Shown here piece by piece: positions 1 through 64,000 of a stretch of DNA of 64,000 nt. Every line of letters begins with the position of its first letter. The first letter of the stretch is position 1. The stretch lies in contig NC_019678.1 in assembly GCF_000316665.1 (NCBI RefSeq), positions 3,534,001-3,598,000 of the forward strand, written 5' to 3'. The notes under the pieces are model-generated. The model saw only the letters and a program-made list of their open reading frames with translations, was not told where the DNA came from and did not search any database. Origin of the DNA: Rivularia sp. PCC 7116. GTDB taxonomy: Bacteria > Cyanobacteriota > Cyanobacteriia > Cyanobacteriales > Nostocaceae. A program made the translations under genes and the position numbers.

Positions 1-2
1 CT

Positions 3-524
3 GCGATGGCAACTTCTGCTGCTCCAACTTTTTTTGAACCTTATAAATTAGCGATGCGCGGTTGTGATGATGCTGGCGATTATGCTTTAGTCGATGGTGC
101 AATGTTTGCAAATAATCCTACAGCCTTAGCAATTGTTGAAGCTATTATCTATTCGCAAAATCACGGTGAAGAAATAGGTTTAGAAAATATTTTAGTTGCT
201 TCTTTTGGTACCGGTTCTCTGACAAGAAAATTTCCTTACGACGAAGCAGTTAATTGGGGAAAACTGCAATGGTTGCAGCCATTAATTAATATTTTTCTTG
301 ATGGTGCTAGCGAGGTCGCAAACTATCAATTAAGACAGTTATTACCGGATGCCCAAAATATCGATAAACAGTACTACCGCTTCCAAAAAGAATTAACTGA
401 AGCAAATGATGATTTAGATAATACGACTGAAGAAAATATGAAATTATTGGAAAAAGTTGCACATACAATTATTTCAGAGCAAAGTCGAGAACTTGATAAA
501 TTGTGCGAGCATCTTGGAGCTTAA
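3..524 (+). CDS. Patatin-like phospholipase, C-terminal part (5' end outside window)
   Basis: The frame is open to the left edge, so the gene starts upstream; the first Met at base 6 lies inside a conserved patatin segment (AMATSAAPTFF, normally ARATSAAPTYF) and is not the real start. The DG(A/G) motif that supplies the catalytic Asp of the Ser-Asp dyad is visible as LVDGAMFANNPT near residue 28 of the visible part. The Ser-containing GxSxG motif must lie outside the window. The family hydrolyses acyl esters of membrane lipids. The C-terminal part is helical and Asn/Glu-rich. Family assignment is strong; substrate is unknown. Confidence 0.85.
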   Translation, partial: AMATSAAPTFFEPYKLAMRGCDDAGDYALVDGAMFANNPTALAIVEAIIYSQNHGEEIGLENILVASFGTGSLTRKFPYDEAVNWGKLQWLQPLINIFLDGASEVANYQLRQLLPDAQNIDKQYYRFQKELTEANDDLDNTTEENMKLLEKVAHTIISEQSRELDKLCEHLGA

Positions 525-895
525 AAAGACTCTTGATTATTTAATTTAGCCAAGAAATCTTGTAGGTTGGGTTAGACACGATAAGTAATGTGAGCTTGTG
601 ACGAAAATCGATCAAATCGTGTCGTAACCCAACATGATTATTTAAAGATAGACTTAGAAGTTTTCTTGCGTCTAATCAAACCTACTAACTGTTCTCTGTT
701 CCTTTTCACTCAACGGCTTTTAACACTGAAGGCATATTACTTTAGACTGAGAAACTTTTAAGAATAAATTCCTTTTGGGTGACGGATTTTAGCAATAAAC
801 AGCGTTAATCTACAGCACAGAAGTGCAGCTACTGTTCCTAACCCAGACGGTAACAAGCTTTATCTTTATACAAATTAACTTCCTGTTACCAACCT
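525..895. other. Intergenic gap holding one palindromic repeat
   Basis: No coding frame of note in 371 bases. It contains the palindromic repeat at 562-634 listed separately; the rest is AT-rich. The PEBP gene begins at the right edge with only a weak ribosome site. Confidence 0.6.
562..634. repeat. Dispersed palindromic repeat (GTTGGGTTA...TAACCCAAC)
   Basis: The left arm GTAGGTTGGGTTAGACACGA and right arm ATCGTGTCGTAACCCAAC are complementary apart from a one-base slip. A second copy lies at 33270-33345, where it cuts a kinase gene short. Such small non-coding palindromes are common in Nostocales genomes and are thought to be mobilised in trans. Confidence 0.8.
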
Positions 896-1354
896 ATGAA
901 ATTAGAAAGCGATAGTTTTTCTGCGGATGGATTAATTCCACCTGAATTTACCTGCGATGGTGAAGCAATTTCCCCATCTTTGAAGTGGGATGAACCACCT
1001 CGTGAAACCCAAAGTCTGGTGTTAATCATGGACGATCCAGATGCTCCCGGTAAGACTTTTGTTCATTGGGTGCTTTACGATATTCCACCGAAAACTCGTT
1101 ATATCCCTCAAGCAATTGCGCCGGATGCAATGCTAGATGGTAGCGGGATTCACGGCACTAACGACTACGAACAATTTGGTTACGGAGCTCCATGTCCCCC
1201 CGACGGAACCCATCGCTACTATTTCAAGCTATATGCTTTAGACACATCTTTAGGTTTAGCTGCGGGTGCTAGTAAAAAAGATATCGAAGCAGCTATGGAA
1301 GGGCATATAGTTTCGCAAACAGAATTAATCGGACGCTACAAACGACAAAAGTAG
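896..1354 (+). CDS. YbhB/YbcL-family PEBP-like protein
   Basis: This 152-aa protein has the phosphatidylethanolamine-binding protein (PEBP, Raf kinase inhibitor-like) fold signatures: the anion-pocket motif DDPDAP followed by FVHWVLYDIP at about residues 45-65, and GTHRYYFKLYALD at about 104-116. Length is typical for bacterial YbhB/YbcL proteins. No signal peptide is seen, so it is probably cytoplasmic. Bacterial members have no firmly known substrate. It stands alone, with repeats on both sides. Confidence 0.92.
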   Translation: MKLESDSFSADGLIPPEFTCDGEAISPSLKWDEPPRETQSLVLIMDDPDAPGKTFVHWVLYDIPPKTRYIPQAIAPDAMLDGSGIHGTNDYEQFGYGAPCPPDGTHRYYFKLYALDTSLGLAAGASKKDIEAAMEGHIVSQTELIGRYKRQK

Positions 1355-1427
1355 TTTTTAGTAGTTTTTTTAATGAACTGGTGAAAGGAATTCGTAGTAG
1401 GTAATAGGGAATAGAAAACAGCAAAAT

Positions 1428-1490
1428 AAACCGGGTTTCTAGTCGTAAAAATATTATTCTTAGTTTAGCGATTCATTAGAAACCCGGTTT
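1428..1490. repeat. Inverted repeat with AAACCGGGTTTCTA arms
   Basis: A 14-base left arm AAACCGGGTTTCTA and the exact complementary right arm TAGAAACCCGGTTT flank an AT-rich loop of about 35 bases. A related GAAACCGGGTTTCTT sequence lies at about 38577-38591. It could act as a terminator for the PEBP gene but looks like a dispersed element. Confidence 0.75.
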
Positions 1491-1555
1491 CTAATCTAAG
1501 CACAACATATGACTTTAATCTAAAATTGAAATTATAGTCATGCAAGGTACGGCTT

Positions 1556-2344
1556 ATGTCTTCTCCATTTCCAGGAATGAACCCCTATCTAGAAAATCCT
1601 GAATTATGGTCGGAAGTTCATCATCGTTTGATTACAGCAATTGCTGATGCAGTAGAACCGCAACTTAGCCTAGAATATCGGGTAGCTATCGAAAAGCGGA
1701 CTTATTTAGGTGATGTTGAAGATTCGGTTTTGGTGGGAATTCCTGATGTAGCTGTAACAACTAAAAAAAATACTTCTACTGAGAATAAAGTAGCAACAGC
1801 AACTTTACCCGTTCAAGGTGAATCGGTAACTGTAAAACTTCCAGTACCGGAAGAAAAGAAAGAAGCATATTTAGAAATTCGAGAAGTCGCAACTGGGTAT
1901 GTCGTAACAACTATCGAAGTTCTTTCTCCTACTAATAAACGTACCGGAAAAGGAAGAGATGCTTACGAAGAAAAGCGTCGAGATGTATTAAGTACTCCTA
2001 CACATTTGGTAGAAATTGACTTGCTTCGTGCTGGCAGCCCGATGCAAATTCTTAGCGAAATTCCAAAAACTGATTATCGCATCTTAGTTGCTCGTGGAAA
2101 TCGTCGTCCCTTAGCTGAAGTGTTCGGATTTTATCTTCAACAACAAATCCCTCAATTTTTGCTTCCTCTCAAATCTGAAGACAACGAACCTTTGGTAGAC
2201 TTACAAAGTTTGTTAGAGCAAGTTTACGAAAGAGGAAGATTTTATTTAGCAATTGATTATAGTATTGAACCAGTACCAGCGTTAAATTCGGAAGATAAAA
2301 TTTGGGCTGATACACTTTTGAAAGAGAAAGAATTGCGTAGTTAA
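1556..2344 (+). CDS. DUF4058 family protein
   Basis: The 262-aa product starts SPFPGMNPYLENPELWSEVH, the hallmark N terminus of DUF4058, a family abundant in cyanobacteria and Planctomycetes and of unknown function. A central IEVLSPTNKR segment and a C-terminal acidic region ending in LLKE also fit. The Uma2-like spread of this family suggests a nuclease-fold relation, but that is inference. The ATG at 1556 is directly before the conserved N-terminal motif, so the start is secure. Confidence 0.9.
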   Translation: MSSPFPGMNPYLENPELWSEVHHRLITAIADAVEPQLSLEYRVAIEKRTYLGDVEDSVLVGIPDVAVTTKKNTSTENKVATATLPVQGESVTVKLPVPEEKKEAYLEIREVATGYVVTTIEVLSPTNKRTGKGRDAYEEKRRDVLSTPTHLVEIDLLRAGSPMQILSEIPKTDYRILVARGNRRPLAEVFGFYLQQQIPQFLLPLKSEDNEPLVDLQSLLEQVYERGRFYLAIDYSIEPVPALNSEDKIWADTLLKEKELRS

Positions 2345-2363
2345 AATATTTTGGGACTAATAA

Positions 2364-3221
2364 CTATTTAGAGAAATAACCAGTGTAGCAAGAACCAATC
2401 TGTTGGAAATTCAAAGAGCAGTAAAGCGCGATCGCGGGAATATTCTCTTTATCTACCCACAGTTTCAAAACTGCATATTCTGAAAGTAATTCTTTAGCCA
2501 AAAACGCTAGCAGTTGTCGAGCTAATCCCTGTCTGCGAAATTCGGGAAAAGTGAATGGCGCTACTACCAAAGCATAATTTGCTGTTGGATTGTACCTAAC
2601 AACTGAAGCAATTTTACCAGAGTATTCTAAAACTGCTATCTGACGCTTTTTAATTAAACTGTTCCAATCGCGATTCGGATTTCCACTACCGCGCTCTGTA
2701 ATATATGCTTGCTCGTAAGCTATGAGTGCAGGTTTATCTTGTAATGTTGCCCAACGACCTTTACTATTATCTTTAATCTCAGATAGTTGAGTACAAATCA
2801 TTACTAATTGGTCATATTCTCTTTCTATTTGATAATGTTCGAGCATCAGCGGACGAATCCACTGTTTAACTTGACTTGAAGTAATAATTTTTTTAGGTAA
2901 ACCGCATTTTTTAACCAGGGAAAATAAGATTTTGGTAGTAATTTGATTGCTACTCTCAAAAGATGTTTGAGTATTTTGAGAATTTATCATCATAGCTCCT
3001 TGAATATTATCCGGAGTTACCTTTTGATTTATAGATGGTTTGTAGGAAATAGCAACTAATTCTCCAGTTTTATCGGGAACGATTTTACCTAGAATAACAA
3101 GATTAAGAGCGTATTCTAAATCTGGATTTGCAGGATGATATTTTTGTAACCAGTAAGCAGCAGCTTTTATTTGTTGATGAGAAGGAAATATAATAATTTT
3201 ATCGCGCTTGGTTTGATGCAT
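2364..3221 (-). CDS. GNAT family N-acetyltransferase
   Basis: The C-terminal ~120 residues form a GNAT fold: VVRYNPTANYALVVAPFTFPEFRRQGLARQLLAFL carries the acetyl-CoA pyrophosphate-binding signature (R/Q-x-x-G-x-A/G as RRQGLA), followed by LWVDKENIPAIALYCSLNFQQIG typical of motif B. The first ~150 residues are a separate, poorly conserved helical domain that may recognise the acceptor. Convergent with the DUF4058 gene, 19 bases apart, so the two share a terminator region. Substrate unknown. Confidence 0.85.
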   Translation of the reverse strand: MHQTKRDKIIIFPSHQQIKAAAYWLQKYHPANPDLEYALNLVILGKIVPDKTGELVAISYKPSINQKVTPDNIQGAMMINSQNTQTSFESSNQITTKILFSLVKKCGLPKKIITSSQVKQWIRPLMLEHYQIEREYDQLVMICTQLSEIKDNSKGRWATLQDKPALIAYEQAYITERGSGNPNRDWNSLIKKRQIAVLEYSGKIASVVRYNPTANYALVVAPFTFPEFRRQGLARQLLAFLAKELLSEYAVLKLWVDKENIPAIALYCSLNFQQIGSCYTGYFSK

Positions 3222-3400
3222 TCAGATAATCTGCCAAAATGTTGATTTTTACTATTTGTTTATAAACAAAAAAAACTTTCTGTAAAACAAATATTATCAA
3301 GAGAAACTTTAATTTGAAAGCTTTCTTGAGAGCTACACTGAAAAGAAGGCAGTTGAATAAAATTATCTATATTGATAAATTATACTTATAAATCAAATAA

Positions 3401-3425
3401 CCTAGCTTCTTCAAAAAACTAGGTC
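3401..3425 (-). terminator. Probable terminator hairpin of the lipoprotein gene
   Basis: ACCTAG ... CTAGGT arms with an A/T-rich loop, about 40 bases beyond the stop of the lipoprotein gene on the minus strand. The stem is short, so this is a moderate call. Confidence 0.45.
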
Positions 3426-3464
3426 ATTAATATGCTTTAATTTCACCAGATTTATTAACTATTC

Positions 3465-4316
3465 TTAAATACTCTTCAATCCTTCTGCTCTCAGAATAAC
3501 TTTACCGCTTTGACGAACTATTAAAGTTGAACCTTGAGGATTATTACCATCTTCAGTAATCGCACTTTCTATAGCATAACTATATTCTCCATTTTTCCAA
3601 CCAGTTACACATTTACCATTCCGACAATAAACTTTACCACCTGTTAGTTCGAGACAATTGCCTTTAGAATCGCAGCCATAATATTTGACGTTTCCGGTAT
3701 TATTAACACCATTCCAAGAATCGTAATTGCTAAGTTTGATAGTCCATTCGCCGTTACTCAAAGTTTGAGTATCTCCGGAAGATTTTCCAGATTTAGAACC
3801 ACCAATAACTTCCATTTTGACAATTGCGGATTCTTTTTTAGTCTTGCCGCAAGGTTCGATACTTTGACAGTCATTGAAATTTAATATCTTGTAGCTAAGT
3901 TTAACTTTTTGATTTATAAATTTTTCTTTGTCAGCACAGATATCAAAATCAGCATTAATATTATGCTCTTTTCCTTTTTCGTCAATTAAGGTTACATAGC
4001 AAGCCAAATCACCTTGTTCTATTCTTTTAATAGTTCCAACTTTTGGCTGTCCTTTTCCTGCTATAAGATTTCTAGAAACATTCTTAACTGGATTTGTTGT
4101 CTTACTAAAATCTTTATTAGCGTTAGTTGAAGTATCTGTTATGTCTTTATTTACTGAGTCTACTTGTGAATTATCTTTTATATCACCCGCATCTGAAACT
4201 ATTTCGGAATTATCTGACGGAATTTGATTATCAGTATTGTTTGTTTGAGCGTTATTACAGCCAACGAATAATAAAGAAGTAATTAAAACCGCAGTTGTGA
4301 AGATAGACTTTTTCAT
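3465..4316 (-). CDS. Putative lipoprotein of unknown function
   Basis: The 283-aa product has a lipoprotein signal peptide: charged MKKS, hydrophobic core, and lipobox LFVGC with the acylated Cys at residue 20. A Ser/Thr/Asn/Asp-rich linker (about 22-80) follows, as in exported proteins tethered to a membrane. The mature region has two small domains: one around VGTIKRIEQGDLACYVTLIDEKG (about 97-170), and one about 190-283 with several Cys (YGC..KGNC, VYCRNGKC) that could form disulfides in the periplasm. I do not recognise the family. Confidence 0.7.
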   Translation of the reverse strand: MKKSIFTTAVLITSLLFVGCNNAQTNNTDNQIPSDNSEIVSDAGDIKDNSQVDSVNKDITDTSTNANKDFSKTTNPVKNVSRNLIAGKGQPKVGTIKRIEQGDLACYVTLIDEKGKEHNINADFDICADKEKFINQKVKLSYKILNFNDCQSIEPCGKTKKESAIVKMEVIGGSKSGKSSGDTQTLSNGEWTIKLSNYDSWNGVNNTGNVKYYGCDSKGNCLELTGGKVYCRNGKCVTGWKNGEYSYAIESAITEDGNNPQGSTLIVRQSGKVILRAEGLKSI

Positions 4317-4660
4317 GTTCTGTAAAATATTGGAGATTATAGATTTTAACTATAGATAGATTTTCATACAAGCTAAAATATGTATATTCCGAAAATTATT
4401 TTTATTTTATTTTTAAAAGTTAATTACATGAAATAGGGAACCTTTACAAGAGGTAAAATTCTTCAAGAATATAGCTCAGGATAATAATTTACTGTTGGAA
4501 TACTAATAATATCAGGTTTGCATTAATAGTTATTATTAATGCTCGTAGTTGCGTTTTCGCGCTCCCTATAAAAGGCGCTGTAAGCGTTAGCAGAGAGTGT
4601 CCGTAACGACATAGCTTTCTCGCAGAGTAGCGCAACTACAAACATTTTCCGCGTTAATTT
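4317..4660. other. Intergenic gap with palindromic repeat
   Basis: The 344-base gap contains the repeat at 4541-4643 and otherwise AT-rich DNA, including the promoter region of the lipoprotein gene. No further gene seen. Confidence 0.55.
4541..4643. repeat. Compound palindromic repeat with GTAGTTGCG/CGCAACTAC arms
   Basis: Outer 9-base arms GTAGTTGCG (4545-4553) and CGCAACTAC (4631-4639) enclose a core of the GTTAGCAGAGAGTGTCCGTAACGACA type. The core resembles repeats at 25091-25124 and 28380-28406. The same outer arm recurs at 29378-29432. Confidence 0.7.
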
Positions 4661-5257
4661 TCACAATCCATAAACCCGATTCCCATCACCGGGTAAAATA
4701 GTCAACGACCTAGGATTTATCCTATTACCGACAGTAACTTCGGTTTCTCCATCCCAAACTTCAATGGAAAGTACTTTATCTGCGGAGCCTTCGTAATCAA
4801 AGTATTGACACCGCGAAGCTGTACGTCTTTGCACGGTACCTTCACGACTCATACTCGCTACCCCAGAGTCAACGCATTTATAATTTTCATCCCCGAAAGT
4901 TAACTTTTTAGGTGGTGGTGTTTCGCTAATATCTAATTGATTGGTTGCTTCTAGTAATGCAACTTCTACAGTGTCGTCTTCATCCACGCTTAACCATCTA
5001 ATGTCATTATTATCTTGCAGCATATATTCCAGCCAGGAATACTCACCATCTTTATAAGTAAGTTTTCCTTCCACCACCCAGTCAATACCCATGTATTGAA
5101 CAATATCGCCGATTTGCAAATTAAATATATTGCGTTTGAGCGACGGTAATTCTTTTTTAGGTTTACTACCAGGTAATGTACCTCGCTGTTGAAGCACTAA
5201 TAAATAAGCTCCGCCAGCGATGATTACGAAAACTCCAAGCCATAGTAATAGTGTCAT
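4661..5257 (-). CDS. DUF4178 domain membrane protein
   Basis: A 198-aa protein with one N-terminal membrane helix (residues about 3-22, LLLWLGVFVIIAGGAYLLVL) and a DUF4178 domain after it: NIFNLQIGDIVQYMGIDWVVEGKL, then YSWLEYMLQD and RWLSVDEDD. A second half has SRCQYFDYEG and LSIEVWDGETEVTVGNRI. DUF4178 genes often neighbour membrane-bound spermidine synthase homologues in bacteria; here one lies 2.3 kb away on the same strand. The role is unknown; a membrane-anchored accessory protein of a polyamine-related system is inference. Confidence 0.8.
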   Translation of the reverse strand: MTLLLWLGVFVIIAGGAYLLVLQQRGTLPGSKPKKELPSLKRNIFNLQIGDIVQYMGIDWVVEGKLTYKDGEYSWLEYMLQDNNDIRWLSVDEDDTVEVALLEATNQLDISETPPPKKLTFGDENYKCVDSGVASMSREGTVQRRTASRCQYFDYEGSADKVLSIEVWDGETEVTVGNRINPRSLTILPGDGNRVYGL

Positions 5258-5331
5258 AGTTTTTCCTTGAGATTTTTTTATAGGGGGGTAGGGGGCAATC
5301 GGTTCAGTTCAGAAATTGATCTGTTGAGATA

Positions 5332-5368
5332 AGCAGGGGGAGCAGGGGGGCAGGGGGCAGGGGGAGAG
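5332..5368. repeat. G-rich short tandem repeat (AGCAGGGGG type)
   Basis: Repeated AGCAGGGGG/CAGGGGG units just before the GST-like gene's 3' end and after the DUF4178 start. Runs of five or six G could form a G-quadruplex. Similar tracts are spread through Nostocales genomes. Confidence 0.7.
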
Positions 5369-5376
5369 AATATTGC

Positions 5377-6582
5377 TTATCTTATGGCAAAGTTAGATGG
5401 ATCTTGGTCTCTGCGATGCCTAATGGGAATTGGTTCTGGCTGTCTTTCACCAGCTAAAGCTGCGGTTTTTTCCAGGGATTCCCTTAAATGCTTGGCTGCA
5501 TAGATGGACATATCTCGGGGTACATTTATGCGATCGCGCAGATATCGTAGAGCAACATCTGAACCTGCTGGAGGTACGCAGTCTTTACCAGTCATCATGT
5601 GGGTTAAAGCACAGCGTAGCGCTTCATCGAATAATTTATCCTTGGCGGGGTTGACTCGGATAATATTAGCGCGGTGTGCGATCGTTCTCTGAAGGGCTTC
5701 GGAGCGGGAGTTTTCGGGTTCTGGATAACCAACATCTGGCAGTCCAAACCAAGGACCATTATCTACCCGCGCTTTATTAATCAGCATTTGGGGTTCGCCG
5801 TTTTCCCAACAGCCCCCCATCTGTGGCGGCAAATCGTGTACGTGGGTGTGAAAGTCGCTCTGGGTACCGCGATAGGTTGGTCGAGTTTCCATTGCCGCAA
5901 ACCATGCGTTAAAGCGAGGATTGTCTTCCCGCATGGAGTAGCCTTTGTAGTAATAAAGGCTGGCATTCATTCTTTCTACATAAGGGGTAAAGATGACATC
6001 AACTATGCCGAAGTTATCTAGAAAGTAAGGTCCCGGAGTTGCCGCCAACGCTTGCTCAATTTTAGCCACTACTTGTATAAATTGTTCTCGGTTGCGTTGT
6101 TCTTGTTGAGAAGAACTTGCTGGGTAGCACAGCCAAGAACACCATGCTCTAAATAAAAGTCGTTCTAATTGGCGTAGAGGAATCACATTAGAATCTTGCA
6201 TTCCTTGATTCAATACGCCAAAAACTCTTTCCAAAGCAATCAAAATATCATCGCTTTCGGTAATAATCTGCCCATCTAGCTCGATAGCGGGGAGCATTCC
6301 TGACGGAACTTTACGTTTATACCAACTTTCTTTCTTCCCGTAGCAGAACATTGTCACTTTCTCGATGCGGTAGGGAATTTGTTTTTCCTCCAACCACAAC
6401 CAAATTTTTTGACAGTAAGGACACCAAGCGTGATTATCGCGGTAAAGCGTTACCCGTACATCAGATTCCGACTGCCCAAATAAGCGCAACCTGGCTCTAG
6501 CATTCGTAGAGCCATTTACCGTATCTATTTCATAATCCGTAAGTGTTTCTAGTTCTTGCCAGCTAAGAGGAGTGGTAGTCAT
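5377..6582 (-). CDS. Glutathione S-transferase family protein
   Basis: A 401-aa protein. Residues about 38-125 are a thioredoxin-fold GST N domain with a CPYC redox motif ([21 protein letters not shown]) and [20 protein letters not shown], the cis-Pro and Ser/Asp glutathione-contact motif. Residues about 130-235 are the helical C domain. A further ~160 residues, with [23 protein letters not shown], form an extension that ordinary ~220-aa GSTs lack. It probably acts in thiol-linked detoxification or reduction; substrate unknown. The ATG at 6582 precedes [11 protein letters not shown] and no better start is seen. Confidence 0.88.
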
Positions 6583-6715
6583 AGGATGAGTTGATATGGC
6601 TTTACTAAGGACTTTTCTTGACTCTACAATATTTTTTATTGCACTAAGTAGGTCGGTTTTAAAAATCGTAATTAGGATAAGGGAGTAGGAAAATAATAAA
6701 CGGTAAGAGGTAAAA

Positions 6716-7342
6716 ATGACTCAAACGCTACCTAAAGTACTAACAGAAACACTAATAACATTTGAAGAATTTGCCAACTTAGACACGGGGGATAAAAGAT
6801 ATGAGTTACATTCGGGGATACTTGTAGAAATGGCTCAACCAATCGGAGAACATGAAAACGTTACAGGTTTTTTTATCAGAAAATTATCAGCCAGATTTGA
6901 AAACTTCGATTTACCCTACTTTATTGCTCCAAAAGTTTTAGTAAAACCATTAGGCAAAGATTCTGGCTTTTTACCCGATGTCTTGGTATTAGATAAACGT
7001 AATTTAGCCAACGAGCCATTATATAGAAAGGAATCAACCGTCTCTCAAAGTGCATCAATTCCTTTAGTAATAGAAGTGGTAAGCACAAACTGGCAAGACG
7101 ATTACGCCCTAAAATTTGACGAATACAGCGATATTGGCATACCTGAGTACTGGATTGTTGATTATCTTGGAATAGGTGGTAAAGAGTTCATTGGTAGCCC
7201 AAAAGAAGCAACGTTTACAATTTGCGAATTAGTAAATGGTCAGTATGTCAGAACAGCATTAAAAAGTGGAACTATTCAATCAAAAGCATTTCCCAATCTA
7301 AATTTAACTGTTGAGCAAATTTTTAATGCTGCTGCATTTTAA
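6716..7342 (+). CDS. Uma2 family endonuclease (DUF820)
   Basis: The 208-aa product is a PD-(D/E)XK-fold Uma2 protein: [26 protein letters not shown] at the N terminus, the metal-binding Asp in [10 protein letters not shown], the Glu in LVIEVVS, the Lys in YALKFDEY, and IPEYWIVDY near residue 141. These proteins are greatly expanded in cyanobacteria; their biological role is not settled and many may be remnants of mobile elements. A second member lies at 55954-56568 but is clearly divergent. Start chosen at the ATG after AAGAGGTAAAA. Confidence 0.9.
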
Positions 7343-7518
7343 GGCTTATTTATAACTCATAATTCCTAACTCAGAACTATGCCCAATTGCCAATGCCCCA
7401 TGCCCTTTAGTAACGCTATACAACCTAAGATGGTGCGTGACGCGATTATCTTCCTTATCGTCATAACCAAATTAATCGAACACGTCACATACCCTATAAT
7501 TACTAACTCCTAACTATT

Positions 7519-7562
7519 CCCAATCCCCAATGCCCAATGCCCAATGCCCAATTACCCATTAC
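7519..7562. repeat. Heptameric short tandem repeat (CCCAATG)
   Basis: About four tandem copies of CCCAATG followed by degenerate units (CCCAATT, CCCATTA). Lies at the 3' end of the aminopropyltransferase gene. A looser copy of the same sequence is at 7379-7402. Confidence 0.8.
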
Positions 7563-7566
7563 CAAA

Positions 7567-9147
7567 TTAATAATTCAACCATCGCGCTTGCATTTGATAG
7601 CTAACAATTACGGGATGGGAAAGTCGATTTATTTCTACGTTTCCTAACTGTATATCTTTTGGTAGTTCAAATAAATTATGTAATAAGCTTTCTGTTAAAA
7701 AGCGGGTTTCTACGGGGAGTTGCAGTTTTTCTGAGTTTAATTCTTGACGGGATGCCAAGACAAAACCCCAAGGACCAAAACTAGGAACGGTTACTGTATA
7801 AGGATTTACTTTTAATCCGACTTCTCCAAGTGTTGCGGCTATACAACTAATTACTTTCGGAGCAAAAAATGAACTCGATGCTTGCGTTACAAAAACACCT
7901 TCATCTGCAAGTCTTCCTAATAAACGTCGGTAAAAACCTTCTGAGTACAGTTTGGCGATCACTTTTTGGTCTGGATCGGGGAAGTCTGCAATAATTACGT
8001 CGAATTTTTCTTTAAGTTTGGGCACGCTTAGAAATGCGTCGGCGTTGATTACTTCTACCCGAGAATCCTGCAAAGAATTATCGTTAACTGTTCTTAATTG
8101 TGGGTGACGGCTGGCTATTTTAACAACTTCTGGATCTAATTCGATTAGTACTACTTTTTCAACTTCTTTCCATTTAAGTACTTCTCTAATTGCCATGCCA
8201 TCCCCAGCACCTAATACCAAAACCTTTTTTCTATCAGGTGTTGCGCTCATGGCTGGATGCACTAATCCTTCATGATAGCGGTATTCATCTATCGTGGAAA
8301 GTTGTAAATCGCCGTTGAGAAACAATCTGGCATCTTTACCTTTACGGGTTAATACAATTCTTTGATAAGGAGATTGTACTCTTTTAACTATAGGTGCTGA
8401 ATATAAGTTATTTTCTAATTTATTGCTGATGGGAATAGTTGCAGGTGCCAGAGTTAAAAGCAGTACACCCAAAATTAAACCGATGTAGCTCCAACGTTTT
8501 AAATGGGAAAAATTGCGTCCGATAAAAAATACCATCAAAGCCGGTAATGCTCCTAATATAAAAGCAGTAGGAAACATGCCGCACATCGGTAGCAAAAGAA
8601 CTGGAAAACCTAGCGAACCGAAAAGCGCTCCCACATAATCCAGCGCCAGCACTCCAGCTAAAGCTTCTCGAACTCCTTCCTGCATTTCCAGAACTCTGGT
8701 TAAAATTGGTACTTCTAAACCGGCGAGTATTCCCAGCAAAATCGTGACTAAAAATAACCCCAGCCAAATCGAACCATTCATCACGAATAAAGCGAACAAA
8801 CCCAGAGGTAGCAAGGCTGTTAATGGAGCGATCGCCAATTCTACACCCACAAAAGTTAACAGCAGTTTGCGTTGTAGCAAACGACCTTCACCATTAGGTT
8901 CAATAAACTGGCTCAAGTAAGAACCAACACCCATAGCCGCCAAAAAACCACCGACAGCAATACCATAAGCAAGAGCTTGATTACCTACCAAATAGCTAGC
9001 TAAAGTACCTAAAAGTAGTTCAACAGCCAGCCCGCAGCCAGAAGAAACAGCCGCAGCAGCCAGTAATAATTTATGTTGAGTACTGGTTAAAGAATAACTA
9101 TCCTTTACAGTACTTTCCCCTATCTCAGAAAAATTATTTGCTTCCAT
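7567..9147 (-). CDS. Membrane-anchored polyamine aminopropyltransferase (spermidine synthase-like)
   Basis: A 526-aa protein. The first ~240 residues contain about seven hydrophobic helices (for example LLLAAAAVSSGCGLAVELLLG, LFALFVMNGSIWLGLFLVTI). The C-terminal half is a spermidine synthase domain: YHEGLVHPAM, the nucleotide loop VLVLGAGDGMAIRE, the acidic ELDPEVV strand end, and ADFPDPD in the place of the catalytic DxxDP. The usual soluble SpeE is about 290 aa, so this is the membrane form. It would transfer an aminopropyl group from decarboxylated AdoMet to an amine, but the acceptor is unknown. It belongs to a minus-strand group with the DUF4178 gene and the 356-aa membrane protein gene. 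Confidence 0.85.
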   Translation of the reverse strand: MEANNFSEIGESTVKDSYSLTSTQHKLLLAAAAVSSGCGLAVELLLGTLASYLVGNQALAYGIAVGGFLAAMGVGSYLSQFIEPNGEGRLLQRKLLLTFVGVELAIAPLTALLPLGLFALFVMNGSIWLGLFLVTILLGILAGLEVPILTRVLEMQEGVREALAGVLALDYVGALFGSLGFPVLLLPMCGMFPTAFILGALPALMVFFIGRNFSHLKRWSYIGLILGVLLLTLAPATIPISNKLENNLYSAPIVKRVQSPYQRIVLTRKGKDARLFLNGDLQLSTIDEYRYHEGLVHPAMSATPDRKKVLVLGAGDGMAIREVLKWKEVEKVVLIELDPEVVKIASRHPQLRTVNDNSLQDSRVEVINADAFLSVPKLKEKFDVIIADFPDPDQKVIAKLYSEGFYRRLLGRLADEGVFVTQASSSFFAPKVISCIAATLGEVGLKVNPYTVTVPSFGPWGFVLASRQELNSEKLQLPVETRFLTESLLHNLFELPKDIQLGNVEINRLSHPVIVSYQMQARWLNY

Positions 9148-9168
9148 TTCATTTCAGTAAACAGCGAA

Positions 9169-9262
9169 CAGTTAACAGTTAACAGTTAACAGTTGTTCAT
9201 CCGGAGGATGTGGATCATCAGTGAGCAGTGGGCAGTGGGCAGTGAGCGGTGAGCGGTGAGTA
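9169..9262. repeat. Two adjacent heptameric tandem repeat tracts
   Basis: 9169-9195 holds four copies of CAGTTAA; 9219-9262 holds CAGTGGG/CAGTGAG/CGGTGAG units, also with period seven. Between them is a short palindrome ATCCGGAGGAT. This fills the gap between the aminopropyltransferase and the small glycine-tailed gene. Confidence 0.85.
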
Positions 9263-9372
9263 ATTAAGAGCTATCAACAATTTAGTGGGAGCGTCTCGCT
9301 CCCTACTAGCTGCTTACTAAAAATATTTCTCCCCCTCTCCCTCTCTCACTCTCTCCCTCTCCCCCATCTCTC

Positions 9373-9609
9373 TTACTTTCCGGTACCGGGACCTCCACCT
9401 CGGAAACCACCGTATGAAGAACGTTCGGATGAGTAAAATATCCAGGTTCCCCGGTTGTTGTAGTAGCCTGATGCACTAGTTCCGCGACGAGGGGAGAAGT
9501 TTGCTTGTTTTTCTTCGCGCAATACGAAAGCAGATTTTTGGGTATAAGCGTCGGTAATTGACCATATTGCCATTAGTGCGGCTATTCCAGCAAAAACTTT
9601 TGTAAGCAT
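9373..9609 (-). CDS. Small exported or membrane protein with GGGPGTGK tail
   Basis: 78 aa: an N-terminal hydrophobic segment (LTKVFAGIAALMAIWSITDAY, about 2-22) that could be a signal anchor, a basic/aromatic middle (YYNNRGTWIFYSSERSSYGGF) and a glycine-rich end GFRGGGPGTGK. It is a clear relative of the 49-aa product at 11029-11178, which ends GGGPGRGK. The two flank the 356-aa membrane protein gene on the same strand. No known family recognised; the conserved tail suggests a shared binding or sorting function. Confidence 0.7.
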   Translation of the reverse strand: MLTKVFAGIAALMAIWSITDAYTQKSAFVLREEKQANFSPRRGTSASGYYNNRGTWIFYSSERSSYGGFRGGGPGTGK

Positions 9610-9680
9610 AGTTTTTATTTAAATTATTGTTTGTTTTACCTGTTTTTTCAATCCAAAATTCAAATTCAAAATTCAAAATC

Positions 9681-10751
9681 CTATAGGCTATCTGTTACTG
9701 AAGAACCAATGTGTATAGCTTCTACTGCTCTACGAGTGCGATTACCGTCGATAACAGTAAGAACTGTTCTATCAACTGGTGCATCTGGTATTACTTCTAC
9801 ATGAAAACCATATGAATCTTGGTTTTCTAAGACAAAGAATTTTTGTGCAAAACCCGTTACTTTTTCAAGTTTTCCATCTTCTCTATGAAAAGTTAAATTC
9901 AAAGGAATATGTTCGCTGTATAGCTGTTCTCCATAAGAATCATTGACAACCAATCTAGCTGCCATTGTACGGGGGCTGTTTTCGTCTGATGTGACGTTGA
10001 TTTTCACCCGCACCAATTTATTAGCACCACCAAGAGTTGCGCGATCGCTAGGATCGCTATCGTTGATTGCTTTGGAAATCACCTTTTTACCAGTATTTGG
10101 TGCTGCAATATACGTGATCACTGCCAAAGCTAAAGTCCCAAATAAGCCAGGCCATAAATGACGGTTGTCTATAACTCCGTTAGTAATTTCTACGTCAAAA
10201 TTTACGGCATTCTTCGTCGGTTGCGGTTGATTCGCTTGATTGCCAATTAAATCATTGGCTGAAAATGTAGTTAACGATCTAGCTCTTCCTCCCGATAAAT
10301 TTTCATAATCGAGTATAGAAATAGCAACCGTTACCTCTTCGTTTTTCTTAGCACGTACATCTAAACCAGCATCTAAATCATCTTCGCTCCAGCTACCAGA
10401 TTCGCCATCTTCATACCAAATCCCTGATTGTCTCCATGCATCTTTGGTTGCAGAAGCAATCAGTTTTCCTTGTTTATCAAGCAACTGAATCTCGTACATC
10501 ACTGAATGATTGTCTGGTAAAGAGGCTTTTGCATCAATCCGCAATGCTCCTACTAATTGAGGCTCAAGTTTCAAGGCTTCAATTTTGACTACTTCTTCTT
10601 CAGCAACTCTAACAGTTTTAGAAAAAAGCACTTTGCCAAAAAATGCAGATGCAATTAATGCTAAAAAAACAAAGCCTGTAGCACCAAAAGCAATATAAAG
10701 TGCGGGATCTATAAAACGATTTGTCTTCTTTACATTTATACTTGCTGACAT
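9681..10751 (-). CDS. Two-helix membrane protein of the DUF4178/aminopropyltransferase group
   Basis: 356 aa with an N-terminal membrane helix (about 18-44, LYIAFGATGFVFLALIASAFFG) and a second at about 204-220 (GLFGTLALAVITYIA). Between them is a beta-rich domain with a dense tryptophan/acid patch, SGIWYEDGESGSWSEDDLD, and after the second helix another beta domain (KLVRVKINVTSDENSPRTMAARLVV). The W-E-D pattern resembles regions I associate with DUF4178-linked proteins. It lies 71 bases upstream of the small GGGPGTGK gene in transcription direction, so they are probably co-transcribed. Function unknown. Confidence 0.7.
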   Translation of the reverse strand: MSASINVKKTNRFIDPALYIAFGATGFVFLALIASAFFGKVLFSKTVRVAEEEVVKIEALKLEPQLVGALRIDAKASLPDNHSVMYEIQLLDKQGKLIASATKDAWRQSGIWYEDGESGSWSEDDLDAGLDVRAKKNEEVTVAISILDYENLSGGRARSLTTFSANDLIGNQANQPQPTKNAVNFDVEITNGVIDNRHLWPGLFGTLALAVITYIAAPNTGKKVISKAINDSDPSDRATLGGANKLVRVKINVTSDENSPRTMAARLVVNDSYGEQLYSEHIPLNLTFHREDGKLEKVTGFAQKFFVLENQDSYGFHVEVIPDAPVDRTVLTVIDGNRTRRAVEAIHIGSSVTDSL

Positions 10752-11028
10752 AATATTTTCAGCTTGACAGTATTTTTAACAACACAATGACATGATAACC
10801 TTCCGGAAAAAGTAAACTTAGTTTATAAAACTACTGTAAGTCAGATTTAACAAAGGATTTAGCTTTCTTGAAAATGTATAAAGTCAATTTTTATTCAGCT
10901 AAAAATGATGATTTTACGGATAGAAAGCTATTAACAGTTAAGGGTTTGTGCGTAAAAATACAGTATAATTTAGTATTGTTTACCAAAATCATTACGGCTG
11001 ATTTCAAATAGTAAATTTACCGACCTTT

Positions 11029-11178
11029 TTACTTTCCACGTCCAGGGCCACCTCCTGGAAAATTGGTGTAAGAGGAGCGACCTCCGGAAGGAGCGTAGTA
11101 GCTATTTCTAGTAGTACATTGGGCTATGCCCCATAATAATGTGAATATTGTTAGTCCAAGGAAAATTGCTTTTATCAT
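11029..11178 (-). CDS. Very small paralogue with GGGPGRGK tail
   Basis: A 49-aa frame: MIKAIFLGLTIFTLLWGIAQ is a hydrophobic N-terminal segment, followed by CTTRNSYYAPSGGRSSYTNF and the end PGGGPGRGK. The tail matches that of the 78-aa product at 9373-9609 (GGGPGTGK), and both have a Ser-Tyr-Gly rich stretch before it, which is strong support for a real gene despite its length. The Cys at 21 after a hydrophobic segment is close to a lipobox (GIAQC), so it may be lipidated, but that is only suggestive. Confidence 0.65.
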   Translation of the reverse strand: MIKAIFLGLTIFTLLWGIAQCTTRNSYYAPSGGRSSYTNFPGGGPGRGK

Positions 11179-11777
11179 AGTTTTTATCAGATTAATTTTT
11201 ATAGATACTCAGATAGCATTTTAGCTTCACAGTTATCTTAAGAACAAGTTTACGATCACCTTTGAGAAAAGCAGATTTGATACATAAAATAATCAAAATT
11301 AAAGATATACCAATAATTAAGCTTTTTAGATTGATACATTAATAATTATTTTGAAGCTAAAAATGTGGATTATACGGTTTAATTGCTCAATCTAACTAAA
11401 AACAAGTAAGTATAATTATAGCTGTATATATTTGTATTTATAAATCAGTTAATCTATAGTTAAATTTGTATTTCAATATTTATAGCGTTTTTCATTTGGA
11501 TGCAATACAAACTGAACCTCACCGAGTAGATTTTTAAGGGTTTGAAGCCCCCGGATTTATCCGTGGATTATACTCTATCGAAGCCCCTAAATTCATTTAT
11601 GGGAAATTAATTACGAATTACGAATTACGAATTACGAATTATATTCACCTCGTTTCCTCTCCTTAATAAGGGATGTCCGCAAGGACAGGGTGAGGTTTTG
11701 ACTATATTCTGCTCAACTGACAACTGCTATATTTACTAATAAATTATTAATATTTTCTTTTTCGGAAAAATCAATAT
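11179..11777. other. Long intergenic gap with tandem repeat
   Basis: 599 bases, strongly AT-rich, with no convincing frame. It holds the promoter region of the 49-aa gene, a TTTGAAGCCCCCGGATTT / GAAGCCCCTAAATTCATTT motif typical of cyanobacterial interspersed repeats (11538-11600), and the heptamer tract at 11608-11642. Confidence 0.6.
11608..11642. repeat. Heptameric short tandem repeat (TTACGAA)
   Basis: Nearly five perfect tandem copies of TTACGAA. Same period as the other tracts in this window but a different sequence. Confidence 0.9.
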
Positions 11778-12593
11778 CTACTTCTTTGCTAATACAAAAA
11801 AGGTTGTAATGTCATGCCAAAGACCTTTTTCTGTAGCCAAGTTTTCAATTATTTTTGCAAATTCAGCTTTCAGTGATTCTTTTTTTTCTAACGAAAGTTG
11901 CAACAATGGATTTTCAGGATGAATCCAAGTATTTGCATCAAAAATCTTCTTGGCATTATCAACCGGTATATACTTACCGAATTGCTCAGTGATGACTTTA
12001 ATGTCATTATAACCAGCTTCTTTTAAAAGAATTTCGCATTTCTCTTCGGTACCCAAAGGCTCGTGTATATTAGGTAGAGAGATACCGCAGCTAGCACAAG
12101 ATTGAATGATTGCAGGTGTCATCAAAGAAGTTTCTGCATAAGCATTAAAAGCTACGATTCCCCCTGGCTTTAGCAAACGATACCAATCTTTAAAAGCAGT
12201 AGGAATATTTTGAAAAACCATCACCGCCGAACAACATAAAACCGCATCAAAACTGTTTTCGTTAAAGTTTAGATATTCTGCGTCTACTTCAATTAACTCA
12301 ATATTGTCTAAATTAAATTTATCGATTTTATTTTGTGCTTGCTTAAGCAAAGCTGTAGCAATATCAACTCCAATAACTTTGCCATTTTTACCAACCATTT
12401 CAGCTACAGGAATAGCAATCAAACCCGTACCGGTGGCAATATCAAGTACTTTATCTCCCTTCTTTAAAGGCAATAGTTTCAAAAAACTCTCGGCACGACG
12501 GTTTGCTAATTCACTAGCATCATAATTAGTTCTAGCATTGAAATAACCAGCTACTTGCTGCTTATAGTCGTTAAGATTTGTATAATTAGACAT
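11778..12593 (-). CDS. Class I SAM-dependent methyltransferase (UbiE-like)
   Basis: 271 aa. Motif I GDKVLDIATGTGLIAIPVAE (about 50-69), the acidic end of strand 2 (VIGVDIATALLKQA), motif post-I (IELIEVDAEYL), and NSFDAVLCCSAVMVF with RLLKPGGIVAF are all present, as in the UbiE/COQ5 type. The C-terminal end AKIIENLATEKGLWHDITTFFVLAK is shared with the product at 16817-17641 and with the tail of the broken gene at 13369-13935, so these are one local paralogue family. Substrate unknown. Confidence 0.9.
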   Translation of the reverse strand: MSNYTNLNDYKQQVAGYFNARTNYDASELANRRAESFLKLLPLKKGDKVLDIATGTGLIAIPVAEMVGKNGKVIGVDIATALLKQAQNKIDKFNLDNIELIEVDAEYLNFNENSFDAVLCCSAVMVFQNIPTAFKDWYRLLKPGGIVAFNAYAETSLMTPAIIQSCASCGISLPNIHEPLGTEEKCEILLKEAGYNDIKVITEQFGKYIPVDNAKKIFDANTWIHPENPLLQLSLEKKESLKAEFAKIIENLATEKGLWHDITTFFVLAKK

Positions 12594-12964
12594 TTACAAA
12601 ATATGATATATCAAGTATTTTTAATGGAATTAATGAAAGTCTTGCAAAACAGTTGATTGCTATATCAAATACTCTTATCAGTATTTTTTATTGATGTCAA
12701 AATATTATTCAATGTTATTCATAGGAATACATCCCACCTATGTTAAGTGCATAATCAGATTCTTTTTATCCCAAATATATATAAGACAAGAAAGTAAGAA
12801 AAGCAATATTTTCATTTATATTTAGTTTTGATGTTCAAATTAAAACTAAAAATTAAGTTCTTATGTAGTAACTTTAAACACTATAGAAAGTGTGTTAATA
12901 AAACATAAGGCTATATTACAATTCTAAATAAAATCTTTATTCAAATTTTTTTGGAGAGAAAAAT
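12594..12964. other. Divergent intergenic region
   Basis: 371 AT-rich bases between a minus-strand methyltransferase and a plus-strand STAS-like gene. It must hold both promoters. A ribosome site TTGGAGAG sits 6 bases before the ATG at 12965. No other structure recognised. Confidence 0.5.
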
Positions 12965-13324
12965 ATGATAAGACTATTGTCGATGGATGCAAACAATGTC
13001 ATAGGTGTTTTAATTAAGGGTAATGTAAATCCTAAAGACTTTGAATTAGTGACAAATTTTATTAGAGGAGTAGAGGAAAACTACGAATTTTTACGAATCT
13101 ATGTAGAAATTGAAGGCATTGAAGGATTTTCATTAGAAACTATAATTAAAGAATTTGAATTTACTTTAAGTCAGTTTCACAGATTTGAAAAAGAAGCAAT
13201 AGTAATTGATACAAAATTAATTGAAAGTCTTGAAAATATGAAAGATTTGCTGGTTGCGGGCGTAAAAGTGAAATGTTTTCCCTTTGAAGATAGATGTCAA
13301 GCACGTTGTTGGATTCTGAGTTGA
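12965..13324 (+). CDS. SpoIIAA-like STAS-domain protein
   Basis: The 119-aa product matches the SpoIIAA-like STAS fold: NNVIGVLIKGNVNPKDFELV at the start, a central LRIYVEIEGIEGFSLETIIKEFEFTL, and FEKEAIVIDTKLIESLENMKDLLVAGVKVKCF, the typical alternating strands and helices. Members bind small hydrophobic ligands or partners; no phosphoacceptor Ser in an obvious SpoIIAA motif is seen. The strong SD (GGAGAG) fixes the start. Ends CWILS. Confidence 0.75.
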   Translation: MIRLLSMDANNVIGVLIKGNVNPKDFELVTNFIRGVEENYEFLRIYVEIEGIEGFSLETIIKEFEFTLSQFHRFEKEAIVIDTKLIESLENMKDLLVAGVKVKCFPFEDRCQARCWILS

Positions 13325-13326
13325 TT

Positions 13327-13353
13327 GAGTTTTGAGTTTTGAGTTTTGAGTTT
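13327..13353. repeat. Heptameric tandem repeat (TTTTGAG)
   Basis: Three to four copies of GTTTTGA directly after the STAS-like gene stop codon. Confidence 0.8.
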
Positions 13354-13368
13354 TTTTAATTTTTTAAA

Positions 13369-13935
13369 TTAATCTTTACGTGCAACCACAAAAAAGGTTG
13401 TCTTGTCATTCCAAACACCTTTATCTGAAGCTAAATTTTCAACTGCTGCAAAAACATTACCAGATGGACATCCTGCTGTAATTTCTGATTGTAAAGCCAT
13501 TCCCAAATGAAAAATCTGCGAATCATCAACACCACGCTGGGGGATAATTTCAATAGAATCGCAATCAATAGAATCGCTAGCTACCTTATTAAAAAGATGG
13601 GAATTAAGAGATATTAATATAAAATCAACATCTTCAAACCAACGTGCTTGAGTTGGAATACCTTTCGGAGTAATACCAATAAAACCTTTTCGCATTTGAG
13701 TAGTATGTAGTTTACCACCTGCTAACCTCCAATCAATTTGATAACTACTACCAAGTTGAATAGCAATAGTATGTTGTTGTAAAGAAATTTCCGGAGATTC
13801 AAAAGCTGGTAAACGATGTTGCTCAACTGAAATATCCTCCCAATTTGAAGCACTAGAATTAATTGGAGGTTTATAAGCAACGGGAATTAAATTTCCGCTA
13901 GCAACTTCAATCGCTGCAAGTCTTTCTGATACCAT
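13369..13935 (-). pseudogene. Chimera: AraC-type sensory domain fused to methyltransferase tail
   Basis: An open 188-codon frame, but a hybrid. Residues 1 to about 165 match the ligand-sensing half of cyanobacterial AraC regulators (HTIAIQLG, WRLAGGKLHTTQMRKGFIGI, PQARW-like PTQARWFEDVDF, IEIIPQRGVDDSQIFHLGMAL, AGCPSGNVFA). The DNA-binding HTH half that should follow is missing. Instead the last ~24 residues, VENLASDKGVWNDKTTFFVV, match the C termini of the methyltransferases at 11778 (IENLATEKGLWHDITTFFVL) and 16817. A deletion appears to have joined the start of a regulator gene to the end of a methyltransferase gene in frame. It is unlikely to act as a regulator. Confidence 0.8.
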
Positions 13936-14075
13936 TTTGTAAAAATTGAGAATTGGGAATTGGGGAATATTAACAAATGATTTTTTGATGTAAAAAATAA
14001 AGACGCTGTGCCCGACAACGTCTCTACATTTTAGAATATATTTAGTTTTAATTTAGTTTTTAATTTAGTTTTTAA

Positions 14076-14516
14076 TTATTTTCCTAAAACCTTAAGGGTG
14101 ACAGGTGCAACTCCCGAACGAATCATTCCTAATTCTCTAGCTGCTTTACGAGAAACATCAATTACTCTACAGCGAATAAATGGTCCTCTATCGTTAATAC
14201 GTACTATAACAGAACGTCCATTTCTTTTGTTTGTAACCTTTACTCTTGTACCAAAAGGTAAGGTTTTATGTGCTGCTGTTAACTTTGTATTACTTCCGTA
14301 ATAAGAAGCAATTTGAGAAGAACATTTACGAGCTTTTCTACGTCTTTTACGTCTTCTTGCAATTAGCAATGATTGATTATTTTCTACTCTTTCAACTACA
14401 TTACTTTCTTCACTTTCTGAATAAGCAAAAGCTGCTTGCTGGCTGAAAGAAGAAGCTGTGAAACAAATTCCTAAAACAGTACCCAAGAAAGCAAGCAGAA
14501 TACGTTTTTGATTCAT
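14076..14516 (-). CDS. RlpA-like double-psi beta-barrel protein (shortened)
   Basis: 146 aa with a signal peptide ([27 protein letters not shown]), a basic RRKRRRK stretch and an RlpA domain: [49 protein letters not shown]. RlpA proteins are septal or cell wall lytic transglycosylases. In usual members a segment with TANGE(x)(F/Y) lies between the SYYG and the [10 protein letters not shown] motifs; here [13 protein letters not shown] joins them directly, so the conserved NGE glutamate is absent. It may bind rather than cleave peptidoglycan. Confidence 0.82.
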
Positions 14517-14944
14517 GTGTCTGTATTATTTTGAAAAATTAATAGGGAACCACTTTGATTACGACGATTTAAATTGCTTCTTAAGGTAGAAAGCAATTTA
14601 AGAATACATAAACACGAATCCTTATAATTAGTAATTACTACTGTAGGCAATTTCTCTACCAATTTAGAATCAGTAGTATAACTTTTGATTCGTCAAGCAA
14701 CTGTCTAAAAAAGTAATTACTATTTCAATATATCAACCGAAAGGAGTAATTCCAAGTAAAAGAGGATACGAAAAAAATACTCGTACCTAGAAAGCTGGAG
14801 CTAGTCTGTTGACTTTGATGGGATTTTGATGAAAATAATTCATGCTTTTATTATGTCAATGTTATGGTGCATTAGATGATGTCCAAAAATTTCTCGTATT
14901 AACAGATGAATTGTCGTGCATCTAATACACCCTACAAGATTTTA
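14517..14944. other. Intergenic gap with palindromic repeat
   Basis: 428 bases between two minus-strand genes; no coding frame. Contains the inverted repeat at 14866-14931 and the promoter region of the RlpA-like gene. Confidence 0.55.
14866..14931. repeat. Inverted repeat with GGTGCATTAGATG / CATCTAATACACC arms
   Basis: 13-base arms with one mismatch at the two ends of a 66-base element ending in CACCCTACAAG. Same style as 19253-19327 and 562-634, which also end in a CACCCTAC/AACCCAAC-type sequence. Confidence 0.75.
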
Positions 14945-16675
14945 TTATTTAAGATTATTATTTAACAATCTTAATCCTGGAGAATCTTCTAATTGTAAAG
15001 ACTGTTGCGGTATACCAATATCTATATTTTCTCTATCAAAAGCATACTTGAGACGACGACGAAATTCTCTACCTAAAGCGAATTGCGTACCGGGTTCTGT
15101 TTTTAACCATAGCATGATTTCGATACCATTTGAACTAATATTATTAACACCTAAAACATTAACGGGGTCAATAACAGCTTCTTTCCATTCTTCATCATTT
15201 TGCATTCCGCAAGCCGTTTCTCTAACAATTTTCAATGCTTTATCTATATCTGCTTCTGGACTAATTTCTACAGTAAAAACTATCCGCGACCAATCTTTTG
15301 TTAAATTATGAACTGTTGAGATGCTACTGTTAGAAATAGTACTCAAAATACCGTTTGCTTGACGTAGTTGAGTCATCCGTAAATTGACGTTTTCTACAAC
15401 ACCTACAGTTCCACTAATATTAATTAAGTCACCAATGATAAATTGGTCTTCCCAAAGCATAATAATACCGTTAATGATATCTCGAATCAAATTTTGGGAA
15501 CTAAAAGAAACAGCAAAACCGACAATTCCGGCTCCCGCCAAGATTGGTATAATCGGAATGTGTAGTTTTTCCAGAAACCATAAAATACCTAATACCATCC
15601 AAACAAAGGTTATTGCTCCTTTGACAACATTAGAAAAGGTTGTTAGCCGAGAAATATATCGTGCCGAAACATTAGGCTTTTGGGATTCTTTATCTAAAAA
15701 CTTTCTGAATAAGAAATCGATAATAACGTCACTTGCTTTCATACCTAAAATTGTACTTAGAACAATTCCTAGTAATAAAGGTTTTGTCAGCAACCAATCT
15801 TGCAGCCAGCGGGTATAAGGAAACATTCCCGTAATTGCGGCTAATCCCAATACCCATAACAAAAATAAACTAATTACTAATATCCATCTTTTGAGTCTAT
15901 TAATATTTAACTTTCGCTGCCAAATGATTTTTTGCTGGCAGTATTCCATCATTTGCGTGTCTTCTTCTGCTTCCGAAGCTGCATTTTCTGATTCTATTCC
16001 AAAATCACTTAAAGATGGTTCTTCTTCTTCAAGTCTTTCCCCTTTTTTTCCGAAACTCTTATAATAGAAAACTAATAATGCAGTTAGCAAAATAATTCCT
16101 ACAAATATTCCCAGAGAATTAAAAAAATTACGCTGTATGGTTTCTGGTTGCCTTTCTTGCCGTGCTTTAATTAATGCTGGACGAATATTTTTACTATATT
16201 CATTAGCTAAATCATTTACCGACAAACCATGAAGTTGAGCATCTAACTCAGTAACGCTCATGAATTTGCGTCGTTTTAATTTGTTGCGATCGCCTACTAG
16301 TATGACAGTTTGTTGTTCGCTTTGAGTGGGGGTAACGTATAATGTCCTGGGATTGAAACCTGTAGCGAGAATTTGAGAAAGATTTTCTTCATACATATCT
16401 ACCCGAATATCAAGGGGTGAAATCGTATTTTCACCCAGGTTATTACCAACTCCCTGCCTCGCTGCAATATGTATAATTTCTCGCCCATCCAGCGTTATGG
16501 GAGCATAAACAATACTAGTTTGATTGCCCGAAGCGTTAACAAAAGGATTTTGATTTGAACTTCCTGCTTGAACTTCGGTGTTTGTAAAGATAATTAAACT
16601 AAAGGTTAACAGGCTAATCAATATAAAAGCTTTAGCAGATAGCCGCTTTCTCAAACCCGTTAGTCGATTAACCAT
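14945..16675 (-). CDS. MscS-family mechanosensitive channel
   Basis: 576 aa. N-terminal signal peptide (FILISLLTFSLIIFTNTEVQAG), a periplasmic domain of about 150 residues, a membrane helix near 185-205, an acidic cytoplasmic loop, then four more hydrophobic helices. The MscS core is visible: pore-lining helix IPIIPILAGAGIVGFAVSFSSQNLIRDIINGI, the beta domain GDLINISGTVGVVENVNLRMTQLR and a C-terminal alpha/beta domain ending in a PQQSLQL motif. It would release solutes upon hypo-osmotic shock. Larger than E. coli MscS (286 aa) because of the extra N-terminal region. Confidence 0.9.
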   Translation of the reverse strand: MVNRLTGLRKRLSAKAFILISLLTFSLIIFTNTEVQAGSSNQNPFVNASGNQTSIVYAPITLDGREIIHIAARQGVGNNLGENTISPLDIRVDMYEENLSQILATGFNPRTLYVTPTQSEQQTVILVGDRNKLKRRKFMSVTELDAQLHGLSVNDLANEYSKNIRPALIKARQERQPETIQRNFFNSLGIFVGIILLTALLVFYYKSFGKKGERLEEEEPSLSDFGIESENAASEAEEDTQMMEYCQQKIIWQRKLNINRLKRWILVISLFLLWVLGLAAITGMFPYTRWLQDWLLTKPLLLGIVLSTILGMKASDVIIDFLFRKFLDKESQKPNVSARYISRLTTFSNVVKGAITFVWMVLGILWFLEKLHIPIIPILAGAGIVGFAVSFSSQNLIRDIINGIIMLWEDQFIIGDLINISGTVGVVENVNLRMTQLRQANGILSTISNSSISTVHNLTKDWSRIVFTVEISPEADIDKALKIVRETACGMQNDEEWKEAVIDPVNVLGVNNISSNGIEIMLWLKTEPGTQFALGREFRRRLKYAFDRENIDIGIPQQSLQLEDSPGLRLLNNNLK

Positions 16676-16746
16676 ATCTCTACCAAAGTACTTTTCAACT
16701 GCTTAACGATTAGTTTAAAGCGAAAACGTACCCGTTAAATATTTAT

Positions 16747-16793
16747 ATGGGTAATAGGTAATAGGTAATGGGTAATTGGTAACAGGTAATTGG
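16747..16793. repeat. Heptameric tandem repeat (GTAATAG type)
   Basis: About six units of GTAATAG/GTAATGG/GTAATTG/GTAACAG, period seven, upstream of the MscS gene and downstream of a methyltransferase gene. Confidence 0.85.
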
Positions 16794-16816
16794 AAGCGAC
16801 TGATTTTACAGCATCT

Positions 16817-17641
16817 CTATTTCACTGCACGCACGAAAAATATCGGCGCATCGCACCAAACGCCTTTATCTGTTGTTGCTAGATTCTGCATTTCCTTGAT
16901 ATATTCAGCTTTGCATTTCTCGAATTTATCTGGTGGAAGCTGAAATACTTGATAACCAAAAACATTTTTCGCATTCATCAGCCAAATATCTTCAGCAATT
17001 TTTTCATCTACCGGAAAATACCAACCAAACTGCTCGGTTTCTACCTGAATATTTCTAAAACCTATTGACTGCAATAATTTAGTGCATCTTTCAATAGTTC
17101 CCATTGCTGCATTAGGGTTAGGAACATTTACACCAAACCTTCTTGCAACTTCTCTAAATAAAACGGAAGTTGGGAAAGCATTCTCCTTCCAAACATTAAA
17201 AGCTATAAATCCATCTTTTTGGATAAATCGATGCCATTTTTGCAAAGCTGTGGGGATATCAGTTAAATAACAAACAGCCAAAGAGCACAATACAGCGTCA
17301 AAACTATTATCGTCAAAATCTAACCCTTCCGCATCTGCTTCGATAAATTCAACATTCTGCAAACTTGTTTCAGCCAACTTTTGTTTAGCATTGCTCAACA
17401 TCCCCGTCGAGATATCAACACCGATAACTTTACCTTCGCTACCAACTTTTTCGGCAGCATTCAACGCAACTATACCAGTACCCGTGGCAATATCCAAAAT
17501 TTTTTGTCCGTTTTGTAGATTCGCAAATTCAACCAACTGATTGGCTATAGGAATATAAAATCTACCACTATCGTAATTGATTCTGTTATTAAAGTCGGTT
17601 AGTAATTGTTGTTTGTATGCTGTTTTATTTTTATTTTGCAT
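16817..17641 (-). CDS. Class I SAM-dependent methyltransferase (UbiE-like)
   Basis: 274 aa. Motif I GQKILDIATGTGIVALNAAE, acidic strand end VIGVDISTGMLSNA, VEFIEADAEGLDF and NSFDAVLCSLAVCYL are present. Close in layout to the 271-aa product at 11778-12593, including the end NLATTDKGVWCDAPIFFV. The pair likely arose by local duplication, and a third member donated the tail of the chimera at 13369. Substrate unknown; methylation of a small lipid or quinone-like compound is possible but not shown. Confidence 0.9.
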   Translation of the reverse strand: MQNKNKTAYKQQLLTDFNNRINYDSGRFYIPIANQLVEFANLQNGQKILDIATGTGIVALNAAEKVGSEGKVIGVDISTGMLSNAKQKLAETSLQNVEFIEADAEGLDFDDNSFDAVLCSLAVCYLTDIPTALQKWHRFIQKDGFIAFNVWKENAFPTSVLFREVARRFGVNVPNPNAAMGTIERCTKLLQSIGFRNIQVETEQFGWYFPVDEKIAEDIWLMNAKNVFGYQVFQLPPDKFEKCKAEYIKEMQNLATTDKGVWCDAPIFFVRAVK

Positions 17642-17963
17642 AATATTTATGAGCAGTATTTATATAGCTGTTTTCAGTTGGATTCACTACAAATTTTACC
17701 TCACCCCCAGCCCCTCTCCTTATTAAGGAGAGGGGTGTTTTACGTAAAGGTACGCAGCACTATTTTTTCTCAAATATGTTTTTTAAATTATTCCACAATT
17801 CCAGATGAGAAATATGACTAATACCAGCAAATTGAGCGTCGCTAACTTCTATAACTATTTAACAATAACCTTTTCTACTAGCTACTCATATATCCCTCTA
17901 AACTATTTATTTTTACCTCTTTACTCTGCGCTTTCTGCGGTTTTTTTAATCATAAGTATTCTA
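17642..17963. other. Intergenic gap with strong hairpin
   Basis: 322 bases between two minus-strand genes. Contains the long hairpin at 17711-17735 and a T-rich tail; otherwise no gene signal. Confidence 0.55.
17711..17735. repeat. Perfect 12-base-pair hairpin (CCCCTCTCC type)
   Basis: CCCCTCTCCTTA and TAAGGAGAGGGG pair perfectly around one base and are followed by TGTTTTAC on the plus strand. Preceded by CACCCCCAG, the common context of this element in cyanobacteria. It could terminate transcription, but no plus-strand gene ends here. Confidence 0.75.
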
Positions 17964-19220
17964 TTAAGGAGAGAGTAAAAAAGATATCACGCCACCATAC
18001 AATGCAGCAAATTTTTCTTCATCTACAAGAGCATTACTATTATTCCAAGTCGCAACTACACAATACTGTTTACCATTTTTTCCCTTTAACCAAGTTGTTA
18101 AGTTAATAACACCAGGTTCGGAACCTCCTTTAAATGCTACTTTTTCCCAATCTTTGGGATTAGCAATTCCAGGATAAATACCCATCAATGGTAAATCTGC
18201 TACTTCTTCGATTAATTCGCAAAGTTCTTCGGCATTGTAAAACCATTCTACATCCAATGCATTGGGATTAGTTTGGATAAATTCGTTTACGCCGGGAAGC
18301 GGCTGATTGGCTATTTCTGCTAAGATTTGGCGACGTTGTTTTTCATCACCTTTACGATAGCGCTGCAAGAATTTACGATTTTGAGAACCTTTTAAACTAA
18401 ATAGTTCGCGAGTTGTTAGAAAAGGAATATTTTGATTAGAAGAAATTGATTCGATTGATTCTCTACCAACTTGCTTAATTAAAATATCTGTGGCTGTATT
18501 ATCGCTCATAGATATCATTAAACTGGCGAGTGTTTGCAGTGTCAATTGTGAATCATCTGGCCAAGTTTGTAAAATTCCAGATGGTAAACTTTTATCTGCG
18601 TTTTTTAGGATAACTATATCTGACCATGATTTTTGTCCGGAAGCAATTTGCTGTTTGAGAGTTTTTAGTACGGCTATTTTAAAAGCTGAACCTACTGCTA
18701 AGCTAGTTTTACCGTTAAAATCAGCAATAACTTCAGAATTTTCTTTGACTATAAAATTAACTTTACCCGGCAATTTTCTAAATTCGGCGATCGCATCAGA
18801 TAAGCTACTAATTTTTAAGCTTAGTGGTTGGAACAATAATCCTATTATCTGTCCCCGATTATTTAAAGTTATTTCCGTTGCTACCGAACCTTGACTAAAA
18901 TTAACTACATAATCATTATCATCTTGCTCTACTTTTTGATAGCTGCCTAATTGCTTTTTAAAATCGTTAACTATAAATTCGATTTGCGCTATAGGTACTT
19001 GCGCTAAAAAATCTGATGCAAACCATTCAGCTTTGACATCTTCGCTAGTAAATATTTTTTCTAATACTGCTTCTGGAGTCATTGATTTAACCGAATTACT
19101 CACCTGAGCTAAGTATAGATTTTTTCTCGGTATCGCTGATGCATAATTAGGAAAAATTAACCAAGGAATAAATAATAATGTAATTGTAAATAATACAGTC
19201 AATATTTTTTTGAAACTCAT
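17964..19220 (-). CDS. Class A beta-lactamase-like serine hydrolase, exported
   Basis: A 418-aa product if started at the ATG at 19220, which gives a good signal peptide (SFKKILTVLFTITLLFIPWLIFPNYASA). A longer frame reaches 19325, but its extra 35 codons lie in a dispersed repeat and are not credible. The hydrolase domain has the Ser-x-x-Lys motif in AVGSAFKIAVLK, the SDN motif in MISMSDNTATD, and KGG in VAFKGGSEPG replacing KTG. The N-terminal ~120 residues resemble a DUF3887-like substrate domain. It may hydrolyse a beta-lactam, peptide or peptidoglycan-related substrate in the periplasm. Confidence 0.83.
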   Translation of the reverse strand: MSFKKILTVLFTITLLFIPWLIFPNYASAIPRKNLYLAQVSNSVKSMTPEAVLEKIFTSEDVKAEWFASDFLAQVPIAQIEFIVNDFKKQLGSYQKVEQDDNDYVVNFSQGSVATEITLNNRGQIIGLLFQPLSLKISSLSDAIAEFRKLPGKVNFIVKENSEVIADFNGKTSLAVGSAFKIAVLKTLKQQIASGQKSWSDIVILKNADKSLPSGILQTWPDDSQLTLQTLASLMISMSDNTATDILIKQVGRESIESISSNQNIPFLTTRELFSLKGSQNRKFLQRYRKGDEKQRRQILAEIANQPLPGVNEFIQTNPNALDVEWFYNAEELCELIEEVADLPLMGIYPGIANPKDWEKVAFKGGSEPGVINLTTWLKGKNGKQYCVVATWNNSNALVDEEKFAALYGGVISFLLSP

Positions 19221-19252
19221 AGGAAGTAGATACAGATATGATATTAAAGTAA

Positions 19253-19327
19253 GGTGTGTTATCGCGGAGCGTAACGCACCATGCACAGTCAATCGGTGCG
19301 TTAAAACGTTCCGTTTATAACGCACCC
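19253..19327. repeat. Compound palindromic repeat (GGTGTGTTAT...ATAACGCACC)
   Basis: Outer arms GTGTGTTAT and ATAACGCAC, and inner arms GTAACGCACC / GGTGCGTTA. It sits between the rtcB gene 3' end and the serine hydrolase start and creates a spurious N-terminal extension of the latter. Confidence 0.8.
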
Positions 19328-19346
19328 TACAAAAGTTAATAATTAA

Positions 19347-21155
19347 TTACCCTTTAACGCAAAGAACTTGTTTTAAAGTGGCGACAACTTCGACTAAATC
19401 CGACTGATTTTCCATTACTTGTTCAATCGGTTTATAAGCTCCGGGAATTTCATCTAAAATTCCTTCATCTTTACGACATTCTACACCCTTAGTTTGCTCA
19501 ATTAAATCATCAAGCGTATAGGCTTTCTTTGCTTTAGTTCTTGACATTAACCTGCCAGCACCATGACTGCAAGAACAGAAACTTTCAACGTTACCTTTAC
19601 CCTTAACAATATATGATTTTGCCCCCATTGAACCGGGAATAATTCCGTAGTCTTCTTTCTGCGCTCTCACCGCCCCTTTACGAGTAACGTAGACATCTTC
19701 ACCAAAATGCACTTCTTTTTCAGAATAATTGTGATGACAATTTACTACTAACAAAGGTTTAAAAGCTTTTCCACCAGCTAAATGCTTTTCAATAATCTTT
19801 TTAAACCTTGACATCATTACATCTCGGTTGAAACGAGCGTATTCCTGTGCCCATTGCAAATCGCGCCAATAAGCTTCAAATTCTGGGGTACCGGTGACGA
19901 AATGAGCTAAATCTTTGTCTGGTAAATTAGCATCTGCCATTTTAGCTAAATCCTTGGCCGTACTAATATGATACTGTGCCAATTTATTGCCAATATTACG
20001 GGAACCAGAATGCAGCATCAGCCAAACTTGATTTTCTGTATCTACACAAACTTCAATAAAATGATTCCCTCCGCCAAGGGAACCCAACTGTTTCATAGCT
20101 TTACTTTCTAAATCTTGCACTCCACTATGCAAGTCTTTAAAATCGCTCCAATTTTGCCAGTTGGTTACAGCTTTTTCCAAATCTTTATTTTCGTTAAAAC
20201 CAGTAGGAATTGCTGCTTCAATATCAAGGCGAATTTTCTTTAGTTTACCTTCTAATTTTTCGCCTTTAAATGGGGTTTTTATAGCACCCATGCCGCAATT
20301 ATGAACAAACACACCCGCTTTCAAAGCAAAGTTATGATATTCAGGTACTGTTAAACAATAAACATCTTCTTTATAGTCTATAGGTACAACAGCAACTACT
20401 TTATGGTTGTCAACTACATTACCCTCAGACTGGAAGTCTGGGGCTACAGGAACAAAGTCCTCCTTCGAGGACTTCATGAAATAAGTTTGTACGGGTTTAG
20501 TTAGTACAGCCGTGCGAGATTTATTATAAGATGTTACAGTTTCTTGTTCATCTGCAATTATCTTATCTGCTTTTTGCCACCTACCAGAATATGGCTGAGA
20601 AATTAAAGTATAACCATCTTTATCTACTTGAGAATAAAAGGGCATCAAAGATGTTTCAGTTTGAAGATATTGTGCTTCTTTATAAGTTCCATCCCGCAAC
20701 ATAAATTGATGGTCTGGAGTACAAATAATTTCTTCGCCATTATCTAAAATTACTTTTACTAAAGACGCATTTTTTCTTGTCAATTTAGCGGTAGCTTTCG
20801 CCGCTACAATTTTCCCTGTTGGAGTACAAGCATATACAATAAATTCTTCATTCTTGCTCGCTAACTCTTTTAAAGGATAAGATTTTCCATCAACTAAAGG
20901 GATTAAAGTATTTCCAACAAAACAACCAATATCAACCCCCACAGCCGCCGGAATAATCGCTTCTTTCGTAGCAATTACCGAACCAACTAAAGCGCCTTTT
21001 CCTAAATGCACGTCGGGCATTAATGCTACATGTTTAAATACAAAAGGTAGCGATGCTACGTTCTTCGCCATCTGGGTTTCATTGTCTTTTAATTCGTGGT
21101 TAGCCCAGGATAATACGGGAGATTCTGTTGATAGCTCTAACTTGTTATAAGGCAT
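19347..21155 (-). CDS. rtcB: RtcB RNA ligase precursor containing an intein
   Basis: 602 codons. The exteins together (about 393 aa) form an RtcB-type tRNA/RNA ligase, which joins 2',3'-cyclic phosphate or 3'-phosphate ends to 5'-OH ends using GTP and Mn2+. Visible signatures are VALMPDVHLGKG, VGVDIGC/GMGAIKT, LGSLGGGNHFIEV, MLHSGSRNIGN, VNCHHNYSE and SCSHGAGR with the guanylylated His. Between VGVDIG and CGMGAIKT lies a 209-aa intein (residues 78-286). The catalytic Cys of VGVDIGC, a Mn ligand, is restored only when the intein is spliced out. Start MPYNKLELS is well placed. Gene likely transcribed alone. Confidence 0.93.
   Translation of the reverse strand: MPYNKLELSTESPVLSWANHELKDNETQMAKNVASLPFVFKHVALMPDVHLGKGALVGSVIATKEAIIPAAVGVDIGCFVGNTLIPLVDGKSYPLKELASKNEEFIVYACTPTGKIVAAKATAKLTRKNASLVKVILDNGEEIICTPDHQFMLRDGTYKEAQYLQTETSLMPFYSQVDKDGYTLISQPYSGRWQKADKIIADEQETVTSYNKSRTAVLTKPVQTYFMKSSKEDFVPVAPDFQSEGNVVDNHKVVAVVPIDYKEDVYCLTVPEYHNFALKAGVFVHNCGMGAIKTPFKGEKLEGKLKKIRLDIEAAIPTGFNENKDLEKAVTNWQNWSDFKDLHSGVQDLESKAMKQLGSLGGGNHFIEVCVDTENQVWLMLHSGSRNIGNKLAQYHISTAKDLAKMADANLPDKDLAHFVTGTPEFEAYWRDLQWAQEYARFNRDVMMSRFKKIIEKHLAGGKAFKPLLVVNCHHNYSEKEVHFGEDVYVTRKGAVRAQKEDYGIIPGSMGAKSYIVKGKGNVESFCSCSHGAGRLMSRTKAKKAYTLDDLIEQTKGVECRKDEGILDEIPGAYKPIEQVMENQSDLVEVVATLKQVLCVKG
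20298..20924 (-). other. Mini-intein within RtcB
   Basis: The insert of 209 residues begins with Cys (CFVGNTLIPLVDG, block A), has a block B TPDHQFMLRDG with the TxxH motif, and ends with a block F YCLTVPEYHNFALKAGVFVHN, i.e. His-Asn before the +1 Cys of the C-extein. These are the residues required for splicing. There is no LAGLIDADG or HNH endonuclease block; the middle ~60 residues are unrelated and include a translated palindromic repeat. The insertion site is the most conserved motif of the host enzyme, as expected for inteins. Confidence 0.92.
20422..20478. repeat. Two-hairpin palindromic element inside the intein
   Basis: Contains CAGACTGGAAGTCTG and AAGTCCTCCTTCGAGGACTT, two near-perfect hairpins separated by GGGGCTACAGGAACA. 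The same style of element (CCCCAGACTTC...) is common between genes in Nostocales. Here it is translated in frame as residues about 227-245 of the RtcB precursor (MKSSKEDFVPVAPDFQSEG). Confidence 0.8.
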
Positions 21156-21446
21156 AATTCTATTTTAGATTTTTTTAGGTTTTGCGGAATATTTGAGATA
21201 TAGATGTTCTTTCTTTAAAACTAAGCATCGACAGTTTTTAAAATATGAGTTAAATGAATAATAGCTTGGTCATGGTTACTGCAAACCATGTCTTAATTAT
21301 CAGCCTATGTATTACATTGTAGTATGAGTTTTGGAAATGTCAAATCTGTAGTCTAAAAATGTAAACACACAAAACTATCAAATGTATATTAAAATTTTTT
21401 AAGAAAATAGTTTTATTTTGAGCTTAATAATTAAGGATCTATAGAA

Positions 21447-22343
21447 ATGGCAGTTCGAGAAGATACAATTTGGGAACGTTTTTTATCTCCGGTATTTAGT
21501 TTATTGATTGATGGGGAAGGATTGCGGCGCTATTCGGAAAGCGTGGATTGGGAAAAAGAAAGCGATCGCTTCCGAAGGGATGATGTTGTGATTCCCGAGT
21601 ACTACAGTTCGCAAAATTTTCACGGAGTAGAAAAAGGATATTTAAATCCCGGTGCTGCGGTAACTTACGATGCGGTAACTCAATATGTTTTACCGCCAAA
21701 TGAAACTTGGATTCGTCAAGCTTTAATTGATGCGGTAAAGGTAAAACCAAGACGTATTCTTGATTTAGGTTGCGGTACGGGTTCGACAACTATTATGTTG
21801 AAGCAGGCTTTCCCGGATGCGGAAGTGATTGGATTAGATTTGTCTCCTTATATGTTGCTCAGAAGTTTCCATAAATCTCAGGATGCTGGTTTAAATATCG
21901 AATGGCGACAGGGAAACGCCGAAAATACAAATTTTGCTGATGCTTCGTTTGATTTAGTTACAGCTTCTTTATTGTTCCATGAAACTCCAACCAGTGTAGC
22001 CCAAAATATTTTGCACGAATGTTTTCGGTTATTGGTACCTGGAGGACAAGTTTTAATACAAGATGGTAATCAGAAAACTTTGCGTCAATTAGAATGGGTG
22101 AATAATATTTTTGAAGAACCTTATATTCAGGAATATGCAGCCGATAGTACCGATGCGAATATGGGTGCTGCGGGATTTGCAGCAATACGAACCGAAGATG
22201 TATGGTTCGTAAATCAGGTAACTAGCGGTATCAAACCGATTTCAGCCGAAAATGCAACAAATGAGAACAATATTCACCGCTATACTCCGAACCTATCTAA
22301 TAGTACATTAGATGATAGCTTTGGTTTTCCGTCCCCAGCATAG
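21447..22343 (+). CDS. Class I SAM-dependent methyltransferase
   Basis: 298 aa. Motif I PRRILDLGCGTGSTTIMLKQ at about 95-115, acidic strand end VIGLDLSPYML, NAENTNFADASFDLVTASLLFHE and LVPGGQVLIQDG. An N-terminal ~90 residues with WEKESDRFRRDDVVIPEYYSSQNFHG precede the core and are typical of a cyanobacterial subgroup that ends in a flexible tail. The next gene, a HAD hydrolase, starts 9 bases after the stop, so the two are an operon. Substrate unknown. Confidence 0.88.
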   Translation: MAVREDTIWERFLSPVFSLLIDGEGLRRYSESVDWEKESDRFRRDDVVIPEYYSSQNFHGVEKGYLNPGAAVTYDAVTQYVLPPNETWIRQALIDAVKVKPRRILDLGCGTGSTTIMLKQAFPDAEVIGLDLSPYMLLRSFHKSQDAGLNIEWRQGNAENTNFADASFDLVTASLLFHETPTSVAQNILHECFRLLVPGGQVLIQDGNQKTLRQLEWVNNIFEEPYIQEYAADSTDANMGAAGFAAIRTEDVWFVNQVTSGIKPISAENATNENNIHRYTPNLSNSTLDDSFGFPSPA

Positions 22344-22352
22344 AAATAAAGC

Positions 22353-23078
22353 ATGATAAAGGCAGTTATTTTTGATTTTAATGGTGTTATCATCAACGAT
22401 GAGCCAATTCACCAGCAATTGATTGAAGAAATTTTGCTCGCAGAAAATCTGGTACTCAAACGGGGTGAGTATCAGAAAATATGCTTGGGGCGTAGTGACA
22501 GAGCTTGTTTACGAGATATATTAGCTAGCCGTGGGAGAGTCGCTTCCGAAGAGTATTTAACAAAATTACAGCAAAAAAAAGCTCAAAGTTACGTCGAGCA
22601 AATAGAAACTTTAGAAAAACTGCCTTTGTACCCCGGTTTAAGCGATTTAATATTTAAATTGCGTTCGAGTAATTTAAAATTAGCAATAGTTAGCGGTGCG
22701 ATTCGTCAAGAAATTGATTTAGTTCTTGAAAAATCCGAATTAGCCAAATATTTTCAGATTATAATTGCAGCCGACGACATCACAACCAGCAAACCAAAAC
22801 CCGACGGTTATTTACTTGCAGTCGAACGTTTGAGTCAGGAGCATCCAGAATTAAATCTGCAAGCAAGCGAGTGTTTGGCAGTTGAAGATACCCTCTTCGG
22901 TATTCAAGCAGCAAAAGCAGCAGGAATGAAAGTAGTGGGAGTTGCGAATACTTACCCATTCCACATGTTACAGCGTCAAGCGAACTGGACTGTGGATTAT
23001 TTAAACGAATTAGAACTAGAAAGAATAGAAAAGCTTTATTCTTCTACAGCAATTGAATCAGCTACCGAAGAAGAATAG
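22353..23078 (+). CDS. HAD-family hydrolase, beta-phosphoglucomutase-like
   Basis: 241 aa with HAD motif I VIFDFNGVII at residues 5-14, motif II LAIVSGA, and motif III/IV around ITTSKPKPDGYLLA and VEDTLFGIQAAKAAGMKVVGV. The cap insertion after motif I matches subfamily IA (beta-PGM, GPH). In motif I the second Asp of DxD is Asn10, while the nucleophile Asp8 is kept. Probably a sugar-phosphate phosphatase or mutase acting in the cytoplasm. It follows the methyltransferase closely. Confidence 0.87.
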   Translation: MIKAVIFDFNGVIINDEPIHQQLIEEILLAENLVLKRGEYQKICLGRSDRACLRDILASRGRVASEEYLTKLQQKKAQSYVEQIETLEKLPLYPGLSDLIFKLRSSNLKLAIVSGAIRQEIDLVLEKSELAKYFQIIIAADDITTSKPKPDGYLLAVERLSQEHPELNLQASECLAVEDTLFGIQAAKAAGMKVVGVANTYPFHMLQRQANWTVDYLNELELERIEKLYSSTAIESATEEE

Positions 23079-23531
23079 GTTTTAAAATTGCGCTTATTCA
23101 ACCTTAAAATCTGGGTGAGTGTATTTTGTGATTTTAATTGTTTGCTTTATTTATATAAGTTGTGTTAGTAAATTTTGATTTGTCTACTTAATTGTTTTTA
23201 ACATTATTTTATCGGCAAATGTATTTTTGTAAGCGAAACAAAAGAATAGCTTATTTAACGAAATCGCGGTTGAAATTCATATTCGGCTATTACACAAATA
23301 AGTCACGCTAGGATTGTATTTGATTATTTGCATATTAATTAATCTAATCATCGGTATCAAAAATTTACTATAATGTAACAAATAATATCGATAGTCAGCG
23401 AATTTTATTTGTCAGTAAAAATTTAAATTCATAATAGTAGTAGTCAAAAGGTTGCAAACAAAAGCTTATTTTTGTCCGAACAACCACTAGTAACATAAGC
23501 TTTTCAGTATTTAACAAAAAGGAGTCTTCAT
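23079..23531. other. Intergenic gap upstream of the RTX gene
   Basis: 453 AT-rich bases without a coding frame; probably the RTX gene promoter and leader. A good ribosome site AAAAAGGAG lies 8 bases before the ATG at 23532. No repeat structure recognised. Confidence 0.55.
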
Positions 23532-24782
23532 ATGGCTACTAATAATAATGATTTCCTTATAGGAACAAATTCTGCTGATTTTATTAACGCTTTAGCAGGG
23601 AATGATACGGTTATTGGTTTAAGAGGTAACGATACATTGCGAGGAAACGCTGGCAATGACACTTTATTTGGCAACGAAAATAGGGATAATCTTTTCGGTG
23701 GTACAGGAAATGACAGTCTTGATGGTGGCTCGGGTAGCGATACTTTACGTGGTGGTGCGGGAAAGGATACCCTTGTAGGTTCTATAGGTAACGATAATCT
23801 GTCTGGTGGTAACGGTAGAGATACTTTAAACGGTGGCAATGGTAGAGATACTCTTGCAGGCAATGCTGGTAACGATAACTTATTTGGCAATGCTGGAAAT
23901 GATAGTTTATTAGGTGGTAACGGCAACGATAATCTGTCTGGCGGCAACGGTAGAGATACTTTACGTGGTGGCGCAGGGCAAGATACTCTTTCGGGCAACG
24001 CTGGTAACGATAACTTATTTGGTGATGCAGGAAACGATAGTCTTTTAGGTGGTAACGGTAACGATAATTTGTCTGGCGGCAACAGTAGAGATACTCTACG
24101 TGGTGGTAAGGGTAGAGATACTCTTTCGGGTAATGCTGGTAACGATAACTTATTCGGCAATGCTGGAAATGATAGTTTATTAGGTGGTAACGGCAACGAT
24201 AATCTATCTGGCGGCAACGGTAGAGATACTTTGCGTGGTGGTGCAGGGCAAGATACTCTTTCGGGCAACGCTGGTAACGATAAGTTATTTGGTGATGCAG
24301 GAAATGATAATCTCTCTGGTGGTAACGGTAATGATACCTTAGACGGTGGCTTGGGTAACGATAGCTTATTAGGTGGTGCAGGGGATGATAATCTGTTTGG
24401 TGGTGGTGGCAGTGAGGGAATAGATACACTACGCGGCGGTGCTGGCAATGACACTTTAACCGGTAGCACCTTCCAATCAAACATTATGTTCGGCGGCGCT
24501 GGAAACGATAGTCTTCGTGGCGGTTTATCAGAAGATACTCTGTCTGGTGGCGCTGGTAACGACATTTTAAGTGGTGGCAGAGGTGCAGACTTATTTATTG
24601 TCGAAGGTTTTGATACAATTACAGACTTTCAGTTCTTTCAAGGTGACAAACTCAGCTTTGGTTTCAGCGCTAAAATTGAGGATTTGACTTATCAAAACAA
24701 TCAATTATTCTTCCAAAATCAGCTAATAGTCCAATTTGGAGCGGGGAACGATTTTGCTATTGAGAGAGATATTGTTTTGTAA
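23532..24782 (+). CDS. RTX calcium-binding repeat protein, secreted
   Basis: 416 aa, of which roughly residues 12-345 are tandem GGxGxDxLx nonapeptides ([33 protein letters not shown] and so on). These bind Ca2+ and fold as a parallel beta-roll outside the cell. The C terminus ([27 protein letters not shown]...) is the usual non-repeat, hydrophobic/acidic end recognised by type I secretion. No enzyme domain is present, so it is a pure repeat protein, perhaps a surface or S-layer type component. The repeats are near-identical at DNA level around 23795-24290, a sign of recent internal duplication. Confidence 0.9.
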
Positions 24783-24792
24783 TAAATTAAAA

Positions 24793-24934
24793 GGCGTTGC
24801 TGATTAAAAGTACGAATAGCCCCCAACCCCCAATTCTGGTGGAGAAATATAATTTCAAGCCCCCCAAAGAAGGGGGATTTAGGGGACATAACTATGAAGG
24901 AAAAAATAAATTCATACCCGGATTCAGCAACGCC
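24793..24934. mobile_element. MITE-like element with GGCGTTGCTGA terminal repeats
   Basis: A 142-base element bounded by perfect 11-base inverted repeats GGCGTTGCTGA (24793-24803) and TCAGCAACGCC (24924-24934). The inside has AGCCCCCCAAAGAAGGGGGA, a G/C hairpin. No coding capacity; would need a transposase in trans. Confidence 0.8.
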
Positions 24935-25021
24935 CCATTTCTTTATAAAGATGCGCCCCTATGAAAGCCCGTGTAGACGGTGAATCTAGTTGGGGGTGTC
25001 GGTTTGGGTCCCCCAAACTAG

Positions 25022-25124
25022 TGTTCGCGGAGCGTCTCCCGGAGGGAGATACCCGGAGGGGCTTTGTTTAAGTAGCCCCACCATAGCCAGAGTGTTAGCG
25101 GAGCCTGTCCGTAAGGACATGGGC
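25022..25124. repeat. Cluster of short palindromes (GCGGAGCGTCTCC type)
   Basis: GTTCGCGGAGCGTCTCCCG with GGAGGGAGATACC (25022-25055) and GTTAGCGGAGCCTGTCC with GTAAGGACATGGGCG (25091-25124). Related cores appear at 4570, 28380, 59438, 60998, 61848 and 62640. Confidence 0.75.
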
Positions 25125-25131
25125 GATTGAG

Positions 25132-25911
25132 CTACTCAAACCTCGATAGACAAGTACTGTTCATGGAGCTTCTAAATCCGATACAAACAAAGCTCATGAG
25201 GCGAGTTAGTCCCATTGGAAAGGGAAAACACTGGATATTTGTCAGTCCTGCTTTATACATCAAATCTGAAACTTCTTTTTGAGAAAAACAACGATTGCCC
25301 CAATGCCACTGAATCAACCTGCCTAATAAATTACACTGAGTAACAGCGAGGATTAATGGTGACCCTGGACGTAAAACTCTTACTATTTCCTTTAACCCCT
25401 GTTCTGGATTAGGCAAGTGTTCAAGCACGTGGGCACTGATGACACCATCGAAGCATTCGTCTGCAAATGGTAAACTCCTCACATCACTTTGACAGATTTG
25501 ATGATTAATATTTGTTTGACTTAGTTTTTGATGAGCAATTTCAAGCATCCCAGACGAAATATCAACTCCAGTAATGTGCGTTGTTGGATTGATAGTTTGA
25601 GCAAATGCAAGGCTAAATGCTGCTGTGCCAATTCCACAATCACAAATCGTCAAGGGTTCCCTTAAAAGTTTTTTCCTCCTGGAAAAACTTTTAAGGGTGC
25701 CCGTCAAATTGTCTTGCCAGTCAGGCAGAATATCAGCATCTTTCAGCGATTTCCACATCTGCCGATAGGCATGGCAATGTCCGAGAAGACGAAGATGCTC
25801 ATGCCACCCCAGAGCAGCCTTATCATAGGTTTGAGACAGTTGCGTGGCTGTAGGATAAACTCGTTGAAGAGAGACTCGCCACCATCCGATTGTCCATTCC
25901 ATTGCTTCCAT
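25132..25911 (-). CDS. SAM-dependent methyltransferase with an in-frame hairpin insert
   Basis: About 259 aa from the ATG at 25911 (MEAMEWTIGWW). A longer frame reaches 26031 and overlaps the preceding gene by 23 bases, but its first 40 residues look like non-coding sequence. The Rossmann core is LTICDCGIGTAAFSLAFAQT, GVDISSGMLEIA, DVRSLPFADECFDGVISAHVLEHL and RVLRPGSPLILAV. Just before motif I the peptide GTLKSFSRRKKLLRE is encoded by a perfect-looking hairpin (25659-25697), apparently an insertion. Substrate unknown; follows the methyltransferase at 26009 on the same strand. Confidence 0.8.
   Translation of the reverse strand: MEAMEWTIGWWRVSLQRVYPTATQLSQTYDKAALGWHEHLRLLGHCHAYRQMWKSLKDADILPDWQDNLTGTLKSFSRRKKLLREPLTICDCGIGTAAFSLAFAQTINPTTHITGVDISSGMLEIAHQKLSQTNINHQICQSDVRSLPFADECFDGVISAHVLEHLPNPEQGLKEIVRVLRPGSPLILAVTQCNLLGRLIQWHWGNRCFSQKEVSDLMYKAGLTNIQCFPFPMGLTRLMSFVCIGFRSSMNSTCLSRFE
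25659..25697. repeat. 17-base-pair hairpin inserted in a coding region
   Basis: Left arm CCCTTAAAAGTTTTTTCC and right arm GGAAAAACTTTTAAGGG, differing by one T, around the loop TCCT. It keeps the methyltransferase frame open and adds a Lys/Arg-rich peptide. Confidence 0.85.
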
Positions 25912-26008
25912 AATTTTTAGTTTGTGATATCCAATTCTCAATTTAGGAAAATCATTAATGTTCGACTGTTTGCTCCGGCTGCATTTAATTGTTAGTTGGG
26001 AAGAGGTT

Positions 26009-26656
26009 TTACTCAGCTTTTTTCGCCACAATAAAAACCGCTTTTAATTTAAATACTCCTTTATTCGTGATTTTACCCGGTTGCCATTGGTAGTCAATTT
26101 TAAAACCAGCATCAGTTAAACTGTTCTCTAATTCCTTGACAGTAAAAACCTTTACTAAGGGTATCAAACGAAAGAATATTCCAATCGGTGCAATATACTT
26201 AAACCATTTCATACTATCTCCAAGACATGCCGTACTAGTGACAAAAACTCCTCCCGGTTTCAGCATCTTATAGACTTTATTGATTACAGCTTCTTTGTCT
26301 TCTAATAAATGTAAAATACTCAGACCTAAAACAACATCTAAACTACTATGGGAAAGCTTTAATTCATCGATAGTTAATTCTTCAAAAGTAATATTTTTGA
26401 TATTTTGTGCATCTGCTTTACTTCTGGCAATTTCAATCATTTTTGACGAGAAATCTATTGCGCGAATATGTTTAACATAGGGAGCATGAATAATAGCAGT
26501 ACTTCCGGTTCCACAACCAAACTCTAATACTTCCATATGAGGTTTTAAGTATTCTTGAGTGACCTGCAATTTTTTCTGGTAAGCTGCTTCATCAGCAATA
26601 GGTTCTTTTGAATACTTATCTGCGATTTTGTCCCAAAATTTAACTGAACTCATCAT
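26009..26656 (-). CDS. Class I SAM-dependent methyltransferase
   Basis: 215 aa: VKFWDKIADKYSKEPIADEAAYQKKL, then motif I EVLEFGCGTGSTAIIHAP, AIDFSSKMIEIARSKA, ITFEELTIDEL and SLDVVLGLSILHLLEDKEAVINKVYKMLKPGGVFV. The C terminus ends FKLKAVFIVAKK. The family is a small-molecule methyltransferase type found in proteobacteria and some cyanobacteria. A good SD (AGGAGAG) lies before the ATG. It is transcribed toward the next methyltransferase. Confidence 0.9.
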   Translation of the reverse strand: MMSSVKFWDKIADKYSKEPIADEAAYQKKLQVTQEYLKPHMEVLEFGCGTGSTAIIHAPYVKHIRAIDFSSKMIEIARSKADAQNIKNITFEELTIDELKLSHSSLDVVLGLSILHLLEDKEAVINKVYKMLKPGGVFVTSTACLGDSMKWFKYIAPIGIFFRLIPLVKVFTVKELENSLTDAGFKIDYQWQPGKITNKGVFKLKAVFIVAKKAE

Positions 26657-26684
26657 ATCTCTCCTTATATTTTTTCATGTATTT

Positions 26685-26808
26685 CAGGAGTTACGCAATT
26701 CTCATAATATGCTGTTGGTGCGTGACACTACAACCCTTATTACTACGTTCTGAATCAGTCAATGTACAAGCACCCTACAAGAAAAAGCAGCCAGTTACGT
26801 AAGTCCTA
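26685..26808. mobile_element. MITE-like element with AGGA(C/G)TTACG(C/T)A ends
   Basis: Left end CAGGAGTTACGCAATT and the right end AGTTACGTAAGTCCT are imperfect inverted repeats of the AGGACTTACGCA element found many times in Nostocales genomes. The centre has GTGCGTGACACTACAACCC and GTACAAGCACCCTAC, i.e. a palindromic core. No coding capacity. Confidence 0.65.
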
Positions 26809-26838
26809 TATTTTTTATCCAAAATTTGCTGATAATTC

Positions 26839-27237
26839 TTATTTGTGCCACTTCCATGCACACCAAACAATTACTGACAGAGACACAATTTCTATCGTTG
26901 CAAAGAACATATCATCCAGATCCCCTACGCCATTTTGTATAATAATCGCAATTGTTATTGCACCTGCAATGATGTTTGCCCAGCGATTTATTTTATACTT
27001 TAAAACCCGAGACAGAAGAACCATAGAAATCGGAATTTCCGCCATGATTCCGCCTATCAGCATAAGTCCTTCAGTTATTTGAACGCCGTTTACGATTCCT
27101 GTCATGATTTCCTCTAGAAACCCAGGTCTACCAAACTCATGAAGGTCTCGGAAAATCATATTAAACAGTACAAATATCCATAATGTGGAAAGCAAAGCTT
27201 TGATATCCATTCCGATGGTTTTGTGGTTGGAAATCAT
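26839..27237 (-). CDS. DUF6326 family membrane protein
   Basis: 132 aa starting at the ATG at 27237, which has a perfect SD AGGAG 8 bases upstream; an upstream Met at 27270 has none. It has four predicted helices: ALLSTLWIFVLFNMIFRDL, GLMLIGGIMAEIPISMVLL, WANIIAGAITIAIIIQNGV and DMFFATIEIVSLSVIVWCAW. Matches the DUF6326 family of small four-helix membrane proteins of unknown function. The MerR regulator gene ends 62 bases upstream of it on the same strand, so they are probably co-transcribed and the regulator may control it. Confidence 0.8.
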   Translation of the reverse strand: MISNHKTIGMDIKALLSTLWIFVLFNMIFRDLHEFGRPGFLEEIMTGIVNGVQITEGLMLIGGIMAEIPISMVLLSRVLKYKINRWANIIAGAITIAIIIQNGVGDLDDMFFATIEIVSLSVIVWCAWKWHK

Positions 27238-27298
27238 GGTGATACTCCTGTTTTTGAAAGATATTGACATTTATATCTACCTCTTGCTGACAAGAGTG

Positions 27299-28153
27299 CT
27301 AGTTTATTGATAGCAAGTTCAGATCGGCTGTCCGCTTGCGGATGGGGAATTGAATTTCCGTTACAAAGTCTGAATCCCCTGGTTGTTTGGGCAATTCCAG
27401 AAAAACTAACCTTACAGGACCGGCAAAAGCATAGTGATTGGCTTCAACCCATTCACCAATCGCGTTGTGCCCCAGAAGTCTGGCACAGCAGCCTGTTGGA
27501 GGAATCAATGTTGCCATTGTTGCCGAGGGCAGCGATCGCGTATCCAAGGTCAAACCGTCGTAGGTAGTGAGGGGAGCATGATTCGTTTTATGGAGTAACC
27601 GTCCCAGTTCGAGATCGGTGCGATCGCTCGTTACTCCATCCCCATGCACGACAATTGTCATCGCTCCATAGATGCTATTATTTTTCTCAGGAAGAGTATT
27701 TATCACAGACCCGAACAAATTTTCTCCCGAATCATTTGTTGGTAAGACTTTACGTATTCCAATAAGCTTTTGTTGAGGAACTTGTTTGACTATTACATCC
27801 TTTACTAAGCTATCCCGATCTTGAATTTGCTTGAGGCGGGACTCAATGGTACGGATGCGTTGTAGTTCTTCGAGTACCTGTTGTTCTAACTCTGCTTTTT
27901 TTAAGGACAACATCCCCTGAATTTCTGCGGGGGAAATATCATCTCGGACAAACCTTTGAATTTGATTTAATGATAACCCCAAATCTTTAAGTGCAAGAAT
28001 GCGATTGAGTTCTGGTAGTTGACTAGCGCTATAGTAGCGATGCCCAGTTTCAGAATCTAGTTTGACGGGTTGAAACAAACCGATTTCATCGTAGTAACGC
28101 AACAGTCGCTTTGAAACCTGGGCGATGCGAGCGTATTCTCCAATGCTGTACAT
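27299..28153 (-). CDS. MerR-family transcriptional regulator with GyrI-like effector domain
   Basis: 284 aa. The N-terminal winged HTH (YSIGEYARIAQVSKRLLRYYDEIGLFQPVK...GHRYYSASQLPELNRILALKDLGLSLNQIQ) is classic MerR. A coiled-coil helix of about 30 residues follows (SLKKAELEQQVLEELQRIRTIES), then a GyrI-like small-molecule binding domain (VIVKQVPQQKLIGIRKVLP). This is the BltR/BmrR layout, in which lipophilic cations or drugs are sensed. It would bind a spacer of about 19 bases in its own promoter. The DUF6326 gene is downstream. Confidence 0.88.
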   Translation of the reverse strand: MYSIGEYARIAQVSKRLLRYYDEIGLFQPVKLDSETGHRYYSASQLPELNRILALKDLGLSLNQIQRFVRDDISPAEIQGMLSLKKAELEQQVLEELQRIRTIESRLKQIQDRDSLVKDVIVKQVPQQKLIGIRKVLPTNDSGENLFGSVINTLPEKNNSIYGAMTIVVHGDGVTSDRTDLELGRLLHKTNHAPLTTYDGLTLDTRSLPSATMATLIPPTGCCARLLGHNAIGEWVEANHYAFAGPVRLVFLELPKQPGDSDFVTEIQFPIRKRTADLNLLSIN

Positions 28154-28643
28154 GATGTTTTCGTTTATTTTATTTTCTATATTTCTAAAGATAGGGGGTG
28201 ACGTAGCGTGAAGAGCTAGGGGGATGAAAAAAAACTTAACAATACTGCTAACGGTTGAGGTCAGCGGCAGGTAAAAACCCTGTGGGAAGGCAAAAGCGAT
28301 GGTCGTTCGTGTAACGTCTCGGAGAGAGTTCCTTCTGACTTGAAAGAGCAGGGGGAGAATATTCTTTCATATATGGTGGTGTTAGCAAAGCGTGCCCGTA
28401 GGGCATAAATTGTTTTTCATCGGGACTGACTTCTAAGTCGGCAATCGGCAGTCGGCAGTGGGAAAGAATAATAAGACTTAGGTAATTGCTGGTGACAATT
28501 ATTTTTTTATGGGGACTGCCTTCTTCAAGACTTCTGCACAGCAGAGGTTATAGGTTTTTCTATACATGAACGGACATAAGCCGCTTGTCCCAAGAATAGT
28601 CAAACAGCTATAATGCGAATATTACTCATGTTTTCTCAAAAGG
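28154..28643. other. Divergent intergenic region
   Basis: 490 bases between a MerR gene (minus) and a TetR gene (plus). It contains the promoter at 28585-28614, a GTTAGCAAAGCGTGCCCGTAGGGC palindromic repeat at 28380-28406, a GGCAGTCGGCAGTGGG heptamer tract (28448-28464), and short G-rich sequence. No gene seen. Confidence 0.6.
28585..28614 (+). promoter_or_regulatory. Sigma70-type promoter for the TetR gene
   Basis: A -35 element TTGTCC (28585-28590), an 18-base spacer and a perfect -10 TATAAT (28609-28614) lie 30 bases before the ATG at 28644, with AAAGGA as the ribosome site. Close spacing allows TetR autorepression. Confidence 0.65.
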
Positions 28644-29285
28644 ATGCCAAAAACAATGGCAGAAAGTTCGTCAAAATCCAAAGCTAGAACTCGTCGCAAA
28701 CCAACACAAGCTCGTAGCGTGGAGCGGGTTAATCGAATTTTGGATGTGTCGGAAGAGATGTTTATTGAAAAGGGGTACGCGGCAGCCACAACTAAGGAAA
28801 TCGCAGCACAAGCAAAAGTTCCCATCGGTTCGTTATACCAATTTTTTCCAGATAAAGCAGCTATTTTGCAGGCTTTAGCCGAGCGATATAGTAACCTGCT
28901 TCACCAGCAGTTGCAAAGCTTTGACACCCCTGAAATGACACAGATTCCTTTAGCTGATTATGTGGATCGGATAACTGATGGAATAGAGCAATTTTTTTCC
29001 GAGCATCCGGGTTATTACGCTGTTTTTATGGAAGTGCAAGCGACGATGCCAGAACTGGATGCTGCTGCTGATGCTGAGATGATTCAGACATTCGCAAAAC
29101 TTTTACCGAAACGGAATGCATCATTAAAGGTGGAAGATTATGAGGCGATCGCTTTTGTGTTAATCAAGGCAATGGGTAATTTAATGTGGCTATCTTTGGG
29201 ACAAGCTCCTGATTTCCGTCAACGACTGGTTAAAGAATCAAAGCGGCTGACTTTGTTTTATTTACAAAGCTACTTCTCGGTTTAG
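28644..29285 (+). CDS. TetR/AcrR-family transcriptional regulator
   Basis: 213 aa. The TetR HTH domain is at about 18-65: RVNRILDVSEEMFIEKGYAAATTKEIAAQAKVPIGSLYQFFPDKAAILQAL. The helical ligand-binding domain continues with DYVDRITDGIEQFFSEHPGYYAVFMEVQ. A Lys/Arg-rich tail at the start (SKSKARTRRKPTQARS) is common. It would repress a nearby transport or stress gene, but no obvious target is divergent from it apart from the MerR gene. The palindrome GAACGGACATAAGCCGCTTGTCC at 28568-28590 overlaps the promoter and might be an operator. Confidence 0.9.
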   Translation: MPKTMAESSSKSKARTRRKPTQARSVERVNRILDVSEEMFIEKGYAAATTKEIAAQAKVPIGSLYQFFPDKAAILQALAERYSNLLHQQLQSFDTPEMTQIPLADYVDRITDGIEQFFSEHPGYYAVFMEVQATMPELDAAADAEMIQTFAKLLPKRNASLKVEDYEAIAFVLIKAMGNLMWLSLGQAPDFRQRLVKESKRLTLFYLQSYFSV

Positions 29286-29377
29286 TCCTCAGAAGCATCA
29301 TGAATTCTTTTCTCTGCTTGGGCTTCGCCGTAATAATTCGCGTTTTCAACCCTAACAAAACCTTTATGAATACTTTG

Positions 29378-29432
29378 TTCGTAGTTGTGCTTTAACACTC
29401 TACATAATTGGCGCTAAAGCGCAACTACGAAC
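29378..29432. repeat. Inverted repeat GTTCGTAGTTG...CAACTACGAAC
   Basis: 11-base arms at the end of the TetR gene, next to the 3' end of the transketolase-like gene. Arms like those at 4541-4643. It may also stop transcription from both sides. Confidence 0.75.
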
Positions 29433-29437
29433 GAATT

Positions 29438-31648
29438 TTAGTTAACCAATTTCATGGCTTTTTCTTTCAAAGCTTCGGCTGTCAAACCGTTGAAGCCCAT
29501 CAACTGACCTGCGCTTGATGTGGTTTCCCCACGTTTCCAGGACAAGGTATCTCGCTTACAATTACTACGCAGCATTATAGGCTCTAACATCGCTGGAGCG
29601 CCGCCAGTTGCGCCAATCAATGCATCTCCATCGAAAAATTGAGCAAATTTGGCATCATCGATAAAATTACCGTCTGGTTGCGAGCAGGTATCCCATGCTG
29701 TATCGTCGGGACGATATAAACGACGGGGATTAATTACGGAAACGATTTTTACGCCAATACCTGATTTTTGCAGATGTTCTGCTGCTTCAAATACTGGCTT
29801 TAACATCATATCGCCAATAACCGCAAAGACAACTTTCTTATTCCCATCAGTGTTTTGCAATACTACAGCACCATCTTTCAATCCTTGACGGGTTTGTTCT
29901 AAGGTGGTGCGTATTGGTAAAGGTGATTTACTTGCAGTAATCACAATTCCTTTATTCTTGGTAGTTAAAGCCCATTCGTAACAAGCTTGAATGCTGTTAG
30001 CATCGGTAGGGAATAATGGGAAAATATTACCGTTACGCATCATGGAAGCAAAGTAAGCTTCGATTTCCGGACGTTGATGAGTCCAGCCGTTGCGCCCTTG
30101 CTCTAATGCACCTGCGGTAAATAAGGTGACTGTGGAAGGGGTTGGACGACGTAATTCAGCCATTGCTTGAGTTACAGTTTGCCAAATTGGTAAACCATTG
30201 ATGGCAAAGGATTCATAAGAACACCACAAACTGCGTCCGCCCATCAAGCATAAACCAGCAGCTAAACCAGCACAAGCGTCTTCGCTCAAGGGTTCGTAAA
30301 CTTGTCCCTGTGGTGCTTGATTGTAAATATCATCTTGGGTGGGATGAATAATTTTTAAAGCTTGGTTGATATTACCAATACCCGATGCAGCGTTTCCGTC
30401 AGCATTGGTAACTAAGAAATTCTTGTCAGCTTGTCCAACTTTACCAACTAAAACACCCATCGCGGTAGTAGAAACTTTCGGCTCTCCACCAACTGCAAAC
30501 TCTTGTAAAGGCAACTCGCCCAATTTAGGTAATTCTAACTCAAACTCAGTCACAGCAGTCTTTCCAGCAGGACCACCACCAGCGCGATCGCAATTGTTTC
30601 TAACTAATTCCCAAGCTTCCACTGGTAGAGCGCGTTTTTTCAAAGCTTCGACCATATGAGCCGCATCTAAAGTATCCTTGGGATAAAGATTGTGGGATTT
30701 AGAACCTGTAGCGTGAACCCCAGAACCTTTGAGTTGTTTAATAATAAATACAGTTAATTTACCACTGAGTGCTGACTTAGCAGCTTTATCAACTCCTTCC
30801 AACACAGCTTTAGTAAACTGCAATCTTTTCTCAAAGGAAAATTCGGTACTATTTACATAATCTCCTGGCTGATTTTTATCGTCAAAGTCCTTAGCATCAA
30901 CTAAAACAACTTCTTCAAAACCGTTACCAACCCAGTAATTCCCCATTTCATCATTGGTTTTCAAAGAAACCATACTGTGATGCTCCTGAGAGTAACCATT
31001 CCACACCAACACGGGAAGGAAATTAGTAATTTTAGGAAAAGCAGTATTAAAATGAGCCATCGCACTCATAATATAAGGTTCACCCAAACCACCATCACCA
31101 ACGGTAAAGGGAAACAACTTATCGCGATTTAAATAAGCAGCAGCCATTGCAAAATGCTGACCTTGACCTAAAGGTCCCGCAGGTGCGAGAATACCGGGAA
31201 TCATCCCCGAAAGGTGTCCTAAAAGCCCGTGCTTTTCGCGAAAACGTTCCCGCAACTGCTGCACAGTCGTAATCTCCATGTCCTCTAGGGAACGGTCGAG
31301 AAACATGGCACTATAAAAACCGGGAGCATGGTGTCCCACTTCAGTCAAAATATTCTTGTGTCCCAACATTACCAAAGCAGCATAAGCTTCCGCTTGAGAA
31401 GCAAAACCACCGGGGTGCCCAGAAGCTTTACTTCCAGTAACCTGTAGAGTCAAATAACGTAAAGCATCGGCATAAAGTAAAGTTTGGTAAATAGCCGCAG
31501 TGTCTTGAGTATCGCTAATAGAAGTTTTACCTACAGGAATCGCGCTTTCCTTACAGTATTTATCAAAATTTGGTAGAGCTTCCCCAAAATATTGAATACC
31601 CTCGCAAAACTTGGGAGCAGATGTAGCTTTTGGTGTTGTTGCAGTCAT
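29438..31648 (-). CDS. Divergent transketolase-family enzyme
   Basis: 736 aa, longer than the usual ~665. Thiamin diphosphate family features: the first half has SGHPGGFASQAEAYAAL, GPLGQGQHFAMAAAYLNRDKLFPFTVGDGGLGE (GDG of the TPP site), and the second has EDACAGLAAGLCLMGGRSLWCSYESFAING and KIIHPTQDDIYNQA. Usual transketolase motifs GHPGLPMG and GDGCLMEG are altered (GHPGGF, GDGGLGE), so substrate specificity is probably different from plain transketolase. I note an alternative as a phosphoketolase-like enzyme of sugar phosphates. Start MTATTPKATS; monocistronic, no nearby partner. Confidence 0.8.
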   Translation of the reverse strand: MTATTPKATSAPKFCEGIQYFGEALPNFDKYCKESAIPVGKTSISDTQDTAAIYQTLLYADALRYLTLQVTGSKASGHPGGFASQAEAYAALVMLGHKNILTEVGHHAPGFYSAMFLDRSLEDMEITTVQQLRERFREKHGLLGHLSGMIPGILAPAGPLGQGQHFAMAAAYLNRDKLFPFTVGDGGLGEPYIMSAMAHFNTAFPKITNFLPVLVWNGYSQEHHSMVSLKTNDEMGNYWVGNGFEEVVLVDAKDFDDKNQPGDYVNSTEFSFEKRLQFTKAVLEGVDKAAKSALSGKLTVFIIKQLKGSGVHATGSKSHNLYPKDTLDAAHMVEALKKRALPVEAWELVRNNCDRAGGGPAGKTAVTEFELELPKLGELPLQEFAVGGEPKVSTTAMGVLVGKVGQADKNFLVTNADGNAASGIGNINQALKIIHPTQDDIYNQAPQGQVYEPLSEDACAGLAAGLCLMGGRSLWCSYESFAINGLPIWQTVTQAMAELRRPTPSTVTLFTAGALEQGRNGWTHQRPEIEAYFASMMRNGNIFPLFPTDANSIQACYEWALTTKNKGIVITASKSPLPIRTTLEQTRQGLKDGAVVLQNTDGNKKVVFAVIGDMMLKPVFEAAEHLQKSGIGVKIVSVINPRRLYRPDDTAWDTCSQPDGNFIDDAKFAQFFDGDALIGATGGAPAMLEPIMLRSNCKRDTLSWKRGETTSSAGQLMGFNGLTAEALKEKAMKLVN

Positions 31649-31875
31649 GCCGATAACCTAATATACGAATCAATTGTAAATGCTGCTTTCTATTTAACAA
31701 AAATTTTACAACTTAACGGTTATCGGCATTGATTGTAATTTCTCTATGTATAGATAAATAATGGCAATGGGGAATTGGGGATTGGGCATTGGAGAAGCAG
31801 TAGTGTCGAGATTATCAGGGAGTGATAAGAGCTAAGCTACAATCAAGTCAACCATAGGTTGAGGTTTATGGAAAA

Positions 31876-32121
31876 GTGGGGCTTTGGAAGCAACAGCAGT
31901 TGGAAGAAAGTACGCCGTTGTGCACAGGTATTGCTAAATTGACAATTCCAAAAACGGGTGAAGTTTTCGAGGTCAGTGGCGATGATTTGGATTGGTATTC
32001 TTACTGTTCTGATTCAGATAGAGGGATGGGAGCAGAATTTCATCACTACGGAGAAACTATTATTGAAAGTGAACGGGAAGATTACCAAATAAAAGCATTT
32101 TTCATCACAGTAGACAAGTAA
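31876..32121 (+). CDS. Small conserved-looking hypothetical protein
   Basis: 81 aa from a GTG start. The region CTGIAKLTIPKTGEVFEVSGDDLDWYSYCSDSDRGMGAEFHHYG suggests a compact beta domain. An ATG at 31868 in another frame encodes MEKWGFGSNSSWKKVRR before running into a stop, so a one-base shift near the start may have broken the original N terminus. I do not know the family. Followed by the HicBA pair after 42 bases. Confidence 0.5.
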   Translation: MGLWKQQQLEESTPLCTGIAKLTIPKTGEVFEVSGDDLDWYSYCSDSDRGMGAEFHHYGETIIESEREDYQIKAFFITVDK

Positions 32122-32163
32122 TAACAGAGGCGGCATAATAATTAAGTAAAAATAATCGCAATT

Positions 32164-32373
32164 ATGAAAATCTTCACCGCAATTGTCGAGCAAGATTCTG
32201 ACACAAATATTTATGTTGGCTATGTTCCTGGATTTCCAGGAGCGCATTCTCAAGGAGAAACTTTGGACGAATTACGTGAAAATCTCCGTGAAGTAATTGA
32301 AATGCTTTTAGAAGATGAAAGAGTAGTATTCAAGACGGATTTTGTTGGTACCCAACAGATTGTGGTTCAGTGA
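32164..32373 (+). CDS. hicB: HicB-family antitoxin
   Basis: 69 aa: MKIFTAIVEQDSDTNIYVGYVPGFPGAHSQGETLDELRENLREVIEMLLED is the partial RNase H fold of HicB, which binds and blocks HicA. No C-terminal DNA-binding domain is present, so autoregulation may need the toxin or a partner. The gene ends 3 bases before the HicA start, a typical TA operon. Antitoxin-first order is common in cyanobacteria. Confidence 0.9.
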   Translation: MKIFTAIVEQDSDTNIYVGYVPGFPGAHSQGETLDELRENLREVIEMLLEDERVVFKTDFVGTQQIVVQ

Positions 32374-32376
32374 ACT

Positions 32377-32601
32377 ATGAGCAACATTCCCGTTTTAAAA
32401 CCACAAGAAGTTGTACGTATTTTAGAAAAACTCGGTTTTGTAGAAGTTCGTCAAAAAGGTTCGCACAAACAGTTTCGTCATCAAGACGCTAGAGGAACAA
32501 CTGTTCCGTTTCACAAAGGACGTGATATTTCTCCAAGACTTTTAAAACAGATAGCCAATGACATTGAATTCACAATTGAAGAATTTTTAGAGTTGCGGTA
32601 A
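32377..32601 (+). CDS. hicA: HicA-family mRNA interferase toxin
   Basis: 74 aa: KPQEVVRILEKLGFVEVRQKGSHKQFRH is the double-stranded RNA binding-like fold with the catalytic His in GSHKQFRH, and TTVPFHKGRDISPRLLKQIANDIEFTIEEF completes it. HicA cleaves mRNA without ribosomes and is counteracted by HicB encoded just upstream. Catalytic His is intact, so it is probably active. Confidence 0.93.
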   Translation: MSNIPVLKPQEVVRILEKLGFVEVRQKGSHKQFRHQDARGTTVPFHKGRDISPRLLKQIANDIEFTIEEFLELR

Positions 32602-32702
32602 TTTAATACATCATTGGTAAGTGATAGCAGAATTTTCGTAATTTCTCCAAAATCCTCAGATATACACATAGATGCTTTCTTTGAGAAGTCTAAACAAGGA
32701 TT

Positions 32703-32972
32703 ATGGAAATAATTATTGCCTTAGTATTCATTGGCTTAATAGTAATGGTTCTATTGCCATCAAACAATTCCAGTAGAAGAAATAATTCTCATCATAGTTC
32801 TTCTAGCAACTGGAACAACGATCATATATATTCCGGTAACGATTACAGTTCTGATTCCGGAAGTTCTAACTATTCCGATTCGGGAAGTTACGGTTCCGAT
32901 TGCGGTAGTTACGATGGTGGAAGCAGTTATGGTGGTGGAGATTGTGGTGGTAGTGATTTTGGTGGATTTTAA
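32703..32972 (+). CDS. Small membrane protein with Ser/Gly/Asp-rich tail
   Basis: 89 aa: one N-terminal membrane helix (MEIIIALVFIGLIVMVLLP) followed by a low-complexity Ser-Asn-His-Gly-Tyr-Asp tail ending GGGDCGGSDFGGF. Low-complexity tails like this hint at a surface or flexible function. The tail has three Cys, each next to Gly or Asp. I cannot name a family. The palindrome GACTTTAGTAC...GTACTAAAGTC follows at 33061-33092. Confidence 0.6.
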   Translation: MEIIIALVFIGLIVMVLLPSNNSSRRNNSHHSSSSNWNNDHIYSGNDYSSDSGSSNYSDSGSYGSDCGSYDGGSSYGGGDCGGSDFGGF

Positions 32973-33060
32973 TTTTTACGATTAGTAGTTCACTTGATAA
33001 TTGATAACAGTTAATCCGTTTTTGTATAATGCGGAAAAGAAATTAAAAGTTCTACCTGCC

Positions 33061-33092
33061 GACTTTAGTACCAACATCTGAGTACTAAAGTC
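33061..33092. repeat. Hairpin GACTTTAGTAC...GTACTAAAGTC
   Basis: 11-base perfect arms around CAACATCTGA. Lies 89 bases after the 89-aa gene's stop; it may be a terminator or a palindromic repeat. The style matches the intein element. Confidence 0.7.
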
Positions 33093-33137
33093 CTTAGTGT
33101 AAACCTACGATAATTTACTTAGTTAACAGTATTAATT

Positions 33138-33269
33138 TTGACTTGTACAATCGTTATTATCAACGGAGCGCCAGGAGTAGGAAAATCAACAACAGCAAAA
33201 CTTCTTGCTCAATCATCTCAAAATTCGGTTTGCATTCGAGGAGATAACATTAAACATTGGATTGTCAAT
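33138..33269 (+). pseudogene. Truncated P-loop kinase (AAA_33-like), cut by a repeat
   Basis: From a TTG start: TCTIVIINGAPGVGKSTTAKLLAQSSQ is a Walker A (GAPGVGKS) nucleotide-binding start of a kinase/zeta-toxin-like family, and VCIRGDNIKHW resembles its Asp-containing substrate loop. After residue 44 the frame runs into the palindromic repeat 33270-33345 and stops within 100 bases. The remaining two thirds of the kinase are missing from the window, so it is inactive. Confidence 0.7.
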
Positions 33270-33345
33270 GTAGGTTGGGTTAAACACGATTTTCAATTAA
33301 GAGTTGTAACGACAATTTTTATTAATCGTGCCGTAACCCAACATT
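33270..33345. repeat. Palindromic repeat (copy 2 of the 562-634 element)
   Basis: GTAGGTTGGGTTAAACACGAT and ATCGTGCCGTAACCCAAC arms; same outer sequence and length as 562-634. It terminates the kinase frame. Confidence 0.8.
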
Positions 33346-33390
33346 ACTATCTTGAATTTTGAAACTGATAAGTAACAAAGGATAATAAAA

Positions 33391-33699
33391 ATGCTTGAAT
33401 TACGACCTATTTGCGAAAACTGTAAAACACTATTACCTCCTGATTCTACGGAGGCTCGGATTTGCTCGTTTGAATGCACCTTCTGTCGAGTATGTGTCGA
33501 GGGAATCCTTAAGAATGTATGTCCCAATTGCGGTGGTGGGTTTGTTCCCAGACCAATAAGACCTAAAAATAATTGGAAAGATGATAATTATTTAGGCAAG
33601 TATCCTGCTACAAATCAGCATAAGCATCGTCAGGTAGATTTGCAAGCACATAGGCAGTTTGCAGAAAACATTTTTTCCATATCTCCCGAACTGCGGTAA
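33391..33699 (+). CDS. DUF1272 domain protein
   Basis: 102 aa. The N-terminal ~60 residues form DUF1272: ELRPICENCKTLLPPDSTEARICSFECTFCRVCVE, with Cys pairs CENC, CSFEC, CTFC and CPNC that suggest a small zinc-binding fold. The remainder, GGGFVPRPIRPKNNWKDDN and a His/Gln-rich end, is variable. Function unknown. Spaced about 110 bases from the DUF4288 gene. Confidence 0.8.
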   Translation: MLELRPICENCKTLLPPDSTEARICSFECTFCRVCVEGILKNVCPNCGGGFVPRPIRPKNNWKDDNYLGKYPATNQHKHRQVDLQAHRQFAENIFSISPELR

Positions 33700-33811
33700 T
33701 TTCGAGATGATGTAAGGTAATTTTTCCCGATGCAGGACATAATTTACTCGTTACCGTTGATAAACAGCTTTGGAAACAGAGTATTGAAAAGTTTCTTGAA
33801 GGAGTTTAAAA

Positions 33812-34270
33812 ATGGCGTATATTCCTGAAGATGCAAAATGGTATATTGCAGAACTCGTAATGGAATGCCGAATCGAGCAAGAACCGCGTAATGTTGTTCA
33901 TGTTAACATCATTCTAGTTCGTGCTGATTCACCTCAATCAGCTTTTGAAAAAGCCGAACAGCTTGGTAAAGAAAGTGAAGCTTCATACTTTAATCATAAA
34001 AATCAGCAAGCTACTTGGTACTATCGAGGATTACGAGATTTAAATGTTATTCACGATGATTTAGAACACGGTGCTGAATTAATGTTTGAAGAAGAAATAG
34101 GTGTTTCTGAAGATGAAGTCCAAGATATGCTTACTGGGAAGTCTGAGCTAAATATTTTTCGCAAACGGAAACCAAGAGATTCATCAGAACCAAATTATGG
34201 CTGTAAGGAGATTTTAGAAGAAGTACAGAGAATGATAAATGCTCGGGAAGATGAAGTTAATTCACAATAA
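33812..34270 (+). CDS. DUF4288 domain protein
   Basis: 152 aa. WYIAELVMECRIE, VHVNIILVRADSPQSAFEKAEQLG and TWYYRGLRDLNVIHDDLEHGAELMFEE match the DUF4288 family, small bacterial proteins of unknown role. The start is set by GAAGGAG 8 bases upstream of ATG. A basic tail follows the acidic EEEIGVSEDEVQDML. Confidence 0.8.
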   Translation: MAYIPEDAKWYIAELVMECRIEQEPRNVVHVNIILVRADSPQSAFEKAEQLGKESEASYFNHKNQQATWYYRGLRDLNVIHDDLEHGAELMFEEEIGVSEDEVQDMLTGKSELNIFRKRKPRDSSEPNYGCKEILEEVQRMINAREDEVNSQ

Positions 34271-34509
34271 ATAAAATTTTATTCTGTATCAGATTCAAAT
34301 GCTAATAAAATCTCTTCTGATAAAGTGTTAAAATCATCCGTTACTACAAATTTGCCTTTGCCTTAGTTTACATGGTTTCCAAGTCTTCTGGGAAAACAGG
34401 TTACTTCTCCCGGTGACAAAATTACCTCTCATGTAACTATACATAATACATTCTCGGTTGTTTTATAGCGGGAAGGGAGTAGCATCAATAGCAAAATCTA
34501 TATCAGGAA

Positions 34510-35664
34510 TTACGCAGTCTGTAGTATAGTTTTTTGGGCGGTCTGTAGTACAGTTGTCTGGGCACTCTGTAGTACAGTTTTTTGAGCGCTTGGTATGCTT
34601 TGTGCAGCATTACTTGCAACATTTGCGTAAGGTCTGGCTATTTTGGTAATAGCGTCAATCGCAACCTCGATATCAGTCCAAGAAACATCTAAATGAGTAA
34701 CAGCCCGAATTGATTTACCAACGGCTCCCATTTTTACACCATGCTTTTGTAAAAGATTAAGGAACATAGCTGTATCGATTCCCAGTTCGGAAACATCAAA
34801 GAAAACAATGTTTGTATCCGGCGAAGTGTCTCTAACTGTAATTCCTTCGATTTGACTCAATCGTCGAGCCAAATAAGTTGCATTTTTGTGGTCTTCTTGT
34901 AAACGTTGAACATGATGGTCAAGTGAATGAAGACAACCTGCTGCAATAATACCAGCTTGACGCATTGCGCCGCCAAACATGTGTTTATATCGACGTGCTT
35001 GGGCGATGAACTCCTTTGTACCAGCAAGAACAGCACCCATGGGCGCTCCTAGTCCTTTACTAAAGTCAATCCACACAGAATCAACACAAGAAGCAAAATC
35101 CTTGGCTGTAGTTTGAGTTGCAACAACTGCATTTAAAAGTCTTGCTCCATCCATGTGGGTGGCTAAACCTTTTTGACGGGCAAAATCACACACCTGCTGT
35201 AGTTCGTCAAGCTGCCAAACCGTACCTCCTGCAAAATTATGGGTTTGCTCAACGCACAATAACCGTGGATTTGCAGAGTAAAGGTAAGGAGCTATTGCCA
35301 CTCTATCAAGTGCTTGTTGCACATCATCCACTGTAAAAATCCCTCTTTCGCTGGCAATGGGTTCCATTAATACACCAGAAGTCATTGCTGCGCCCCCCGA
35401 TTCAGCTCGAATTATGTGCGCCATATGTTCTGCTAGCACCACATCACCAGGGCGAGTATGTGTCTTAATTGATACGAAATTACAAATAGTTCCACATGCA
35501 AAGAAAAGAGCGTCTTCTTTACCCAGTAAATCTGCAGTCCGTTCTAATAATTTGTTAACGGTTGGATCTTCTCCTTTTTGCTCATCTCCAACCGGTGCAT
35601 TGGCGATCGCCAGTCGCATGCCTTTTGTAGGCTTTGTTTCTGTATCGCTTGTGAGTGAAATCAT
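34510..35664 (-). CDS. Low-specificity L-threonine aldolase with repetitive tail
   Basis: 384 aa. The PLP-dependent aldolase core is clear: TPTKGMRLAI-like ETKPTKGMRLAIANAPVGDE, FACGTICNFVSIKTHTRPGD, ICDSAH-equivalent AEHMAHIIRAESGG, LATHMDGARLLNA with the Asp pairing to PLP, and the Schiff-base Lys in DSVWIDFSKGLGAPMGAVL. It cleaves L-threonine/allo-threonine to glycine and acetaldehyde. The last ~25 residues, AQKTVLQS/AQTTVLQT/AQKTILQT, are three copies of an eight-residue repeat encoded by 24-base DNA repeats (34518-34589). Confidence 0.9.
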   Translation of the reverse strand: MISLTSDTETKPTKGMRLAIANAPVGDEQKGEDPTVNKLLERTADLLGKEDALFFACGTICNFVSIKTHTRPGDVVLAEHMAHIIRAESGGAAMTSGVLMEPIASERGIFTVDDVQQALDRVAIAPYLYSANPRLLCVEQTHNFAGGTVWQLDELQQVCDFARQKGLATHMDGARLLNAVVATQTTAKDFASCVDSVWIDFSKGLGAPMGAVLAGTKEFIAQARRYKHMFGGAMRQAGIIAAGCLHSLDHHVQRLQEDHKNATYLARRLSQIEGITVRDTSPDTNIVFFDVSELGIDTAMFLNLLQKHGVKMGAVGKSIRAVTHLDVSWTDIEVAIDAITKIARPYANVASNAAQSIPSAQKTVLQSAQTTVLQTAQKTILQTA

Positions 35665-36165
35665 AATTACTCCTATCCTATTAGTATATAGTGGTTTTGG
35701 GTTTATTAACGCAAAGATGCTTAACCATTAGACAATTTGTGAGATTTATTAGTTAGTAAATTATATATAAATATTGACAATTTATAATTAATTTATGCTC
35801 TATCTCGTTGAGCAATAACTTAACTTGGGATTCCGATTATAGATAATATCTGAAGGAAACAGTAATGGTTTCTCTTTCTGTTTTTTTATAGGGATTACAA
35901 AATTTCAATTATGCACTTTTGAGCGAATTCAAATTTGTACCTTCTCAAAATTTAGTGGTAGGCAGTTATTAAGGCATCTACTCCCTTCCCGGTAAAAGAT
36001 TACCTAAGTGATTGAGGGAGGGAGTGAGAGAGGGAGAGAGTGAGGGAGAAATTTTTATAGGAAATCTTAGAGCGGGATAGGAGTAAGAGCCACGCGATGC
36101 CGGTGCATCTTAACCTAAAATACTGCGCTCGCTAACAAAAAAATACAGTAGTTTTTTATTAACTA
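35665..36165. other. Non-coding gap upstream of the aldolase gene and before IS605
   Basis: About 500 AT-rich bases with a purine-rich GAGGGAGGGAGTGAGAGAGG stretch near 36006-36050, and an AAGATGCACCGGCATCGCG-type palindrome at 36088-36112. No coding frame. The aldolase promoter should be here. Confidence 0.5.
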
Positions 36166-36207
36166 ATACAGTTATATTAGACAAGGTGTGCCGCTTCGCG
36201 GCACACC
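36166..36207. repeat. Dispersed repeat copy A, left half
   Basis: TACAGTTATATTAGACAA then the 10-base-pair hairpin GGTGTGCCGCTTCGCGGCACACC at 36185-36207. The right half is at 38397-38456, on the other side of the IS605 element. The uninterrupted copy is at 63250-63350, in inverse orientation. Confidence 0.75.
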
Positions 36208-36289
36208 GAAAAAGTAGCGGGAGAATGGTAGCCCCGTATTTTTAAATCGGGGCGGAAATTCGACACGGGCGAATTTATTCGCCATTAGT

Positions 36290-36742
36290 TTAGTAATGAT
36301 GTGGGTCGTTAATATAGTCTTGAATGACGGCACTACTTACCTTGCCGGTAGTGTCATAAAAGTACGCATGAGTCCACAAAGCGGGGATTTTTAACAAGTG
36401 CGGAAACTCCTTGCGTAAAATTCTGCTCGACCTGCCTTTTAATGCCTTTACGATTTGGTTAATTGCTGTACTTGGGTCGTGTTCTACCAACATATGTACG
36501 TGGTCTGGTGCAATCTCTAGCGCCTTAATGAACCACCCCTTCTCAGCAGTAACTTCAGTCAGAATCTGGTAGAGTCGCTGCTTAACCTCTCCCACTAATA
36601 CCGGCTTTCGCCGCTTCGGTATCCAGACCAAATGAACCGTTGCACTCCCAACTGAGTGATTATTATGACGGTACTCCCTACTGGCTAATTGCTTAGTTAC
36701 AGGTTTCATAAAGAATTGTATATAGCCACTACCTGTTGACAA
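36290..36742 (-). CDS. tnpA: IS200/IS605 transposase TnpA
   Basis: 150 aa (139 if it starts at the Met at 36709). A Y1 HUH single-strand transposase: the HUH metal motif is in IAPDHVHMLVEHD, and the Tyr nucleophile is in AVIQDYINDPHHY. NNHSVGSATVHLVWIPKRRKPVL at the N terminus is the family signature. It cuts and rejoins single-stranded element ends at replication forks. Both catalytic motifs are intact, so it may be active. Confidence 0.93.
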   Translation of the reverse strand: MSTGSGYIQFFMKPVTKQLASREYRHNNHSVGSATVHLVWIPKRRKPVLVGEVKQRLYQILTEVTAEKGWFIKALEIAPDHVHMLVEHDPSTAINQIVKALKGRSSRILRKEFPHLLKIPALWTHAYFYDTTGKVSSAVIQDYINDPHHY

Positions 36743-36797
36743 AAATAGTATAGCAAGATACTATTTTTATAGGTTGGGAGAAAAAGCGTTACTAGGT

Positions 36798-38348
36798 ATG
36801 ACGAAAGCAAAAACGTCTTCGTTCATCACAGAAGTTCCCTTGGTAGTTGACAGCTTCTTAGAACGTAAGCTTGAAGCGCGTTTTCAAGCAGCACGTCAAC
36901 TCTACAATGCTTGTCTTAACGAAGCATTAAGAAGACTTGAGCGAGTAAGGAAGTCTACGCCATACCTAAGAGCAAGAGAACTCAGTAAAACTAAGAAAAA
37001 GGAGCGACGGGAGCTATTTAAGCAGGCAAGAGATGGCGCTCAATTTAGTGAGTATAGTCTCCATCGCTTTGCAACTGTTACCGCCAAACAAAGTAAGTGG
37101 ATAGCCAAGAACGTTGATTCCAACACGCAACAAAGACTTGCTACTAGAGCATTTCAAGCTGCTCATAAGATACTCTTGGGTCTAAGTAGTAAGGTGCGAT
37201 TTAAAGTCCCCTCTCGCTTTCGCTCAGTTGAAGGAAAGTCAAACAAACAAGGACTTTGCTGGAAGGAAGAACAAGTACAATGGTGTGGACTTACTTTAGA
37301 GCCAATCATTGATTGGAGCAATCGAGTTGTAACTCATGGACTCCGCTCCAAGATAAAATACTGCCGTCTTCTCTGGCGCAACTTAAACGGTAAAAAGCGC
37401 TGGTTTGTACAGCTTGTAAACGAAGGTTTACCATATCAAAAGCCACAAAACTACGTAACTAAAGGCGTAGTAGGACTTGACGTTAACATTTCCAATGTAG
37501 CCTTTGTGGCTGACGAACAAGCAGGACTCCTACCTTTTGCTGATAAGGTTCCTACCTATGAGCGCGAGATTAAAGTCTTACAGCGTAAAATGCAGCGCTC
37601 AATGAGGAGCAACAATCCTGATAATTTTGAGCCTGACTTTGATAAGAAAGTTGGAAACCGAGTCGTCACAAAGAAGGGTAAGGTTCTAAAAGGTAGAAGA
37701 CCGTGGAAAAGGACAAAGAATTATCGCACACTTGCTCTCCACAAAGCAGAGCTTGAACGACGCAAGGCAAATTATGCTAAGTGCCAGAACCGTAGGCTTG
37801 TAAATGAAATCTTACGGCATGGCAACGAAATCAAAACTGAAAAAGTTAGTATCAAGGGATGGCAGAAGCGTTATGGAAAAGCGATAGCTGCTAAGTCTCC
37901 TGGCTTTTTTCAATCAGAAATCAAACGCAAAGCCGAAAATGCTGGCGGTTGTTTTCTCCAGTTTTCTACTCAGACAACAGCACTCTCACAAACCCACCTT
38001 GATGGCACTCGCATAAAAAAATCTCTCTCAGAGCGAGTTCATCGAGATGTTACCGGGGTTACAATGCATCGTGACTTGTTCTCCGCATTTCTGAGTAGAT
38101 ACGTGTATGGCGATCAGCTTTCATTGCAAGATGCTCTACGCGAGTATCCAAGGGCGGAGCCGCTCTTAGTGGACGCATGGAAGCGAAGTCTGGTGGGGGA
38201 AGTTTCCCCCACCGAGCTTCGGCAATATCAACAAACTGCAAGGCAAGTAGGCGCGTCCGAACGCAAGAACTACCATAGTTCCTCTGAGCAGTTGTCCACC
38301 CAAGTGCTAACCTCTAACCAGATAACCACAAAAGCGGTGAAAAGTTAG
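36798..38348 (+). CDS. tnpB: TnpB-like RNA-guided nuclease of IS605
   Basis: 516 aa from the ATG at 36798 (a TTG start at 36774 is also open). RuvC-like core: KGVVGLDVNISNVAF with the first Asp, a Glu in IKTEKVSIKGW, and VTMHRDLFSAFL with the third catalytic Asp. The zinc-ribbon region between them (TALSQTHLDGTRIKKSLSERVHRDVTG) has no Cys where a typical TnpB has two CxxC pairs; this cyanobacterial subgroup appears to have replaced them. TnpB uses the transcript of the element end as guide. The gene runs into the right end. Confidence 0.88.
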   Translation: MTKAKTSSFITEVPLVVDSFLERKLEARFQAARQLYNACLNEALRRLERVRKSTPYLRARELSKTKKKERRELFKQARDGAQFSEYSLHRFATVTAKQSKWIAKNVDSNTQQRLATRAFQAAHKILLGLSSKVRFKVPSRFRSVEGKSNKQGLCWKEEQVQWCGLTLEPIIDWSNRVVTHGLRSKIKYCRLLWRNLNGKKRWFVQLVNEGLPYQKPQNYVTKGVVGLDVNISNVAFVADEQAGLLPFADKVPTYEREIKVLQRKMQRSMRSNNPDNFEPDFDKKVGNRVVTKKGKVLKGRRPWKRTKNYRTLALHKAELERRKANYAKCQNRRLVNEILRHGNEIKTEKVSIKGWQKRYGKAIAAKSPGFFQSEIKRKAENAGGCFLQFSTQTTALSQTHLDGTRIKKSLSERVHRDVTGVTMHRDLFSAFLSRYVYGDQLSLQDALREYPRAEPLLVDAWKRSLVGEVSPTELRQYQQTARQVGASERKNYHSSSEQLSTQVLTSNQITTKAVKS

Positions 38349-38396
38349 ATGGCTATGCCTGAATCCGCGTCAATTTATTGCGCGGAGTGGCTCAAC
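38210..38396 (+). ncRNA. Candidate omega RNA (guide scaffold) at IS605 right end
   Basis: In IS605 elements the 3' end of tnpB and the right end are transcribed as the guide RNA for TnpB, ending exactly at the element boundary. Here the right end has TCCGCG-TCAATTTATTG-CGCGGA followed by GTGGCTCAAC, the expected terminal hairpin, and then the host sequence. The 5' limit is a guess. Confidence 0.45.
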
Positions 38397-38456
38397 TCTA
38401 TTGGTTTTAGTTATAGATATACAGTCAGCAAAAAATACCCTTGGTTAGGGTATTTA
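38397..38456. repeat. Dispersed repeat copy A, right half
   Basis: TCTATTGGTTTTAGTTATAG ... CAGCAAAAAATACCCTTGG-TTAGGGTATTT, matching the reverse complement of 63250-63310. It ends in a hairpin AATACCC...GGGTATT. Confidence 0.75.
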
Positions 38457-39155
38457 TAATTACATTATATTTAGAAAAATAAGGTTCAGTATAATTTATC
38501 TGACCGAACAGCACCAGTTGCAAAAACCTGGTTTATTTCTAATTTAACAACCTGCCGAATAATACTTTCACGACTAGAAACCGGGTTTCTTTGGGCTTCT
38601 TGAGAATGGTGCAAGAAGTTGTATTTATTTCACATCTTGCACCATTCTCAGCAACCGCCTTAGAATAAATTCTCAGGCTAATATGAAAAGTCTTCTAAAG
38701 AAGACTAGGCATGACTTGAGTGCGTTTTAACGTACTTTGTATATTAGCCGATGATTTTTATTTCTCTGCGTTCACGCGGTTAGGGTCGCTACCGTAGGTA
38801 TTGCGTGCGGGCTAGAAAGCCTCCGGCTTACAAGGTAAGTATTCAGGCTTAATGACAATGGTGCAAGATATGAGCGCCCAACGGGCGCGAAAAAACGCTC
38901 CCGCAACGAATGAAAGAAACACAAAAATCAAATAAAAGGGTCAATAACTTATACACTAAAAAAGTACCATGATAGCTTTGCACCGTCATTACACTGGTAC
39001 ATTATTCGTCCGAATGTGAGCGTGGTTCTGGGTGATATTGGCAACAGTATTGGTGAAGTAGCTTGCTACTATCCCGTGCCGGGAGATTAAATTTATTAGC
39101 CCACCCAGGCATGGTACACCCCTTCCAAATAATAAATCTATCCTTCCAGAATGCC
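38457..39155. other. Non-coding region between IS605 and the IS110 transposase
   Basis: About 700 bases with no coding frame. Contains an AAACCGGGTTTCTT repeat near 38577, inverted TGCACCATTCTCA/AATGGTGCAAGA pieces (38605-38650) and GCGGGCTAGAAAGCCTCCGGC-type hairpins. The IS110 left end, with its RNA-coding region, must lie in the right part. Confidence 0.55.
38960..39155 (+). ncRNA. Candidate bridge RNA region of IS110
   Basis: IS110-group elements encode a bridge RNA in the long left non-coding end. The IS110 coding region here runs to within a few bases of the right end, so the RNA should be left of 39156. The sequence is structured (GGTACATTATTCGTCCGAATG, CCGTGCCGGGAG). Limits are inferred only. 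Confidence 0.3.
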
Positions 39156-40542
39156 ATGAGTAAGCGCAAAAAGCTGAAAGAACAGGATTTGGATATGACT
39201 TTACTTTCCCAAATCAACCCGAATGCCGCAGGCATTGATATTGGTGCAGATAAGCACTGGGTAAGTGTTCCAGTAGGAAGAGATGAAGAAAATATACGCA
39301 ATTTCAGTTGTTTTACTCCTGACCTCTATGCAATGGCAGATTGGTTAAAGCAATGTGATATTGAAACTGTAGCAATGGAATCAACAGGCGTTTATTGGAT
39401 ACCTGTATTTCAAGTTCTAGAAAGTCGTGGTTTTGATGTTAAGCTTGTGAATGCCCACTACGTCAAAACTGTACCTGGTCGCAAAACTGATGTACTAGAT
39501 TGTCAGTGGCTACAACAGTTACATACTTATGGTTTACTCTCTGGTTCTTTTCGTCCAGAAGACCAAATTTGCAAGCTTCGTAGTTACATACGTCAAAGAG
39601 ATAATCTAATAAAAAGTGCTTGTATCCACATACAGAGGATGCAAAAAGCATTAACACAAATGAATATACAGTTGCATCGCGTAATCAGCGACATTACGGG
39701 TACCACTGGCTTGAGTATTATTAAAGCAATTGTGTCTGGAGAACGCAACCCAATCAAATTAGCCGCTCTTAAGGATGGGCGTATTAAAGCCAGCGTTGAA
39801 CAAATAGCTGCTTCCTTAACTGGAGATTATCGTCCGGAATTAGTTTTTATCCTTGAACAAGAACTACAACTTTACGAATTTTATCAAGCTCAAATTCAAA
39901 AATGCGACATTCAAATTGAGCAGTGTTTAGCTTCATTTACTGATAAGGTTGACGTTGAAAAAAAGCCTTTGAGTAAACCCAAACGTCGGGGCAAGAAGCA
40001 ACCAGGTAACGCACCACAATTTGATTTACGTACCCATTTGTATCGTATTAGTGGTGTTGATTTTACAGCCATTGACGGCTTGGGTTCTTTAAGCGTCTTA
40101 GTATTACTTTCTGAAGTTGGTTTAGACCCCACACGCTTTCCTACAGTCAAACATTTTACTTCATGGCTCGGTTTGTGTCCTGGTAGCCGTGTTACTGGCG
40201 GTAAAGTTAAAAGCTCTAAAACTCGTCCTGTTGCTAATCGCGCTGCAACTGCCTTCCGCATGGCTGCACAAACTTTATGTCGTAGCAACTCCGCTTTGGG
40301 TGGATATTACCGTCGTATGCAGTCACGGATGGGCGCTCCAAAAGCCATTACTGCTACTGCTCACCTTCCTCGCACGCATTTTCTACCGTCTTTGGATATC
40401 TGGAGATGCCTACAATGACCCTGGGATAGATGCTTATGAGCAAAAGTATCGAGAGAGGATACTTAAAAATCTCAAGAAAAAAGCTAACACTTTTGGCTTT
40501 GAACTTACTGCTATTTCAACACCTACCGAATGTGTTTCTTAG
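39156..40542 (+). pseudogene. IS110-family transposase, frameshifted
   Basis: The ATG at 39156 (MSKRKKLKEQDLDM) opens a DEDD transposase: AAGIDIGADKHWVSV and ETVAMESTGVYWIPVFQ, then the C-terminal LSVLVLLSEVGLDPTRFPTVKHFTSWLGLCPGSRVTGGK and RAATAFRMAAQTL. At about 40365 (TACTGCTCACCTTCCTCGC) the frame breaks: frame 1 ends 50 bases later, while GDAYNDPGIDAYEQKYRERIL continues in another frame to the TAG at 40540-40542. So it is a recent one-base defect or an assembly error. The stop lies within a few bases of the right end. Confidence 0.8.
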
Positions 40543-41163
40543 GAGTTGACGTTCGAGCGATTTACCCAGTTCTATCCACAGCAAGTAAAGAATGTAAGCA
40601 AAGGGGATAGTGCTGATCGTTCCCCAAATAACGCGAGCAGTTACGCTATCTGAAACTTCACCAGGATAACCTGTAGCAATCATCAATACAGATGCTACGA
40701 CTAACTTAATTAACAGTGGTTTTGCAACTTCTTTGGAGAGAGCCAAAACTGCAACAGTTTCAGTCAAAAGTAATGGTACTGTTAATATCCAGTCAGCATA
40801 GCGGTAAGCATCGTTAAACACTTCACCCGTCGTCAAATACATTAGACATCTCCGGAAATGAAGTTTTATTCCAGTAATCACAAGGGTTTCAAACTAATTA
40901 TCGGAGAGGTCTATTCCATCTTGGAGAGCATAAGCAGCCTCCCAACTATTAAAGATACGGAAGTAGTGATAGGCTGCAATACTAACAACCACACCCGAAA
41001 TGACTATAGCGGGTTTATATTTATCACCCACTTCAGACTTTGCGTTAAAGAAAAATAGGGCTGCTCCAATCATTGCTGCAATGCATAAGGATAGTGCATT
41101 GTAGACTAAATCAAATTGGCTTGAAGAAAGTGAGGGAGGGATAGATGCTAAATAATTAACCAT
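40543..41163 (-). pseudogene. Microbial rhodopsin gene (proton-pump type), broken
   Basis: The minus strand from 41163 encodes helices A and B (QFDLVYNALSLCIAAMIGAALFF, AIVISGVVVSIAAYHYFRIFNSWEAAYAL), an in-frame TAG at 40894-40896, then helices C to E: NDAYRYADWILTVPLLLTE, KLVVASVLMIATGYPGEVS and TISTIPFAYILYLLWIELGKSLERQ. The DTE triad Asp, Thr and Glu of xanthorhodopsin/Gloeobacter-type pumps is kept. After LERQ the frame enters IS110 and helices F and G with the retinal-binding Lys are missing. Two independent defects (stop codon within a 71-base insert; IS110) show it is dead. Confidence 0.88.
40843..40913. repeat. 71-base palindromic insert in the rhodopsin gene
   Basis: Arms TAGACATCTCCG (40843-40854) and CGGAGAGGTCTA (40902-40913) differ at one base. 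The element lies between the helix B end (AYALQDG) and YLTTGEVFNDAYRY, where homologues have only a few loop residues. It supplies the in-frame TAG. The frame is the same on both sides. Confidence 0.75.
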
Positions 41164-41863
41164 TGAAAGTTTTAATTCTTTGATATGTGTGATGTCTGCA
41201 TTAAAAATTAGATGCCCAAAATATAAGCGTCTAATTAGAATAAAGTCGAATTTTCAATTACCGAGAAATTGACTGTTTCCTCACAGGGATAATACATAGT
41301 AAGTACTGTAAATAACAAGTTTTTCAGACTACATTTACAGTATTTTATGTACGGAAATGTACGTAGAAAAAAGATAGAATAAAAATAAACTATAATTTTT
41401 TTAATAGCTGCTTTATTCTCTACCAGTTGAGATAATTATAATTGTGTCATTTCCATTTTTTTATTAGATATTGATGGAATTTACTGTTAAAAAAGGTGTT
41501 TGAGGGAATATTAACCAAGAGATGGTTAAATTTAAAAGTACCTCCCTTCATAGTTTTTATAATGTTTACTGTATTTCTATTAGTATATTTAAATCGTCTT
41601 TAACAAAATTATTCCATTTAGTTAAACTAATATTTACCTTTTCATACCTAAATTTTTCGGGAGCATCTCAACTATTCCTTAATTTTCTCTAGCCATAGTA
41701 TTTGTTTATATGTTTTCTGGTTTACTTGTACATTCTTAGTTACTTCAATAATATTTACTAAAAGAATATTCTTGGCTTCTATAAAAGCTGCGGTAAATGC
41801 TGTTGCTATTTAGAAGAAGCCATATTAAATAAATCAATTTATTAATAATCAAACAATAAAATA
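41164..41863. other. Long AT-rich intergenic region
   Basis: 700 bases, no coding frame longer than noise. Poly-T/A-rich; probably held the rhodopsin promoter (next to 41163) and a promoter for the following small gene. No repeats or known regulatory motif recognised. Confidence 0.5.
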
Positions 41864-42094
41864 TTGGAAAACGACAAAAGTTTTGAATTGTTACCACATC
41901 AACAGTTGTGGAATTTAGAATTTACTATTGCTGATGGTTCTTGCTGGCAAGTTATTGCGGTAACTCATAACCGAAAAACAATAATAGCGAGTTGGGTTGA
42001 GGGACAAACAACTGTGGGAATATTAAATTTATCGGGGAAAAGGCTTGCAAGTATCGCGGTTAAAGATGTGGTGGAATTGCTTGTTAATTTTTAA
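41864..42094 (+). CDS. Small hypothetical protein
   Basis: 76 aa from a TTG start (TTGGAAAACGACAAAAG). LPHQQLWNLEFTIADGSCWQVIAVTHNRKTIIASWVEGQTTVGILNLSG looks like a compact all-beta domain. No family recognised. A terminator hairpin follows 30 bases after the stop, which supports it as a real transcription unit. No good SD is visible, so the start is uncertain. Confidence 0.5.
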   Translation: MENDKSFELLPHQQLWNLEFTIADGSCWQVIAVTHNRKTIIASWVEGQTTVGILNLSGKRLASIAVKDVVELLVNF

Positions 42095-42124
42095 GTTTTT
42101 AAAAGTTCTTTTCGGATAATTATG

Positions 42125-42147
42125 AAGACGTAGCACTACTACGTCTT
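42125..42147 (+). terminator. Rho-independent type terminator
   Basis: AAGACGTAG and CTACGTCTT pair perfectly around CACTA and are followed by TAGATATTTTT. It follows the 76-aa gene. Confidence 0.75.
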
Positions 42148-42365
42148 TAGATATTTTTACTTGTTCCTTCGAGCAGGTTGTCGTTAGAAAAAATGTAACC
42201 CACTATTCTCGATATAAAATTAAACATGATTGTTTGACTCAATTTAAACTGAATATACCTTTTCCTTAACTAATCAATGAAACAGTATAGATGTGTATTT
42301 TCACGTATTTTTTGTGAGAGATAAATCTTTCTCATCTAACTGTTTATTAGGGTAAATATATTAAT

Positions 42366-45300
42366 ATGGCTGGTCAGCTAAGTCACGACAAGGTGCGTTT
42401 TGCTACATTTAATGCTTCTTTGAATCGTAATAATGCAGGGGAATTAATTACCGATTTATCTACCCCAGATAACGAGCAAGCCAAAGCTGTAGCCGAAATC
42501 ATTCAGCGAACAAATCCCGATGTTTTGTTATTGAATGAGTTTGATTATGATGAAAATGGGGAGGCGATCGCCAATTTCAAGCAGAACTATTTAGAAGTTG
42601 CTCAAAATGGTGTTGATGCTGTTGAGTATCCCTACGTTTATTTAGCACCTTCCAATACAGGTATTTCTTCTGGGTTTGATTTAAATAATGATGGTACTGT
42701 TGGCACTGAAAGCTTTGATTTAGCTAATGATGCTTTTGGTTTTGGTACTTTCCCCGGACAATATGGGATGGTATTGTTATCCAAGTATCCTATAGAAGAA
42801 TCAGAAATAAGAACTTTCCAGAATTTTTTATGGAAGGATATGCCAAATGGGTTTTTGACTAATGACCCTAGTATTGACAATCCCGATACAGAAGTCAATG
42901 AAAATTTGAATGGGTTTTATTCTGCTGAAGAAATAGAAGTACTGCGTTTATCTTCTAAAAGTCATTGGGATATTCCGGTTAATGTAAATGGTGAAATTAT
43001 TCACGTTTTAGCTTCTCACCCCACACCTCCAGTATTTGATGGTGAAGAAGATAGAAACGGTAAACGCAATCACGATGAAATCCGCTTCTGGGCTGATTAT
43101 GTAACTCCTGGGAATGGTGAATATATTTATGATGATAGTGGTGAAACTGGGGGTTTAAACTCCGGTGCAAAATTTGTCATCATGGGAGACCAAAACGCTG
43201 ACCCCAACGATGGTGACAGCACAGATAATGCAATTTTGCAACTATTAGATAATCCTCAAATTAATACTGCTGTTACTCCTTCGAGTGAAGGTGGAATTGA
43301 TGCAGCGATTCGTCAAGGTTTGAATAATCTTACTCAAACTGGTAATCCAGCATTTGATACAGCAGATTTTGCAGAAGAAAATTTTGGTGGTCCTGGAAAC
43401 ATAAGAGCGGATTATGTTTTACCTTCTAATAATTTAGATATTGAGTCAGCTGGAGTATTTTGGCCAGAAGGTGATGAAGCTGAATTTGATTTAGTCGGAG
43501 ATTTTCCTTTCCCCAGTTCCGACCATCGTTTGGTTTATGCTGATGTTGAGAAAACCAATGTTGACCGCAAAACTGTTTCTAATGTGAATTTCTTGGGAGA
43601 AGTTACTTTTCCTACTGGTTTACAGCTTGAGGAAACGGAAGTTGGGGGAATTTCTGGTTTAGCTTACGATGCTTCTAAGGGAATTTATTACGGATTATCT
43701 GACGATAGAAGTCAAATCAATCCCGCTCGTTTTTACGATATATCCATTGATTTAAGCGACGGTTCTTTGGATGATGGGGATATTAGCTTTGATAGTGTTA
43801 CTACTCTTTTAGATGAAGATGGTAATGCTTTCCCAGAGTTCAGTCTCGATCCAGAAGGAATTGTTCTCACCAAAAATAATACTTTATTTGTTTCTTCTGA
43901 AGGGGATACAAATCAATTAATCAATCCTTTTGTTAACGAGTTTTCCCTAGCTGGACAAGAAATTGGTGAATTACCAGTACCAGCGAAATTCCTACCTACA
44001 GCAAACCAAAGCAGCGGAATTCGCAACAATGCTGCTTTTGAAAGCTTAACTATTACTCCCGATGAACGTTATTTATATACTGCTGCTGAAGATGCACTTT
44101 TCCAAGATGGTGAAAGAGCAGATTTAGATAATGGTTCTTTGGTAAGAATTGCTAAATACGATTTACAAACCAGAGAAGTTGTTGGTGAATTTGTTTATGA
44201 ATTGGATGAAGTCGCTGAAGTACCAGAACCTGCTGATGGTTTTAAAGTAAATGGTTTAGTCGAATTACTTGCTACTGATAATAACGGTAGTCTTCTAGCT
44301 CTGGAGCGTTCTTTTTCTGTAGGAAAAGGTAACACGGTTAAACTTTACGAAGTCCAAACCCAAGGTGCTTTAGATGTTAGCGGTGTAAATGATTTATTCC
44401 GTGAAGAACCTTTAGAAGATGATGGAGAAATTTTAGCTCCTGGTGCTTTTGAAATTGATCCAGCGGTTAATAAGCGTTTGTTGGTAGACTTTGCTGATTT
44501 GGGAATTACTCCCGACAATTTAGAAGCTTTGGCTTTTGGTCCTACATTACCAGATGGTAGTCAAAGTTTAATTGTTGCTAGCGATAATAATTTTAACGAC
44601 ACTCAAACAACTCAGTTTCTTGCTCTTGGTTTAGATTTCGATACTACTCCCGCAGTTCTTCCCACTGTAGAAACTCCTTACACCATTGATAACGAGGAAG
44701 TTCTCGAACCAAAACCGTTAAATATTCTGTTGGTTAACGATGATGGTTTTGAAGCAGAAGGCATCGAAGTCATGTATGATGCTCTTGTCGCTGCTGGTCA
44801 TAATGTTACCTTCGTTGCACCAAAGGAACAGCAGAGCGGTAAGGGAACTTTAATTAATGTAGATAATCTGGGACAACCTACAGAAGTTGTTGAATTTGAA
44901 CCAAATAAATGGTATATAGATGCTTCTCCTGTAGTTACAACTTTAGCTGGGTTAGATTTTGTTCTTAATGGTGAAGAACCAGATTTAGTTATTTCCGGGA
45001 TTAACGAAGGGGAAAACGTTGGTGCTTCTGTTGCGATTAGTTCTGGTACGGTAAGTGCAGCAACTACCGCTACTCGTCGGAATATTCCTGCAATTGCTGT
45101 CAGTGCTGGAACTTTGCGAGATGCTGCTTTTAATGTTGACGAAGCAGAATTAGAGAAAGCTTATCAAACAGGTGCTGATACAGTTGTTGATTTAGTTAAA
45201 CAACTCAGCCTTTACTCTAGCGCTAGTGATAATAGTAAACTAATGCCAGATGGAGTTGGTTTAAATGTCAATATTCCTCCGGTTGTAGATGATATTGAAG

Positions 45301-48300
45301 GTATTTCCTACACCAAGTTAGATGGAACTGGTACTTTCAACTTGTTTGTAGATGAACTTGCTCCCGATGTTCCTGGTTTACTTTTCACTCAGGGAGAGGA
45401 AATAGAACCTTCAGAAATTACAGTTGAAGATTCCGAAGGACAAAACTTCCTTGCTGATTTTATTACCGTAACTCCTATTGATGGAGATTGGACGGCGAGT
45501 GATAATGTCCGTCAAACTTTGAGCGATAGAATTGAATCTGCTCCCGAAAATCCCACAGCAACACCTTTAAATATTCTGCTCACCAACGATGATGGTTTTG
45601 ATGCTCCTGGGATTGAAACTCTCTACAATCAACTTACTGCTGCTGGTCATAATGTAACTTTAGTTGGTCCTTTTGAACAGCAAAGCGGTACCGGAACAGT
45701 ACTTGATGTAGATAAAATCTTCCAACCTCTTGATATTACCAATGTTGGAGGTGATAAGTGGTATGTAGATGCTGGAGTTCGTACTACTACCTGGGCTGGT
45801 TTAGATTATGTCTTAGATGAACAACCAGACTTAGTAATTTCTGGGATTAATGCAGGTGAAAATATTGGACCTGGTGGTGCGGTTTCTTCTGGTACGGTAA
45901 GTGCAGCAGTTACAGCATTATTAAGAGAAGTACCAGGAATTGCAATTAGCGGTGGAATTGATTTCGCTACTTTTGAAACTCCCGATACCACTTACGATAT
46001 TGGTGCTGATTACCTTGTAAATTTAATTGCTCAACTTCAAGCAACTCAAGGTGAAGATGATTTCATTCTTCCTGACGGTAAAGGTTTAAGTATTAATATT
46101 CCTACTCGTTTACCAGATGGTGTAGATGAAATTCAACCTGCTGTATTTACAAACGCTAGCGACACCGAACCATTTAATATTGATTTTGGTCCTGTAGATG
46201 AAGATGGTAACGTCGGACTCAGATTTGCTCCAAACGCAATTCCTACAGAACCCAATCCCACATCAGAAGGAGACCAATTCTTATCAGGTTTCATTACCGT
46301 TACCCCAATTGACGGAGATTGGACAGCACCCCAGAGCGAAAGAGAAATCGCTGAAAGTATTTTAACTGCTCCAGAACCAGTTTTAGCTGGTGATTCTGAC
46401 GACCCCGCAATTTGGGTAAATCCCGATAATTCGGCTGAAAGTATTGTTATCGGAACTTTGAAAGATGGTGGTTTAGCTACCTTTAATTTACAAGGAGAAA
46501 TTCAACAGGTAATTTCAGCACCAGGATTTGGGGAACAAGCTTTATTAGGGGAAAACGAGAACCAAGAATTTGAAGAATTTGGCGATAGCGAAGCGCTGCT
46601 GCAAGCAGAACGCCGTTTCAACAACGTTGATATTATCTACAATTTCCCTCTAGCATCAATGATAATGGGTGGGGAAACAAAAGTTGATTTAGCGGTTGCT
46701 TCCGATAGAGAAAATGACACTTTAGCTATCTTTAGTATTTCCGAAAACGGTCAACTAAATAAATTACCTACACCACAATTAGATGATGCAGAATTTTCAA
46801 TTTTTGGTGTAGATGATGGGGAAGCAACGGCTTACGGTTTAGCAACTTATACCAGTCCGGTTTCTGGAAAATCCTACGTTTTCGTTACCCAAGCTGACGG
46901 TAATAAAGTTGCTCAAATCGAATTAACTTCTAAATTAGGTCCCGCTGACGAACAATTAATAGAAGCAGAAGTTGTTCGTACTTTAGAATTACCAACACCC
47001 ACAGGTGATGCAGAAGATTCTCAATCGGAAGGAGTTGTAATTGACCAAGAACTGGGTTTCCTTTACGTAGCGCTGGAAGACCAAGTAGGTATACTCAAGT
47101 TCTCTGCCGAACCAGATGCTGGTAGTGATTTTACTGTAGTTCAATCTGTAGATGCTGATTACCTAACTCCCGATATTGAAGGTTTATCAATATACTACGG
47201 TGACAACGGAACTGGTTATTTAATTGCTAACAGTCAAGGTGATTCTTCCTATGCTGTTTTCAGTCGTGAAGGTAATAACGAATATTTGGGTAGTTTCGTT
47301 GTTGGTGATAATAACGGAATTGACCAAGTAAATGAAAGCGATGGTTTAGATGTAATTAACGTACCTTTGGGTGAAGAATTCCCCAACGGATTATTAGTAT
47401 TACAAGACGGAGCAAACGACCCGCAAAATGCTGTTGAAGATGATGAAGAATTAGAAAATAACAGCACCAACTTTAAATTTGTACCTTGGGATGGAGTCGC
47501 AAATTCATTCGATAATTCCTTACAAATTAACACCAGCAGCTATGACCCACGCAATCCAAAACCACAATCCTTAATTAACGGAATTGCTAGCGGTGATACC
47601 ACCCAAAATTCTACAGTATTGTGGGCGCGGAGTACATTCGTGGGTGAAGTCACCTTTGAATATTCCACTGACGCAGAATTCAATTCCGTTATCGGAACAG
47701 TTACCGCAAACGTAGAAAACACTAACGTTCCCGTCAAAGTTGAAATTAACGGTTTAAATCCAGGAACCGAATATTATTATCGCGTTACCGATGCTGCTGG
47801 CGATAGTGCAATCGGTGAATTTGAAACTTCTGCCGAAACTGGAACAAAAGCAGGTTTACGCTTTGGTGTTGCTGGAGATTGGAGAGGTGAAATTTCTCCT
47901 TACCCCGCAATTAGTAATGCCTCGGAAAGCGATTTAGCATTCTTCGTCGAACATGGTGATACAATATACGCCGATTATGGTTCAGCCGCAGTCCTGAACG
48001 AAGATGGAAGTTTCAAAGAACAAGCGGAAACTCTTGACGAATATCGCGCTAAACACGGTGAAGTTTACGGAACTCGCTTCGGTCAAAATACCTGGACTGA
48101 TTTACGCGCTTCAACCTCAATTCTGGCTACAATTGACGACCACGAAGTAATTAACGACTTTGCAGGTGGAGAACCAGCTGCTGACGATGCTCGTTTCCCA
48201 GAACAAGCGGGTTTAATTAACGATACAGAACTCTACGAAAACGGACTGCAATCTTTCCAGGAATACAACCCCCTACGGGATGAATTCTATGAAAATACGG

Positions 48301-49811
48301 GTGATGAACTTACCGAAGGCGAGCGCAAACTATATCGTAACAATACTTACGGTAGCGATGCAGCAGTAATTACCCTTGATAACCGTTCCTTCCGCAATCA
48401 AGCCTTAGACAATCCTGATGCAACCACATTAGGCATAGACTTAGCATCAGGAGTTGACCAAACTACTGCTTTCACCAACTTTGTAGTTAACGAAGTACTT
48501 CCTTTTGAAACTGCTGCATTTGACCCCACTCGAACAATGTTGGGTCAGCCGCAATTAGAAGACTTAAAGCAGGATTTACTCAAAGCCGAACAAGACGGGA
48601 CAACTTGGAAGTTCGTCATGGTACCCGAGCCAATGCAGGCTTTGGGACCATTGCTTGGACCTGCCGACCGTTTCGACGGATATCTTAACGAACGTACCGA
48701 AATTCTCCAGTTTGTTGAAGATAACGACATTGATAACGTCGTATTTATCGCTGCGGATATTCACGGAACTTTGGTTAATAATTTAACTTACCAAGAACAA
48801 CCTGGTGGTCCGCAAATTGCTACTAATGCCTTTGAAGTTACCACTGGTTCTGTAGCTTTTGATGCACCATTTGGTCAAAGCGTTACCAATGGTGCAGCAC
48901 AACTTGGTTTTGTGACTCCCGAACAGCTTCAACAATACAACAGTTTACCCATACTCAATGCACCCGCAGGTGTTCCCAGCAAAGATGATTTCTTTACTCA
49001 ATTGCTCAACGATGCAGCTTTAACACCATTCGGTTTAGACCCAGTTGGTTTAGAAGCAGATAGCGGAATTGATGCAGAATTAATCCAAGGTGGATATGTA
49101 GCAGCACATACCTTTGGTTGGACTGAGTTCGATATTAATGCAGAAACTCAAGCATTAACCGTAACCACATACGGTATTGAGCCATATTCCGAAGAGGAAT
49201 TACTGGCAAATCCCGAAGCAATTACCAGCAGAGAACCGCAAATAGTCAGTCAATTTGTGGTTAATCCTCAAGAAGTAGACCCATTAAGCGCTACTCTCAT
49301 TGACACCAGCAATAAAGATGCAGATGGAAATGAGATAGAATTAATTGACCTCACAGCATACGCAGGTCAAACCGTAACAGCTAGTTATGAAATTAACCGA
49401 GAAGCTGATTACGACAACAACGTTTACTTCTATACAGTTGGTGACGAAGGTAAAATTGGCGAACTAGCACCTACAGATGGAACTGAGTATATCCAAGCTG
49501 CATTAAACAACGTTGTTAATTCAAGCCAAGGATTAACAACTCCCGACGAACAAATAACTATGGGAACCTTGGAAATAGCAGGTGGTGATATGCTTGGTGT
49601 TTTGATTGTTGCTGACGGTAATCTTAGTGAAGCTAAGAACAACCTTGATAGTGTAGAAGGAGTTTACTTCTCTTACATGGGAGCAAACACCGATAACGGA
49701 AGTTTCGACCACATCAAATTTGAGAATGGTATGTTCAAATTTGAAGACTTAGTTAACGGTGGTGATGAAGATTTCGACGATATTGAAATCAAGATGGAAT
49801 TTACCGTGTAA
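42366..49811 (+). CDS. Giant modular phosphorus-scavenging protein (EEP, phytase-like, SurE x2, phytase, PhoD, DUF4114)
   Basis: 2481 aa. Domains by residue: endonuclease/exonuclease/phosphatase, 1-397 (TFNASLNRNNAG, ILLLNEFD-like VLLLNEFDYDENG, MGDQNADPND, SSDHRLVYADV); esterase-like domain of phytase, 407-758 (GGISGLAYDASKGIYYGLSDD); SurE 1, 782-1061 (NILLVNDDGFEAEGIEVMYD); SurE 2, 1067-1333 (NILLTNDDGFDAPGIETLYN); 3-phytase beta-propeller, 1336-1711 (DSDDPAIWVNPDNSAESIVIG); PhoD, 1727-2301 (FVEHGDTIYADYG, IDDHEVINDF, IAADIHGTL); DUF4114, about 2318-2481. No N-terminal signal; the acidic DUF4114 end (GGDEDFDDIEI) suggests type I secretion. Each module should free phosphate from a different organic substrate (nucleic acid, nucleotides, phytate, phosphodiesters). 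No clear Pho box was found. Confidence 0.88.
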   Translation: MAGQLSHDKVRFATFNASLNRNNAGELITDLSTPDNEQAKAVAEIIQRTNPDVLLLNEFDYDENGEAIANFKQNYLEVAQNGVDAVEYPYVYLAPSNTGISSGFDLNNDGTVGTESFDLANDAFGFGTFPGQYGMVLLSKYPIEESEIRTFQNFLWKDMPNGFLTNDPSIDNPDTEVNENLNGFYSAEEIEVLRLSSKSHWDIPVNVNGEIIHVLASHPTPPVFDGEEDRNGKRNHDEIRFWADYVTPGNGEYIYDDSGETGGLNSGAKFVIMGDQNADPNDGDSTDNAILQLLDNPQINTAVTPSSEGGIDAAIRQGLNNLTQTGNPAFDTADFAEENFGGPGNIRADYVLPSNNLDIESAGVFWPEGDEAEFDLVGDFPFPSSDHRLVYADVEKTNVDRKTVSNVNFLGEVTFPTGLQLEETEVGGISGLAYDASKGIYYGLSDDRSQINPARFYDISIDLSDGSLDDGDISFDSVTTLLDEDGNAFPEFSLDPEGIVLTKNNTLFVSSEGDTNQLINPFVNEFSLAGQEIGELPVPAKFLPTANQSSGIRNNAAFESLTITPDERYLYTAAEDALFQDGERADLDNGSLVRIAKYDLQTREVVGEFVYELDEVAEVPEPADGFKVNGLVELLATDNNGSLLALERSFSVGKGNTVKLYEVQTQGALDVSGVNDLFREEPLEDDGEILAPGAFEIDPAVNKRLLVDFADLGITPDNLEALAFGPTLPDGSQSLIVASDNNFNDTQTTQFLALGLDFDTTPAVLPTVETPYTIDNEEVLEPKPLNILLVNDDGFEAEGIEVMYDALVAAGHNVTFVAPKEQQSGKGTLINVDNLGQPTEVVEFEPNKWYIDASPVVTTLAGLDFVLNGEEPDLVISGINEGENVGASVAISSGTVSAATTATRRNIPAIAVSAGTLRDAAFNVDEAELEKAYQTGADTVVDLVKQLSLYSSASDNSKLMPDGVGLNVNIPPVVDDIEGISYTKLDGTGTFNLFVDELAPDVPGLLFTQGEEIEPSEITVEDSEGQNFLADFITVTPIDGDWTASDNVRQTLSDRIESAPENPTATPLNILLTNDDGFDAPGIETLYNQLTAAGHNVTLVGPFEQQSGTGTVLDVDKIFQPLDITNVGGDKWYVDAGVRTTTWAGLDYVLDEQPDLVISGINAGENIGPGGAVSSGTVSAAVTALLREVPGIAISGGIDFATFETPDTTYDIGADYLVNLIAQLQATQGEDDFILPDGKGLSINIPTRLPDGVDEIQPAVFTNASDTEPFNIDFGPVDEDGNVGLRFAPNAIPTEPNPTSEGDQFLSGFITVTPIDGDWTAPQSEREIAESILTAPEPVLAGDSDDPAIWVNPDNSAESIVIGTLKDGGLATFNLQGEIQQVISAPGFGEQALLGENENQEFEEFGDSEALLQAERRFNNVDIIYNFPLASMIMGGETKVDLAVASDRENDTLAIFSISENGQLNKLPTPQLDDAEFSIFGVDDGEATAYGLATYTSPVSGKSYVFVTQADGNKVAQIELTSKLGPADEQLIEAEVVRTLELPTPTGDAEDSQSEGVVIDQELGFLYVALEDQVGILKFSAEPDAGSDFTVVQSVDADYLTPDIEGLSIYYGDNGTGYLIANSQGDSSYAVFSREGNNEYLGSFVVGDNNGIDQVNESDGLDVINVPLGEEFPNGLLVLQDGANDPQNAVEDDEELENNSTNFKFVPWDGVANSFDNSLQINTSSYDPRNPKPQSLINGIASGDTTQNSTVLWARSTFVGEVTFEYSTDAEFNSVIGTVTANVENTNVPVKVEINGLNPGTEYYYRVTDAAGDSAIGEFETSAETGTKAGLRFGVAGDWRGEISPYPAISNASESDLAFFVEHGDTIYADYGSAAVLNEDGSFKEQAETLDEYRAKHGEVYGTRFGQNTWTDLRASTSILATIDDHEVINDFAGGEPAADDARFPEQAGLINDTELYENGLQSFQEYNPLRDEFYENTGDELTEGERKLYRNNTYGSDAAVITLDNRSFRNQALDNPDATTLGIDLASGVDQTTAFTNFVVNEVLPFETAAFDPTRTMLGQPQLEDLKQDLLKAEQDGTTWKFVMVPEPMQALGPLLGPADRFDGYLNERTEILQFVEDNDIDNVVFIAADIHGTLVNNLTYQEQPGGPQIATNAFEVTTGSVAFDAPFGQSVTNGAAQLGFVTPEQLQQYNSLPILNAPAGVPSKDDFFTQLLNDAALTPFGLDPVGLEADSGIDAELIQGGYVAAHTFGWTEFDINAETQALTVTTYGIEPYSEEELLANPEAITSREPQIVSQFVVNPQEVDPLSATLIDTSNKDADGNEIELIDLTAYAGQTVTASYEINREADYDNNVYFYTVGDEGKIGELAPTDGTEYIQAALNNVVNSSQGLTTPDEQITMGTLEIAGGDMLGVLIVADGNLSEAKNNLDSVEGVYFSYMGANTDNGSFDHIKFENGMFKFEDLVNGGDEDFDDIEIKMEFTV

Positions 49812-49841
49812 CTGTTTTATTGGTTTTCTTTAATTGAATTT

Positions 49842-49887
49842 AAACATCAATACCTAGTAAGTCATTCTTTCCTAGGTGTTGATGTTT
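49842..49887 (+). terminator. Long terminator hairpin of the giant gene
   Basis: A 16-base stem AAACATCAATACCTAG / CTAGGTGTTGATGTTT with one G-U pair, 30 bases after the stop. It separates the giant gene from the reductase gene. Confidence 0.8.
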
Positions 49888-49951
49888 GAACGAAATTAGC
49901 TACTGCTGATAATTATTGTTACTTTTATTTTGTGAGGAGTAAAAAGATAGT

Positions 49952-51304
49952 ATGGTTGATCTGCTTATCATCGGTGGTAGCGATGCGGGTATTAGTGCAG
50001 CTTTACGAGCAAAGGAATTAGACCAAACAGTTAATGTCACAATTGTTGTAGCTGATAGTTATCCTAATTTCAGTATTTGCGGTATTCCATTCTATCTCAG
50101 CGGCGAAGTCCCGGATTGGCGTAATTTAGCTCACCGCACGGCAGGAGAAATCACTCAAACTGGTATCAATTTATTACTCAACCATAAAGCAGTAAGTATT
50201 GATTCCCAACAGAAAAAAGTTAAAGTAGTCAACGAAGAAAATCAAGAAAATTGGCTGACTTACGATAAGTTAGTAATTGGTACTGGTGCCGTACCCGTTC
50301 AACCTGCCATTGATGGATTAAATCAAAGTGGAGTATTTTTATTGCACTCGATGGCAGATAGTTTTGCAGTTCATCAACATTTAACTAGCAAAAAACCGCA
50401 ATCAGTAGTAATTATCGGTGACGGATACATTGGTTTAGAAATGGCAGATGCTCTGACTCACCAAGGAATAAAAGTTACTGTGGTGGGACGTTCTCCCAGC
50501 GTCATGAGAACAGTTGATGCGGGTATTGGAAATTTGATTGCTGCTAAATTACAAAGTCATCAAGTTGAAGTAGCGTCGAGCGTTGAAGTTAATGCGATTC
50601 AACAACAAGATGGACAATTAGTAGTATTTGGAACTAATAATTTCCATAAAAATGCTGACATGGTAATTGTAGCGGTGGGAGTGCAACCATTAACCGATTT
50701 AGCTGATAGCGCAGGCTTGAAAACTGGTTTACGCGGTGCAATTCAAGTTAACCGCAAAATGGGAACGAATGTTCCCGATATTTATGCAGCGGGAGACTGT
50801 GTAGAAACTTTGCACCGTTTGTTAAACAAATATATCTATCTTCCTTTAGGAACTACAGCACATAAACAAGGTCGAATCGCAGGAGAAAACGCGGTTGGTG
50901 GTAATCGCGAGTTTGCTGGTTCTCTTGGTACTCAAGTAGTGAAAATTTTTGATATGGCTGTTTCCCGTACTGGTTTGCGAGACTCGGAAGCCAAAGATGC
51001 TGGATTTGACCCTTTAACAGTTGAATTTGAAACTTGGGACCACAAAGTTTATTACCCAGGAGCAAAGAAATTACACATTCTAGTTACCGGAGACAAGCAA
51101 ACCCGAAAGCTTTTAGGAGCGCAAATTGCCGGACATTATCAAGGAGAAGTAGCCAAACGGATTGATATTTTTGCTACTGCCATATTCCATGATATGAAAG
51201 TTGAAGATATCAGCGAATTAGACCTTAGTTATACACCACCCCTTTCTAGCCCTTGGGACCCCGTACAGATGGCTGCTCAAGCTTGGGTAAAACAGCTTGC
51301 TTAA
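49952..51304 (+). CDS. FAD-dependent pyridine nucleotide-disulfide oxidoreductase (CoA-disulfide reductase/NADH oxidase-like)
   Basis: 450 aa. The FAD-binding GxGxxG-type loop is IIGGSDAGISAAL at 6-18; the redox Cys is Cys43 in FSICGIPFYLSG, a single Cys as in CoA-disulfide reductase and NADH oxidase; the NAD-binding loop is VVIIGDGYIGLEMADAL; FAD is contacted again at IYAAGDCVETLHR; the C-terminal dimer domain runs from KIFDMAVSRTGL. It would reduce a small disulfide, a polysulfide or O2 using NAD(P)H. Start fixed by SD GAGGAG. Tail WAPDV-like end; next gene 107 bases on. Confidence 0.9.
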   Translation: MVDLLIIGGSDAGISAALRAKELDQTVNVTIVVADSYPNFSICGIPFYLSGEVPDWRNLAHRTAGEITQTGINLLLNHKAVSIDSQQKKVKVVNEENQENWLTYDKLVIGTGAVPVQPAIDGLNQSGVFLLHSMADSFAVHQHLTSKKPQSVVIIGDGYIGLEMADALTHQGIKVTVVGRSPSVMRTVDAGIGNLIAAKLQSHQVEVASSVEVNAIQQQDGQLVVFGTNNFHKNADMVIVAVGVQPLTDLADSAGLKTGLRGAIQVNRKMGTNVPDIYAAGDCVETLHRLLNKYIYLPLGTTAHKQGRIAGENAVGGNREFAGSLGTQVVKIFDMAVSRTGLRDSEAKDAGFDPLTVEFETWDHKVYYPGAKKLHILVTGDKQTRKLLGAQIAGHYQGEVAKRIDIFATAIFHDMKVEDISELDLSYTPPLSSPWDPVQMAAQAWVKQLA

Positions 51305-51411
51305 GTATTTCTATTGCTGCCAATCATATATATGGAGTATATGTATATAATTTTACTTATAAATCATTGCTGGCTGCTGTAAAGTATCACATAAAAAGAT
51401 TTGCTTTTGTG

Positions 51412-54400
51412 ATGCCAAACCATCTAGATTTATTGTTTAACGTATTAACCAGTATTGCCAGTCCTATCAAAGGCAAATTAGAGCGCAATGAAACGGTAAT
51501 CAAAATATTAAAACAATTTAATTTGGCACCGGAGCATCCCCCGTCAGATTTTAGTGGAGTTTATATTTATGCTTTGGTTGAATATGGTGTTGGTAAACCA
51601 AAGTGTTTATTAGAATTTTTTCGTCAAGAGGATATTAAAAAAGCTTTTCGTAAAGCCTTTGACCACTACAATCCTTCAATTTTACTAGGTGAAGTGGAAG
51701 CTTTTCTCAATGCTTATGCTCTGGGTGATGAAATCAAAGAACTGCAATTAGATGTAATGCGTGAGGTAGCAGCTTTCGCTACTATTTTTATTGAAGTTGC
51801 GAAAAATTCTCGTACTTCTGCCGAAGTTTTAACTTCTCATCAAATAGCTTCTCTACATCAAAGAATTATTTTCGTACAAGAACAATTAGATAGATTACCG
51901 ACGCTGGAAGGAATTCGTACCGAAATGGCTCGGTTAGCAGCGGGGGAAGAGGACAAGGGGAGTGGGGGAGGGGGAGAGGGGGAGAATGTATACCTTCAAT
52001 CTCCTACTTCTAGTAATTCTACTTCAATTGCATTAGCTCAAGAAATGCGTGGTTGGTTTGAAACTTTGGGTTATCGGTTTGAACGTTATGAAGTTTGGCA
52101 GAATGACTACTTTGAGTGGATTATCAATATTCCGGTAAGACGTAACCGATATGACCGCGTGCTTGTGCGTGGAATGACTGGGGAAGTTGGGCTTAAAGAT
52201 GTGCAAGCTTTGGATTACAAAGTGTCGGAACAAAAAACAGATGAAGGTTGGTTGGTAACTGATAGACGTATTAGTAAAATTGCGCGGGATGAAATTGAGA
52301 AGCAAGAGAACGAACATTTGGAGTGTTTTACTTTTGATGAACTTGTAGCAATTGATGCGGATTTTAGCGGTTATCTCAATTGGTTGGAAGCAGAAGTTAA
52401 ACGGCGAGGTATCGATAAAAATTATGTCCCTTTGCCTTGTACTAAGGAAGAATTAGATCCGGTTAGCAAACGTACCATTGGGGTTAGTCGTTATACAGAA
52501 GAAGATGGTTGGATTGAAGGTTATATTGACCGTTGGTTGGATGACCCAGCCAAGGAGCATATTTCAATATTAGGTGAGTTTGGTACAGGTAAAACTTGGT
52601 TTGCTTTGCATTATGCTTGGGTAGCACTGCAACGATACAAAGATGCACAGCACAGGGGTGTTCAACTTCCCCGCTTACCTTTGGTGATTCCGTTGCGAGA
52701 TTATGCCAAAGCGGTAAGTGTGGAGTCGCTGTTTTCCGAGTTTTTCTTTCGTCAATATGAAATTCCCATACCCGGATATTCAGCTTTTGAACAACTCAAC
52801 CGCATGGGTAAATTATTGCTGATATTTGATGGTTTTGATGAAATGGCTGCTCGGATAAACCGTCAGGAGATGATAAATAATTTTTGGGAATTAGCCAAAG
52901 TTGTTGTTCCTGGTGCCAAGGTGATTTTAACTTGTCGCACAGAACATTTTCCCGAAGCCCAGGAAGGAAGGGCTTTGTTAAATGCGGAATTACAAGCTTC
53001 CATTGCGAATTTAACAGGAGAAACACCGCAGTTTGAAGTGTTGGAACTGGAGAAGTTTGACGATAATCAAATCCGTCAGGTGCTTTCGTTACAAACAGAA
53101 CCACGGACTGTTGAACTTGTTATGGGTAATTCCCAACTGCTGGATTTAGCCCGTCGTCCTGTTTTAACCGAATTAATTTTAGAAGCATTACCAGATATTG
53201 CAGCGGGTAAACCTGTAGATATGTCGCGGGTTTATTTGTATGCTGTGCAACGGAAAATGGAACGGGATATTAAAGCCGAGCGTACTTTTACTTCCTTAGC
53301 AGATAAGATGTATTTCCTGTGTGAATTAGCTTGGGAAATGCTTTCAACCGAGCAGATGAGTTTGAATTATCGCTTGTTTCCCGATAGGATTCGACGGTTG
53401 TTTGGTTCCGTAGTGCAGGAAGAAAAAGATTTAGACCACTGGCATTATGACATGATGGGACAGACAATGCTGATTCGTAATGCCGACGGTGATTATACTC
53501 CAGCCCATCGTTCGCTGTTGGAATTTTTTGTTGCATATAAGTTTGCGGCAGAGTTGGGAGTGTTAGCGGATGATTTTACTGAATTAGTAAAAGCGCAATC
53601 TTGTTTGGATGGGAATCCTGCATCTGTTGACTATACTTGGTCTGGTTATTTTGAGCGTCAGTTGGATGAGAATGGGTGTAGTTTGGCTATAGCTCCACTA
53701 GGGAAGTTTATTAGCGAACCGTTGGAGAAATTGAAGGAAACTTTTGGGCGATCGCCATTAACGAAAGCGGTTTTGGATTTGTTAATGGGGATGGTGGGTA
53801 ATATTGAATCGTTGATTAAAGTTATTGAGCAAACGCGGGGAAAAACAGATTCGGAAGTTGCTTATGTTGGTGGGAATGCAGCGACTTTGGTGGTGAAGGT
53901 TAATAAAGCTGCTTTGGAAGGGAAGGATTTATCGGGTACGTTGGTGAAGGGAGCAGATTTTAGTGATGCGAGTTTATCTAATGTTAATTTTCAAAAAACA
54001 AAATTAGTTGAATCTACTTTTATAAAACCTTTTGGTTTAGTTGTATCTCTAGTTTTTAGTCCAAATGATAAGTTACTGGTGACTGGTGGTGCTGATGGAG
54101 AAATTTGTTTATGGGAATTAGATTCAGGTAAACAAATTTCTAGTATTAGCGCACATAATGATTGGATAAGTTCAGTAGCTTGCAGTCCAGATGGAAAGAT
54201 TATTGCTAGTAGCAGTCGTTCAAGCGTTGTAAAATTATGGGATGCAACAACTGGAAAATGCTTAAAAATTTTACGAGGGCATAAAGATTTAGCGCGGGAA
54301 ATATCTTTTAACTCTAATGGTACTATTCTTGCAAGCAGTAGTGATGACCAAACAATAAAAATTTGGGATGTTAATACAGGACAATGTATTAATACTTTGG

Positions 54401-55893
54401 AAGGACATACTAGCCCCATATGGAGGGTAAAAATTGCCCCAAATAATAAAATTTTAGTTAGTGGTAGTTCAGATTCCTGTATTAAAATTTGGGATATTTC
54501 TAAGGGGATTTGTCTTAAAAACTTAGAAGAACATCAGGATAGTATTCTTTCCATTACATTTAGCCATGATAGCCAAATATTTGCAAGTGGAAGTAAAGAT
54601 AAAATTATCCAAATTTGGGATACAAACACAGGTAAATGTATAAAAAACTTAATTGGTCATAGTGGTACAATACGTTCTTTAGCTTTTAGTAAAAACAATA
54701 AAACTCTTTTTAGTGGAAGCACGGATTCTACTATAAAAATTTGGTCTGTTAATGATGGAGAATGCTTAAAAACAATAACAGCGCATAATTCTAGAGTTAG
54801 AAAAATTGCTCTCAATTCAAAAGGTGAAATACTCGCAAGTTGTAGCGATGACCAAACAATAAAACTTTGGGATGCTAACACCGGAGAATGTATACAAACT
54901 TTACAGGGATGTAGTCATTGGGTGGTATCTGTCACAGTTAGTCTTGATGGTAAAACTATTATTAGTGGTAATAATAACAAAACTATAAAATATTGGGATA
55001 TCAATACTGGACATTGCTTCAAAACATTAAGAGGACATGATAGATGGGTTGGTGAAGTAACCATAAGTCCTGACGGTAAAATCGTGGCTAGTAGTGGTGG
55101 CGATCGCACAATCAAAACTTGGGATTTCAATACGGGAAATCATCTGAAAACTCTACAAGGACATCTTCATCCAGTATCAGATGTCGTTTTTAGCTCAGAT
55201 GGTTTAACTCTTGCTAGTGGTAGTCACGATAGAACTATCAAATTATGGGAAATTAAAACGGGGAAGTGTGTAAAGACTTTGAAAGGACATACTTATTGGG
55301 TGAACTCAGTTGTATTGAACCCAGATAACAAAATCATAATTAGTGGAAGCAGCGATCGCACTATAAAACTATGGGATATATCTAGCGGTAAATGTCTGAG
55401 AACTTTAGAAGAACATAATGCTGGTATATTCTCATTAGTAATGTCTCCCGATGGAATAACCCTAGCAAGTGGTAGCGGAGATGGAACAATAAAATTGTGG
55501 AATATCCACACGGGTGAATGTTTAAAAACTTTGCAGTTAAAAGATAGCCATTGTGGAATATCATCAATCAAATTTAATTCCGATGGTTCCTTAATTGCTG
55601 CTGGAAATATTGAAGAAACAATCAAAATATGGGATGTTCGTAAAGGGAAATGCATCAAAACATTAAAAGGTCATACAAATAGAGTTACATCAGTTGCTTT
55701 TACCCCAGACGATAAATTATTAGTCAGCGGTAGCTTCGATGAAACAATCAAAATCTGGAATATTCAAACAGGTGAATGCATCAAAACCCTCAGCAACAAA
55801 CCCTACGCAAACATGAATATCACCAATGTAACAGGATTAACCCCAGAACAAAAGTCCTCACTCAAAGCATTAGGTGCAGTGGAAAATAATTGA
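51412..55893 (+). CDS. NACHT NTPase with restriction-endonuclease-like domain and 14 WD40 repeats
   Basis: 1493 aa from the ATG at 51412; an upstream Met at 51253 lies inside the reductase gene in another frame. Layout: helical N-terminal domain 1-175; Gly/Glu linker (GSGGGGEGEN) 180-195; restriction-endonuclease-like domain about 211-340 (GWLVTDRRISKIARDEIEKQE, ECFTFDELV); NACHT 370-700 with Walker A GEFGTGKT at 388-395 and Walker B LLLIFDGFDE near 470; pentapeptide-like stretch 835-870; then exactly 14 WD40 repeats (LWELDSGKQ ... IWNIQTGEC), i.e. two seven-bladed propellers. STAND proteins of this type act as signal switches, often in anti-phage defence or cell death. No catalytic QxK Lys is visible in the nuclease-like domain, so it may be inactive. 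Confidence 0.88.
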   Translation: MPNHLDLLFNVLTSIASPIKGKLERNETVIKILKQFNLAPEHPPSDFSGVYIYALVEYGVGKPKCLLEFFRQEDIKKAFRKAFDHYNPSILLGEVEAFLNAYALGDEIKELQLDVMREVAAFATIFIEVAKNSRTSAEVLTSHQIASLHQRIIFVQEQLDRLPTLEGIRTEMARLAAGEEDKGSGGGGEGENVYLQSPTSSNSTSIALAQEMRGWFETLGYRFERYEVWQNDYFEWIINIPVRRNRYDRVLVRGMTGEVGLKDVQALDYKVSEQKTDEGWLVTDRRISKIARDEIEKQENEHLECFTFDELVAIDADFSGYLNWLEAEVKRRGIDKNYVPLPCTKEELDPVSKRTIGVSRYTEEDGWIEGYIDRWLDDPAKEHISILGEFGTGKTWFALHYAWVALQRYKDAQHRGVQLPRLPLVIPLRDYAKAVSVESLFSEFFFRQYEIPIPGYSAFEQLNRMGKLLLIFDGFDEMAARINRQEMINNFWELAKVVVPGAKVILTCRTEHFPEAQEGRALLNAELQASIANLTGETPQFEVLELEKFDDNQIRQVLSLQTEPRTVELVMGNSQLLDLARRPVLTELILEALPDIAAGKPVDMSRVYLYAVQRKMERDIKAERTFTSLADKMYFLCELAWEMLSTEQMSLNYRLFPDRIRRLFGSVVQEEKDLDHWHYDMMGQTMLIRNADGDYTPAHRSLLEFFVAYKFAAELGVLADDFTELVKAQSCLDGNPASVDYTWSGYFERQLDENGCSLAIAPLGKFISEPLEKLKETFGRSPLTKAVLDLLMGMVGNIESLIKVIEQTRGKTDSEVAYVGGNAATLVVKVNKAALEGKDLSGTLVKGADFSDASLSNVNFQKTKLVESTFIKPFGLVVSLVFSPNDKLLVTGGADGEICLWELDSGKQISSISAHNDWISSVACSPDGKIIASSSRSSVVKLWDATTGKCLKILRGHKDLAREISFNSNGTILASSSDDQTIKIWDVNTGQCINTLEGHTSPIWRVKIAPNNKILVSGSSDSCIKIWDISKGICLKNLEEHQDSILSITFSHDSQIFASGSKDKIIQIWDTNTGKCIKNLIGHSGTIRSLAFSKNNKTLFSGSTDSTIKIWSVNDGECLKTITAHNSRVRKIALNSKGEILASCSDDQTIKLWDANTGECIQTLQGCSHWVVSVTVSLDGKTIISGNNNKTIKYWDINTGHCFKTLRGHDRWVGEVTISPDGKIVASSGGDRTIKTWDFNTGNHLKTLQGHLHPVSDVVFSSDGLTLASGSHDRTIKLWEIKTGKCVKTLKGHTYWVNSVVLNPDNKIIISGSSDRTIKLWDISSGKCLRTLEEHNAGIFSLVMSPDGITLASGSGDGTIKLWNIHTGECLKTLQLKDSHCGISSIKFNSDGSLIAAGNIEETIKIWDVRKGKCIKTLKGHTNRVTSVAFTPDDKLLVSGSFDETIKIWNIQTGECIKTLSNKPYANMNITNVTGLTPEQKSSLKALGAVENN

Positions 55894-55953
55894 AACTAAT
55901 GGTTTGTGCCATTCCTGTCGAAGTTAGCGATAGTAATAATTGCAACTTCGTCC

Positions 55954-56568
55954 TCAACCCCACACCCGACGCAAATTCAAGACGAAACCTGGTAATACTT
56001 TATCACCGGATAACGAATCGGGATTTTCTAACACTTCCACAGCAGAACCTGGTCGATAAATTTCTACACGTCGCGATTGTGGATCTAGCAACCAGCCCAA
56101 TTTTGCACCATTATCAATATACTCTTTCATTTTTGCTTGCAACGATTCAAGCTTATCTGAGCTAGACCGTAATTCAACCACAAAATCAGGACAGATGTTA
56201 GCAAAAGTTCCTTTTTGTTCTGCATTTAATGCATCCCATCTTTCTTGAGAAACCCAACAAGCATCGGGGGAGCGAGTAGCACCATTGGGTAAAATAAAGC
56301 CAGTGGAAGAATCAAAAGCTTTACCCAAATTCTCGTTTTCTTCGTACCAACGATATAGCTGTCCGCTAATGCTGAGATTGCGTTGTCCTGTTTCCCAGCC
56401 AGTAGGTGGATTCACAATTAATTCTCCCCGTGCGTTTCTTTCCAGTTTTAAATCTCGGTTTGCTACTGCTAGGATTGCAAACTGTTCTTGAGTTACGTGC
56501 AATCCAATCGACAATGGCAAGTTAAGCGGTAGGATTTGGTTTTCTGGAGTTGTGGGTATCTGTACCAT
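55954..56568 (-). CDS. Uma2 family endonuclease (DUF820)
   Basis: 204 aa, PD-(D/E)XK-type: the metal Asp and Glu are in ATRSPDACWVSQERW and CPDFVVELRSSSD, followed by the Lys in LQAKMKEYIDNGAKLGWLLDPQSRRVEIYR. FDSSTGFILPNG is the subgroup signature. Convergent with the end of the NACHT gene. Like the other copy at 6716, its role is not known; this subgroup is sequence-distinct (nearer to Uma2 of the GATRSPD type). Confidence 0.9.
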   Translation of the reverse strand: MVQIPTTPENQILPLNLPLSIGLHVTQEQFAILAVANRDLKLERNARGELIVNPPTGWETGQRNLSISGQLYRWYEENENLGKAFDSSTGFILPNGATRSPDACWVSQERWDALNAEQKGTFANICPDFVVELRSSSDKLESLQAKMKEYIDNGAKLGWLLDPQSRRVEIYRPGSAVEVLENPDSLSGDKVLPGFVLNLRRVWG

Positions 56569-56727
56569 CTTGACCTCTTGAGGGAAAGCGGAATTTTTGG
56601 AAAGATGTTTACCCTATTAATTAACATATTCTATCGTCCCAGAAGCCCATTAAAATACTCAACCCGTTTTGATTATTAGTATATTTGTATTGTAATATTG
56701 ATAAGGTGAAGCCTCTATCATCCATCT

Positions 56728-57240
56728 ATGCTGGAATTAACTAAAATCCAAACGATAGCCGAATCATATTCTCCTCAAGAACTATTTGCTGCGTTAGTTT
56801 GGCAGCGTCAATTCAACGATTTTGACGGGGAACAAGTTATTACTGACTTATTGCAACATAATAATTTATGGGAAAGCTTTTTATTTACAAAACCGATTTT
56901 TGCCCCGGACGAAAATGGTTTGAGTTTTGGTGGTGTGATTGATACTCTTGCTGCAATGGCTAATTATCGTCCAATGCCAGAAACCAGTATGATCCATTTT
57001 GTTGCTTATCCCGCAGATACTCTATACGTTCTCACAGAAAATCAAGACACCAAAGTGTCTCAGCTTGTAGACTTGGGTAAAAAGTGGCAAGCTGATTCGG
57101 TAGAAGTAACCGATGGTACTGATACGCAATACACTTATAGACTCAAGCGTATGCTGAGATATCGATTTGAAGAAGCGTTATGGGGAAATGAGAATAAGGA
57201 ACAGCGGGATGCGGTTGTTGTTTCTTATTGGTGGGATTAA
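56728..57240 (+). CDS. Hypothetical protein
   Basis: 170 aa: LELTKIQTIAESYSPQELFAALVWQRQFNDFDGEQVITDLLQ starts with a helical segment, and the rest looks alpha/beta (GLSFGGVIDTLAAMANYRPM, VAYPADTLYVLTENQDTK). Trp-rich end VVVSYWWD. No family recognised. A plain -10-like TATTGATAAGGTGAAG region precedes it. Divergent from the Uma2 gene. Confidence 0.55.
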   Translation: MLELTKIQTIAESYSPQELFAALVWQRQFNDFDGEQVITDLLQHNNLWESFLFTKPIFAPDENGLSFGGVIDTLAAMANYRPMPETSMIHFVAYPADTLYVLTENQDTKVSQLVDLGKKWQADSVEVTDGTDTQYTYRLKRMLRYRFEEALWGNENKEQRDAVVVSYWWD

Positions 57241-57418
57241 TTTAAAAAGACTATGAACGTAGAAAATAAAAAACGCCTATACCGGACATAAAATCTATCT
57301 CCATTTGTTAATTTTATTACAGTGTCAAAGCATTAAAATATCTTTGATTATTTTCCCATCTTAGAATACATCTAACCTTTAAAATTAAATTAAAAAGGAT
57401 TAATTTTGGAAGGGTGTT

Positions 57419-58542
57419 ATGAGCGAATATCAATCAGGCCGAATTCTTAGCATTAGATAAACCGCTAACTGCTACAGAAAAGCGATTCATTGAAAGTCTT
57501 TCTAGTAGAGTACAAATAACATCTAACCAAGCAATATTTGTTTACAATTACGGAGATTTTCGTGGTAATCCCCAAGAAGTTTTAGATAAATGCTTCGATA
57601 TGATGCTGTACATGGCTAATTGGGGTTCTCGTCAATTGATGTTTCGTTTTCCCAAATCTTTAATTAATTTGGCAGTATTAGAACCTTACTGTATAGAAGA
57701 TTTTATTACAGTTTCAACAAATCACGATTCTGTAATTTTAGACATAAATATTAGTGAAGAAGATGGTAGTTGTTGGATAGAAACTGGTGAAGGTTATTCC
57801 AGACGGTATGGTATCGCTACGGGATAAAATATTGCAAGGTGATTATCGGTGTTTATATCTTGCTTGGCTAAAAGCTGCAACAATTTATTTTGGCTTTGAA
57901 GAAGAAGATTTACTTGAACCTCCCGTACCTCCCAATTTAAGTAATTTATCAGCTTCACTTTCGTCTTTTATTGATTTTTTTGAGATTGACGAAGACTTGA
58001 TTTCAGTTGCAACTTCAGCAAGTGATTTCCAGGAAGAGGAAGAAGAAGAGTTAGAGGATTTGATAGCAGAATTGAGCGAACAAGAAAGAAATGATTTATT
58101 AATTCGACTTCTTAAAGGTGAATCGCATCTCGCCCTACAATTAACTCATAGACTACGGGAATTATCTGGTAAAAATTCAATAAATATTGACAGTAATACA
58201 AACAGACGTACTTTGTCCCAATTATTAAGATTGGCAGAAGAAAAAAACAATCAACGACTTGAAGAAGAAAGAGAATTAGAACGTCAAGCTAAGATACAAA
58301 AATTAGAAGTATTGGCAAAGAAAAAAGATAAAGTTTGGGAGCAAGTATTTGAAGCAATTTCACTTAAACAAGCCAAACCTTACGACCAAGCTGTTGCTAA
58401 TTTGATTGATTTACGGGATTTGGCTGAGTACCAAGGAAAGTTAGAAGAGTTTCAAGCTAGCATTAATCAAATACAAAAAGATTACAGTAAACGTCCAGGA
58501 TTGATATCGCGGTTAAAGAAAGCGAGGTTGTTAAATAAGTAG
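57419..58542 (+). pseudogene. Frameshifted conserved hypothetical gene
   Basis: The ATG at 57419 opens MSEYQ, but a one-base shift near 57436 moves the rest (AEFLALDKPLTATEKRFIESLSSRVQITSNQAIFVYNYGDFRGNP) into a second frame, and another shift near 57797 (GEGYSRRYG versus DGMVSLRDKILQGDYRCLYLAWLK) moves the last 250 codons to a third. Joined, the product is a ~375-aa protein of a family that often starts MSEYQYYEFxAxDRPL, known to me only as conserved hypothetical. A long Glu/Lys-rich coiled coil lies near the end (RLEEERELERQAKIQKLEVLAKKK). Confidence 0.7.
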
Positions 58543-58641
58543 AAATATTTACACGCCTATTTTTTGATTGAAATATAATCAGAAGTAATGTTTATTCGTT
58601 GCGTTTGAAAGCTCTTGTTTTTAATAAAATCATCATATGTT

Positions 58642-58857
58642 CTAACTGTTCGTAAACATCGGTTCTTCAGCTAATTCCATTGAATTAAGCGTAGTGGAGC
58701 GGTTTCTTTCTAATAATTCCTCTAACCTCGACTGAGCTTGAGGTGAAACTTTAAAAGCAATTATTTCTTCTGGTGTTGGGCGCTTGATTAATAAATCAAG
58801 AACTTCTTGATAAACTATGGGGATATCTGTAGGCTCAGTTTGAACTGTCTTACTCAT
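58642..58857 (-). CDS. Small protein of antitoxin-like type, possibly truncated
   Basis: 71 aa from the ATG at 58857 (MSKTVQTEPTDIPIVYQEVLDLLIKRPTPEEIIAFK), rather than the Met at 58944, which precedes non-conserved sequence. The family shows PxxPEEIIxFKxSPxAQxRLExLLERNR and normally goes on to a Leu-rich tail; here the end MELAEEPMFTNS is short, so the 3' part may be lost. In cyanobacteria such genes often sit next to PIN or other toxin genes; none is intact here. Function unknown. Confidence 0.55.
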   Translation of the reverse strand: MSKTVQTEPTDIPIVYQEVLDLLIKRPTPEEIIAFKVSPQAQSRLEELLERNRSTTLNSMELAEEPMFTNS

Positions 58858-59212
58858 GTTTTTCGGTACATTTGCAACATCTAACAATTGCCTGTCTTCA
58901 ATTCGGGTAAACGATTTTGCGCCATGTTCCAGACCTGTTCGCATCTTCCGTACTAAATTTGAATTGTTAATTCTGCCATTGCCTGGGGTTTTGTCCTGTC
59001 AGCACTATCTTTATATGTTAATTATAGCTTTAGCTTTTACGCAGGGCGCTATGTAAAGTTAATCCGGCTCCCGGAACTCCATCAAAGCGAGTTACGTTAA
59101 ATTATTCTTCTGTAATTGACTTTTGAATAAGACAAACTATTCTCAAGAGGAACAGATAGTTTTGGCAATGTTAGTATTAAAAGTAATAAAAACAAGCAAC
59201 ATCTAACAACCA

Positions 59213-59683
59213 ATGGCAACGCAAAAAGTCACGGTTGAACTCCCACAAGCTATTTTTCAGCAATTGGCTCGTATTGCTCAAGCAACTCAGCAGCCTTTGG
59301 AAACTTTGGTAGCTCAAAGCATCGTCAGCAACTTACCCCCTACACCCGACAATGCACCGCTAGAAATTCAGGAAGAACTTCTGCAAATGCAAATTTGGAA
59401 TGATGAGGAATTATTGGCGATTACCTCCGGTAGAGCTATCTCTTTCAGAGACGCTTCGCGAACGCTTAACGCCAACAGTCAAATCACCTCGGAGCAGCAA
59501 AAACGCCACACAGAATTATTGGAGAAAAATAGCACAGTCGAGGAGCTAAACAAAAGCGAACGTCAAGAACTTAGTGAATTAAGAATAAAAGCAGACCGTT
59601 TAATGTTACAAAAAGCTTATGCTTGGTCAGTTCTCCGCTGGCGAGGACACAAAGTACCAAATTTAAACGAAATGCCCGTCTAG
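59213..59683 (+). CDS. Ribbon-helix-helix-like protein with repeat-derived insert
   Basis: 156 aa: ATQKVTVELPQAIFQQLARIAQATQQPLETLVAQSIVSNLPP is an RHH-type DNA-binding start common in antitoxins. The middle SGRAISFRDASRTLNA is out of family: DNA at 59438-59472 contains GAGACGCTTCGCGAACGC, a known dispersed-repeat core, translated in frame. After it the sequence returns to the family (QITSEQQKRHTELLEKN, LMLQKAYAWSVLRWRGHKVP). It overlaps the next gene by a short gap of 3 bases, and forms an operon with an HNH endonuclease gene. Confidence 0.7.
   Translation: MATQKVTVELPQAIFQQLARIAQATQQPLETLVAQSIVSNLPPTPDNAPLEIQEELLQMQIWNDEELLAITSGRAISFRDASRTLNANSQITSEQQKRHTELLEKNSTVEELNKSERQELSELRIKADRLMLQKAYAWSVLRWRGHKVPNLNEMPV
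59438..59474 (+). repeat. In-frame dispersed-repeat fragment
   Basis: TCTTTCAGAGACGCTTCGCG AACGC-type sequence, related to repeats at 60998 and 61848. It encodes about 15-20 extra residues in the RHH-like gene. Confidence 0.6.
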
Positions 59684-59686
59684 CTC

Positions 59687-60105
59687 ATGGCTATTTCCGA
59701 AACAAATCGTTCTGAAGTTATAACTCGGGCTAATTATAGGTGTGAGTATTGCCAAACCAACTCCCGATTAATTGGAATGCCATTGGTTATGGAACATATT
59801 TTGCCTAAAGCTGCTGGTGGGGGAGATGAATTCGAGAATTTGGCAGCTTCTTGTTATAGATGTAACGAATTTTTATTGGCGCAAAAACCCACGCGATTGA
59901 CCCGCAAACGAGCCGGTTAGCTGCATTGTTTAACCCCAGAAAACAATCATGGCAAGAACATTTTAATTGGGTGAATGGTGGAACCCATGTTGCTGGTACA
60001 ACTCCTACAGGCAGAGCAACCGTAATTGCTTTACGACTAAATAATGATTATTTGACTGAGGCAAGAGCGTTATGGATTGAGAGCAATTGGCATCCGCCAT
60101 CATAA
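59687..60105 (+). pseudogene. HNH endonuclease, frameshifted
   Basis: The first 65 codons give ISETNRSEVITRANYRCEYCQTN and VMEHILPKAAGGGDEFENLAASCYRCNE, i.e. a CxxC...H...CxxC zinc-bound HNH core. At about 59873 (GAATTTTTATTGGCGCAAA) the frame shifts; the rest, GAKTHAIDPQTSRLAALFNPRKQSWQEHFNW, continues in another frame to 60105. The HNH core is complete, so a truncated product may still fold. Homologues have a GAKT motif right after the CN(E)F. A one-base assembly error is possible. Confidence 0.75.
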
Positions 60106-60122
60106 ATGTTTGTTTTTATAAA

Positions 60123-60518
60123 TTATTTACTCTTCAAAATTAAAGCATTAATTTTTTCATTATCAATATTTATTCCATTACGTTCTAAGTATGGACGTAA
60201 ATTAATTTGAATAAACAAATCTTTTAATTCTTCAGCAATTTCTTCAGGACGATTTCCTGATAAAGCAGTTGCGATTAAACGTTCTGCTGCTTTAAATTCT
60301 CCACAATCTACCGCCAGAGTTGCCGCGCTGCGATGTAAAATTGAACGGCTCGGTTCTGCATCTAATTGAGGAGCTATTAATGCAGCAGCAGCTTGCTCGT
60401 TCTCAAATGCTTCTCGAATCAGTTGCGAGGCTTGTTCTAAGTTACCTTGAAGTTTAGCGGTAAAGGCTGCTTCCGCCAAATCCATCGCTGTGGTATGTTT
60501 TTCTTGAATTTGACTCAT
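60123..60518 (-). CDS. TPR-like hypothetical protein
   Basis: 131 aa from the ATG at 60518 (SQIQEKHTTAMDLAEAAFTAKLQGNLEQASQLIREAFENEQAAA). The helix pairs A-x6-A-x-G (LAEAAFTAKLQGNLEQASQL, STAATLAVDCGEFKAAERLIATAL-like) are TPR-type. The second Met, at 60572 in frame, lacks support. The acidic end INIDNEKINAL is variable. It may be a small scaffold protein; no partner is apparent. Confidence 0.65.
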   Translation of the reverse strand: MSQIQEKHTTAMDLAEAAFTAKLQGNLEQASQLIREAFENEQAAAALIAPQLDAEPSRSILHRSAATLAVDCGEFKAAERLIATALSGNRPEEIAEELKDLFIQINLRPYLERNGINIDNEKINALILKSK

Positions 60519-60601
60519 TTCTTTTATAGAGGTGTGCTTTCCGTGTTCTGAGCCGAATTCAGCCGTTCTCAAATCAGGAAAGCAAGTTTTTCAGTACATT
60601 T

Positions 60602-61255
60602 TTATAGGTTTTCTCTATCTAAGTATGCTTGTAAATCTTTGATATTAGAAAAACTGAAGAACACTTCACCTAAAGCTTCTAATTGTTCTGCTGATAAATT
60701 TTCAATCTGTTGCATCAATGACGAATCAATTTCGCCAAAACGACCATTAATCATAAGCCTGACTAATTTAAATGCTTCTTTGTATACAATATCTTGGTAA
60801 ATAACTGACTGCCTCATAATATCCTCCGGTAAAAATTGGCGAATTAAATCAGAGTTCAAATCGTAAACCAGCTAAAATCCCTAAACACCCAGTTATGTTT
60901 TGTTGTTCTCTTATATCTGAAATTGTAGCTACTGTTTGAGCAACTTGGTTTAGTAATGCTGTGGGTGAGACCACTCGGCGGTGTCAGTTTCTGTCCCGTC
61001 GTTAGCGAAGCGTCTCCGAAGGAGATAGTGGCGAACCCGGAGGGTGAATCAGTTTTTGTTAAAGGTGCTAAAGGTAAAAGTCCACGTTTATTGAGAAATA
61101 ATGCCGAATCCTGCTCCCATAGACGGATTACACCTTCTTCGGTGGATTGTTGTTTCGTCGCGATATTCTTCAGTAAATGCAATTTCGTTGGTAGTTTCCT
61201 GCAAAAATATTACTACTTGTGTGACAGGACATTTGTATGTCCGTTTTAACCTGAA
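60602..61255 (-). pseudogene. Rpn-family (PD-(D/E)XK, DUF4351) nuclease gene, decayed
   Basis: Read on the minus strand, the fragments join in order: TQVVIFLQETTNEIAFTEEYRDETTIHR; then VIRLWEQDSALFLN and GLLPLAPLTKTDS in the next frame; a repeat insertion (SPSGFATISFGDASLTTGQ); then ALLNQVAQTVATISDIREQQNITGCLGILAGLRF in a third; then a stop and the open frame 60602-60859 with QFLPEDIMRQSVIYQDI and GEIDSSLMQQIENLSAEQLEALGEVFFSF (DUF4351). At least three frame changes plus one insertion show decay. The last 85 codons are still an open frame. Confidence 0.75.
60975..61046. repeat. Dispersed repeat in the Rpn pseudogene
   Basis: GTTAGCGAAGCGTCTCCGAA with GGAGATAGTGGCGAACCCGGAGG, the GCGAAGCGTCTCC family; splits the nuclease frame. 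Confidence 0.7.
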
Positions 61256-61270
61256 GGAATAGTCCCCCAT

Positions 61271-61418
61271 CCTAAAGGGAATCTGATTGGTTACTATGCT
61301 TTTAAGTTAGCTCAACTGTCTGGTGTTGTTTCAACAGAATAAGTTTGGAATTATTTGAGTTTATTATGCGGTGAAGCTAATGAGGATGAATCGAAGAAGG
61401 CTTCATTGGATGACTTTG
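61271..61418 (+). pseudogene. Fragment upstream of IS630, probably an older transposase
   Basis: A short stretch encoding HPKGNLIGYYAFKLAQLSGVV and, after a stop, VWNYLSLLCGEANEDESKKASLDDFV. The frame at 61419 appears to continue at 62624 with DKLL. The remnant is broken by the IS630 at a TA dinucleotide. Confidence 0.4.
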
Positions 61419-61420
61419 TA

Positions 61421-62621
61421 AGTAGGTGGGCACAAATAAACCAAACTATGTGAAGATAAGTAAATACAGAAAATGTATCTACCTTTTGGACTTAATTATG
61501 GGCGCTCGTTTAAGGGTTTTTCTCACAAGGGAAGAAGACCAAACCTTGTTCAAGCTAAGAAATGCAGATGTTCCACAGAAAGTCAAAGACCGAGCAGAAG
61601 TTATTAGACTAAACGCACATGGGTGGTATGTAGAAAAAATAGCCGCTCACTTCAATTGGACTTCACAAACAGTAAGGGATGTCTTACATAGGTGGCAGAA
61701 ACTAAACTTACCAGGGCTTTGGGATAAACCAGGTCGAGGAGGAAAACCGAAGTGGAAGGAAGGAGATATCATTTTTTTGGAAAAATGCCTTGAGAAAGAG
61801 TCGCGAACGTACAATAGTCGTCAACTTGCTCAAAAACTAGAATGCGATTAGCGAAGCTAAACGCCTGAAGGGCGTAACGCCAGATCAAACTGAGTCCTGA
61901 CAGATTAAGACGGGTACTCAAAAAAAGGGGGTCACTTGGAAACGAACCAGGAAAAGCCATAAAGGAAAGCAAGACCCAATAGTACGATTGAATAAACAAG
62001 CAGACCTCGATATGTTGGAACTGGCTACCGCGACTGGAGAGATAGATTTGAAATACCTTGATGAATCGGGATTTTGCATGTGGAGTGAACCTAGTTACAC
62101 ATACTACTTTCAAGGTGAACAAAAACGTCTAGAACAAAGCAAACGTCGTGGTCGAAGATTAAGTATTATCGGTTTTCTTCAACCCCTAATCAGTTTTGTT
62201 TACGGTTTAGTTATTGGTGGTGTAAATCGCAAATCTTACATTCATATGATGGAGCAAGAAGCTATTGATGCTTCTATAACTGGGCGTACCAGAGTAGTAG
62301 TACAAGATAATAGCCCCATACATAGATGTAAAGAAGTCCAGCAGTTATGGTCAAAGTGGGAGCAGATGGGTTTATATATCTTCTTTCTGCCCAAATATTG
62401 CTCTGAGATGAACCCAATCGAATTAGAGTGGCAACATCTTAAAAAGGACGAAATATCGGGACGGATGTTTGATGATGAATTAGACCTCGCTTATGCCGTA
62501 ATTGACGGAGTTGAAGCTAGGGGAGAAAGAGGAAACTACAGTACAAAACGTGTAAAATTTAGCTCAGCTTCTTCTGCTTAATACTTTGTTACATACTTGT
62601 AAATTTTTCTGCCCACCTACT
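61421..62621 (+). mobile_element. IS630-family insertion sequence
   Basis: 1201 bases with perfect 12-base terminal inverted repeats AGTAGGTGGGCA (61421-61432) and TGCCCACCTACT (62610-62621), flanked by TA on both sides (61419-61420, 62622-62623), the usual IS630/mariner target duplication. Its transposase is frameshifted and carries a repeat insertion. Confidence 0.9.
61498..62581 (+). pseudogene. IS630 transposase, interrupted
   Basis: The ATG at 61498 opens MGARLRVFLTREEDQTLFKL and an N-terminal HTH (WYVEKIAAHFNWTSQTVRDVLHRWQ), breaking at 61848 in a GCGAAGCTAAACGCCTGAAGG repeat and stopping. The C-terminal half is open from 61988: DDE residues in YLDESGFCMW, VVQDNSPIHR and MNPIELEWQHLKKDE. 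Between them LSPDRLRRVL and GVTWKR are in different frames. Both catalytic halves exist but no single product can form. It cannot move on its own. Confidence 0.85.
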
Positions 62622-62623
62622 TA

Positions 62624-63215
62624 GATAAACTTTTGATATTGCGATACGCGAAGCGTCGCCCTTCGGGCTATCACAAACCGAGGTAGGTGAGTGGAATTGT
62701 CGATTAATTACCGAAGATGGGAATCCTGAAAACGGAAATTATAAGTCTTTAGCTGTTTATCTACATGGTGTTTGGTCATTGATGTCCCGCTATTTCAAAA
62801 ATAATCTGCCTTTAAAGACACAGAGCGTAAAAAATGGTTTAAGCAAACTCGTTCTGCATTAAAAAAAGGTAAGATAAATTCCATTATTCAAGAAATGAAT
62901 AAACTCAGCTTAGAATTTACTGGTGATCGCCGCAAAAATGTAGATAGAGAAATCAATTATTTTATCAAAGGGAATAAAAAAGGACGTTTCAATTATCATA
63001 AAATTTCATCTCTTAAGCTACCTATTGGTAGTGGTGCTGTAGAAAGATAAGGTGAGCAAGCTGTTAATTTGCGTATGAAAGGAAACAGCAAATTTTGGTT
63101 AAAAGAGAATGCTGAAACTATATTACACGCTCGTTGCCAATGGATTGCTGGTTGTTGGAATAACTTCTGTAATTCCATCTTAACTGCACTCATTAAACCC
63201 GTGCAGATTGCATAA
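62624..63215 (+). pseudogene. Degraded transposase (unclassified)
   Basis: After a repeat insertion (GCGATACGCGAAGCGTCGCC...GGGCTATCAC at 62640-62672) the fragments read GEWNCRLITEDGNPENGNYKSLAVYLHGVWSLMSRY, then KKWFKQTRSALKKGKINSIIQEMNKLSLEFTGDRRKNVDREI, then LPIGSGAVER-stop-GEQAVNLRMKGNSKFWLKENAETILHARCQWIAGCWNNF. LPIGSGAVES and the NLR(L/M)KG..FWL.ENAE motif are found in some DDE transposases. At least two frame changes and one stop are present. The exact IS family is unsure. Confidence 0.6.
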
Positions 63216-63669
63216 ATTATACCAAACTTTCTGTTTGATTTTAATTAAAATAGTAAACATTACCCTTGCTTAGGGTATTTTTTGCTGCCTTTATGTCTAT
63301 AACTAATAGAGGTGTGCCGCGAAGCGGCACACCTCTATTTAATAAAACTGTATTTATACTTATTTCTATGTATGATTTAATTAAATCATACTGGATTTTT
63401 TTGTTGGCGATCGCAGTATTTAGTTTAAAGTTCACAAAATCGCGTTGCTCCCCTTTTTTGGGTATATATAATATTGTCATCACATACCATCGTGGATTTT
63501 AATTACTACTTGAAACAAGGAAATATTCAGTGATTATTTGACGATAGTGCTTGTAGAGTAGATTTTTATTAACAAGCTTTCTCGCTTCTATAGCAATCCG
63601 GAATCATTCGTGAGAAAATACTGAGAAGGGCAAACAGTATCATTTGGAACAAGTGTATGAGGTGTATTG
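63216..63669. other. Intergenic repeat region
   Basis: About 450 bases with the dispersed repeat 63250-63350 and AT-rich sequence; no credible gene. The last stretch holds the promoter area of the next transposase. Confidence 0.55.
63250..63350 (-). repeat. Dispersed repeat copy B (uninterrupted)
   Basis: In reverse complement it reads TACAGTTTTATTAAATAGA, hairpin GGTGTGCCGCTTCGCGGCACACC (63311-63333), TCTATTAGTTATAGACAT...GCAGCAAAAAATACCC. It matches the two halves flanking the IS605 element (36166-36207 and 38397-38456). The hairpin stem is extended to 16 base pairs here. Confidence 0.8.
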
Positions 63670-64000
63670 ATGTGGATTCAATTATTAGAAGATTTTATTG
63701 AAAATACCCAAAATAAACTTGAAATCACACGAGCAACCGCAGTAAAAATGGTGCTTTGTGGACATAGACATCAAGAAATAATACCGGTTTTGGGAATTTC
63801 ATCGGGTTTTATAAGTAAATGGAAAAAGGCGTTTTTTCAAAATGGGGTAGATGGTTTAAAGCTAGCATATAAAGGAAGTAAAGGATTTTTAGATTCACAA
63901 GAACATTCGGAAATAGTTAATTGGTTGCATTCAAAAGATAGATGGACTTTTAATGAGCTAGAGTATCATATTGCATCAAAATATGGAGTAGCATTTGAGT
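63670..64000 (+). CDS. IS630-type transposase, N-terminal part (runs off the window)
   Basis: Open frame from the ATG at 63670: WIQLLEDFIENTQNKLEITRATAVKMVLCGHRHQEIIPVLGISSGFISKWKKAFFQNGVDGLKLAYKG shows the paired HTH domain of IS630 transposases (helix, helix, GISxxFISKWxxxFxxxGxxGL). The DDE part lies past the window end. It is a different subgroup from the transposase at 61498. Spacing from the repeat zone suggests an independent element. Confidence 0.8.
   Translation, partial: MWIQLLEDFIENTQNKLEITRATAVKMVLCGHRHQEIIPVLGISSGFISKWKKAFFQNGVDGLKLAYKGSKGFLDSQEHSEIVNWLHSKDRWTFNELEYHIASKYGVAFE

Follow-up and report, generated by a model that had tools for sequence, protein, structure and literature searches.

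A single frame in Rivularia sp. PCC 7116 encodes a protein of 2481 aa that is, judging by its sequence, a real, maintained and probably exported multi-phosphatase; within a modular family of cyanobacterial proteins it is unusual yet does not stand alone. The ORF starts with ATG and runs without interruption; it lies in the window, by which we mean the whole analysed stretch of 64 000 nt, positions 3534001–3598000 of its contig (Table 1). The domain order is EEP, Phytase-like propeller (PHYL), SurE, SurE, 3-phytase propeller (BPP), PhoD_N with PhoD and, at the end, DUF4114. All Pfam matches are above the curated cut-offs and span aa 14–387 (EEP), 424–743 (Phytase-like), two stretches for SurE, 1417–1729 plus an N-terminal piece (3-phytase), 1739–1821 (PhoD_N), 1846–2170 (PhoD) and 2406–2479 (DUF4114). 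A first-pass annotation of this DNA had proposed one polypeptide with six phosphorus-related catalytic modules. The Pfam search bears out the single chain with its six phosphorus-related modules; these six enzyme-type modules come from five families, and for one of them, the Phytase-like module, we know of no catalytic site. The other domains named earlier are all present, while the accession given for DUF4114, PF14252, was wrong and should read PF13448.

Table 1. Features of the 2481-aa ORF and its upstream region (positions in the window)
Feature	Residues (aa)	Position	Strand	Remarks
Pho-box-like site, three 8-base half-sites		42243..42272	+	94–123 bases upstream of ATG
Whole ORF	2481 in total	42366..49811	+	267 kDa, pI 4.05, 0 Cys, N-terminal hydrophobic stretch absent
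EEP (Exo_endo_phos) module	5–395	42378..43550	+	PF03372, 101 bits (cut-off 24.5)
Phytase-like module, predicted beta-propeller	401–770	43566..44675	+	PF13449, 297 bits (cut-off 27.6)
SurE copy 1	783–1057	44712..45536	+	PF01975, TIGR00087; invariant DDG, QQSG, SGIN
SurE copy 2	1066–1331	45561..46358	+	PF01975/TIGR00087, two stretches; same invariant motifs
Beta-propeller 3-phytase (BPP), uninterrupted	1342–1734	46389..47567	+	PF02333, 221 bits (cut-off 21)
PhoD module with PhoD_N	1735–2308	47568..49289	+	PF16655 + PF09423; aligned to 2yeq and 9uya
C-terminal part with DUF4114 at its end, candidate for type I export	DUF4114 at 2406–2479	49329..49808	+	PF13448, 44 bits (cut-off 27)

The same module order, with one GDSL insert, is present in a second genome of the genus (G004, locus L041; L021 is the same gene). 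Identity between the two proteins is 83.5% over the first 1593 aa and 68% over aa 1600–2481. The dN/dS values against L041 (Nei–Gojobori, own script) range from 0.11 to 0.27 in eight segments: EEP 0.13, PHYL 0.15, first SurE 0.15, second SurE 0.27, first part of BPP 0.25, second part of BPP 0.11, PhoD 0.24 and DUF4114 0.20. Thus, every segment of the ORF is under purifying selection. That an assembly or sequencing error fused separate genes is refuted by these observations and has practically no chance of being right, since the chain recurs in a second genome of the genus, selection acts on every segment and the 8.7-Mb genome is assembled in three contigs.

Conservation of the presumed active sites was assessed in family alignments made for each module (96 EEP, 94 PHYL, 80 BPP and 21 PhoD distinct members, with modules <85% covered by the local profile omitted). 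In the EEP module N16, E58, H218, D275, N277, D386 and H387, which we take to be the catalytic N/E...D.N...DH motifs of the EEP superfamily, are identical in 96/96 family sequences. No solved structure was found to resemble this module by sequence (one chance-level match, E 0.76); it may be a nuclease or a phosphatase, between which the sequence does not decide. The BPP module is homologous to the beta-propeller phytase of Bacillus (PDB 1poo, 1h6l, 3amr), with E-values from 2e-49 to 3e-54 against 1poo, 1cvm and 3amr (3.4e-54 for 1poo). The alignment to 1poo has the equivalents of R122, Y159, E211, E227, D258, E260 and D308, presumably Ca2+ and phosphate ligands, all kept, and these positions are conserved in 79 or 80 of the 80 family sequences. 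Unlike the Bacillus protein, which is a stand-alone enzyme, the window BPP has Ala in place of K179.

The PhoD module matches PF09423 with 152 bits (cut-off 27) and PhoD_N matches PF16655 with 62 bits (cut-off 30); the window protein is below the cut-off of the NCBIfam equivalog AlkPhosPhoDBac (93 bits versus 1000). PhoD of Bacillus subtilis (2yeq) has the same PhoD_N and PhoD parts; we assume that it is exported with a Tat signal, which the window module does not have. The residues D1865, D1925 and E1927 are found in 21/21 family sequences, and D1924, D2131 and H2133 in 20/21. Nine active-site residues (Fe/Ca ligands) of the B. subtilis enzyme are listed in the part of PMC6713934 used here, and six of the nine are kept in the window protein (equivalents of D151, D209, D210, N215, D380 and H382), whereas three are changed (C124 to D, Y152 to T and N216 to D). 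The Asp in place of C124 (D1838) occurs in all 21 family sequences and is therefore a family trait and not a sign of decay. Across the modules most of the metal ligands, whose loss in most modules the first-pass annotation had put forward as one observation that would overturn it, are present.

For the Phytase-like module an AlphaFold2 model (pLDDT 89.8, pTM 0.89) predicts a beta-propeller, and its matches in the PDB are mostly generic propellers with TM ≤0.45 (best 50 of 682 matches). The activity of each module is inferred. An alternative that we consider rather unlikely is that only some modules are catalytic, the propellers, and the Phytase-like one above all, serving as binding or display scaffolds for the true enzymes. 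It would be in line with the repeated insertion of domains into propellers, with the Phytase-like module having no close solved relative among those best 50 matches and with the loss of K179 from BPP; against it, the BPP ligand positions are conserved almost throughout, as given above, and many acidic positions of the Phytase-like module are invariant in 94/94 family sequences.

The uniqueness implied by the first-pass annotation is not supported, as the protein belongs to a widespread family of modular build that is scarcely described. A query with the EEP-PHYL part gave 284 relatives in GTDB r220 genomes, of which the best 80 were analysed as loci (six of the 80 frames run off the locus end). 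In the local annotation EEP and PHYL are present throughout, as follows from the choice of query; 72 of the 80 have at least a part of BPP, 17 have PhoD (some partial), 14 GDPD, 18 DUF4114, four GDSL, each time inside BPP, and three the SurE pair; many carry a second, partial Phytase-like match. All but one are cyanobacterial by title, the exception being an alphaproteobacterium, Reyranella (L058). In the sample of 386 cyanobacterial genomes this type of EEP was detected in 39 genomes and 22 of 142 genera (E ≤1e-60); 35 of the frames are 944–4421 aa long and four are 432–465 aa long. The EEP is joined to interchangeable PhoD, GDPD, GDSL, SurE, RTX or DUF4114 parts. As for the surroundings of the window gene, five proteins encoded next to it were sought around the orthologues of three close relatives, over 1–10 kb on each side, and none was detected. 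A NACHT-type gene lies two genes downstream of the ORF.

We read the gene as one outcome of a shuffling of modules about an EEP-PHYL-BPP core that is itself conserved. In a relative that lacks SurE (L022, genome G001) PHYL and BPP are joined exactly at the site where the window protein has its SurE cassette, and the history of PhoD differs from that of the N-terminal half; the build-up by module gain that was proposed from the letters alone is thus upheld. Synonymous divergence from L041 is 0.38–0.60 for EEP, PHYL, SurE and the second part of BPP, with 0.85 for the first part of BPP, 1.07 for PhoD and 0.73 for DUF4114. The window PhoD has 61% identity to that of L041 and is about as distant from it as from other lineages (60–62%), and the first part of BPP is nearest to L042 (75% versus 64% for L041). 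This unequal divergence, together with the affinities of PhoD and of the first part of BPP, indicates that modules were probably replaced within the lineage. A relic in the same genome, ∼138 kb away (L121), is a degenerate paralogue that keeps the promoter block, a terminal piece of GDSL, the second half of BPP (93% identity in amino acids, 90% in DNA) and a scrap of DUF4114.

Nesting of domains inside propellers is recurrent. The BPP of the window protein is uninterrupted, whereas L041, L042, L043, L023 and L056 carry GDSL inside BPP (just before the DIEG motif of BPP in L021 and L022). GDPD is placed between two Phytase-like parts in L035, L036 and an RTX protein of the own genome (L174), and a Phytase-like domain is placed between two choice-of-anchor I parts in L160. 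These arrangements bear on an alternative in which the chain is exported whole as a polyprotein and cut outside the cell into separate enzymes, the fusion serving only co-export and fixed stoichiometry. Short linkers between the modules and the exchange of modules as units would suit such a polyprotein, but the nested inserts of the relatives (GDSL in BPP, GDPD in Phytase-like, Phytase-like in choice-of-anchor I) could not be released by cleavage of linkers, and Pfam detects no protease module in the window protein; we regard this alternative as unlikely.

SurE is represented in the window protein by two stretches matching PF01975 (264 bits, cut-off 22.1) and TIGR00087 (253.7 bits for the whole protein, cut-off 135.1). 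Both copies belong to the family of the 5′/3′-nucleotidase SurE (TIGR00087) and have the same metal motifs; the DDG, QQSG and SGIN motifs, which we take to be the Asp-Asp, Ser and Asn metal motifs of SurE, show no variation across the 10 copies that were aligned, two of them from the window protein. SurE itself is a stand-alone protein of ∼260 aa, in contrast to the two copies of a fused lineage within a 2481-aa chain. The 10-copy alignment also shows an apparent indel between first (S1) and second (S2) copies near the INIP motif. The similarity of the two copies, put at ∼43% by eye in key motifs by the first-pass annotation, was computed as 49% identity over the full length.

Matches to SurE were detected in 366 of the 386 sampled genomes. 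Among the matches listed, SurE in frames >2000 aa is found in five of the 386, always as a tandem pair with scores of 320–441 bits, and the next-best match, a stand-alone cyanobacterial SurE, has 122 bits; the profile was built from the fused copies and favours them, so that this gap is partly by construction, and a fused copy with a weak score may lie below the matches listed. All five genomes also belong to the 39 with the EEP core. Four more loci (L041, L031, L107 and L118) bring the fused-SurE loci to nine; because the query for these four was either EEP-PHYL or the entire protein, they have the core by construction. Exactly two copies are present in 9/9 loci, directly after a Phytase-like match, and all are in the EEP-PHYL family. 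A plasmid search with the SurE pair yielded 113 records, all with <60% identity; in the best 15 of these the match is about as long as a single SurE gene and, where annotated, bears that name.

In the SurE tree the fused copies make one clade (100/100) apart from stand-alone SurE. In L031, L107, L118 and L157–L159 the S1 copies cluster together, as do the S2 copies, and each window copy has the copy of equal number in L041 as its partner. Since the copies cluster by position across species, the duplication is old and not the sign of recent gain that the first-pass annotation had seen in it; a single ancient duplication is likely, though the tree, in which long branches (the L160 copies included) were flagged, does not place it relative to the deepest split. 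By the same tree, the pair is inherited or transferred as a ready-made unit. The active unit of SurE is a dimer, and the obligatory tandem suggests that the fused SurE may act as a single-chain pseudo-dimer. The AlphaFold2 model of the pair (560 aa, 4-row alignment) has a pLDDT of 44.8.

The composition of the chain points to secretion. The window protein contains no Cys in 2481 aa, compared with 11.6 Cys per 1000 residues in 10 other ORFs of the window, and has no hydrophobic stretch at the N terminus (11-mer hydropathy ≤0.38 in a hydropathy scan, which is not a signal-peptide predictor). Of the 92 members of the family that exceed 900 aa, 71 are free of Cys and the others have at most three; the pI is 4.1–4.7, and two of the 92 have a hydrophobic N-terminal stretch. 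The part of PMC11424642 used here lists as marks of type I secretion substrates an absent signal peptide, Ca2+ motifs, pI <5, few or no cysteines and glycine richness; the absent signal, acidic pI and lack of Cys in the window protein match such marks. It resembles RTX exoproteins in being large, acidic and Cys-free with no signal peptide (PMC3034196, PMC11424642, in the parts consulted) and differs from them in ending in DUF4114 with no RTX repeats: a search with one pattern, GGxGxDx(L/I/F/V), gave no match in the protein. At least one RTX-type repeat is present in the same frame in 45 of the 80 best relatives and a DUF4114 match in 18 of the 80, and in many relatives an RTX tail occupies the place of DUF4114. 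The own genome has 16 DUF4114 matches and three HlyB matches above the cut-off, one of which (L166) is beside HlyD and DUF4114 genes. To our knowledge, DUF4114 is not a proven export signal. The protein is probably exported by a type I route, and the secretion asserted by the first-pass annotation stands as read from an acidic, Cys-free chain with no signal peptide, the type I signature being good but indirect evidence.

Upstream of the ORF lies a site that fits the published Pho-box consensus of cyanobacteria as given in PMC9846622 (in the part used here). Both strands of the window contain no other match with ≤3 mismatches (0.61 expected in 64 kb), and the site is also the top match in the window (18.3 bits versus 14.2 for the next) of a PWM trained on 19 family sites, with the window and its close orthologues excluded. 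The block is kept in L041, L042 and L043 amid otherwise poorly alignable DNA; the same upstream alignment does not reveal it in L047, L051 and L056, although L047 and L051 have Pho-box-like sites of their own. The relic L121 carries the same site (24.8 bits). Of 93 upstream stretches of family genes, each of 500 bases, 40 reach a best score of at least 20/24 (35 with the site on the coding strand), and of 343 other ORFs in these loci 42 do so (24 with the site on the coding strand); for the best scores the one-sided p is 2.4e-10, which is too small a value given that relatives are not independent. As a positive control we took six of the 12 pstS-like matches in the own genome, with ∼1.5 kb around each; a Pho box of this form was absent at the expected place in all six, and the own-genome locus of PhoA-RTX and GDPD-in-PHYL has no strong site at the expected place; the Nodularia authors likewise found no such Pho box (PMC9846622, in the part used here). 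We have lowered the regulatory claim because of the pstS control and the PhoA-RTX/GDPD locus, and consider Pho-type regulation of the ORF plausible.

The proposed function that fits best, and that we hold probable from sequence evidence, is that of a covalent, exported complex for scavenging organic phosphorus; the family as a whole probably has this role. Phosphate limitation would induce transcription from the Pho-box-type promoter, and the unfolded chain, by means of its DUF4114 end, would leave through a type I exporter of the HlyB/HlyD/TolC kind and fold outside with Ca2+. Phosphodiesters, be they nucleic acids or other diesters, would there be opened by EEP and PhoD, while nucleotides would lose phosphate to the SurE pair and phytate to BPP; Pst transporters would take up the freed phosphate. 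Fusion would hold the enzymes at a fixed ratio and near one another after export. A different target, extracellular DNA or nucleotide signals (of biofilms, competitors or phage DNA), with phosphate as a by-product, appears very improbable to us: EEP and SurE do suit the turnover of nucleic acids and nucleotides, and the NACHT-type gene could be counted on the same side, but phytase, PhoD and, in relatives, GDPD suit general use of organic phosphorus, and none of the five neighbouring proteins was detected within 1–10 kb of the gene in the three close relatives.

A bolder extension of the scavenging reading, offered tentatively and with doubt prevailing, is that such proteins make up a hitherto unrecognised class of exported 'phosphosomes', each a single chain and, for organic phosphorus, a covalent counterpart of the cellulosome, with catalytic domains strung after and inserted into phytase-type beta-propellers. 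The tandem SurE would be a lineage of exported nucleotidases that arose when an enzyme normally cytosolic and dimeric became a single-chain pseudo-dimer, products of EEP or PhoD passing directly to SurE.

In the open-licence PMC literature we found no description of an EEP/SurE/BPP/PhoD fusion, and the word 'phytase' is absent from the portion consulted of a paper on the Anabaena 7120 exoproteome. The closest proteins in print, going by the parts of the papers used here, are a GlpQ-phytase protein of Nodularia spumigena and Psip1 with a phytase-like domain. Nodularia is, likewise, a filamentous cyanobacterium with enzymes for organic phosphorus, one of them multi-domain: nsp6490 has two GlpQ domains and a phytase domain, and nsp7010 is an atypical alkaline phosphatase. 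These enzymes are induced by P limitation and have a DUF4114 gene nearby, but no SurE pair or PhoD fusion is described for them in the portions used; the comparison is by description and not by sequence (PMC3610870, PMC9846622). At day 7 without P, nsp7010, annotated 'esterase-like activity of phytase' and likened to the window gene by this annotation and not by sequence, was up by 5.53 log2, and the DUF4114 gene nsp6990, two numbers away, by 2.55 log2 (PMC9846622, same portion). Psip1 is a cyanobacterial phosphatase domain that in Cyanobium, Prochlorothrix and Myxosarcina is fused to a phytase-like domain; it is set apart by description, being a PhoX-like propeller in its authors' model, and its fusions add a phytase-like domain but do not have the seven-domain order of the window protein (PMC11098088, in the part used). 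We dropped Psip1 as an identity for the EEP module on account of the same description. A 2010 review, in the part consulted, predicts four RTX phytases and five phosphatases (PMC3034196).

Cyanobacteria can live on organic phosphorus, and single genes of this family could open several of its pools at once, namely nucleic acids, nucleotides, phytate and other diesters. The architecture raises the questions of whether covalent exoenzymes in fixed ratio outperform separate ones in dilute water, whether a fused SurE works as a single-chain dimer and whether enzymes can be mounted inside propellers with neither activity lost. The variable modules may record which organic phosphorus each lineage meets. 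The largest annotated members, L158 (4416 aa) and L159 (4218 aa), have the order EEP-PHYL-BPP-PHYL'-SurE-SurE-PhoD-GDPD-GDPD-RTX.

Two relatives of the window protein, from loci L158 (4416 aa) and L159 (4218 aa), are larger than the window protein itself, and both have the domain order EEP-PHYL-BPP-PHYL'-SurE-SurE-PhoD-GDPD-GDPD-RTX (EEP, Exo_endo_phos; PHYL, Phytase-like propeller; BPP, beta-propeller 3-phytase; PHYL', second partial Phytase-like match). An EEP-PHYL-BPP-RTX protein is present in an alphaproteobacterium, Reyranella sp. CPCC 100927 (L058), which suggests transfer between phyla. The SurE-pair member of Nostoc carneum NIES-2107 (L118) is, according to the record title, plasmid-borne (plasmid1). 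The acidic BPP insert of the window protein is absent from the relatives L021, L022 and L031.

In the paralogue relic the same promoter block as at the window gene is followed by a GDSL end, the second half of BPP, other sequence and a DUF4114 scrap. The PhoA-type alkaline phosphatase of L174, which has an RTX repeat match, adjoins an RTX protein with GDPD inside Phytase-like; this is likely a second P-scavenging exoenzyme locus of the genome. Besides choice-of-anchor I propellers, the L175 protein has domains of the Phytase-like, 5'-nucleotidase C-terminal, lamin-tail and DUF4114 types.

Features in the window and elsewhere in the Rivularia sp. PCC 7116 genome
Feature	Position	Strand	Remark
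IS110-type transposase	window 39063-40418	+	upstream of window protein
Acidic insert, ~24 residues	window 46542-46613 (aa 1393-1416)		first part of BPP
NACHT-type protein, 1546 aa	window 51253-55893	+	Pfam domain matches
Paralogue relic	L121:8986-10157		C1 (NC_019678.1) ~3722000
PhoA-type alkaline phosphatase and GDPD-inside-Phytase-like RTX protein	L174:402-6188
3325-aa protein	L175:5440-15417

Between the transposase and the Pho-box-like site (window 40419-42242, ~1.8 kb) there is no ORF of at least 150 aa. The NACHT-type protein has an NNH5 helical domain in its N-terminal part, an inactive restriction endonuclease domain of the NACHT-associated type, and WD40 matches in 14 stretches.
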